Source of the DNA: a virus
Strand: one strand, 5' to 3'
Virus record (IMG/VR): IMGVR_UViG_3300022920_000021
Coordinates: 1 to 34,556 of that record
DNA: 34,556 nt
The translations under genes and the position numbers were made by a program. The notes under the pieces are model-generated. The model was not told where the DNA came from. It searched no databases and saw only the letters and a program-made list of their open reading frames with translations. Below are positions 1 through 34,556 of this stretch, piece by piece. Position 1 is the first letter of the stretch; each line of letters starts with the position of its first letter.

Positions 1-1212
1 CACTATGTTGTAATGACATTCAGGCCAGGCGTAACGCTGCGATGGGCATTCGCCAATGATTGCGGCGGAAGTTGGGTCAATGACCATGAAACACTTAGGG
101 CATTGCTGAATGCTGACCTGATTTTTCGGTAACTTGCCCTCCAATGACCACTCGCGATCATCATCTGGTCGGCCATGCTTATAACAGTTGCCGACATGAT
201 CCAGAATAATGGCCTTGCTGCCATCGGCTTTGGGCCTAAGCGCGCGGCCTACTTGCTGTAAAAAGATAGTCAGGCTGGCAGTTGGGCGCATTAGGATCAC
301 CCCCGCACAGTCAGGTACATCAAACCCTTCGCCAATCAGATCGCAGCTGACCAGAACAGATATTTGCCCGTTTCGGAAATTTTCGATGATTTCATCGCGT
401 TCATCGGTACGCATAGAGCCGCTTACGGCGCTGGAACGGAACCCAGCCCTGCTAAACTCCAAAGCAACGGCCTCACCGTGCGCCACTGAGATACAAAACA
501 CGATAACTGGCTTGCCATTGAATAAATCGCGGTAGTGATTAACGCAATCGCCAATGATTGGCTTTCTATTGCAGACCGCCTCCATTTCATCGCGGCGATA
601 ATCGCCTCCGCGTATTTTCATATTTTTCATCTGTAGCATTACAGCTGGGTCGATAGGTGGAGCCAGATAAACGAAATCCGACAGTGATCCCATCGCGATC
701 AGCTCTTTAACCGTAGGTCCGCAGATCATCACATCGAAACAGTCTTTCAGGGGCTTGCCATCGAGGCGCGCCGGAGTAGCTGTAAGGCCAAGCAATTTAG
801 TGTCTGGCCAAGCATCTGTTATTTTTTGATACCCAGCTGCCAGCTGGTGGTGCGCCTCATCTGTTATGAGAAGGTCCGGCCTATCAACATTCTCTATTCT
901 TCTCACCAAAGTTTGTTGCATGGCGACTATCGTATTTGCGGTTACTTTTGATGAAGACCGGGTGCCGGTGTCTACGATGCTGGGACATAAGCCAAAGGTG
1001 GTCATGCGATCCGCAATCTGACGGACAATCTCTTTGCGATGGGCCATCGTTAAAGTTTTTGAATTCCGCGAGGCAGCTGCTCTGGCGACTTCCGATAGTA
1101 TGACCGTTTTCCCGCCGCCGGTCGGGAGCTGAATCAAAACTCGATTTGCTCCCGCTGCGAACGCGGCTCTGGCTTGATCCACCAGAGTTTGTTGATAGGG
1201 GCGTAGTTTCAT
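1..1212 (-). CDS. DEAH-box superfamily 2 helicase, 3' end cut by window edge
   Basis: An open frame of 404 codons runs from ATG at 1212 to the left edge without a stop. It starts MKLRPYQQTLVDQA, the usual Q-motif-like opening of phage and restriction-type SF2 helicases. Motif I is PTGGGKT (about residues 29-35), motif II is DEAH followed by HQLA (about 120), motif III-like TATP follows, and motif VI is QQVGRALRPK (about 345). After the helicase core comes a Cys cluster, CPKC and then CPSQRYAWPEC, which suggests a zinc ribbon. Family knowledge: such proteins unwind or remodel DNA using ATP. Here it is the last visible gene of an operon with an exonuclease and an annealase, so a role in phage recombination or replication is inferred. 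Its ATG overlaps the stop of the preceding gene (ATGA). Confidence 0.93.
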   Translation of the reverse strand, partial: MKLRPYQQTLVDQARAAFAAGANRVLIQLPTGGGKTVILSEVARAAASRNSKTLTMAHRKEIVRQIADRMTTFGLCPSIVDTGTRSSSKVTANTIVAMQQTLVRRIENVDRPDLLITDEAHHQLAAGYQKITDAWPDTKLLGLTATPARLDGKPLKDCFDVMICGPTVKELIAMGSLSDFVYLAPPIDPAVMLQMKNMKIRGGDYRRDEMEAVCNRKPIIGDCVNHYRDLFNGKPVIVFCISVAHGEAVALEFSRAGFRSSAVSGSMRTDERDEIIENFRNGQISVLVSCDLIGEGFDVPDCAGVILMRPTASLTIFLQQVGRALRPKADGSKAIILDHVGNCYKHGRPDDDREWSLEGKLPKNQVSIQQCPKCFMVIDPTSAAIIGECPSQRYAWPECHYNIV

Positions 1213-1427
1213 TTGGCGGCTGCGCGCCTGGCCCAGTCCTTGTGCTTTCGCTCATTGACTTGCTCCTCTCTGGACATTTTTTGTTCAGGCTCACCGATAA
1301 TAATCGGCACAAAATCGACTGATCCGCCCGCGCTGAAAAAATCATCTATCTGCTTTTCTAGTTTCTGGCGGATCGCTTCTTTATCCTCGCGAAATTCATG
1401 CACAATGCTTTTTTCAATCATCATCAT
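1209..1427 (-). CDS. 72-aa charged hypothetical protein
   Basis: I do not recognise this protein. It starts with three consecutive ATG codons (MMMIEKSIV), preceded by GAGAG a few bases upstream, and the start region overlaps the GAT-rich end of the 52-aa gene. The same frame could be extended upstream to 1466, but that would run deep into the previous gene, and the ATG triplet gives the usual short overlap. The protein is rich in Glu, Lys, Arg and Gln, predicted mostly helical, with a short hydrophobic stretch VDFVPIIIG in the middle and a basic end (ARRAAAK). It overlaps the helicase start by 4 nt, so the two are probably translated together. It could be a helicase partner, but nothing in the sequence shows this directly. 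Confidence 0.7.
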   Translation of the reverse strand: MMMIEKSIVHEFREDKEAIRQKLEKQIDDFFSAGGSVDFVPIIIGEPEQKMSREEQVNERKHKDWARRAAAK

Positions 1428-1572
1428 CGCTCTCGTAGATTTCGGCACCGCAGCACTCGGAAGCATCCTCGGACCAAGGCCGCTGCACTGGCGCTCCCCA
1501 ACACTCCTCGGTATCAGTGCCAGTTATCGTAATGACCTCGCAGGGTTCCTCGCACTTGACGCATTTATTCAT
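1414..1572 (-). CDS. 52-aa Cys-rich, acidic-tailed small protein
   Basis: This 52-codon frame begins MNKCVKCEEPCEV and ends with four Asp residues. It has seven Cys, arranged as CVKCEEPC near the N-terminus, one in ECW and a CC pair in SECCGAEI, an arrangement that could bind one zinc ion. The ATG overlaps the last codons of the 47-aa gene (AATGAATAA junction) and its stop overlaps the ATGATGATG start of the next gene, so it fits the overlapping operon exactly. Small metal-binding proteins of this type are common in phage early operons; no specific function can be read. It lies under a longer opposite-strand frame that I consider spurious. Confidence 0.6.
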   Translation of the reverse strand: MNKCVKCEEPCEVITITGTDTEECWGAPVQRPWSEDASECCGAEIYESDDDD

Positions 1573-1708
1573 TGGCGGCCTCATCCCATTTCTCCTTATA
1601 AATTTCCAAAGCCTCGTCAGCCTCTGCTGCGCATACTCCCACTGACATACCTGTCGATTGACTAAGGAAAGCGTGGAAGAAAAGTAGCCATATTTCTTTA
1701 TCGCTCAT
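1565..1708 (-). CDS. 47-aa small hypothetical protein
   Basis: A 47-codon frame starting MSDKEIWLLFFHAF and ending DEAANE. Its ATG overlaps the stop of the 98-aa gene as ATGA, and its stop overlaps the start of the 52-aa gene, so both ends fit the operon. The middle (SVGVCAAEADEALEIYKEKW) is predicted helical and resembles the short helical proteins seen in many phage recombination operons, but I recognise no family. The A-run near 1678-1685 is hard to read by eye; one base more or less there would break the frame, so check it against the base-level sequence. The 144-nt spacing between the flanking overlaps is a multiple of three, which supports the frame. Confidence 0.5.
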   Translation of the reverse strand: MSDKEIWLLFFHAFLSQSTGMSVGVCAAEADEALEIYKEKWDEAANE

Positions 1709-2001
1709 TGCACCACCGCCTGGCTCATTTCCTCTGCCACCTGTTCACGCAGCTGCAAGCAAACGCCCGCAATGTCTTCCAGTGAAATAGCTTCAAATTC
1801 AAAATCGCGCTTTTGCACCCCGGTAATATCGTTTTCGTAGTTAACGCTCGCTTCAGCAATGCCAATGATGGTGTTAACTTTTATCGTGATCGCCGGGATC
1901 GCGCCCTGCTTCATCTCCTTTTGGATCAAAACCTGACCGTAGTTGTCGTGATTGAAGATTTTGGCGAAATCGTGATTTTCGTTTTTTATTTCGTTTTCCA
2001 T
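1705..2001 (-). CDS. 98-aa hypothetical early protein
   Basis: The chosen ATG at 2001 (MENEIKNENHDF) has GGAAAG just upstream and shares its A with the TAA stop of the 48-aa zinc-ribbon frame (TAATG). The same frame is open further upstream to a TTG at 2046, but that would overlap the zinc ribbon. The body alternates hydrophobic and polar residues (AITIKVNTIIGIAEASVNY), suggesting beta strands, followed by a helix near EDIAGVCLQLREQVAEEM. No family recognised. The C-terminus contains SQAVV, where the DNA carries one copy of the genome-wide CGCCTGGC octamer in inverse sense. Position in the operon suggests an early accessory role. Confidence 0.75.
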   Translation of the reverse strand: MENEIKNENHDFAKIFNHDNYGQVLIQKEMKQGAIPAITIKVNTIIGIAEASVNYENDITGVQKRDFEFEAISLEDIAGVCLQLREQVAEEMSQAVVQ

Positions 2002-2147
2002 TATTCTTTCCGTATTAGTAGTTCTCGGCCGATAGCCTTTTCCCAAGACTTACATCGAGGGCAGTACCAGCCTTTGAATTTTTGTGTTTCACCGCGAAAA
2101 ACCGTTTCACACCGTTTGCCGCAGCAATTTTTTATCTCTGGCCGCAT
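2001..2147 (-). CDS. 48-aa zinc-ribbon protein, overlapping the 63-aa gene
   Basis: This small frame lies partly inside the 3' end of the 63-aa gene in another frame (41-nt overlap). It reads MRPEIKNCCGKRC near the start and WYCPRCKSWEKAIG in the middle: two Cys pairs, CC-x3-C and CPRC, about 18 residues apart, which is a typical small zinc ribbon. The Trp/Tyr before CPRC and the Lys/Trp after it are as in Com-type phage zinc fingers. The TAA stop overlaps the ATG of the 98-aa gene. No strong ribosome site precedes its ATG, so coupling to the upstream gene is likely. Phage Com-like zinc ribbons can act in translational control; here that is only a possibility. Confidence 0.65.
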   Translation of the reverse strand: MRPEIKNCCGKRCETVFRGETQKFKGWYCPRCKSWEKAIGRELLIRKE

Positions 2148-2298
2148 TCATCGCATCCTTGGAGTTCTGGTAGGTGCCGATCAGACTGCTGCCCTTGAAC
2201 GTCTGGTAGATAAAGCAGTTTTCTACCAATGCTTTGGTGACCGTGAAGCCACCGCAGTCTGATCGGAGATACCATTTTCCTTTCTGCTTAAACTTCAA
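2107..2298 (-). CDS. 63-aa small hypothetical protein
   Basis: A 63-codon frame beginning MKFKQKGKWYLRSD and ending LLRQTV. Its ATG overlaps the TGA of the RecT gene by 4 nt. It is basic (many Lys and Arg), with a central beta-rich part (GGFTVTKALVENCFIYQTF) followed by a helix (SKDAMNAARDKKLLRQ). I do not recognise a family. A short basic protein directly after an annealase may bind DNA or the annealase, but that is inference from position only. Its last 41 nt are shared with the zinc-ribbon frame, so a change there would affect two proteins. Confidence 0.75.
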   Translation of the reverse strand: MKFKQKGKWYLRSDCGGFTVTKALVENCFIYQTFKGSSLIGTYQNSKDAMNAARDKKLLRQTV

Positions 2299-3137
2299 AT
2301 GGCCTCGCCGGTATCGGCATCAATGGTTGCAGCTTCCTGCTGGGGTTCCGGGCTTTCCGCACCATCTTCTGCCAGTTTCGCCAGGCGCGACTTGCGTTTG
2401 GCCGGTTCCTTCTTTTCGTCTACAGAAGCGTGATCGACTATCAATCCACCTTCTGGATTCAAAGAAACAACCCTATCCGAATAAATGCCATCATCAATGC
2501 TTATCGCCTGGCTCATTTCCGTAGATCGCGGGGCAGACTTCAACGCCCTTTTGATAACGGTTTTGCGAGCCATTTCGCCCCAAGAATTTTTCCACGCTGG
2601 AGAATTGCCGCTGGGCGCTGCTTTGCGGATCGTTTCGACTTGATCCACTGGCATAATTTCTCTCTGCTTGCCGCCATCCTTCAAAGTAATGACGCACCAT
2701 GCGAAAAGTGCCGGACCCGGATCACCCAGCAGGTAGGGTTTGATTGTAAAAATGCTTTCGTCACCAAGAATCAGATCGTAATCGTCTTTGGTGTACACCA
2801 CACCAGATTCGATGCTGACTATCTCCCCGGATCGGCGAGCGAGAGCTATCAGACCTTTATATCCAACCTGTAGCGTCACTTTCCCTTTGAAAGGAATCAT
2901 GTACGCCTCGCCCAAAAATGACTCTGGCATCAGGCCAAGGCCCGCGCATGACATTATGCTGCTCATCAAAGTTGTTCTGTCGCATTTGACCAGTTCGGGA
3001 TTCTGCGAGACTACCGTCATAGCGGTACGAATGAATTTCTCTGCGCTAACGTGTTTCGGCAACGCTTTGGATACTTGTTCTACCATTTTTGGTGTATTTA
3101 AAGCCTGTTTTAAGACTTGCAACTGTGATTCAGCCAT
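2295..3137 (-). CDS. recT: RecT-family single-strand annealing protein
   Basis: A 280-aa protein with the RecT core. Recognisable family stretches are PKHVSAEKFIRTAMTVV near residues 28-44, the segment MSSIMSCAGLGLMPESFLGEAY near 58-79, the strand TLQVGYKGLIALARRSGE, and GEMARKTVIKRALK near 190-203. The C-terminal 60 residues are acidic, low in complexity and rich in Glu, Gln, Ala and Lys, as usual in RecT proteins. RecT binds single-stranded DNA and anneals complementary strands; it works with a partner 5'-3' exonuclease. That partner is encoded immediately upstream with an 8-nt overlap. Together they form a Red-like recombination pair, which can serve in phage replication, repair or mosaic exchange. 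Length is normal for the family. Confidence 0.95.
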   Translation of the reverse strand: MAESQLQVLKQALNTPKMVEQVSKALPKHVSAEKFIRTAMTVVSQNPELVKCDRTTLMSSIMSCAGLGLMPESFLGEAYMIPFKGKVTLQVGYKGLIALARRSGEIVSIESGVVYTKDDYDLILGDESIFTIKPYLLGDPGPALFAWCVITLKDGGKQREIMPVDQVETIRKAAPSGNSPAWKNSWGEMARKTVIKRALKSAPRSTEMSQAISIDDGIYSDRVVSLNPEGGLIVDHASVDEKKEPAKRKSRLAKLAEDGAESPEPQQEAATIDADTGEAI

Positions 3138-4059
3138 TGTGAGTTATTCCTTTTTTTGGAGTTATGCGGAGTTCACGGCGTGGTGGATTCCAGCGTTCGT
3201 TGACCTTCGCGGATATTGTGCCATTGTTGCATTTTGCCCGGATCGCCGGTCCAAGCCGGTCCAGTATCGCGGCTCGCAGATGCCCTTTCATCTCTTTCGC
3301 CGCCTTTTCTCTGTCGGCAGCCAGCCGATAATTAATCATTCCCTGCTCAAAAAATACGTCGCCATGAACGTGCAGCTCTAGTCCGGCATCGACATTGGTC
3401 ATTACGCGAAACATGATTGCCAAGTCATTGTCGTAATCTGGCGCGGGTGCATTTTGTTTTTCTATCGAATCCCAAAATTCAGCGACTAACTTGATAATCA
3501 GTCCTTGTACTTCCGGATCGGCCTCCATTCGGTTTTCAATTACCTGTTTATTGCCAACAAGTGCAAACAAGTATCCGTAGGGCTTGCCAGTTATCAAAAG
3601 CTGAGTTTGAAGCTGTAAAGCATAGATGAGCGGCGGATCGTACTCGCCCGTTACCTCAGTTTCCTCCCACTTGTCAGCAAACGCCGGGTAATCCAGTATT
3701 TTCAGCTCGGCAGGAACCCAGCCATCGTCCTCGGTTTGAATTTCATAGTCCAAAGAAGCACCCAATCGCAGTTTTTCATCACCATGTATAAGATAGCGAT
3801 GAGTTTTGCGGAGGGTATAGTCGGTAGTTTTGCGTATTACATCAGCAAATCCGGCCTCCATGCAGTCTCCGACTATAACTGGCAGCACATCATCAAGATT
3901 TTCGGGGTCGATTAGCCCAGATTTTTCATGCCATAGTTGAAAGTAAGTGTTATATCCATGCCCGAACAGGCAGGGAACCTCGGATGCGCCTAAGTAATTC
4001 CGCCTATTTGCCAGCCAGGCGGCGCGATCATCGAAATATTTTGTTATTGGTTTAAGCAT
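3130..4059 (-). CDS. YqaJ-type viral recombinase/exonuclease
   Basis: A 309-aa protein of the PD-(D/E)xK nuclease superfamily, YqaJ type. Near the N-terminus it has RRNYLGASEVPCLFG, the usual R-x-x-x-GASE opening; the catalytic core reads LGASLDYEI, then PAELKILD (Asp and Glu-x-Lys), and further on LQLQTQLLITGKPYGYLFALVG, which supplies the helical Gln-rich segment. These are the landmarks expected of an alkaline exonuclease that resects double-stranded DNA to give 3' single strands for RecT. The C-terminus (ELRITPKKGITHNG) is basic. It overlaps both neighbours by 8 nt and is placed just before recT in the direction of transcription, the classical pairing. Confidence 0.93.
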   Translation of the reverse strand: MLKPITKYFDDRAAWLANRRNYLGASEVPCLFGHGYNTYFQLWHEKSGLIDPENLDDVLPVIVGDCMEAGFADVIRKTTDYTLRKTHRYLIHGDEKLRLGASLDYEIQTEDDGWVPAELKILDYPAFADKWEETEVTGEYDPPLIYALQLQTQLLITGKPYGYLFALVGNKQVIENRMEADPEVQGLIIKLVAEFWDSIEKQNAPAPDYDNDLAIMFRVMTNVDAGLELHVHGDVFFEQGMINYRLAADREKAAKEMKGHLRAAILDRLGPAIRAKCNNGTISAKVNERWNPPRRELRITPKKGITHNG

Positions 4060-4246
4060 CTTTTCTCCAATGCAAATTCAGCTTAAAGCCTGTCACCTCA
4101 GTAAACCGATTTAAAAGTTTATTGAGTACATAAGGCTCGATATTTTGAGACTGTCTGTTAATTTCTTGTAGAAAACGGGTCAACTCCTGTCCATTTTTGC
4201 TATCTGCAAAACGATCAAGGCATTGATTTAGGTCATTTGAATCCAT
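4052..4246 (-). CDS. 64-aa first gene of the early operon, unknown function
   Basis: A small, mostly helical protein (MDSNDLNQCLDRFADSKNG to LHWRKDA). It is preceded by an excellent ribosome binding site, AAGGAGCTGAAATG, and by a promoter ending about 30 bases further upstream, so it is the first gene of the leftward operon. The last codons overlap the exonuclease by 8 nt. There are two predicted helices (DLNQCLDRFAD and GQELTRFLQEINRQ) and a more hydrophobic tail. No family recognised. As the promoter-proximal gene in front of a recombination pair it might modulate host RecBCD, like lambda Gam, or regulate the operon, but there is no sequence evidence for either. Confidence 0.8.
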   Translation of the reverse strand: MDSNDLNQCLDRFADSKNGQELTRFLQEINRQSQNIEPYVLNKLLNRFTEVTGFKLNLHWRKDA

Positions 4247-4275
4247 TTCAGCTCCTTATTTTGGGTGGAAATTTG

Positions 4276-4305
4276 ATCATATCTAAGAAGTCTATTAATT
4301 GTCTA
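4276..4305 (-). promoter_or_regulatory. Predicted promoter of the leftward early operon
   Basis: On the minus strand TAGACA (-35, one mismatch from TTGACA) and TATGAT (-10, one mismatch from TATAAT) are separated by 18 bases. The -10 lies about 30 bases before the ATG of the first early gene. The -35 hexamer overlaps a GTCTAC box, a motif repeated in the facing promoter and at attP, so repression at this point is likely. Confidence 0.6.
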
Positions 4306-4411
4306 CTGAATTTAGATCGCTAACGAGCGGACAGGCTACTGACGATAGCTCCGCACGATCCACATGTATGAAAACACTACATGTTAAACGTACAGTTGAC
4401 AGAAAGTAGAC
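4301..4411. promoter_or_regulatory. Candidate operator region of the lysis-lysogeny switch
   Basis: Between the two divergent start codons lie an inverted pair of GTCTAC/GTAGAC boxes (4301-4306 and 4406-4411), one in each promoter, and two copies of the palindrome ACATGT (4362-4367 and 4379-4384) spaced 17 bases apart. The arrangement fits operators for the XRE repressor encoded next door, but the binding site cannot be deduced from the sequence alone. The whole non-coding stretch, 4247-4452, contains no other gene that I can see. Confidence 0.45.
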
Positions 4412-4425
4412 TAAAAGAGTAAATT
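4396..4425 (+). promoter_or_regulatory. Predicted promoter of the repressor-xis-int block
   Basis: A perfect -35 TTGACA at 4396-4401 is followed after 18 bases by TAAATT (four of six matches to TATAAT). The repressor ATG is at 4453 with CGGAG seven bases before it. A GTAGAC box (4406-4411) lies between the two hexamers, where a bound protein would block this promoter. It faces away from the leftward early promoter. Confidence 0.6.
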
Positions 4426-4452
4426 CGGGCGTTCATAACCCGGAGCTGAATT

Positions 4453-4845
4453 ATGAACACTACAAAAACGACCCGCATCCGAGCCACTGATGACTTGAAG
4501 CGAGAGTTTGCGCGCCGCCTAATGGAGCGCCTGGCGGACGCTGACATGAATCAGTCCGATTTAGCTCGTCGCGTTAAGATAAGTAAGGACGCGGTAAGCA
4601 CTTATGCGCGAGGTCGTTCTATACCCTCCCCAGATACCTTGCTAAAGATCAGCAAGGTGCTTGATATTGACCCTCAAGAGCTTTTACCCAAGCGATTTGA
4701 CACGGCCACGTTGCAAGCACCCTTTCAGCTCACAATGCTTGACGATGGCAGAGTAAGCATGTCAGTACAGGCAACGATGAGTTTTGAAACGGCCTCTAAA
4801 GTTATGGAGCTGTTGCGCCGTGAAAAAATTACTTCTGCAAGCTGA
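4453..4845 (+). CDS. XRE-family transcriptional repressor without a peptidase domain
   Basis: A 130-aa protein with a lambda-repressor-like helix-turn-helix at about residues 17-75: the segment MNQSDLARRVKISKDAVSTYA gives the recognition helices, followed by GRSIPSPDTLLKISKVLDI, the usual helices 4-5. The remaining 55 residues (from RFDTATLQ) form a short strand-rich tail, VSMSVQATMSFETASKVMELL, with no S24 autopeptidase, so it is unlikely to be cleaved directly after DNA damage like lambda CI. It is transcribed divergently from the early recombination operon and shares its transcript with xis and int, as for a phage immunity repressor. SD GGAG, seven bases before ATG. It might instead be Cro-like. 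Confidence 0.85.
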   Translation: MNTTKTTRIRATDDLKREFARRLMERLADADMNQSDLARRVKISKDAVSTYARGRSIPSPDTLLKISKVLDIDPQELLPKRFDTATLQAPFQLTMLDDGRVSMSVQATMSFETASKVMELLRREKITSAS

Positions 4846-5161
4846 AGCGGCGCAACTGCTAAGGTGCAGTGTTTCAACAATTAAACGTATGCGGAGCCAA
4901 GGAAAGCTCCCGTACCTGCCCGGCCGACCAGTGCGGATTCGGGAAGAAGACTTAGAAAAATACATGGAGCTGAATCTATGGCAAGACCAATCGAACCCCC
5001 TCGACTCACCAAAGGCAAAACAGGCTATTACTACGTCAATTACCATGACGGACAGCGCAGCCGCCGAGAAACGCTGGCGACAAAAGACATTGAGGAAGCG
5101 AAAAGTAGGTTTAGCTACTGGCTTGTCGCTGCCAGCACCCCAGATCAGCAGCACAAAGTAA
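4820..5161 (+). CDS. Excisionase-like MerR/HTH_17 DNA-binding protein
   Basis: Reading from GTG at 4820 (GGAG ten bases upstream, inside the end of the repressor gene, 26-nt overlap) the first 60 residues give a winged-helix of the excisionase type: LLLQAEAAQLLRCSVSTIKRM, then GKLPYLPGRPVRIREEDLEKYM. This is the standard pattern of small proteins that bend DNA and steer a tyrosine integrase toward excision. Beyond residue about 60 the frame stays open to 5161 and overlaps the integrase start by 184 nt; that tail (Ser/Thr/Lys-rich, QKTLRKRKVG) looks unstructured. An upstream TTG at 4784 is a less likely start. The order repressor, xis, int is typical of temperate phages. Confidence 0.72.
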   Translation: MKKLLLQAEAAQLLRCSVSTIKRMRSQGKLPYLPGRPVRIREEDLEKYMELNLWQDQSNPLDSPKAKQAITTSITMTDSAAAEKRWRQKTLRKRKVGLATGLSLPAPQISSTK

Positions 5162-5976
5162 CCGATCTTGCCGATTTATACGAAAAAGAGCATTTGGATG
5201 GATGCGCCGACCCGGCTCGCCAGATACAAAGGCTTAATTTTGTGCGCCAGCATTTTGGCGAACTATCACCAGATGAAATCACGCCACAGGTAGTAGCCTT
5301 TTATAGCAAGCGTAGGCCGGTCAAGGCTGCGACAATTCGCGGTGAATTGGCAATACTGAAAGCTGCGCTGAATCATAATGTCAAAGCTGGACGCATATCC
5401 GGTTTTCCCCACATCAAATTACCTGACAAAGGCGCGCCGAGGGACCGATGGCTCAGTGCCGATGAAATTGCTCGCCTGGCAGACTCACTAGCAAACTCCC
5501 GCGCCGGAAAACGGTTATCACGGCCGGAAAGATTCACTCATATTGCTTTGGAGGCCGCAGCTCGCAAGCGGAGTATTGAAACACTGCCTTGGGAACGAGT
5601 GGACCTCAAGCAAGGCACAATAGATTTTCGCGATCCTGAAAAAATTCAGACGAAAAAAAGGCAAGCCATCGTCCCAATCAGTGATCGCTTGCTCCCGATT
5701 TTAGTCAGAGCGCATGAAGAACGCACCAGCCGCTGGGTTTTGGACAGCACTGGAAGTATAAGGAAAAGTTTTGAAACGAGTCTGGTAAAGGCAGGGTTGC
5801 CTGATGTAACGCCGCACGTTTTACGCCATACCGCAGCAACACATATGGCGCGTAACGGAGTGCCGCTTTGGCACATAGCCGGTATTTTAGGAAATTCAGT
5901 GCAAATGGTCGAACAGACCTATGCGCATCACTGCCCAGAGGGGCTTAGGAAAGCAATAAATTATGTACGCACTTAA
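4978..5976 (+). CDS. int: Tyrosine recombinase, phage integrase
   Basis: A 332-aa integrase. Residues 5-50 form an arm-type DNA-binding domain (KGKTGYYYVNYHDGQRSRRE), 60-150 the core-binding domain, and 160-332 the catalytic domain. Catalytic set: Arg196 (AAARKRSIETLPW), Lys about 226 in the hairpin (QTKKRQAIVPI), His280 and Arg283 (TPHVLRHTAATHM) and Tyr315 (VEQTYAHH). At the position that is most often His (LGH) it has Asn306 (LGNS), which is seen in related integrases with a YxHH ending. SD GGAG eight bases before ATG. It catalyses site-specific recombination between attP and a host tRNA-Met gene; the attP found 600 bases downstream supports this. Confidence 0.95.
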   Translation: MARPIEPPRLTKGKTGYYYVNYHDGQRSRRETLATKDIEEAKSRFSYWLVAASTPDQQHKVTDLADLYEKEHLDGCADPARQIQRLNFVRQHFGELSPDEITPQVVAFYSKRRPVKAATIRGELAILKAALNHNVKAGRISGFPHIKLPDKGAPRDRWLSADEIARLADSLANSRAGKRLSRPERFTHIALEAAARKRSIETLPWERVDLKQGTIDFRDPEKIQTKKRQAIVPISDRLLPILVRAHEERTSRWVLDSTGSIRKSFETSLVKAGLPDVTPHVLRHTAATHMARNGVPLWHIAGILGNSVQMVEQTYAHHCPEGLRKAINYVRT

Positions 5977-6394
5977 TAAGACTTATAAACGCAGCATTCA
6001 AGCTAATGAAATGTGCGCCGATCCTACAATACAAAAATTTTTGAAATACTGGGAGTATTTTGCACCTGTCAGCACAGAACACATGTATGAAATGCTTGAT
6101 TTCATTCTGGGCGCATTTGATAACTTGCCCGCATGTATAACAAATTCAAAAGAGGCCGCGCCATTTGTCGAGCGCATATACAACGAAAAATTGAAGTCTA
6201 TGCACAGAAGCGACAATGAAATGCTGAAATGGCATCTTGGCAGTCCGAATACTGTTGCGCAGGATAGCGTTTACTATTTTGATTACAACTGGACCTGTCT
6301 TGAAAGCTGGAAGTTATTCGCTCACCATTTAGATGCGACCTACCATGATATTACTAATAACATGGATTTGGTTTGCCTTGCAGATCAGTCGTAA
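5963..6394 (+). CDS. 143-aa unknown protein between int and attP
   Basis: An unrecognised protein overlapping the end of int by 14 nt. It is rich in aromatic residues (many Tyr, Phe and Trp, for example VYYFDYNWTCLESWKLFAHH) and is predicted to be helical and soluble, with no signal peptide or membrane segment. The codon third positions look more A/T-rich than in the rest of the phage, a hint of recent acquisition. Genes placed between the integrase and attP in temperate phages are often accessory cargo expressed in the lysogen (morons). That role is inferred from position. A second start, ATG at 6011, is possible. It shares the repressor transcript and ends just before the first arm repeat and the terminator. 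Confidence 0.65.
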   Translation: MYALNKTYKRSIQANEMCADPTIQKFLKYWEYFAPVSTEHMYEMLDFILGAFDNLPACITNSKEAAPFVERIYNEKLKSMHRSDNEMLKWHLGSPNTVAQDSVYYFDYNWTCLESWKLFAHHLDATYHDITNNMDLVCLADQS

Positions 6395-6396
6395 TT

Positions 6397-6435
6397 TGCG
6401 TTCTATTTGCGCTTTAAAGCCCCATTTGCGCTTTA
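6397..6435 (+). repeat. Left arm-type repeats of attP
   Basis: TGCGTTCTATTTGCGCTTTA at 6397-6416 begins two bases after the stop of the 143-aa gene. Its second half ATTTGCGCTTTA recurs at 6424-6435. The full 20-mer recurs, in the same orientation, at the right end of attP. Direct repeats flanking a recombination core are the normal layout of integrase arm-binding sites. Confidence 0.65.
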
Positions 6436-6484
6436 TATGCGTCTACTTTGGTCTACTGTGAACTATAGACAATACCCCGAAAGG

Positions 6485-6512
6485 CCCGCATCATGCGGGT
6501 TTCATCGTTTTT
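6485..6512 (+). terminator. Rho-independent terminator after the integrase block
   Basis: The perfect stem CCCGCA (6485-6490) and TGCGGG (6494-6499) has a three-base loop TCA and is followed by TTTCATCGTTTTT. It stops the repressor-xis-int-143aa transcript before the attP core. On the other strand the same hairpin is followed by CCTTTC, so it may also weakly stop the virion operon transcript coming from the right. Confidence 0.7.
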
Positions 6513-6538
6513 GGGCCTGTAGACGTTTTCGCGCGAGG

Positions 6539-6586
6539 GCATTCATAATGCTGGGGTCGATGGTTCAAGTCCATCCGTAGCCACCA
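6539..6586 (+). other. tRNA-Met 3' half (attP core), not a complete tRNA gene
   Basis: The stretch reads as an elongator tRNA-Met from the anticodon stem to the CCA end: loop TTCATAA with anticodon CAT (6544-6546), variable region GGGTC, T-stem GATGG/CCATC with loop TTCAAGT, acceptor strand CGTAGCC, discriminator A and CCA (6584-6586). The 5' half is absent: upstream of 6539 the anticodon stem no longer pairs (GGG facing CTG, with one mismatch and one G-T pair) and phage sequence follows. On integration this segment restores the host tRNA. It is therefore the identity segment for recombination, with the crossover probably in the anticodon loop, whose flanks GCATT/AATGC are symmetrical. Confidence 0.85.
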
Positions 6587-6623
6587 TTTATACCCAGTAA
6601 CTACGCCGTTTTCCGGCCTTTCG

Positions 6624-6638
6624 TCTACATTCTGTAGA
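6624..6638. promoter_or_regulatory. 15-bp dyad TCTACATTCTGTAGA in the right arm of attP
   Basis: A perfect inverted repeat, TCTACA and TGTAGA around TTC, containing a GTCTAC box at 6623-6628. It may be a binding site for Xis or the repressor, or, read on the minus strand after the 265-aa gene, part of a weak transcript end. Confidence 0.4.
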
Positions 6639-6656
6639 AACTCGACTGACCTGATA

Positions 6657-6676
6657 TGCGTTCTATTTGCGCTTTA
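6657..6676 (+). repeat. Right arm-type repeat of attP
   Basis: A second exact copy of the 20-bp repeat at 6397-6416, same orientation, 260 bp away. Its final TTA is also the stop codon (TAA on the minus strand) of the 265-aa gene, so the late operon ends exactly where the attP arm ends. Confidence 0.65.
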
Positions 6677-7471
6677 TTGTGAGAATAAGCCCGCAATCCG
6701 ATCCAATAGCGTTTCAGGCTCACCGGCTCGCCTGGCGGAGTTACGCTCACTCAATCCTGATTCCCACTCCTTCAGCGATTCTAGTTCCTTCATTTTCCGG
6801 AACCAAACTGATCTTTTTGTGCGGTCCTCTATGTACTCACCTTTCGGACCTAGCATCATGCTTTCGGGAGCAGCGGGATTTCTTGCGCCACGATCATAAT
6901 CCCTGCCGTAAAAATGGCGAGGCGATCCTGTTCGCGGGTGTAGTATCTCTAGCAAACGCTCCTGCGCATCGCCTAACGGCATTGTATTGCCCCTTCGATA
7001 CTCCCAATCTCGGTGCATCTCTACTGCCGAACCCCAGTCTGCATCGGTTTGAGCGGACATAGCATCGAACTTCCTATTTGAGCCTTCGTTGTTGCCATCT
7101 TCGCCCATTTGATGCCTATACTCATGCGCCCACGTTCTTGGCTGGGCTTCATCGTTAATGGCGTTAACAGTGCCGCGCTCCAACGGAACCTCCGTCTTTC
7201 CTCCCTCATCATTCTTGTATCGGTATCGCCTCTGCTCTCTAGCTAATGCCTCATCACTAATATCAGGAGGTACATTAAACCCACCAGTATCTAGGCGGCC
7301 CGGTCCTTTCCAGCCATGATAGCGAGCTATAGAAGGATCAAGAGGCGCGGCGTAGTCATAATAAGGTGCCAGCTCCGTCTGAAATTCCATGTCGCCCAGC
7401 TGCTCAGACATGGCTCTGAGTTCCTCCGGGGATCGACCGCCGTAAATTCTTGAAAAAATATCATCTGCCAT
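6674..7471 (-). CDS. 265-aa protein with an HEXXH zinc-protease-like motif
   Basis: Last gene of the late operon, starting three bases after the giant gene. The middle reads RTWAHEYRHQMGED, with His116-Glu117-x-x-His120, the zinc-binding and catalytic signature of metallopeptidases. A third ligand could be one of several later acidic or His residues (AVEMHRDWEY), but I cannot identify it. The first half carries a domain of the kind that precedes such motifs in phage polyvalent neighbours (GGFNVPPDISDEALAREQRRY). The C-terminus is charged and helical. No signal peptide. It may be a virion-associated or injected peptidase, or a former part of the giant protein, which has its own HEWGH. Function is inferred. 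Confidence 0.8.
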   Translation of the reverse strand: MADDIFSRIYGGRSPEELRAMSEQLGDMEFQTELAPYYDYAAPLDPSIARYHGWKGPGRLDTGGFNVPPDISDEALAREQRRYRYKNDEGGKTEVPLERGTVNAINDEAQPRTWAHEYRHQMGEDGNNEGSNRKFDAMSAQTDADWGSAVEMHRDWEYRRGNTMPLGDAQERLLEILHPRTGSPRHFYGRDYDRGARNPAAPESMMLGPKGEYIEDRTKRSVWFRKMKELESLKEWESGLSERNSARRAGEPETLLDRIAGLFSQ

Positions 7472-7474
7472 TAT

Positions 7475-10400
7475 TTATTTCCTTTCTTCTCTTTCTGGTC
7501 TTTCTGGTCTTTCTGGTCTTTTTCTTTGGTTTGCGCGCTTTTCAGCCGCTTCTTCCCGCTGCCGCAGGTATTCATCGTAAGGTGATTCATCGTCAGGAGC
7601 GCCCTTGTCGCCAGCCATAAAGGTTGCAAAAGCCTCAGCAGCCTGTGGGCCAGAGCCTTTGGACAGTGTTATCCAGGCGAGAGGACCGGTGGCCGCAGCG
7701 GCATTCGTTACAAACGGCAGTCCGATACCCGCAGTGAGCTGATAACCTGCTTTCCATGCTTTCCACTCTGCCGTGTTGGTGTCAGAATCATCGGTGATGC
7801 CTTTCATAATGTCTTGCAGATGACCCAAATAGTACGAGGGTACGGCACCAATGGCAGTTTCATGCAGACTACGGTTGTATTTAAAGCTACTTTCCGCCTG
7901 ATACACCGGATCAGTCATACCAAAGAAGCCAGCAACAGACAGTCCATCTAGAAGCGCCCTAAAGGGATCGTCTGTCCAGCGGTTAATAGTGCGTTGCGCC
8001 CGCGTGTTGCCATCCTCGTCTTCACCAAATGGGTCTTTCCAAACGTCCCTAGCAAGCCGCATCGCCATTTGTCCGGCGATCAACAGCGCCACAACCGACA
8101 TTATATTCATAGTGTAGGCCGCTGACTCGTCCCATTTTGCTTCCCCCGCTTTTAGCTTTTTGGTTCCTGTTATGGCTTTTTTCCCCTGCGCTATGATGAC
8201 ATTGCGCTGGAAAGTAGATGAAAAAGACATGAGCGAGGTCAACAATCGGCCTAGCGGAGAGAAAGCTATAGCAGGGCGATCCACCGCTCGCGGGTTCTGA
8301 ATTGATTGATCTACGAAACGATTCATCGCCGTTATGTAATAGTCAACCAAAGGGGCTTCATCTGGATTCTCTAGCTGCCCTTTTCGCGGAGAATCAACGA
8401 GCTTCAACACCCACTCGGCAAATTTTTCTTGGTCCTTTGCCAAAATTCCCAATTCACCTAGCGCATCCTTTGCTGAAACTTTTTCTCGATCACTCCCGTT
8501 TAGCAGTCGGCCCGCCTCGGTTCTGAGAGCTTTATGGGCTATTGTCGAAACGCCTCGGCGTGATGCTTGTGTGTAGCCAAACACACCGATAGCGCGGAAA
8601 ATATTACTCATAAACGCTTGCATTTGCTGGGAGTCACTTCCGTTCATCATCATTTTATTGTGCATGATGTTGTCCGAAATTATGTCTCCGGTGAGTCCGA
8701 TAAACTCCGCCATCTCACGCCTGGCGCGCGCGGAATCTGTCGCGTTCAGCAAATCCTTCATGGTTTCGCCCATTGCGCGGACACTATCTTTCACATCTCC
8801 GGATCGAAAACCGGCAACTATCGGTTCAGGTATGGAAACAAACAGCGTGTTAACAAGCATGGCAGCATTGCCTAAATGGAACATCCAGTTGGCTGTGTTT
8901 CCTTCTTCAGCAACTACTGGCTTATATGCCCCGGCAGCAATTTTGACCGCTCTATTAACCAATTTTAAGTCATCATCCTTGATACCCCGCGAATAAAGTT
9001 CGTCTTGGTGGTCAAATAAAATGTCATTCTTTGGACCAAAGCGTTTAGCCCAAGCGATCCTGCGGGAAGTAGATTGCAAGTAGCCATGTATAGCCACATC
9101 AACATCAGTGATGTAGTAGTCAGCGAGCAGTATTTCGGCAGACGCAGGAAGGGTTCTTGCTTTAGCAAAAGTCTGTGGCGGTCCTGACTTTTCTGCTGCA
9201 AAAAACTCGCTAACCGTTTGTTCGTACAGCCACTCCTCCGCCATTTGTCGAGGATCGCGCGCACTCCACTGAGCAAGCTCCTGTTTCAGCTCGTCTACCT
9301 TCGCATCATTACCCTCATTTTCTCGTATCTGCGTTCGCAGCTTGAATGTCTCGCTACGCCTTTGGTCTTCGTAAACTATTGTTGCTGCGGCAAGAAATCC
9401 TTCACGGTCATTTTCTACTTTTTCAGAATCGAGAATCCTTGGCAAATAGCCTTGGGTCATTACATAGCCCATGCCAATATGAGCATCATTAGCGGCATTA
9501 TACTGGTCATCCATCAGCTTCCGTATGGCCTGACCGGCCTTTGCTACATTGTTATCGCCAGTCTTAACTCGGTTTTCAAAATCTTCCAACGAGGCGGATA
9601 GAACCCCATGTCTGCGCCGCGAGTTAGCTAAGTGTGCCTTCGCTGCTGCCAGATTCTTAACGTCTTTTTTGGTAGGCTTTTTCGGCCAGTTTTCTTCGAT
9701 TTCATCCAAAATCAATTTGGCCTCATCGAGCATTTTGCGGGCTTCCACGACTTGAGACTCATAAGGCCGGGTCAAGATTTCTCGCAAATCAGCCATCTGC
9801 TCGTCATTATCAACATCAATCTTATAGCCTCTGAATATATTCCCCAGCTTATTCATTTGTTGCTTGAATGTAATATCAATGTCTTCTTCTAGCGTTCTCG
9901 GCTGGTCGCCTCCTGCACCCGGATCGGTAGCAATTTTCCGTAGCACTTTGCGTAACTCAGCTTGCAGCGGCCGATTGCCCTCATACTTGGCTATTAACCC
10001 CAGCAGCGTCCCTCTGGCAGTTGAAAGTGTAGTCCCAGATACCCACTCGTTTAGATACTTAACAGATGCAACCTGCCGGGCATCGGCTGCCAGCTCTTTA
10101 ATCTGTGTTCGCTTGTTATATAGCCTACGCAACCCAGACAGATCGTTCATTGTGGCGTTCCAAGCCTTCTTCATGCCAGACTCGCTGGAACGATCATTTA
10201 CCGCCTCGTTTATTTCCGCGTCTAGCCGGGAAAAAGGAGCAGGTAACTTAACATCTCGTTGTTGGGGAGTGCCAAATACGCGGTGATCGCCCAGCGCCAC
10301 AAACAAATCATCAAACGCTTGGTCAATCCGGTTCCTATCCACTTCTGATGGATAAATCAGCTGCATCAGCTGGTCAGAGTTGTTGTCGTAGTAGTCTTCT

Positions 10401-13400
10401 GATCCGGACATAAACTCGGACCCTTGCGCCTGGCCTATCTTACGGCCAATGTAAGATTCAAATGCGCGCGCAAATAGCTCCGTTGGGATTCCAAAATAAG
10501 TACCCTGTTCGCCACTGGTCAAAACGTCTGCGTAGTTTGATGATTGGGCAAACTCAGAAATCATATCCGCTAACAGTTCTTTCGCGTCTTTATTGAGCGT
10601 TTTCTTTTCTTGATCGCTATCCGCAATTCGTTTTTCTAGCAGAGATTTTCTGGCTCGCAGGGTATCAACCTCGGCCTGATACTCATCCCGCGTTTTCTTC
10701 CACTTTTCAATGTTGGAAGTGTGGGTATCTATTGCGCTAACAGTATTCTCGTAGTTTTTAGAACCGCGCCGTTGGCGACCCAGCTTATCTAGCGCAGATC
10801 GCAGAAGACCCTCTGCTCTGGTGATTTTTTCGTTCTCTTGATCCCGCCATCCGATCCGGGTTTCCAGCTTTTTGCTGACCTTTTTGACCTCTTTGTTGTC
10901 GGCCTCTAGCTGAGAGGTAAGATTACGCGCGCGGCCTTTAAGCTCCAGATACGGCTCTGGGTCTTTGTTGAAAAACAATGCTCGCGTAATGTTTCGCACC
11001 GCTTCATCAATTTTATAGCCGACTTCCCGGCGAGGTGTAAGCCCTTGTCGGCTCTGACCAGTAGCGCCAATATTATGAGCAGGGTTCTCTGATCCGCCTC
11101 GATGCGTTAATGCCTTTACGTTGAACTTATAGCTGCCATCCGGCTGTCGCACCATCGCGTTATACATCTGCAAGTACAGATCGAGTGCATGACCCCACTC
11201 ATGGGCGAATGAATCTGCGCGCCTGGCGAGAGACAGTGTGCTGCTCTCAAAACCAGAACGATAATTCCACTGGAACATACCTCTGGTGTCTTTATTACCC
11301 AGAGTATTCACCAGAGACAGAATCAGATTGCCTTCAAAGCCTACCGCTGTATCGCGCATACCGACTATGGCAGCCATGTTTCGTAGGTTTTCATAAGCAT
11401 CCAGCAGGGCATCCATCGCTTCTCGCGGGTTAGCCTTCGCGCCAATATGAACAGACTTAAATCCATACCGGTTCGCCACCATCATTTTGGCTTTCTTTAG
11501 CTGCTCCTCGATGCTCATGGTTGCAAGCAGCGCAACCTCGCGATCATCACCATTACTCAGGTGCCAGAACATAGACTCGTAAGGAGATGATGTAACCTTC
11601 TTACGCTTAGGAGCTAGGTCTGGAATTTTGTTTTTATCGCGTTTCTTTTTACGGGCTTTAATCTTTCGCCTGGCGACTCGCTTCACGCCATCACTGCCGC
11701 CACTTGCGCCCCGGCCACTTTCCGGGCCTGTTGGTTCTTTGCCTGTCTTTGCTCCGACAGCAGAGTCATTCAAGCTACTGGGCAGGTTATCAGTCAGATC
11801 AGCATCATCGTTATCTGTGTCCTGCTGATCCGTATCCTGATCGCTGTTAGACTGTCGATCAACCACAAGATCATAAATATCGGAGCTTGCATTAGCGCCA
11901 TCATCCCACCGGCCGGCCATCCCAATAGCAGCTTCGTAGATGTCTCGCGCAGGAACCCCTGCTGCTAACGCGGCATCAATGGCACCGGTAGACTGCGGGA
12001 AGTGCCAGTGCAGGTTCTGTGCATCGGTGGCATCGAGGTAGTTGTTGGCCATGAAGAAGGCGTATGAAAATCCTTCTGGGAACTTAGACCGGGCTTGCTT
12101 TGCCTTGCGATTCTTTCCGCCAGGCGTATTAGCCGTTCCTTTGTCTGATCCGCCAAGGTTCGCTGTCGGCAGATCGGTACGGAAATTACCCCAAAGACTG
12201 GTTGGTTTATTGAAATCATCACCGTAGTGGTAGTGAGAGTAGTTCAGTGCGGGCTTACCAAGGCCGGTCACGCTCCACGCTTCTTGATCCGGGTTGCGTG
12301 GAGTTGGACCCATAGACTGACCGATCCGCGATCCGCGAGGGTTTTCGATGAACCATACCGCAGGGCGGGTTTTTTCTATTATATCTAACGTATCAAATAC
12401 CAGCTGCTTCGCCGCCTCTGTTCGCCCATCAGCATCAGCAGCGGGGAAACTACGGGCATTAGATGAGCTGGATAAAACAGTACACGGTGGGAAAGCGAAT
12501 ACCCCGTAAACATGATCTTCGTTTTCAAGTTTGCCATACAACACATCAACGTCAATGTCTGATATGTCCACTCCGTTTTTAGCGTCCCAAGCATAGACGG
12601 TAAAGCCAGCTTCAATCCAAGGCTCACGCGCTACCCCTGATTCCTCAAACAGGAAGATAACCGATTTTTTCTTGTTTAATTCGCCATCAATTCCGCTCTC
12701 ATCCAGAATCTGGTTTTTCGCATGGCTTTTCCAGCCTTCGACAATCTCAGTTGCCTCGTCATAACTCACAACGTCTACTTTGTTTCTTTTGTGCATCGTC
12801 AGAGTTACCTGATCGTTGCTGAACAGCTCTACCTCCCAGTTAGTTGTTTTCCGATACTCGACAGGAATATTCTCATCTTGGAACTCCTCATACATCGTAC
12901 CTTTGGGCTGCTCTTGAAACTCAAACTTATTATTGTCATCTCTAGGTCCGAAACGCTTCCAGTAGGTTTCATCGTGATCCCGACCTTCTTCGCGGGCAAC
13001 GTACTCTGGTATCTCAAGAAGAAAATCATTCATCTTCTCGTAAAACCCTTCTGCATCACCGTAATACTCAAACAGATAAGCGGCATCAGATCGGTCTATC
13101 GAAACCTCTATCCAACCATATTCCAGTCCGTCTAGCGAATACTCAAAATTCCACAAGACTTCCGCTAATCGCTCCTCGATGAGGGTTCCTCTCAGCTTCT
13201 CAGCTTCCTTATTAGCCTCCTTTAGATTGGCGCGCGCCTGGCGATGAGCTTCTGGATTTTCTATAGAGGCCGGAAGCTCTTGTTCCTGCCCGGAGCTTTC
13301 ACCTTCTTCTTTATCGGCAGGGTTTTTACTTGTCCCTTCTGCTTCTCCCTCAACGCTTTCAGGTTCTTGTCCTCGTACTTCATCTAAATACTCCTCCAGC

Positions 13401-16400
13401 TTTTTCCTGCTAATAGCTTTACCGTCCAGCAGGAACCGGGTCCGCTTGGCCCCCTTTTCAGTAACGCTAGACTCTGCCTGAATATCACTGCCCAGATACT
13501 CTACTACCGGGCTGCTTCCTGTTTTTCCATCTGTTTTCTCACGATCTTGTGTCGCCTTCTTTACCAGCTGGTCTAACACCTTTTTAACCGGCAAATCAGA
13601 AGGCAGCTCAGACTGCTCTACTGGGTCTGCTTCGGCTTCGGTTTCGGTTTCGGTTGTCACAGGCTGGGTTTCCGCCCATCCAGCATACATTCTCAGCAAA
13701 GGTTTCCCGGCCAGCTTGTAGTAAGTGCCGTCCTCAGTTGGGACGTATAGTGCTGTGCCGGTGTAGTAAGACTGAACAGGACGGCCGTTGACCTTGTTCA
13801 TGTAGTTTCCCGCATCAAGGACATTCAAGTCGAGCATAGAGCCAGCCTGATATAGCCAGTCACTAATGCTGGGATGGTCCAGCGCTTCTTGGGCATTTTT
13901 CGCCAGATCAGCTATCGTCCAAGTGTGCCTTGGGTCTTTGCGCAGCTCCGCCAGGCGAGCGGTCGCAAAATCCTTAGCTACCGCCTCGACTTCGGCCTGT
14001 TTGTCTTTGGGGATTTTCTTTTCGTGATTTTCTTCAGCATAGTGTACATCGAGGTTTGGAGACTTCAACTCGATCGCCAGCTCGTTTATATGGTCGCCAA
14101 AATTTTCGATCGGTTGGCCGTCAACAAAGTACCGCTGAAACGTGCCGCGATCCTCTATAACGTGCCGGGCCTCATACTCTCGGCCATCGATGGTGGCAGT
14201 CTTTTCCTCGAAACCCTCATGGAATTCTTCTAACTGCTTTACCGGGTCTACTTCGGTTTCGGTTTCGGTCCGCCCTTCGGTATCGCTTGCTGGTGTTCCT
14301 TCAACAGGTAATCGTTGTCCAGTCGCTGCAACAGGTCCGCCGCTTTCTTCGCCATCGCCGGGTCTTTGTTCTGTTGGGCTGACTTCGCCATTGACTCCTG
14401 CATCCGGCGCAGGACTCTCAGCTCCGCCAGTGTTATCTTGCGCTTCCGGTTTTTCTTGGATTTCTTGCCCTTGCGCCCGTTGCCGACCTTCACTTAGAAC
14501 CCCCTTGGGATCACCTGTTTCATTGAACATATCAATGGCTTGCCCAGACGATATTGCCGCCTCGGCGTAAAACTTGAGCGCATCTGCTATCGACTTGCGG
14601 CCAGCAGCGCGACTTAAATCATCATTATAAAATGCCCGAATTAGCTCATCGACTATTGGGTCTTTATCCCCGAAAAGCCCATCCTGATCTATAAACTCTT
14701 GAACCGAACGGCCATTGCTCCTGATCTGGCTAACCGTTTCTACCGCCTCAACGAGTTTTGCTGATATATCCCACTCTGCATCAACCCGGCCAGCAGCTGT
14801 ATCCTCTCTGATCTGAGCAAACTGAGGTGCCACATCGAGCATCGCGCCAGTAATAGACTTCACGTTATTGTCTGTGCTTTCCAGCATCCTAGATAACGTA
14901 GCGTTCGATGTGCGGTTATCTTTGTCCCCGTAGGCCACGGCCAGAACCGCCGCTTGAATACGATTAACGCCAGGCGCAGACAGTGTGCCATCGTCCTGCA
15001 TGAATTCAGCCCGTTCTGCGGGATTCATGTTTTGCAGGAAGCGGCCTATAAACTCTCGGTTATTAACTCCGGTTATGTCTTCTGGCTGGAGCAGAGATAA
15101 GGTGGCTGTGTCGATCCGGGCGGCATCTGTATTAGCTTGCTCTGTGGCGGAGAACGACCCAGTGGCAGATTCATTGGCCTCGATGGCGAACGCTTGGCGA
15201 TCCTCCGGGGTCATTTCGGTATCTCGCACCCGAACCAATACAGGCTGATCGAAATCATCAACCTCCTGCTCAGTGGTTTCGCTCAACCATGTCCTGTATC
15301 CGTCCGCACCGTCCGCCTCATAGGCTCCACGGATTGCCGCGACTCTGCCATTGCCTGACTCAACCATGCCATCAGGGCCGACTATAGGCGCTCCACGGTC
15401 AGCCTCTGGAGAAGCACCCAGCCGGGCCGGGTCAAGATTGTTTTGAATGTCGTTAATCTGCGCAGTGGATGCCGCGCGATTGCCTCTGTCGCGGGGCTGG
15501 AGCGCAGGATCGTAGTCTTCCTGATCGCTGGTAGTTAGTGAGGAAGCCTCGACAATACGCCATTGAGTATCAACCTCACGGCCTTTAGCTGTGGATACCT
15601 TGGACCTGTCGGAACCTGAAACTGTGGCGGGAACGCCGGAAATAGGTTGAACCGCCTGTTCCCCAGAAGGAGAGACAGGCGGCTCGTTTTGGCCCTCCGA
15701 TTGAAACGGAGCTGAACCCATTGGAGGCGGAGGACCAGAAGGCCCATTATCGCCGTTTACATCAGGAGTTACAACGCCTGTATCTGGGCCTTCAAGCAAG
15801 AAATCATCATCACCGGGCTGCCCGACTGGGACCATTTGTTGGTCACTGGGAACAGACGATTCTGGAGCTGATTCTGGAGCTGATTCAGGAAATAGGTCAC
15901 TTACCTTGAGCTGATTTTTTTCCCAGTCTACCTTGTTTGACGCATAACCGATTCCAGACTCTACCGCGCCTGGCACTACCTCTCCAAATCCTTCTGCAAC
16001 AATGCTGAACGGATCATACTCATCGCCAGCCAGAGCTTGAGCAGTTGCCTCACCAGCACTGCCAGATGCGCCCTGCACAGCAATCTCTGCGCTGCCGCCA
16101 GCTAACTTTCCTAAAGTCGATGCGTCAGCCACATCGTCCACTTTGCTGGCTACTCTTGTCACTGGATCGGCCAGATTGCCAGCAATTCCTGCCGAAAACA
16201 TACCGAATAAACCAATACCAATGCCACGCTTTAGCGCCCGTTCCTTCGCTTTCTCCATAAAGCTACGATCAGAGAACGCCAAGCGTATACTGCGAGGGTC
16301 AGTCATATCGTAGCCGGATTCCGCCATTTCCTCCGCTATGACTAAATAATATTCCGTTGCTCCTTCCGCAGCACCAGCACCAGCAGCACCGCCCAATGCC

Positions 16401-17035
16401 GCGCCAATGGGCGAACCTGTTATAAGCCCTCCTCCTGCGCGACCAATCGCACTTGCCGCTACCCCGCCAAGGGATGGGGCCAAAGATTCCATTGTTAAAT
16501 CCCACAAAGCACCGGGGCTTGTGGCGAATCCTGCGGCTGTTTCAAGCAGTCCTGCATGTGGACCAAGTTTTCTTTGCAGTTGATATAAATCCTCAGACTG
16601 ACCTAACGCGTTCAAATCCTTTGTATTCTCTGCGATGCCTTCTATGTCGCCAGTAGCAATATCAAGCGCCTGTTCTGCACGATTCCACCCGCGTTGAAGC
16701 GGTTTGCCAGTGCTTTCATACAGTGCGCTCGCCAGGCGATCATACAGACCGGGCTGTTCTGGCTCTGCTGGTACAGGCACAGGTGATGGCACAGTAGGTG
16801 CGCTTGCAATCTTCTGATCCGGAATCTCAACTCTAGGTGGTTCAGGAACTGGATCGGCAATGCGCTCATCGGGAAGATCAATTACAGGCGCTGCTTCGGG
16901 CTGATAGCCCATACGGCGATCATATTCACCGCGATCCATATCGGAGTAATGATTATTGTAAAAACCATCGGCTAGTTCTTTATCCGAAAGATCGCTGTAC
17001 TCTGGATATTTCTCTCTAAGCGCCTGTAAGCTCAT
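7475..17035 (-). CDS. 3186-aa polyvalent virion protein: ParB-like, methyltransferase-like and metallopeptidase-like domains
   Basis: A giant multidomain protein. Residues 165-375 are Gly/Ala-rich and hydrophobic; 485-830 match a DdrB/ParB-like domain (VESGNGRVAAIRGAY); about 1453-1665 is a phage-type cytosine methyltransferase-like domain with a motif-I analogue (FLFEESGVAREPW), FPPCT with the candidate catalytic Cys1518, ENP at 1564-1566, KPTSLWGNF and PEGFSYAFFMAN; about 1850-2200 is an LPD1-like metallopeptidase domain with HEWGH at 1945-1949, a coiled-coil insert (2036-2145) and ELFARAFES after it; the last 700 residues are helical with hydrophobic stretches (about 2720 and 2975), like LPD38 ends. 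Known for polyvalent proteins: they are packaged and enter the cell with phage DNA. Linkers are acidic and repetitive; the end is PER-repeated and highly charged. Confidence 0.9.
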   Translation of the reverse strand: MSLQALREKYPEYSDLSDKELADGFYNNHYSDMDRGEYDRRMGYQPEAAPVIDLPDERIADPVPEPPRVEIPDQKIASAPTVPSPVPVPAEPEQPGLYDRLASALYESTGKPLQRGWNRAEQALDIATGDIEGIAENTKDLNALGQSEDLYQLQRKLGPHAGLLETAAGFATSPGALWDLTMESLAPSLGGVAASAIGRAGGGLITGSPIGAALGGAAGAGAAEGATEYYLVIAEEMAESGYDMTDPRSIRLAFSDRSFMEKAKERALKRGIGIGLFGMFSAGIAGNLADPVTRVASKVDDVADASTLGKLAGGSAEIAVQGASGSAGEATAQALAGDEYDPFSIVAEGFGEVVPGAVESGIGYASNKVDWEKNQLKVSDLFPESAPESAPESSVPSDQQMVPVGQPGDDDFLLEGPDTGVVTPDVNGDNGPSGPPPPMGSAPFQSEGQNEPPVSPSGEQAVQPISGVPATVSGSDRSKVSTAKGREVDTQWRIVEASSLTTSDQEDYDPALQPRDRGNRAASTAQINDIQNNLDPARLGASPEADRGAPIVGPDGMVESGNGRVAAIRGAYEADGADGYRTWLSETTEQEVDDFDQPVLVRVRDTEMTPEDRQAFAIEANESATGSFSATEQANTDAARIDTATLSLLQPEDITGVNNREFIGRFLQNMNPAERAEFMQDDGTLSAPGVNRIQAAVLAVAYGDKDNRTSNATLSRMLESTDNNVKSITGAMLDVAPQFAQIREDTAAGRVDAEWDISAKLVEAVETVSQIRSNGRSVQEFIDQDGLFGDKDPIVDELIRAFYNDDLSRAAGRKSIADALKFYAEAAISSGQAIDMFNETGDPKGVLSEGRQRAQGQEIQEKPEAQDNTGGAESPAPDAGVNGEVSPTEQRPGDGEESGGPVAATGQRLPVEGTPASDTEGRTETETEVDPVKQLEEFHEGFEEKTATIDGREYEARHVIEDRGTFQRYFVDGQPIENFGDHINELAIELKSPNLDVHYAEENHEKKIPKDKQAEVEAVAKDFATARLAELRKDPRHTWTIADLAKNAQEALDHPSISDWLYQAGSMLDLNVLDAGNYMNKVNGRPVQSYYTGTALYVPTEDGTYYKLAGKPLLRMYAGWAETQPVTTETETEAEADPVEQSELPSDLPVKKVLDQLVKKATQDREKTDGKTGSSPVVEYLGSDIQAESSVTEKGAKRTRFLLDGKAISRKKLEEYLDEVRGQEPESVEGEAEGTSKNPADKEEGESSGQEQELPASIENPEAHRQARANLKEANKEAEKLRGTLIEERLAEVLWNFEYSLDGLEYGWIEVSIDRSDAAYLFEYYGDAEGFYEKMNDFLLEIPEYVAREEGRDHDETYWKRFGPRDDNNKFEFQEQPKGTMYEEFQDENIPVEYRKTTNWEVELFSNDQVTLTMHKRNKVDVVSYDEATEIVEGWKSHAKNQILDESGIDGELNKKKSVIFLFEESGVAREPWIEAGFTVYAWDAKNGVDISDIDVDVLYGKLENEDHVYGVFAFPPCTVLSSSSNARSFPAADADGRTEAAKQLVFDTLDIIEKTRPAVWFIENPRGSRIGQSMGPTPRNPDQEAWSVTGLGKPALNYSHYHYGDDFNKPTSLWGNFRTDLPTANLGGSDKGTANTPGGKNRKAKQARSKFPEGFSYAFFMANNYLDATDAQNLHWHFPQSTGAIDAALAAGVPARDIYEAAIGMAGRWDDGANASSDIYDLVVDRQSNSDQDTDQQDTDNDDADLTDNLPSSLNDSAVGAKTGKEPTGPESGRGASGGSDGVKRVARRKIKARKKKRDKNKIPDLAPKRKKVTSSPYESMFWHLSNGDDREVALLATMSIEEQLKKAKMMVANRYGFKSVHIGAKANPREAMDALLDAYENLRNMAAIVGMRDTAVGFEGNLILSLVNTLGNKDTRGMFQWNYRSGFESSTLSLARRADSFAHEWGHALDLYLQMYNAMVRQPDGSYKFNVKALTHRGGSENPAHNIGATGQSRQGLTPRREVGYKIDEAVRNITRALFFNKDPEPYLELKGRARNLTSQLEADNKEVKKVSKKLETRIGWRDQENEKITRAEGLLRSALDKLGRQRRGSKNYENTVSAIDTHTSNIEKWKKTRDEYQAEVDTLRARKSLLEKRIADSDQEKKTLNKDAKELLADMISEFAQSSNYADVLTSGEQGTYFGIPTELFARAFESYIGRKIGQAQGSEFMSGSEDYYDNNSDQLMQLIYPSEVDRNRIDQAFDDLFVALGDHRVFGTPQQRDVKLPAPFSRLDAEINEAVNDRSSESGMKKAWNATMNDLSGLRRLYNKRTQIKELAADARQVASVKYLNEWVSGTTLSTARGTLLGLIAKYEGNRPLQAELRKVLRKIATDPGAGGDQPRTLEEDIDITFKQQMNKLGNIFRGYKIDVDNDEQMADLREILTRPYESQVVEARKMLDEAKLILDEIEENWPKKPTKKDVKNLAAAKAHLANSRRRHGVLSASLEDFENRVKTGDNNVAKAGQAIRKLMDDQYNAANDAHIGMGYVMTQGYLPRILDSEKVENDREGFLAAATIVYEDQRRSETFKLRTQIRENEGNDAKVDELKQELAQWSARDPRQMAEEWLYEQTVSEFFAAEKSGPPQTFAKARTLPASAEILLADYYITDVDVAIHGYLQSTSRRIAWAKRFGPKNDILFDHQDELYSRGIKDDDLKLVNRAVKIAAGAYKPVVAEEGNTANWMFHLGNAAMLVNTLFVSIPEPIVAGFRSGDVKDSVRAMGETMKDLLNATDSARARREMAEFIGLTGDIISDNIMHNKMMMNGSDSQQMQAFMSNIFRAIGVFGYTQASRRGVSTIAHKALRTEAGRLLNGSDREKVSAKDALGELGILAKDQEKFAEWVLKLVDSPRKGQLENPDEAPLVDYYITAMNRFVDQSIQNPRAVDRPAIAFSPLGRLLTSLMSFSSTFQRNVIIAQGKKAITGTKKLKAGEAKWDESAAYTMNIMSVVALLIAGQMAMRLARDVWKDPFGEDEDGNTRAQRTINRWTDDPFRALLDGLSVAGFFGMTDPVYQAESSFKYNRSLHETAIGAVPSYYLGHLQDIMKGITDDSDTNTAEWKAWKAGYQLTAGIGLPFVTNAAAATGPLAWITLSKGSGPQAAEAFATFMAGDKGAPDDESPYDEYLRQREEAAEKRANQRKRPERPERPEREERK
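14248..14493 (-). CDS. Nested 81-codon polybasic protein inside the giant gene (out of frame)
   Basis: In a second minus-strand frame, GTG at 14493 is preceded by AAGGGGG six bases upstream and directly by an in-frame TAA. It encodes a strongly basic protein: GRKGKKSKKNRKRK at the start, then a convincing amphipathic helix region (TLAELRVLRRMQESMAKSAQ and AKKAADLLQRLDNDYLLKEH), and a KPKPK end. The host frame here (residues about 848-929) is a low-complexity Pro/Glu/Ser/Gly linker that can tolerate constraint from a second frame. It looks far more protein-like than ordinary shadow frames in this gene. A DNA- or RNA-binding or virion-packaged basic protein is conceivable. It may still be chance. 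Confidence 0.4.
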   Translation of the reverse strand: MKVGNGRKGKKSKKNRKRKITLAELRVLRRMQESMAKSAQQNKDPAMAKKAADLLQRLDNDYLLKEHQQAIPKGGPKPKPK

Positions 17036-17049
17036 TATTTTTTACTCTA

Positions 17050-18138
17050 TTATCTTATTCCAGCGGGGTCACGGTTTGGTCGCGTTGTTCGCGTTGTTGG
17101 TGGTGGCGTTGCTGTTAAGTCGGACGGTATCCTTGTCGCTGATGGTAGTGTGTCCGAGATAATCCCCTTTTTCCACGGCTGAATCTTCCATCTTCTCGCA
17201 AGCTCTGCCAGAACTTTTGATGAATCACCGCCGTATTCCGGTTTAGCGTAAAGGTCCATTGCGTCCGTAAATACCCCAGTATACCCCTCGTCACCGGGCC
17301 TTACGCCTAAACTCCCTTCAATTAATTCAGTTATCCTAAGTACCTCTTGAGCATCAATATCTATGCCCAATTTCCGTTTCGCATGTGTTGCTGCGGCTGC
17401 TGATCCATGTTCAAGACCGTCACTTGTGAACAGCGAGTAATTACCAAATTCATCCATATCAAGTATATCCGCAAGCTCTGCATTCAATGCCGAGTTTTTT
17501 CCGCCCCTGCTTGTTAGGTCACCAAACACACTACCAAGCATGTCATATTTATTGTTAAGTTTTGCAAGGTCTTGATCTAACGTGCCATTCAAGTTTGCGA
17601 GGTCTATATCATGTCCGGCTTCTCTGTCTGACAATTGGCCTTTGTGGCCATATTCTGCACCCAAGTAATCCAACTTAATATCACCCTCAAAACTTGCAAG
17701 GTCTTTTTTGTTATTGAGATCGTCAGTGCCTTCCGCTTTTCTTCGATAGTAACTTGCGTTTCTAGGCATTAATTCAATCATCTGCTCTGTGGTGAATATA
17801 CTAGCTAGATCATTCTCTGAGACATAGTTGGACCACAATTCTGGGTCAATCGAACCATCCTCTCTGTACATGCCCGGCATAGCCGCAGCTAAACCAGTCA
17901 TAGCCTGTGACTCGCGTTCTGTTTTATTCGCAGCAATCTCATCCTGCTCCTTCACGCGCGCCCGATCTGCCTGTGCAGTCAAGATACGCTCACGCACCAG
18001 CTCGTCCTGCGGGTTCCCGTAAATGGCGGAAGATAGATTGTTCGCTATCTGGCCCATATAAGGGTTGTTGAAAAAGGTACTGTTTCTGCCGGGAGCAGCA
18101 GCGTAAGCACCGTATCCGGGTTTTTGTATAGTAGACAT
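17050..18138 (-). CDS. 362-aa probable internal virion protein
   Basis: No named family recognised. The N-terminal part (STFFNNPYMGQIANNLSSAIYG, then a charged helix RERILTAQADRARVKEQDE) and the long helical middle (DLANLNGTLDQDLAKLNNKYD) resemble internal or ejected proteins of podoviruses, which form a channel for DNA. The C-terminal part is Pro/Thr/Arg-rich and unstructured (TATPPPTTRTTRPNRDP). It is placed between the 283-aa protein and the giant polyvalent protein, exactly where ejection proteins lie in related phages. The stop is 14 bases before the giant gene's ATG. Alternative: a tail or chaperone protein. Confidence 0.7.
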   Translation of the reverse strand: MSTIQKPGYGAYAAAPGRNSTFFNNPYMGQIANNLSSAIYGNPQDELVRERILTAQADRARVKEQDEIAANKTERESQAMTGLAAAMPGMYREDGSIDPELWSNYVSENDLASIFTTEQMIELMPRNASYYRRKAEGTDDLNNKKDLASFEGDIKLDYLGAEYGHKGQLSDREAGHDIDLANLNGTLDQDLAKLNNKYDMLGSVFGDLTSRGGKNSALNAELADILDMDEFGNYSLFTSDGLEHGSAAAATHAKRKLGIDIDAQEVLRITELIEGSLGVRPGDEGYTGVFTDAMDLYAKPEYGGDSSKVLAELARRWKIQPWKKGIISDTLPSATRIPSDLTATPPPTTRTTRPNRDPAGIR

Positions 18139-18140
18139 AA

Positions 18141-18992
18141 TTAAGGCCCGTATCCGATTGGAGGAGTAGGTTTCGATTTAAGACCGGCCAGCATAGCTTG
18201 CCACCAAGGTGTGTTTCCGCCCAAAGCAGCTGGAGCCGCCATCACTGGCTGGTTCATCGTGGCGGACAGATTCGCTATTTCCGTGAGTCCTCCTACATCA
18301 ACCGCTGTTGGATTAAGACTACCGGGCAAAGTAGAGGCATTGGCTGCTGCACCGGCCTGTGCGCCCGCATTAGCAGGGGCAGCCAGCGCAGCCGTACCAG
18401 TAACCATCGAGGCCATAGATAATAGATCAGCAGCTGTACCCCAGCCCTTACCCTTTTCTTGAGCGGCCATCAAATCAGCTTGCAGAATATTGTTATTACC
18501 CCGCATATTCATGTTGCCCTTGCGTATATCGTTCTGATTGATCTGCGCCTGGCGACCTTGAGCGCCCATAACCTGACCGACTGAACGCATGTTACCCATC
18601 GCATCAGCCATCTGCTGGGAATAACGCTTGGCACCCTGCTGCCGCCGATCTGAATAACTGGACCCTCCGGAATTAATAACAGCATCCGTAGACTTATTAT
18701 TTGCAGTAGCAGCGGTATTCGCCTGGCCACCCACATCAGCCTCATACCTCTGGGCTTGCTTAAATATATCACCCAGCTCCTGACCCTTGCTCTCTATCTG
18801 GCCCGAACTATCCTCATACAGGGCTTTAGTCGCAGCGGCCCTTGCCTCGTTTTGATCGGCTTCCCTCTTGTTCGCATCCATGTTTCTACGCTGGGCGGAA
18901 CTGGCGGCCTTATCTTTCTTTTTTTGCGACTGCTGATTCGCGGCCATTGATGCTGCCGCGAGAGCTATAGGTATCCAAACTGGGATGGCCAT
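18141..18992 (-). CDS. 283-aa probable internal virion (ejection) protein
   Basis: The protein starts with a hydrophobic helix (MAIPVWIPIALAAASMAANQ) followed by a Lys/Gln/Asn/Ala-rich region, and has a second Ala/Gly-rich hydrophobic stretch near residue 190-220 (LLSMASMVTGTAALAAPAN). Low complexity with many Gln, Asn, Ser and Ala residues is usual for small ejection proteins such as T7 gp14 and P22 gp7/gp20 that line the DNA channel through the envelope. It sits two bases after the previous stop in the internal-protein group. I see no catalytic motif. A membrane-inserting role during DNA entry is inferred from composition and position. Confidence 0.7.
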   Translation of the reverse strand: MAIPVWIPIALAAASMAANQQSQKKKDKAASSAQRRNMDANKREADQNEARAAATKALYEDSSGQIESKGQELGDIFKQAQRYEADVGGQANTAATANNKSTDAVINSGGSSYSDRRQQGAKRYSQQMADAMGNMRSVGQVMGAQGRQAQINQNDIRKGNMNMRGNNNILQADLMAAQEKGKGWGTAADLLSMASMVTGTAALAAPANAGAQAGAAANASTLPGSLNPTAVDVGGLTEIANLSATMNQPVMAAPAALGGNTPWWQAMLAGLKSKPTPPIGYGP

Positions 18993-19002
18993 TTGTTTAC
19001 TC

Positions 19003-19680
19003 CTAACTAATCGTTGTGCCGGATGATCCGGAGTTATTTTGAGGGAACAGCCCGGTGTTGTACTTCGATTGGCCCCGGCGCTCCAGATCGGCCTGTGTCG
19101 CTAAACCAAATGTCGCATCAGTAAACAGCTGGCCCAGAGGCTCATAAGGTGCCGGAGTGCCAACATAGTTTATTCTCGATGCCGCATCTGCCATCGCGCC
19201 CGTACTATCTGCCGTAGACTGAAGCTGGAGAATCACCGACTCCTGCGCATTCTGTACCTCAGATCGCTTTTGCTCTGCGGCACTGGTAGCCCGATCAGCA
19301 AGGTCAGATCGCTGAATATTCATCTGTTCTTCTAAGTCAGCAAACTTGTCCACGCCAGTAGAGCTGCGCTGTGTAGACTGACCCTGCGCATCGTTATATG
19401 TTCCAAAGCCATCGGCTGTTCTCCGGTAGATACCACCACCCTGACCTGAATCATTGAGGGCCGCACCTAACGCCTTATTCGCGTCCAGCTGCTTTTTCTC
19501 AAGCTGCGGTTGATAATAGGAGTTATAGTCGCTAGAGATTTTTTTGTAGAAATCCTCGCCAAACTCTGCGGCAAAAAGATTCCGAACATCAGTTGTCCCT
19601 TTCTCGATCTTCGCTCGCCGCGCCTTCTCAAGCTCCGCTTGCTCTCGCGCGTATCTGTCGCTTCCGCTACCACTACCCAT
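19003..19680 (-). CDS. 225-aa Gln/Ser-rich probable internal virion protein
   Basis: A low-complexity protein opening MGSGSGSDRYAREQAELEKARRAKIEKG, with a charged helix, then FAAEFGEDFYKKISSDYNSYYQ and a central coiled-coil-like part (KFADLEEQMNIQRSDLADRATSAAEQKRSE), and a Gly/Ser/Asn-rich tail. No membrane segment or enzyme motif. Its start codon shares a base with the stop of the HlyC-like gene (TAATG) and the next gene begins 10 bases later. Position between the nozzle and the ejection proteins suggests a virion component of the short tail or interior. A scaffold-like chaperone cannot be excluded. Confidence 0.7.
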   Translation of the reverse strand: MGSGSGSDRYAREQAELEKARRAKIEKGTTDVRNLFAAEFGEDFYKKISSDYNSYYQPQLEKKQLDANKALGAALNDSGQGGGIYRRTADGFGTYNDAQGQSTQRSSTGVDKFADLEEQMNIQRSDLADRATSAAEQKRSEVQNAQESVILQLQSTADSTGAMADAASRINYVGTPAPYEPLGQLFTDATFGLATQADLERRGQSKYNTGLFPQNNSGSSGTTIS

Positions 19681-20102
19681 TAATGCCTCCTAACCGGCAT
19701 TGAACCGATCTTCTCTCTTTTCGTCCGATACCAAAATACTGGCATCCCGGTTATATGTTTCGATTTACGCATACGCCTGGCGAACTCTGCACCCGAACCC
19801 GGTTTTGCCACCATGTCCACACACCATAACGCAACACCGCTATCCCACTGATCCATTTCTAGCCACTCGCCAGCAAGGTAATGAGCTATTCCATCCTCAT
19901 CGAGCATGGCCCATGTGCAGAAAGCTACTGGCTCAACGCCCTGTAAACCAAACGCCATCTGCTCATGTATTGCCGGATTAACAACCCAAGACTCAAAAGA
20001 CTTGAGGCTGCGCCCATGCCAGTCCGGCTGACTCAGAGCAATATCCATTGCACATGAAATACACTGGTCAAAACCCAGCATTGACGCATGTACAAGGTTC
20101 AA
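19680..20102 (-). CDS. HlyC-family toxin-activating lysine acyltransferase-like protein
   Basis: 140 residues that follow the RTX toxin activator family (HlyC/ApxC) closely. The segments NPAIHEQM, EPVAFCTWAMLDEDGIAHYL, QWDSGVALWCVDMVAKPG and ARRMRKSKH align by eye with the HlyC layout of substrate His, Trp-Leu-Glu strand, SG-x-x-x-W, then ID-x-x-AP-G. The two catalytic residues of the family, His and Asp, are kept as His46 and Asp96. HlyC transfers a fatty acyl group from acyl carrier protein to internal lysines of a toxin. No toxin is encoded here, so the acyl acceptor may be a virion protein or a host protein. It is embedded between nozzle and internal-protein genes, overlapping both (4 nt and 1 nt). 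Confidence 0.78.
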   Translation of the reverse strand: MNLVHASMLGFDQCISCAMDIALSQPDWHGRSLKSFESWVVNPAIHEQMAFGLQGVEPVAFCTWAMLDEDGIAHYLAGEWLEMDQWDSGVALWCVDMVAKPGSGAEFARRMRKSKHITGMPVFWYRTKREKIGSMPVRRH

Positions 20103-22222
20103 CCCGGCTGCTCCCCATCTGTGTAATGGAAAGCCAGATTTCCGATCTTTGCAGGGCCATCGCCTTTGTGCTTCAACCGGAAACTCACATGAGTACCGTA
20201 TCCTTGCAGGAATACACGCTGCTGGCGGTAGGTAGTCCCGCCAATAGACGTAGCTACTTTCTCCAATAAATCTTCATCAGAATAATCCAGACCCATTTCT
20301 AATTCCCAGCTATTTAGCAACGCCACATCAACGCCCACAAAGTTTTTCTGTGTGGCTGGCTTACCGGCTGACAGATACGGTATTTGAACCTCTACCTCCA
20401 TATCAGAATCGTAATCGTCTGCTGCTCCCTCGACAGGATACTTCCCGTAGACATAAAGATTTCTGCGATCCCGACAGTACATGCGAGCAGAGTCAGTAAC
20501 CAAGTCTTCGCAGAAAAACGGAACGTCCCAGATAGACCATGCGGCAATCTTTGTGTTTGCGTAAAAACTAAAGACAAACATTTTATTGCCCATCGACAAA
20601 ATGAAGCGCCCATCAGAAGGCTCTATAACGCCATCTGTGAACTCCAATAGAAACCCAATGTCAGTAATTGCGTCCCGCACCAAATCGTCTACAGGGTTGC
20701 CTACATCGCTGGCAAATCCCTCTCCTGATAACTCCCGCGACTGAACCGACCTGATGCCAGTCTGGTCAAGGTAAAAAATATCTGTGTTGCCAAATTCAAC
20801 AACTGATTTGGGCGCGTATGTCCCAGTATTATGCAGAACGCTTCGTAGGCTGTTGCGATCCGGGTCACTATAAACGTCCCAGATATATATAGCCTTGGAG
20901 GCGAATACCGCCAAGCTGCTCTGGAATACGCCCAATGAGGTGAGGTTGGCTGCGTTCCTGCCACCCTCGGTTGAATGGTCCCTGTACCACGCACCATCAG
21001 ATTCTGGCGCCCATTCTGCCGGGTTGCCTATCGCGCTGGACCGGAGCATTCCGTTATACCCGCCCACTGTATACATTTTGTTTTTATACTGGAGCGCGTT
21101 TATTCCGGGGGTCCATGCGTCATTGTCTGGCAGAGCCTTAACCAATCTTTGTGGCTGGCCACCATCAGGATTTTCTGGCCGCTCCCCTCCGCGAGTTACG
21201 CCGCCACCAAATGATGCCGGATTAGGTATCACATTCCACAGGCCATCGTTGTCGGAACCCACCGAAAGCTGAAAACCATTGAACCCTGCGCCTGGCTCTG
21301 CAAATGCGATGAATATCTTTCCTCTATCTGACTTCGCGTGAAAATTAGAACTCCCGGTTGGCGGACTAAATGCGTTTATAGCATCAGCTATTTTCTTGGT
21401 CGCCATTGCTGGTGTATCGGTAGGCAGCAGAATAAGCTCTTGTACCGGATCGGCAGTCAGGTCTTCCCTGTAAATAACGTGCGTGAATATCTCTTGGAAT
21501 TCCCCAGTCCCGCCATACGCTCGGACCGCCATAATGGCCTTGACTCTAGTGTCTGACTGGCCTTCCGCGTCTTCTGTCGATTTAACAAGCCGGGTTTCCG
21601 CGAATGATCGACCACCACCTACTGGATAAATATCCGGCTCTGGTACTGGGTCTTCGTCAGGATTGTCTGTGTTTATATCTATAATCGGCCCTGCTTCCTG
21701 CACCAGAACCATTTCTAAATTGTCTACGTTCGGACCTTCCTCGCCGTAGAAACACTGAACGCTGCCACTTTGAAACTGAGCAACCAGAAATAGCTTGTTT
21801 TGGAAATAGCGCACAGCCCTGACAAAAACCATTGGATCATCATCAGGCTCCCATGTAGGCGGGTCTTCCTCGTTTTGTGGAGGAACCATTACATGGTGAC
21901 GCGCTAAGTGATACGCCACCCCCGGAGCAGTGCCAACGCCAGGCGTACTACCAAACACATGGTAGGTGCCGCCCTGTATTGGGGTTTGCGAAATAGATGG
22001 ATCGTCTGACTCAGGTATGTACTCAGCAATAGCCTCAACAAATAAGCCGAATGACTGTTCAGGAAGACTACGAATTTTATTGAAAGACTTCCTTTTTTCG
22101 ATTTCACCCCCGCGAGTAATCACCATGTTCCTGCCGCGAATCAATGATCCCGGCTCGGTGGTTTCAATCATCCTGCGGGTATCTAAACCGTGGACGAAAT
22201 CTTTAACGAGGTAATAAGCCAT
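20099..22222 (-). CDS. Tail nozzle / tubular protein B-like virion protein
   Basis: A 707-aa, mostly beta-strand protein. The start (YYLVKDFVHGLDTRRMIETTEPGSL) and the segment NMVITRGGEIEKRK are like podovirus nozzle proteins (T7 gp12, P22 gp10 type), which begin with a similar strand and loop pattern. Further segments such as GGYNGMLRSSAIGNPAEW and DIFYLDQTGIRSVQSREL suggest a propeller-like fold. The protein closes the lower end of the neck and connects to the fibres. The ATG shares a base with the stop of the fused adaptor-fibre gene (TAATG). No enzymatic motif. Size is close to T7 gp12. Identification is by fold landmarks and gene order, not by a clear sequence family. Confidence 0.72.
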   Translation of the reverse strand: MAYYLVKDFVHGLDTRRMIETTEPGSLIRGRNMVITRGGEIEKRKSFNKIRSLPEQSFGLFVEAIAEYIPESDDPSISQTPIQGGTYHVFGSTPGVGTAPGVAYHLARHHVMVPPQNEEDPPTWEPDDDPMVFVRAVRYFQNKLFLVAQFQSGSVQCFYGEEGPNVDNLEMVLVQEAGPIIDINTDNPDEDPVPEPDIYPVGGGRSFAETRLVKSTEDAEGQSDTRVKAIMAVRAYGGTGEFQEIFTHVIYREDLTADPVQELILLPTDTPAMATKKIADAINAFSPPTGSSNFHAKSDRGKIFIAFAEPGAGFNGFQLSVGSDNDGLWNVIPNPASFGGGVTRGGERPENPDGGQPQRLVKALPDNDAWTPGINALQYKNKMYTVGGYNGMLRSSAIGNPAEWAPESDGAWYRDHSTEGGRNAANLTSLGVFQSSLAVFASKAIYIWDVYSDPDRNSLRSVLHNTGTYAPKSVVEFGNTDIFYLDQTGIRSVQSRELSGEGFASDVGNPVDDLVRDAITDIGFLLEFTDGVIEPSDGRFILSMGNKMFVFSFYANTKIAAWSIWDVPFFCEDLVTDSARMYCRDRRNLYVYGKYPVEGAADDYDSDMEVEVQIPYLSAGKPATQKNFVGVDVALLNSWELEMGLDYSDEDLLEKVATSIGGTTYRQQRVFLQGYGTHVSFRLKHKGDGPAKIGNLAFHYTDGEQPG

Positions 22223-25200
22223 TAGGCAATTCCAGCTGCTTCAAGCTGCTCTATGCGAGCCGTTAGGTTTTCAATAACTTCCTGCTGCTGCTGGAGCGCC
22301 TTCACTAGAATTGGATTCAGGTTGTCACTCCTAAGCGTCAGCCACTCCATCGTGTCAGAGACAAGGTGTTCTGAAATCTCCTGCTGCTCTTGGGCAATAA
22401 AACCTATGTCCTTCATCCCCGGCATCATGGTCTTATCGTTCCATGTGAACTCCACAGGACGCATCTGCATAATGGTTTCAATACCCATCACGCCATCCAC
22501 AATGTCTTTCTTCAAGCGCCTATCAGATGAGGAGTATCCAATAACACTAAATGCGTTGACGAGCGTAGGCCCAGCACCCGCTTGCATACCACTGTTGGTG
22601 ATGTTCTTTTGGAACTCAGTAGTCTGGCTGAACGTCTTTGTGCCAGTAAAGGTCTGTGTACCGCTGGTGCGGATTACGGTACTGTCTACAGTGAGAGTGC
22701 GATTAGCGGAGAGATTGCCGCCACCACTCAAACCATCACCTGTGGCTACGCTGCGTGAAGTGCGAACTACCGAACTATCCACAGCGAAACTGCGGTTAGC
22801 TGTCAGGTTGCCACCACCGGACAGACCATCACCCGCTGTGAGTGTTCTACTCGTAGGAACGCCGCCAATATCAGACGCGCTTACTGTGGCCTGTTCGATG
22901 ATTCCAAGATCACCAACCTGCAACAAGCGACCTTTCGTGGTGAACTGGACGGAGCCGAAACTACCCGTAGTAGCGGCAAACCCTGTCGCTGTAAGCGCCC
23001 CTGATGTGGTCTGGTCGCCGACGTTGGTACGCAGTACCGTGCTATCCACGCTGAGTGTGCGGTTAGCTGAAAGGTTGCCACCGCCACTCAAGCCAGTGCC
23101 TGATGAGATTGTTCTGCTAGTGGGAACACCATCAAGGTCAGCCGCCGTTACAGTAGCCTGTTCGATAATCCCCAAGTCGCCTACCTGTAGCAATCGACCC
23201 TTGTTCGCAAACAAAGTAGAACCAAAGCTACCGCCTACGGCAGCATATCCCGCAGCGGTTAAGCTACCTGATGTGGTCTGGTTGCCGCTGGTACGCAGTA
23301 CCGTGTCATCAACGGAAAGACTGCGGTTCTGTGAAAGATTACCGCCACCACTCAAACCTGAGTTTGCGCCTGTTGTCGAGATTGTTCTGCTAGTGGGAAC
23401 AAAATCTCCTGTTGTTTTAGATGATTGAGTTACAATCCCGAAATTACCGACTTCTAACAATCGGCCATTATCCGTTAGGTTAGCCGCACCCACTCCACCG
23501 TCTGTAGCAAACAGTCCAGCAGCAGTCAGGGTGCGCTCTATCTGTACGTCACCGTCTGCATCTTCAAATACCACCTTGTTTGCCGCATATGATGCTGGCT
23601 CGATAATTCCAAATGCGCCGACCTGTAACGCCTGGCCTGCTGGTGTGAGGTTAGCCGCACCTACCCCGCCGCTAGTGGCAAACAATCCCGCAGCAGATAG
23701 CGTCCTTGGTATCACCACATCGCCATCTTCATCCTTGGTGATAATATCGGCAGCATCAAAAGTTGACTGCTGGAGAATGCCAAATGGCCCGACCTCAATA
23801 TTGCGCCCTGTGTCTGTAAAGACCATAGAGCCGATACCTGCCGTGGAAATAATTCCGTCTGCAACAATCTCACCGTTTACCGTGACCTTCGTATCGGCCT
23901 CGTCTACTTGCATCAGGCTGGTGGCTACCCAAAGATCATTCCCTGCACAGACCAGAGTATCTTTGACACTGCCTACAGGTAGCGGGCCATCGCCACCGCC
24001 GCCCGTTAGATCATCGGCAGAGAAGGCCGACTGCGTGATGATTCCGTAATCACCGACCTCAAGCAGCTTACCTTTGGTTGGCAAGTTAGCCGCACCTACG
24101 CCCCCCCCAGTGGCAAACAACCCCTCGGCAGATAGGGTTCGTGTTATCTGTACATCACCTTCTTCATCCTCTACGACTACTTTGTCTGCGTCATACTCGG
24201 ATGGCACGATAATCCCAAAGTCACCGACTTCTAACGATCGACCTACAGGGTTCAGGTTTACTGCACCCAGACCCCCTTCAGTAGCAACGACCCCTGCGGC
24301 AGTTAATGTTCTGGGGACTGTAAAGTCTCCGTCAGGCTCAAAGGCGAAATTGCTTTGATTGCCATCTACATCAATGGTCGCAACATACATTCCAGAGCTT
24401 GCGCCTGTTGCTGCAAACGTAATGGCGTTGCCACCAAAAAGGTTAGAGATTTGTGTCAGCTTCCAATCTTTTGTGCCATCAGTTGAAAAACGCAGCTCTC
24501 CTGTAATTGGCGAACTTAACTCAGTGCCACCTAAAGGAACATAATCGCCACAATCTCCGCCACCGCCACTACCGCCACCGCCGCCAAGGCTGGTAACACT
24601 TGTGACTTCACGCGGCCTAAAGCCATTTACATCATCATCGCAGCCCATTGAAAAGCTTGTGAACTTATCTTTGTTACTATTCTGATTCTGTAACCGGGAC
24701 AGGAGGGCTGTAGCTTGCTGGAGCTTTAATGCTGCGTCAGACTGGTTCTGGCGGGCCTGTATTTCTGATGCCGCCATAAGGACGATCAAAGTGCCATCCA
24801 GCTCACACTTGTCGTTACCGTCTTTGAATTGCTTGAGTTTGCGGAAACCAGTAAGACGCACCTGGCCATCGTTATTGTTAGATGATCGCGATGGGACCGG
24901 CCACAACTCGATAAGACCAATATCATCAACAACACCGGTATCTTCTGCAACGTCCCAAGCAACCAAGGGCCACGATCTTGCATCGCGGTCAGAGTCATAT
25001 GTGGAGTATTGGCGCTCATCAATGCCGTGCGAAAGACAGTGCCAGGCGCTGCCATACTTAAAACTTACATCAATGATTCTTTCGTAAGCCAGATCGTTAG
25101 GTACTGAATAGTACCGCTGGCCTTTCTCGATTAGCAGATCACGACTGACCTTGAACCAAGGCCAATCGTATTCTTCCCATAGCCGCTCTTGCGTCCGCTT

Positions 25201-25311
25201 TAGGACTTGAACGAGATAATCCCGGCCATTTATAGATACAGCCGGATTGGTAGAGTGACCGACTTCAGCCCGTAACTGCTCTACCAGATCGTCTAAACGT
25301 ACACCGCGCAT
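22222..25311 (-). CDS. Head-tail adaptor fused to a tail fibre with an S74 chaperone domain
   Basis: One open frame of 1029 aa joins two usually separate proteins. Residues 1-240 look like a podovirus head-tail adaptor (RTQERLWEEYDWPWF, GQRYYSVPNDLAYERI). Residues 242-252 are a Gly/Ser linker (LGGGGGSGGGG). Residues 255-928 are fibre repeats: seven copies of a unit of about 35 residues (core GRLLQVGDLGIIEQA) and four copies of GLSGGGNLSANRTLSVDST. The last 101 residues are a peptidase S74 intramolecular chaperone starting SDRRLKKD (Ser929, Asp930, Lys934), which trimerises fibres and then cleaves itself off; its end has the coiled coil ALQQQQEVIENLTARIEQLE. The fusion would attach fibres directly to the neck. 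Confidence 0.88.
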   Translation of the reverse strand: MRGVRLDDLVEQLRAEVGHSTNPAVSINGRDYLVQVLKRTQERLWEEYDWPWFKVSRDLLIEKGQRYYSVPNDLAYERIIDVSFKYGSAWHCLSHGIDERQYSTYDSDRDARSWPLVAWDVAEDTGVVDDIGLIELWPVPSRSSNNNDGQVRLTGFRKLKQFKDGNDKCELDGTLIVLMAASEIQARQNQSDAALKLQQATALLSRLQNQNSNKDKFTSFSMGCDDDVNGFRPREVTSVTSLGGGGGSGGGGDCGDYVPLGGTELSSPITGELRFSTDGTKDWKLTQISNLFGGNAITFAATGASSGMYVATIDVDGNQSNFAFEPDGDFTVPRTLTAAGVVATEGGLGAVNLNPVGRSLEVGDFGIIVPSEYDADKVVVEDEEGDVQITRTLSAEGLFATGGGVGAANLPTKGKLLEVGDYGIITQSAFSADDLTGGGGDGPLPVGSVKDTLVCAGNDLWVATSLMQVDEADTKVTVNGEIVADGIISTAGIGSMVFTDTGRNIEVGPFGILQQSTFDAADIITKDEDGDVVIPRTLSAAGLFATSGGVGAANLTPAGQALQVGAFGIIEPASYAANKVVFEDADGDVQIERTLTAAGLFATDGGVGAANLTDNGRLLEVGNFGIVTQSSKTTGDFVPTSRTISTTGANSGLSGGGNLSQNRSLSVDDTVLRTSGNQTTSGSLTAAGYAAVGGSFGSTLFANKGRLLQVGDLGIIEQATVTAADLDGVPTSRTISSGTGLSGGGNLSANRTLSVDSTVLRTNVGDQTTSGALTATGFAATTGSFGSVQFTTKGRLLQVGDLGIIEQATVSASDIGGVPTSRTLTAGDGLSGGGNLTANRSFAVDSSVVRTSRSVATGDGLSGGGNLSANRTLTVDSTVIRTSGTQTFTGTKTFSQTTEFQKNITNSGMQAGAGPTLVNAFSVIGYSSSDRRLKKDIVDGVMGIETIMQMRPVEFTWNDKTMMPGMKDIGFIAQEQQEISEHLVSDTMEWLTLRSDNLNPILVKALQQQQEVIENLTARIEQLEAAGIA

Positions 25312-25320
25312 GGGTCTTCC

Positions 25321-25755
25321 TCACAGGGCGGCCCCAACCTCTAGGTCTTCATCACCATCATCATCAGACTCTGGCTCTACCTTTGGGGTTCTGACCTTTC
25401 TTGTCTTTGCTACCTGTTCATCTTCAAGCTGATCGGCCATGTCATGTTGGGCCGTTGCAGCTGGGGCGAACAAAGCAGAATTCAAATTCAGCCTACGCAC
25501 GTCTTTTGGAAACTCACCGCCACTATCTCGCCAAATGTCATTTACCAGCTTCTGGTGCTTAGGGTAATGGCGCATAAGGCGCTCCCTTTCATCCAGCTGA
25601 TTAATGCGGGGATTTCCAGTAACCTCAATATTCTGAACTGCGGCCTCGCCATGTATCGCTCGGAGCAATACCAGCTCTGGTACAGTTACTTTGGACCGGG
25701 GATGCTTGTTTTGCAGATCACCACCGATAGCTACAAGGCAATTAATTGTGTGCAT
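25321..25755 (-). CDS. 144-aa structural-region hypothetical protein
   Basis: Not recognised. The N-terminal part (MHTINCLVAIGGDLQNKHP) and the pattern VTVPELVLLRAIHGEAAVQNIEV resemble small phage proteins encoded between the capsid and the adaptor. The second half is an acidic, unstructured tail (EDEQVAKTRKV, then PESDDDGDEDLEVGAAL). It begins just after the terminator-like hairpin that follows the capsid gene, with AGAGAGA as a purine-rich ribosome site. Position suggests a head-completion or virion-assembly protein. Its acidic tail may be a DNA mimic or simple linker. Confidence 0.75.
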   Translation of the reverse strand: MHTINCLVAIGGDLQNKHPRSKVTVPELVLLRAIHGEAAVQNIEVTGNPRINQLDERERLMRHYPKHQKLVNDIWRDSGGEFPKDVRRLNLNSALFAPAATAQHDMADQLEDEQVAKTRKVRTPKVEPESDDDGDEDLEVGAAL

Positions 25756-25774
25756 AGATTCTCTCTCTTAATTG

Positions 25775-25800
25775 AAAAGCAGGGGCGTTGCCGCCCCCGC
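25775..25800 (-). terminator. Hairpin terminator after the capsid gene
   Basis: On the minus strand, GCGGGGGCG pairs with CGCCCCTGC (nine pairs, one G-T) around a GCAA loop, which is a GNRA tetraloop, and is followed by TTTTC. It is well placed to reduce transcription beyond the capsid gene, giving more capsid mRNA than downstream tail mRNA, or to protect the mRNA 3' end. Confidence 0.65.
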
Positions 25801-25829
25801 AATGGTTCCAACTAAGACAATCTAATCGC

Positions 25830-26882
25830 TTATGCGATTTCGTAAAGGCCGTGACAGTTAAGCTGATCTGCGCACATTTGACCGGTATAGGTCTTTGCTT
25901 TGAAGATCGCGTAAATGTCATGTGGCCGCGCGGGATTGTGATCCTTGCCCCACTCCTGATCCATCGCATACATATACAGTCTGCGCGTATCAAGAACGTA
26001 GCAACGCTTCTCAAACCCTAGATCGTCCATTGTTGGGTCATACTGGAAAGTAATTCCGTTGTAACTTACATCAGCGATGCTAATGTCAGTCGCATTAGAC
26101 TGCTTCCAGCCTCGGTCTGTGTAGTAGCCCTTTTCACGGAGCTGCACAATCAGCGCATCAAGGAAGTCTGATCCAGCCAAAACTAGGTTTGGCTTGCCAC
26201 CAAAGCGGCGCAGCTGTCGCCACTCGCTATGGAAGACTTCTGGGATTTGCTCAGAGGCAGTCGCTATTGACTTGTAACGGTTTCTCCACCAAGGCATTGT
26301 CGCGCGATCAAGACCGCCAGTAACGCCAACAGCGGGAGTATCAGTCACAAAATACTGAACGCCCAAGAAACCCAGAGGATCGGTGGTGCCATCACCCCAG
26401 AGCATATCGTTCATCTGCTTGGAGATAATCTCCGAAAATGTTTCGATCTTGTCCTGCATGATGTTAGTGATCGCAGTCACTTCACGCTTACTGTGATTGC
26501 TGGTCCCTTTGCCCATCGCTGAATCAACAACGGTAATACCGTCAATTTTCAGCTCAGTCAGAGTGCAGTTCCAACCAGTGTGAACCTCACGCCAAGGGAA
26601 CTTAGCGCGCTCGATCCCGGCGATGTTGCCATACGCAACGGTATCGTCATGGGTGTAACCGCTCAGATCACCGGGGTTAGTCGCCTGGCCACCTTCAAAC
26701 TCGTACTTACCTTTGACAGGACGAGTAATGTCGCCTTTGCCGCCGGGGAAGTTCTTACGACCCGCTTCCATTAACTTCAATAGAGGCTTGTCTTGGATGG
26801 ATTGTGGCAAGGGTTGCCCCTTGAAATGAAAATCTAACGCAGCATTTGCAATGCTGGATAATTCGCCCGTTGTAAAAGCCAT
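25830..26882 (-). CDS. Major capsid protein
   Basis: 350 aa in the place expected for the major capsid protein, directly after the scaffold. Segments typical of podovirus coat proteins are HFKGQPLPQSIQDKPLLKLME near residue 18, the long glycine-containing loop with GGKGDITRPVKGKYEF (E-loop region), KREVTAITNIMQDKIETFSEIISKQMNDMLWGDG (spine helix) and FGGKPNLVLAGSDFLDALIVQL near residue 220, which gives the HK97-type A domain. The C-terminus, QLNCHGLYEIA, ends with a strand. The hairpin terminator immediately downstream fits the high level expected. No processing protease is visible in the window. Family assignment is by order and pattern. Confidence 0.88.
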   Translation of the reverse strand: MAFTTGELSSIANAALDFHFKGQPLPQSIQDKPLLKLMEAGRKNFPGGKGDITRPVKGKYEFEGGQATNPGDLSGYTHDDTVAYGNIAGIERAKFPWREVHTGWNCTLTELKIDGITVVDSAMGKGTSNHSKREVTAITNIMQDKIETFSEIISKQMNDMLWGDGTTDPLGFLGVQYFVTDTPAVGVTGGLDRATMPWWRNRYKSIATASEQIPEVFHSEWRQLRRFGGKPNLVLAGSDFLDALIVQLREKGYYTDRGWKQSNATDISIADVSYNGITFQYDPTMDDLGFEKRCYVLDTRRLYMYAMDQEWGKDHNPARPHDIYAIFKAKTYTGQMCADQLNCHGLYEIA

Positions 26883-26887
26883 GATAT

Positions 26888-27913
26888 TTAATCCTCAGAT
26901 ACGTTGCCCAGTGCGCCGGAGATTGCTTCAAACATTGACCCCGGATTAGCCGCTGCTGGACGGTTATTACCTCGCCCTGAGAGTGTTCTGGTCGGTCTTG
27001 GTGTTGGCTTGAACGCGGATAGTCTCTCTGAGACATTTTGGTGCGCTGCTTTAGCCAATGCCACGGCCTCCTCGGTTGATTCCGGCATACCACCGGCTGC
27101 CACCAAGGCAGTTAACTCCCGTTTGACGAACTCATGTTTCTCTGGGGAGTAGTCTGGGTCGCTAGATTGAACGCTTTGCTGGAAAGCATTCACCGCGTTA
27201 ACGATATTCTGCTGCTGGTGCGCTGATTCATTAACTCTGCGTTGCTCTGCCTCGGCTTCCGCCTGGCGTTGCTGTCGCTCTAAATCAGCTCTGGACTTGG
27301 ACAGCTCTCTCGCTGATTCCTCATCCATATAGCCATCGTCAACTTTCTGCTGCAAATCCGAATTCAGAGTATGTCCGGTGCGTTGAGACATATCCGACAT
27401 GAACTCCGCGAGGAGCTGCTGCGCCTTTTCGGGTTCCGTTGCCAGCATTACCGGCATTGAAAACCAATTTACAATCTGGTCTTGACTTAGACCCGCTTGC
27501 TTGGCGTGAGCTTCAATGTTGGATAGGTTATCTCTAACCCCAATCAGTTCACTGTTTTCGGTACGCAACTGCTTCCGCTCATGGATAAGCTCTTGAAAAC
27601 GCTCGATTTTACCCAGAGGAACTTCATTGTCACGCATCATCTGGATGAAGGCTTCGTCCTCATCCACTTCTGCAACAGGCGGCTCATCATTTAATTCGCC
27701 AGTCTGCTCCACACTTTCCGGTGACGGATCGGGAGCTTCATTAGAAGGATCGTATTCTTGCTCTGAAAAGTCTTCGTCCTCAACCGGACTACCGACAACA
27801 GAGAGAATTGCATCCTCCATAGTCTGCTCTACGTCTGAGCTGGACGATGGCTCGTTAACGTCCTGAGAATCGGGGCTGGTAGACGATTCCAGCTCCTCTG
27901 CCATTTCTGACAT
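26888..27913 (-). CDS. Scaffolding protein
   Basis: 341 aa, very acidic for the first 100 residues (runs of Asp, Glu and Ser such as SPVEDEDFSEQEYDPSNEAP), then helical and coiled-coil (ERFQELIHERKQLRTENSELIG; SRADLERQQRQAEAEAEQRRVNE), ending with a basic, Pro/Arg-rich segment (KPTPRPTRTLSGRGNNRPAA). This shape, with a coiled-coil middle and a basic capsid-binding C-terminus, is characteristic of podovirus scaffold proteins, which template capsid assembly and leave before DNA packaging. It starts with GAGG about 9 bases before ATG and ends six bases before the capsid start. Confidence 0.85.
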   Translation of the reverse strand: MSEMAEELESSTSPDSQDVNEPSSSSDVEQTMEDAILSVVGSPVEDEDFSEQEYDPSNEAPDPSPESVEQTGELNDEPPVAEVDEDEAFIQMMRDNEVPLGKIERFQELIHERKQLRTENSELIGVRDNLSNIEAHAKQAGLSQDQIVNWFSMPVMLATEPEKAQQLLAEFMSDMSQRTGHTLNSDLQQKVDDGYMDEESARELSKSRADLERQQRQAEAEAEQRRVNESAHQQQNIVNAVNAFQQSVQSSDPDYSPEKHEFVKRELTALVAAGGMPESTEEAVALAKAAHQNVSERLSAFKPTPRPTRTLSGRGNNRPAAANPGSMFEAISGALGNVSED

Positions 27914-27938
27914 ATTTACGTCCTCTTATAATCTGTTG

Positions 27939-27953
27939 ATAGTCTAAGACTAT
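27939..27953. promoter_or_regulatory. 15-bp perfect dyad ATAGTCTAAGACTAT upstream of the scaffold gene
   Basis: Seven-base arms around one central base, in the 45-base gap between the 85-aa gene and the scaffold. On the minus strand it is followed by GATTATAAGAGG, which contains an A/T-rich -10-like hexamer. It might be an operator or an RNA processing hairpin for capsid-region expression. Confidence 0.4.
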
Positions 27954-27958
27954 TAAGT

Positions 27959-28216
27959 CTACATGTCCACACAAGCGACACGCCTATATTCATACACCGG
28001 GCCTTTGTAGCTCCATGCGTATTTTGATGTTTTACCCGGCTTATAGGATTCATGCTTTACCCTACGCATGACCCGGCCCTTTTCTTTGAGACTCTGAATT
28101 CTGCGGCGGAGCTTATGAAAGGTTAATTCATTAAAAGTAGTGGCCACCCAAATCTCCCGACTGGTCAGCCACTCAGGATTCTCATCCATCCAATCCCATA
28201 GCTCGTTAGGGGTCAT
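27959..28216 (-). CDS. 85-aa winged-helix-like protein between portal and scaffold
   Basis: An 85-aa basic protein. ELTFHKLRRRIQSLKEKGRVMRRV looks like the recognition helix and wing of a winged-helix DNA-binding fold, preceded by NELWDWMDENPEWLTSREIW as the first helix. The wing continues in YKPGKTSKYAWSYKGPVYEY. A DNA-binding protein inside a head gene cluster is unusual; it could be a small regulator of late genes or a packaging accessory. The start overlaps the portal stop by 4 nt. I know of no named family. DNA binding is inferred from the pattern only. Confidence 0.72.
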   Translation of the reverse strand: MTPNELWDWMDENPEWLTSREIWVATTFNELTFHKLRRRIQSLKEKGRVMRRVKHESYKPGKTSKYAWSYKGPVYEYRRVACVDM

Positions 28217-30264
28217 ACAGCAGCCATCGCCTGGCGATCACGATTACCCTGCGGCCCAGCACCCTGACTCGGCTCCGCTGGTTGCGCGGCATTGTTAGCG
28301 CCCGCACCACCCTGCGCATTCGGGTCTTGCTCTGCTCCGGTTGCTTGCGTTTGATTATTCATCGTCATTATCGAGGGCAGATTCCCGGCAATCGCCTCCG
28401 ACAGGTCTATAGAATCATCCACGGCCTCGATGAGCAGCTTGGCCAGCCACTCAGGAGATACGCCTGGCACCTGAATCAGGAAAGGAACCAACTGCTGGAG
28501 TGCTTGCTGGCGCTGCGCCCGATTCGGCCTACCGTTACTACCGGCAACCACATCAAGATAAATTTCCTTCTGAATGTTTTCCTGTGACATATCTGGCCAA
28601 ATAGCTCCTTGGCCGATCAACTCACGCACAGTCTCTTTGGATAGTTCCGCCAGCATCACCTGACCAGCATCTCTGGCTATATCTGTGAGGAAATCATTTA
28701 ACTCGTCTATTTCCGCCTCTAGCGCACCGGTACGGTTCGCCTCCGCAATACTGGATTCGGTAGCAGTAGCCCCAGAGGTAGTTCCAAACGTAGACTCGTT
28801 AGCGCCTACCGCCAGAAACACATCATTCATCAACTGGCTTGTGTCATACAGGTTTGGGTCCACTCCGATCTTTGGTAGAGCTTGCAACATATCCGCAACC
28901 TTTTGGCCCGGAACAAGACCGTCAATCTCAATAACGGCATTCGATGGGTGGCTACCAAGGTTTGCTTTGTCCTCAATGCTCATAGAGCCGCGTGGAGTCG
29001 CATAGCCGGGCCTGTTAGCCATCCTATGCTCACGCATGGACTCGCGAGTACGGTTCATCTCCATCTGCTGATCGGCCATTAGACGAACGTCAGAGGGCGG
29101 GAACAGCTTCTTAGAATGCTCAAGCTGGTTGTAACACAGCGCGTATACCGGAAAGAATCGCTCTAACGTAACATCAGGAGCCTCTGGTTCCTCAAGAAAA
29201 TCACGATACCCATCGACCATTGTGTATTTCAGGCCACTAGGCTTGTGATAGAAAACCCACACACAGGCCATATTTGACTGCTCATCCGCTAAGTCATTAC
29301 GGGGGTTCCTGTTGTACTCATCACCAGTAGTCGAATACTGGTTGTACGTTTGGTTCCCTTCCATGCCTATATCAATATTGAAAAACTCTTTAATCTCATT
29401 TGGAGTCATAAACAGTTCTTCGGTCAACCAGTCAGCACCCATCCATCCAGTAAGACAAGTACAGCGCGGATCGGGGATGATGCTTGTTGAACTTGGAAAA
29501 TCAAACACCAAACCCTCGCGCAGAATGATTTCCTTTTCCTGCTCCATCTGCGCCATCGCCAGCTTTAGCTCCTCGGCCTCCGCACTATCCGGCGTTACAG
29601 AATTTTCATCATTCTCCAAATCACCTTGCAGCCGCTCGATATGCGCCAGGCGCGTAGCAAAATCCTGAATCTTGGCCCGGTTATCAGGAGACAGGTCCAT
29701 TTCTCGCTGAAAACCTATCTTGATGTAACCAACAGAAGTTTGAACCGCCGAACGAACACATTTCTTCATTTGTGCCTTGAAGCTAGGCTGTTGCTCGTCT
29801 GTGTAGTAGCGATAGAGCTTTTCCATCGACTCTCCAACCCGGTCCATCATCCGGCTCTTGGCGTTACCCTCTTGAATATCTTGCATCAGGGCCATCGCTT
29901 CTTCCGGCAGGGGCATTTTAGCTTCCTGCGCCATCTGGATTTGCGCCTGTGCCATCTGGATGGACTGCGAATCGCCATCCCACATCTTGTAAACCATCCG
30001 GTGTTTGCGCTTGGCAATCGCCCTTGGGTTCTTCGCATAGAGCGCCGCCACTTTCTGACGCACAAATCGCTGCGTAATGTTCACCGTATAACACGACTTT
30101 TTCCAGTTACGGGTCCGGCCAGTCATGGCCATTTCCATATCTTCCAGCATCTGGTCAAAATCTGTTTTGAAATGCTTTTTAGCTTGCCGGACTTTACCCT
30201 GCATACTTTCGCACAACGCCTGGCGGGCTTCCGGTGTTTCTAAATCTGCTGCCTTTACATACAT
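28213..30264 (-). CDS. Portal protein
   Basis: Expected position (after the large terminase) and length (683 aa from ATG at 30264, two bases after the terminase stop). A GTG at 30273 would add three residues and overlap the terminase; the ATG is preferred. The middle contains segments typical of portal proteins: MEMNRTRESMREHRMANRPGY (long helix), GSHPSNAVIEIDG, and a C-terminal helical region with TESSIAEANRTGALEAEIDEL followed by DFLTDIARDAGQVMLAEL. It forms the twelve-fold ring through which the terminase threads DNA. The C-terminal 60 residues are Gln/Asn/Gly/Ala-rich and probably flexible. Confidence 0.88.
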   Translation of the reverse strand: MYVKAADLETPEARQALCESMQGKVRQAKKHFKTDFDQMLEDMEMAMTGRTRNWKKSCYTVNITQRFVRQKVAALYAKNPRAIAKRKHRMVYKMWDGDSQSIQMAQAQIQMAQEAKMPLPEEAMALMQDIQEGNAKSRMMDRVGESMEKLYRYYTDEQQPSFKAQMKKCVRSAVQTSVGYIKIGFQREMDLSPDNRAKIQDFATRLAHIERLQGDLENDENSVTPDSAEAEELKLAMAQMEQEKEIILREGLVFDFPSSTSIIPDPRCTCLTGWMGADWLTEELFMTPNEIKEFFNIDIGMEGNQTYNQYSTTGDEYNRNPRNDLADEQSNMACVWVFYHKPSGLKYTMVDGYRDFLEEPEAPDVTLERFFPVYALCYNQLEHSKKLFPPSDVRLMADQQMEMNRTRESMREHRMANRPGYATPRGSMSIEDKANLGSHPSNAVIEIDGLVPGQKVADMLQALPKIGVDPNLYDTSQLMNDVFLAVGANESTFGTTSGATATESSIAEANRTGALEAEIDELNDFLTDIARDAGQVMLAELSKETVRELIGQGAIWPDMSQENIQKEIYLDVVAGSNGRPNRAQRQQALQQLVPFLIQVPGVSPEWLAKLLIEAVDDSIDLSEAIAGNLPSIMTMNNQTQATGAEQDPNAQGGAGANNAAQPAEPSQGAGPQGNRDRQAMAAV

Positions 30265-30266
30265 AA

Positions 30267-31886
30267 CTACCACCCGCTTCCTATTTCTTGTTTAGCCATC
30301 TTTTCCTGATGCTTCACTTCTTCTTTAAACCAGCCCCAAGTGTGCCGCGTAATTTCTTTTTCGGGCTTGATGATATGAGCTGCGTACATTTGCTGAACCT
30401 TCATTCCAAGCCAACTTGCCGCGTCCACGAAATCATCAAACGTCCCATGCGGGAATTTTAATATCTCGTCCTCGGCCGCAAGCCTCCACCAGCTCCTGCG
30501 AGGCCACCAGACCCTGCGATCCGCCATAAGACCCTGCAACGATCTGGCCCGCGTTTCTTTGTCCTTGGAGGCGTGAACCTCCTCGATCACTGTGTTTACA
30601 CCTTCTTCCATCTTCCGCTTGCGCAGAAACGGACCTAGCGCCTGACCCATGTGCTGTTTCTCCGCCCACCAATACTGGGGCTTCCACTTGCGCATCAGGC
30701 CAATCATCTTTTCAACTTGCTGCTGGGCATCTATTCGCTCCCAGACACAATCTAAAATATAAATATCGCCATTCTTATCCACCCCCGCGACAACCATAGC
30801 GGTCTTATCGTTCCGCTCCCCTGTCGCTACCGCGTGATCGGATGCTGCATAAATACGCATATCATCGTTCTTAGGCGGATCGTCATAGTATTGAAACCAT
30901 GCCTTCCTGAAATAGGTGCCTTCTTCCGGCGAGGGCCGCTGCTGATACAGAGCCTCAAAACCCCTCGGATTCAACCGCCGCTGGGCCTCACCAAATTCCT
31001 CACTGAATCGCTCCGGCCACAACACTTCGCCTGGCTTACGTTTTAACGGATCGTTCTCCAGCGCGAAAAACGGAAAATTAATAATCTTCCACTTCTTCGC
31101 TTCTTCCTCATCGTAATGAGGATTCTGCGGGTCCGTCAGCCGACCAACAATATCGTCCTCATGCCAGCGAGTTAACGTGATAATCACAGACGCACCAACA
31201 GACATTTGCCGCGTCATAAATACCTTGGTAAACCACTCCCACGCCTTATCTCTAATCGTGTTCGACTCAGCCTCATCGGAATCCTTAAACGGATCATCAA
31301 TGACACCCTTGTGAAATCCTCGGCCGGTCAACGATCCGCCTCGACCCACAAACACCGCTGTACCACCTTCCTTACTCACCAAGCGACCCGCACTAGCCGA
31401 TCCTTTGCGCAATTCAAACTCAGGAAATATTGAGCCGAATGCTGGCGACTGAATCATGTTTCTGACCTCTCGGCCAAAGTCACCCGCAAAATCCTCGTTG
31501 TATGTTGCAAACGCTACTGACTCATACGGATTGCGACCCATTAGCCAGGCGAGAAATATTTTACTAACCAGCTGACTTTTCCCATGCCTCGGCGGCATCG
31601 TTACAATCAGCCTTGGGTATTCACCCTTATCAACCTTATCCAACGCATACGCCATAACCTCATGGTGCTTTGCCACCATGTACTGTGACTTGTTTGGATC
31701 ATCCGGATCGTCCGGATGCGGCATCATCAATTTTGCAAAACGCAGCAAATCACTCTGCGCCTCCTTGTACGCTGCTACACGCTCAAGAAGACGCAGGTAA
31801 TCCAGAACCTCTTTTTGATCCGCCGTTTCGCCTGGCGTTTCAATTTTGGTACGGATCGTGACCTGCTTGGGTTTTGCTTTTGCCAT
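30267..31886 (-). CDS. terL: Large terminase subunit
   Basis: 539 aa. ATPase half: Walker A MPPRHGKSQ (about residues 97-105), Walker B HKGVIDDP (about 192-199), and the coupling motif TLTRWHEDD (237-245). Nuclease half: YAASDHAVATGERNDKTAMVV (about 346-366) with the first acidic residue, KWKPQYWWAEKQH in the middle and FDDFVDAASWLG near the end. It cuts and pumps phage DNA into proheads. No small terminase is recognisable in this window, so it may lie beyond the right edge or be too diverged. The N-terminus is basic. The stop comes just before the portal start. Confidence 0.96.
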   Translation of the reverse strand: MAKAKPKQVTIRTKIETPGETADQKEVLDYLRLLERVAAYKEAQSDLLRFAKLMMPHPDDPDDPNKSQYMVAKHHEVMAYALDKVDKGEYPRLIVTMPPRHGKSQLVSKIFLAWLMGRNPYESVAFATYNEDFAGDFGREVRNMIQSPAFGSIFPEFELRKGSASAGRLVSKEGGTAVFVGRGGSLTGRGFHKGVIDDPFKDSDEAESNTIRDKAWEWFTKVFMTRQMSVGASVIITLTRWHEDDIVGRLTDPQNPHYDEEEAKKWKIINFPFFALENDPLKRKPGEVLWPERFSEEFGEAQRRLNPRGFEALYQQRPSPEEGTYFRKAWFQYYDDPPKNDDMRIYAASDHAVATGERNDKTAMVVAGVDKNGDIYILDCVWERIDAQQQVEKMIGLMRKWKPQYWWAEKQHMGQALGPFLRKRKMEEGVNTVIEEVHASKDKETRARSLQGLMADRRVWWPRRSWWRLAAEDEILKFPHGTFDDFVDAASWLGMKVQQMYAAHIIKPEKEITRHTWGWFKEEVKHQEKMAKQEIGSGW

Positions 31887-31888
31887 GC

Positions 31889-32167
31889 CTAGTCAGCCTT
31901 TGTCTTTGTCTTTGTCTTTTTCACTAACACCTCTGGCTCTGGCTCTGGCTCTGAATAAGGCGGCGTTGAAATATCAACAACACCATTGGGCAGAGCAACC
32001 GCGCCCGTAGAATCCCTACCTACCTCGCCATTACCTCCAGCAGGAATCGCACTATATGCAACGTCTGCCAGTTCCGTTGTTAAAGGTCTGTCCGCATCAG
32101 CCATATGTCCGGGGACGATAGTTGCTGGGGCAAGGACATTTTTCGCTTGGTCAATCATGGCTTTCAC
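31889..32167 (-). CDS. 92-aa small protein before the large terminase
   Basis: Not recognised. It is short, Ala/Pro/Gly-rich in the middle (AIPAGGNGEVGRDSTGAVALPNG) and ends in acidic EPEPEPE and basic KKTKTKTK repeats encoded by tandem repeats in the DNA (GTCTTT and GGCTCT on the plus strand). It has a purine-rich ribosome site (GAAAGGTGAAAGCC) before ATG and ends two bases before terL. The position matches where a small terminase is often found, but length and composition do not look like one. It could be a virion decoration or packaging accessory protein. Confidence 0.7.
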   Translation of the reverse strand: MKAMIDQAKNVLAPATIVPGHMADADRPLTTELADVAYSAIPAGGNGEVGRDSTGAVALPNGVVDISTPPYSEPEPEPEVLVKKTKTKTKAD

Positions 32168-32182
32168 CTTTCGTTAGTTGTA

Positions 32183-32227
32183 CTACCAATCCCAGTCATA
32201 GGGTTCGTTATCAATCGGCGGCTCCAT
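32183..32227 (-). CDS. Possible 14-codon leader peptide
   Basis: ATG at 32227 with GGAGG six bases upstream opens a 14-codon frame reading MEPPIDNEPYDWDW. It overlaps the end of the lipoprotein gene and ends 16 bases before the 92-aa gene's ATG. The perfect ribosome site is notable; it may be a leader peptide or a chance short frame. Confidence 0.25.
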   Translation of the reverse strand: MEPPIDNEPYDWDW

Positions 32228-32414
32228 CGCGGCCCTCCGATAAATCATTTTCACAGCGCGCGAAAAAACACGCGATGATTGTCATCCTTGAATCTTCTTC
32301 TTCGTCTTCGGGCATGGGGTAGGAAACACAAGCGGATAACATTCCGCACACCAGTAGCCCGATTGCCCATGCGTATATATTTGCTGACCCTTTACTTCGT
32401 TGCATCGGTTGCAT
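32211..32414 (-). CDS. 67-aa lipoprotein
   Basis: The N-terminus is a lipoprotein signal: MQRSKGSANIYAWAIGLLV with a hydrophobic core and the lipobox LSAC (Cys29). The mature part is short, with acidic PEDEEEDSR and a Cys pair in IIACFFARC. Starts directly after the stop of the preceding lipoprotein gene (TAGATG). It has the size of an outer-membrane spanin or of a superinfection-exclusion lipoprotein such as T5 Llp, but lacks the Pro-rich sequence expected of Rz1-type spanins. Whether it acts in the cell or in the virion is unknown. Confidence 0.75.
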   Translation of the reverse strand: MQPMQRSKGSANIYAWAIGLLVCGMLSACVSYPMPEDEEEDSRMTIIACFFARCENDLSEGRDGAAD

Positions 32415-33134
32415 CTAGATGGGGTCTCCCGGCCCGAGTCTAAGTTCATCGTCATCCTCTATGATCGGCGTGATCTCCACTGTAGGCGTGATCTCCACTA
32501 TAGGAGTTATCTCAACCACTGGAACAACCTCCACAACGGGCTGGACTATCGGTTGTAACGAAACCGACAAATCGTTAATTAATTCATTAGTATCTAGCGT
32601 CACATTTTCAATCACACTAAACCCACCAGCAGCTACATCGCTAACAAGCCCCAATGACGTTTCAACAATACCAAGTGCTTGCGTTGTACCCGCATTGCCT
32701 CGCGTTGCCACTGCGTTGATGGTCGATGCGTTTAAACGTGCAGAATTGGTCTGGATGTCTCTATTAGCCGCAATGCTTATCCTACTGGTCTGTGCCTGAG
32801 AATCTGCAATGCTCTTGTTACTGTCGGCCTGTATCCACAGTGCCGCTATCCCTGCCACTGGAGCGGCCAATGCTCTGGTATACGACAGGGCTTCATCTTC
32901 AATGTACTGAGGCTGTAGAGTCTGCTCTCGCGTCAGTGCCAGCGCCATGACCGCCGCAACCGCTGCGCTTGAGTCGCCACCGTTGCTCCGAGCCATATTT
33001 GCCAATGCTGCATACTTAGCTTGCTGGGTTGCACTCTGGGCTTTCGCCGCTTCTGCAATGGCAAGGTAATAATCCGTTCTCGCCTGGCCCGCGCAACCCG
33101 TTAAGAAAACCACCAACAATAAAACTCGCATCAT
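32415..33134 (-). CDS. 239-aa lipoprotein
   Basis: The signal peptide is MMRVLLLVVFLTGCAGQ with lipobox LTGC (Cys14). The mature region is Ala-rich and helical (AKAQSATQQAKYAALANMAR; TREQTLQPQYIEDEALSYTRALAAPVAGIAALW), followed by Asn/Thr/Ser-rich strands, then a repetitive C-terminal stretch with Val-Glu-Ile-Thr-Pro repeats (EITPIVEITPTVEITP) and an acidic end. It is likely exported and anchored in the outer or inner membrane. It sits directly before the 67-aa lipoprotein and after the Gly-rich adhesin, so an effect on the cell surface after infection is plausible. Not recognised as any named family. Confidence 0.78.
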   Translation of the reverse strand: MMRVLLLVVFLTGCAGQARTDYYLAIAEAAKAQSATQQAKYAALANMARSNGGDSSAAVAAVMALALTREQTLQPQYIEDEALSYTRALAAPVAGIAALWIQADSNKSIADSQAQTSRISIAANRDIQTNSARLNASTINAVATRGNAGTTQALGIVETSLGLVSDVAAGGFSVIENVTLDTNELINDLSVSLQPIVQPVVEVVPVVEITPIVEITPTVEITPIIEDDDELRLGPGDPI

Positions 33135-33143
33135 TTTTCTCCG

Positions 33144-34211
33144 TTAACCCAACCAAGGGAACGTATTTGTATTTCCCCATTTCACATTGACCGCACCATC
33201 TGTACCCTTGTAGACGTTTGTCACGCCAGTGCCGGGATTAGTCCCCGCACCACCACCCTTGCCATATGCACCGTTAGAGCCATTGCCCCCTTTTGTGGGT
33301 TCTGTGACTGTCTGATTGTTACTGGAAATCGGCGCACCCGCTGTCTTGGAACCTATACCAGCAGTACCTGTGGGGCCAGCGTAGTCAACACCCACGCCAC
33401 CGCCCCTGCTACTAGAAAAGCCGCCCATAGTTGCTCCAACGGTTGGTACGGGAAGGTACGCAGGATTCTTAACACTACCACCGTCTATGAAGTAATACAT
33501 TCCCGCAGCACCACCACCGCCACCAGCCCTACTAGCTGTAAGCCCATCACCCCCCTGTTGGGGTGGGAAGGTATTTATGCCAGTGCCGGGATTTACGCTG
33601 TTACCCCCGCGAGCACCATTGGACACCATAGATGCCGCACCGCCACCTCCACCAGCCATAGTGTAGGGGAACGTGTAATAGGCAACGTACTTCATCGCGC
33701 CACCAGTGCCGCCCATACCACCACGAAAGGCAGCGTCCCCGGCGTTAGCTGCACCGAGGCTTGCGGCAGTCTGAAGACCTGTTCTAGCGTTGCAGGTTGC
33801 GGTATTTTTAAAGTATGTCCCAACCTCCAAGCCCACATCCCCCTCGACTGTGACATTAACCGTTATCTGCTGCCCCGGTGTAACGGCAATATTATTCTTG
33901 TAAGCACACGCACCACCAGCGCCACCGCCTCTGGCTACGTCTACCACAGGTGCGCCTCGCCCACCGCCGCCTACGCAACACACATGAACCTTTGTTACAC
34001 CCGCAGGAACCGTAAAAGTCCCAGAGGACTCAAATAACTGAGAACCCACGATGTCAGCAGACTTACCCGCAAAGTCCTTTAACTTAATCGCGCCAGAGGC
34101 AGGGACACCATCAGCCGCACCGTAATAATTCTTCAGCGCACGATTAGCCGCAGCACCTCCAAACTCCTGCTGGATAGAGAGCAGCGTAATGTTGGAAGTG
34201 GGGACTGCCAT
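33144..34211 (-). CDS. Glycine-rich tail adhesin-like protein
   Basis: 355 aa. The first 50 residues (MAVPTSNITLLSIQQEFGG, then GVPASGAIKLKDFAGKS) follow the short module seen at the start of many tail-fibre and phage adhesin genes. From residue about 65 (SSGTFTVPAGVTKVHVCCVGGGGRG) to the end the protein is dominated by polyglycine motifs such as AGGGGGAAS and RAGGGGGAAG, alternating with variable segments. This resembles glycine-rich phage adhesins that form polyglycine sandwiches, with loops binding the receptor. It is not in the same place as the main fibre and lies in front of the lipoproteins. The start overlaps the preceding stop as TAATG. Confidence 0.82.
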   Translation of the reverse strand: MAVPTSNITLLSIQQEFGGAAANRALKNYYGAADGVPASGAIKLKDFAGKSADIVGSQLFESSGTFTVPAGVTKVHVCCVGGGGRGAPVVDVARGGGAGGACAYKNNIAVTPGQQITVNVTVEGDVGLEVGTYFKNTATCNARTGLQTAASLGAANAGDAAFRGGMGGTGGAMKYVAYYTFPYTMAGGGGGAASMVSNGARGGNSVNPGTGINTFPPQQGGDGLTASRAGGGGGAAGMYYFIDGGSVKNPAYLPVPTVGATMGGFSSSRGGGVGVDYAGPTGTAGIGSKTAGAPISSNNQTVTEPTKGGNGSNGAYGKGGGAGTNPGTGVTNVYKGTDGAVNVKWGNTNTFPWLG

Positions 34212-34555
34212 TAGCGTGAACGAGCCTCGCTAGGTGAGGGCGGTATCTGTGGCACAACATCGTTGCTCACCGTCACACTGACTTTCAAATCGCTTACCGA
34301 GATGCTGTGCTTGAAGTGCCACAAGGCTTTATGACTATCGCCATCGCTCTCCATCTCAATCCAGATGTTCTTTGTGTCCTCCAGCAAACTATCACTAACA
34401 GGCATGTACGCAGGTTCCGCTGCCAGCGTCATGTCGAGCGTTGTCTTGGAGGAAAACGCCTCTTGGGAAACAACGGGTTCGCCTTCCTCATTCGCAGTTG
34501 TCAGAGTGTAAGTGCCGCTGACAGTTATCTCGCTGCCCTTGTTAAACCCACCGTC
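34211..34555 (-). CDS. Partial virion-type protein, start beyond the right edge
   Basis: The frame is open from the window edge to a TAA at 34211-34213, and an internal ATG at 34432 is unlikely to be the true start because the coding sense continues upstream (SEITVSGTYTLTTANEEGE). The visible part is strand-rich with repeated Ser/Val/Thr patterns (KHSISVSDLKVSVTVSND), like an immunoglobulin-like or tail-associated domain. No family recognised. It ends in a TAATG coupling with the Gly-rich adhesin, so it is the first visible gene of the late operon and probably a tail or fibre protein. Confidence 0.75.
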   Translation of the reverse strand, partial: DGGFNKGSEITVSGTYTLTTANEEGEPVVSQEAFSSKTTLDMTLAAEPAYMPVSDSLLEDTKNIWIEMESDGDSHKALWHFKHSISVSDLKVSVTVSNDVVPQIPPSPSEARSR

Positions 34556-34556
34556 T

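Follow-up and report, generated by a model that had tools for sequence, protein, structure and literature searches.

A probable attP site at the anticodon loop of tRNA-Met in an uncultured tailed phage

Positions 6394-6676 of the viral DNA analysed here, a stretch of 34,556 nucleotides referred to as the window, very probably serve a temperate tailed phage as the attP site for recombination at the anticodon loop of an elongator tRNA-Met gene, which is rebuilt in the process. Insertion into a host tRNA gene that stays functional is widespread among temperate phages. The evidence comes from the tRNA half at the centre of the site, from its flanking repeats and integrase, from candidate host genes and from the placement of the site in related phages.

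A tRNA-Met 3' half between the integrase and the virion operon

The 48 bases at 6539-6586 on the plus strand, GCATTCATAATGCTGGGGTCGATGGTTCAAGTCCATCCGTAGCCACCA, are the 3' half of an elongator tRNA-Met(CAT), running from the middle of the anticodon stem to CCA. They comprise, in order, three anticodon-stem bases, the loop TTCATAA (6542-6548, with the anticodon CAT at 6544-6546), the variable region, the T arm, the 3' strand of the acceptor stem and the CCA end. ARAGORN detects no complete tRNA anywhere in the window, and the Rfam tRNA model scores the half at 17.9 bits, below its cut-off of 29; the 5' half is therefore absent. The window has one paired T arm with CCA behind it, against 0.017 per shuffled window, and the segment agrees with the tRNA-Met gene of Mangrovimicrobium sediminis at 47 of 48 positions. 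Together, this rarity and this match show that the half did not arise by chance.

In an alignment with tRNA-Met genes of Halieaceae and their neighbours, attP reads GGGCA ahead of the loop where the hosts read CAGCA, and identity begins at tRNA base 29. The initial annotation had placed a tRNA-Met 3' half that lacks its 5' partner between int and the virion operon's end; its location and coordinates were correct, and its assignment to an elongator tRNA-Met attP, with identity starting in the anticodon stem, is borne out. On the minus strand, the Rfam family HPnc0260 reached 36.8 bits, below its cut-off of 59, its best-aligned part being the T-arm region of the half; this match was set aside.

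The half adjoins a tyrosine recombinase integrase of 332 aa (4978-5976, plus strand; Pfam PF00589, E 3.8e-18; PHROG 1, E 3.7e-50), which has the conserved catalytic residues R, HxxR and Y. Its start is overlapped by an HTH_17 gene (4820-5161, plus strand; Pfam PF12728, E 4.1e-13), from its position a possible excisionase, and family searches identify a Cro/CI-type repressor at 4453-4845 on the same strand. Between int and attP lies a 143-aa ORF (5963-6394, plus strand) with no Pfam or PHROG match. The genes to the right of attP are convergent with these: a 265-aa ORF with no family match (6674-7471, minus strand), the last gene on the virion-operon side, and then a large polyvalent protein of 3186 aa with ddrB-ParB and LPD1 domains (7475-17035, minus strand), which closes the virion operon. 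As is also seen in relatives, the C-terminal end of this protein points towards attP; the tail, capsid and terminase genes follow further up on the same strand.

The tRNA half is flanked by two 23-bp repeats, at 6394-6416 and 6654-6676, which share 22 of their 23 bases. The P arm (6394-6446, plus strand) also contains TTTGCGCTTTA at 6406 and 6425 and GTCTAC at 6441, which together with its 23-bp repeat are putative integrase arm sites; the P'-arm copy contains TTTGCGCTTTA at 6666. All three copies of TTTGCGCTTTA in the whole contig thus fall within the attP region. GTAGAC at 6519 and GTCTAC at 6623 (6519-6628), flanking the core, are further possible integrase sites. Hexamer counts alone do not single out the region, a count of four being not rare in the contig, and the 23-bp repeat is better evidence for attP than these counts. 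In addition, a stretch at 6482-6502 (plus strand), between the int-side ORFs and the core, matches the consensus of a terminator-like hairpin with a T tail. The sequence TTTGCGCT is also found beside int in the loci L214 and L216.

As phage genes flank the tRNA half on both sides, the molecule is not integrated at the tRNA-Met site, and neither a complete tRNA-Met nor host genes were seen next to it. To this extent the earlier description of a free, circularised phage stands, whereas its circularity does not follow from the IMG/VR record, which is linear, partial and devoid of end repeats. The contig is shorter than most relatives (40-49 kb). A contig derived from a tandem double prophage would carry an identical sequence here, because two tandem copies are separated by an intact attP that is likewise flanked by phage genes, and such an origin would fit a contig that does not show circularity. 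We nevertheless consider it very unlikely: the window contains no second copy, no host genes and no complete tRNA, and free phage or virion DNA is a simpler source.

Candidate host genes and predicted junctions

The exact 48-mer is absent from 84,980 species genomes (genome_contigs), and no viral contig carries it (viral_contigs). A relaxed pattern matched nine genomes, namely eight Oxalobacteraceae and Mangrovimicrobium sediminis; judging from the organism names, we take the latter to belong to Halieaceae, and Duganella and its relatives to Oxalobacteraceae. The tRNA-Met of M. sediminis is the best host match, with one difference from the 48-mer, and the earlier statement that attP predicts the host site exactly was accordingly too strong. 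In the family of M. sediminis, 100 of 140 genomes match the 48-mer within three mismatches, nearly always with one copy each. The order sample includes one other genome with at most two mismatches (G181), whose own family contains five genomes within that limit.

The missing 5' half can be read from these tRNA-Met genes, in which 34 of the 35 readable 5' halves are GGCTACGTAGCTCAGCTGGTTAGAGCACA. When the Mangrovimicrobium 5' half is joined to the phage 3' half in a modelled hybrid, ARAGORN calls a tRNA-Met with 7/7 acceptor pairs. Duganella and related Oxalobacteraceae match the first 37 bases exactly, with four differences that all lie in the acceptor strand, and in the modelled hybrid with a Duganella 5' half the acceptor stem pairs poorly; on these two grounds they were rejected as hosts. 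The inferred host would belong to Halieaceae or a neighbouring group, have the acceptor 5' strand GGCTACG and be missing from the collections searched.

The initial annotation also suggested looking for prophages flanked by the 48-bp segment; none was found in the sampled genomes. Likewise, 140 family, 369 class and 381 order genomes contained no close relative of the integrase, the sole match being weak (30%, E 4.6e-21); this is a weak negative, since the search lacked a positive control. With neither a lysogen nor an exact host site in the genomes searched, the tRNA half might be taken for a remnant of past recombination that the integrase no longer uses. This is highly improbable for a segment that departs at just one of its 48 bases from the gene of a living host and is accompanied by flanking repeats and an intact integrase, in an arrangement shared by many relatives.

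For the functional attP that we favour, the probable binding sites of the integrase (4978-5976) are the arm repeats and the core, and strand exchange with an elongator tRNA-Met gene would take place in the anticodon loop (6542-6548). One junction would then combine the host 5' half with the phage 3' half into a working tRNA-Met, as modelled above; the other would join the phage left side to the displaced host 3' half. The predicted junction sequence consists of GGCTACGTAGCTCAGCTGGTTAGAGCACA, followed by the 48-mer and by the phage sequence TTTATACCCAGTAACTACG. The attP gives a testable integration site and, from sequence alone, suggests Halieaceae or their neighbours as the likely hosts of an uncultured phage.

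A conserved slot in related phages

Among named phages, RHph_N65 and Mae-Yong1326-1 are the closest in terminase and integrase. Searches of viral_contigs by exact words, with the integrase alone or with the C-terminal part of the giant protein, returned no relatives; an alignment of the integrases of the window and of these two phages yielded 80 viral loci that were kept. When these loci with homologous integrases were scanned for a T arm with CCA, 20 of the 80 proved to have, near int, a tRNA half that is cut at the anticodon loop; L042 is a duplicate of L041. The halves are mostly Thr(GGT), with one Thr(CGT), four Val(CAC), one Val(GAC) and one inverted loop. The phage-specific left side of most homologous attPs stops just before the loop, and tRNA identity begins within the loop, which makes the anticodon loop their common unit. 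These comparisons agree with the earlier proposal of a crossover in the loop, and point to TTCATAA (6542-6548, plus strand) as the probable overlap region in the window. The inverted case, L080, carries a Thr-type half whose loop TTACCAA (1776-1782) reads as TTGGTAA on the other strand and may represent an inverted overlap region.

Rhizobium phage RHph_N65 (MN988536) resembles the window in its homologous integrase (42%) and TerL (43%) and in the tRNA 3' half placed between int and a convergent virion operon; it differs in that the tRNA is a tRNA-Thr(CGT) and the record a circular one of 48.7 kb. Microcystis phage Mae-Yong1326-1 (OP028995) shares a homologous integrase (40%), TerL (47%) and the giant virion protein. 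Its tRNA-Thr(GGT) 3' half adjoins the end of the giant gene and, unlike in the window, int lies about 12 kb from it. The virion DNA of this phage is linear with 366-bp terminal repeats (PMC9503304). In Mae-Yong1326-1 (reported on Microcystis, 71.8% GC) the tRNA-Thr(GGT) half, at L004:22960-23015, is unannotated, and it could serve to test that phage's host.

Six integrase loci came from longer relatives recognised by their terminase, with contigs of 32-44 kb. In each of the six, int and the giant protein's C-terminal end face each other across this slot. Only one or two of the six have a recognisable tRNA piece in the slot; in four of them none was detected. The slot of L217, from int to the giant gene, contains an apparent 5' half of tRNA-Gly(GCC) on the opposite strand, as judged by eye. 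In L070 and L218 the attP slot contains, just before the end of the giant gene, a compact hairpin, GAGGCCGG...CTGGCCTCACCA. Its inner stem differs between the two and yet pairs in both, and its end is tRNA-like; a T arm was not seen.

Anticodon-centred attP sites are common, accounting for 2083 of 3919 islands (Islander, PMC4383910). Anticodon-loop attPs of tyrosine-integrase phages and islands correspond to Islander class A (PMC4383910; Williams 2002 as cited there). The window shares with this class a tRNA 3' fragment that starts in the anticodon stem-loop, lies beside int and, in the model, restores the tRNA; it is distinguished by tRNA-Met and by host junctions that are predicted. Campylobacter prophages in tRNA-Met also have attachment sequences that start in the anticodon loop (PMC5025632); they are zot prophages of other hosts. 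With anticodon-loop attPs common and tRNA-Met already a known target, the site is ordinary in kind.

Restoring or replacing the host tRNA

Phages that use tRNA-dependent lysogeny disrupt the host tRNA when they integrate and supply a tRNA of their own in its place. The hallmarks of this mode are a short core, of about 10 bp, that does not rebuild the tRNA, together with a complete phage tRNA of the same isotype (PMC10865867). Such a layout is present in two related contigs, L214 and L031, and in the partial genome at hand the unsequenced portion could hide a tRNA. For the window itself we regard this mode as almost certainly wrong: the core is not short, with 48 bases and one difference from the nearest host, and rebuilds the gene in the model, so that no phage tRNA would be needed, and the window, a partial contig, holds no complete tRNA of the same isotype.

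In L214, a 12-bp attP core (GCCTTCACACGG, 2748-2759) and a complete tRNA-Val(CAC) (2856-2930) both lie between int and the giant virion gene. This layout matches the published description (PMC10865867) and makes L214 a candidate for tRNA-dependent lysogeny. L031 has a complete tRNA-Thr(GGT) (4782-4856) downstream of int and, about 90 bp upstream of this tRNA, a separate CTTGGTAA (4691-4698). Its layout fits that description as well; it is the weaker candidate, because its core is only 8 bp long and could be due to chance.

The window, where the tRNA-Met 3' half would rebuild the host gene, and the two candidates, where a phage tRNA would replace it, share homologous integrases. Tentatively, and with our judgement slightly on the doubtful side of even, a single attP slot may alternate between the two modes in this group of phages, in which case tRNA-dependent lysogeny would occur outside actinobacterial phages, beside ordinary relatives. 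Its occurrence outside actinobacteriophages was already discussed in a Sinorhizobium study (PMC12429752).

Altogether, one integrase family uses the anticodon loops of several tRNAs (Thr, Val and Met), and the comparison offers candidates for studying how phages may move between restoring and replacing the tRNA of their host.
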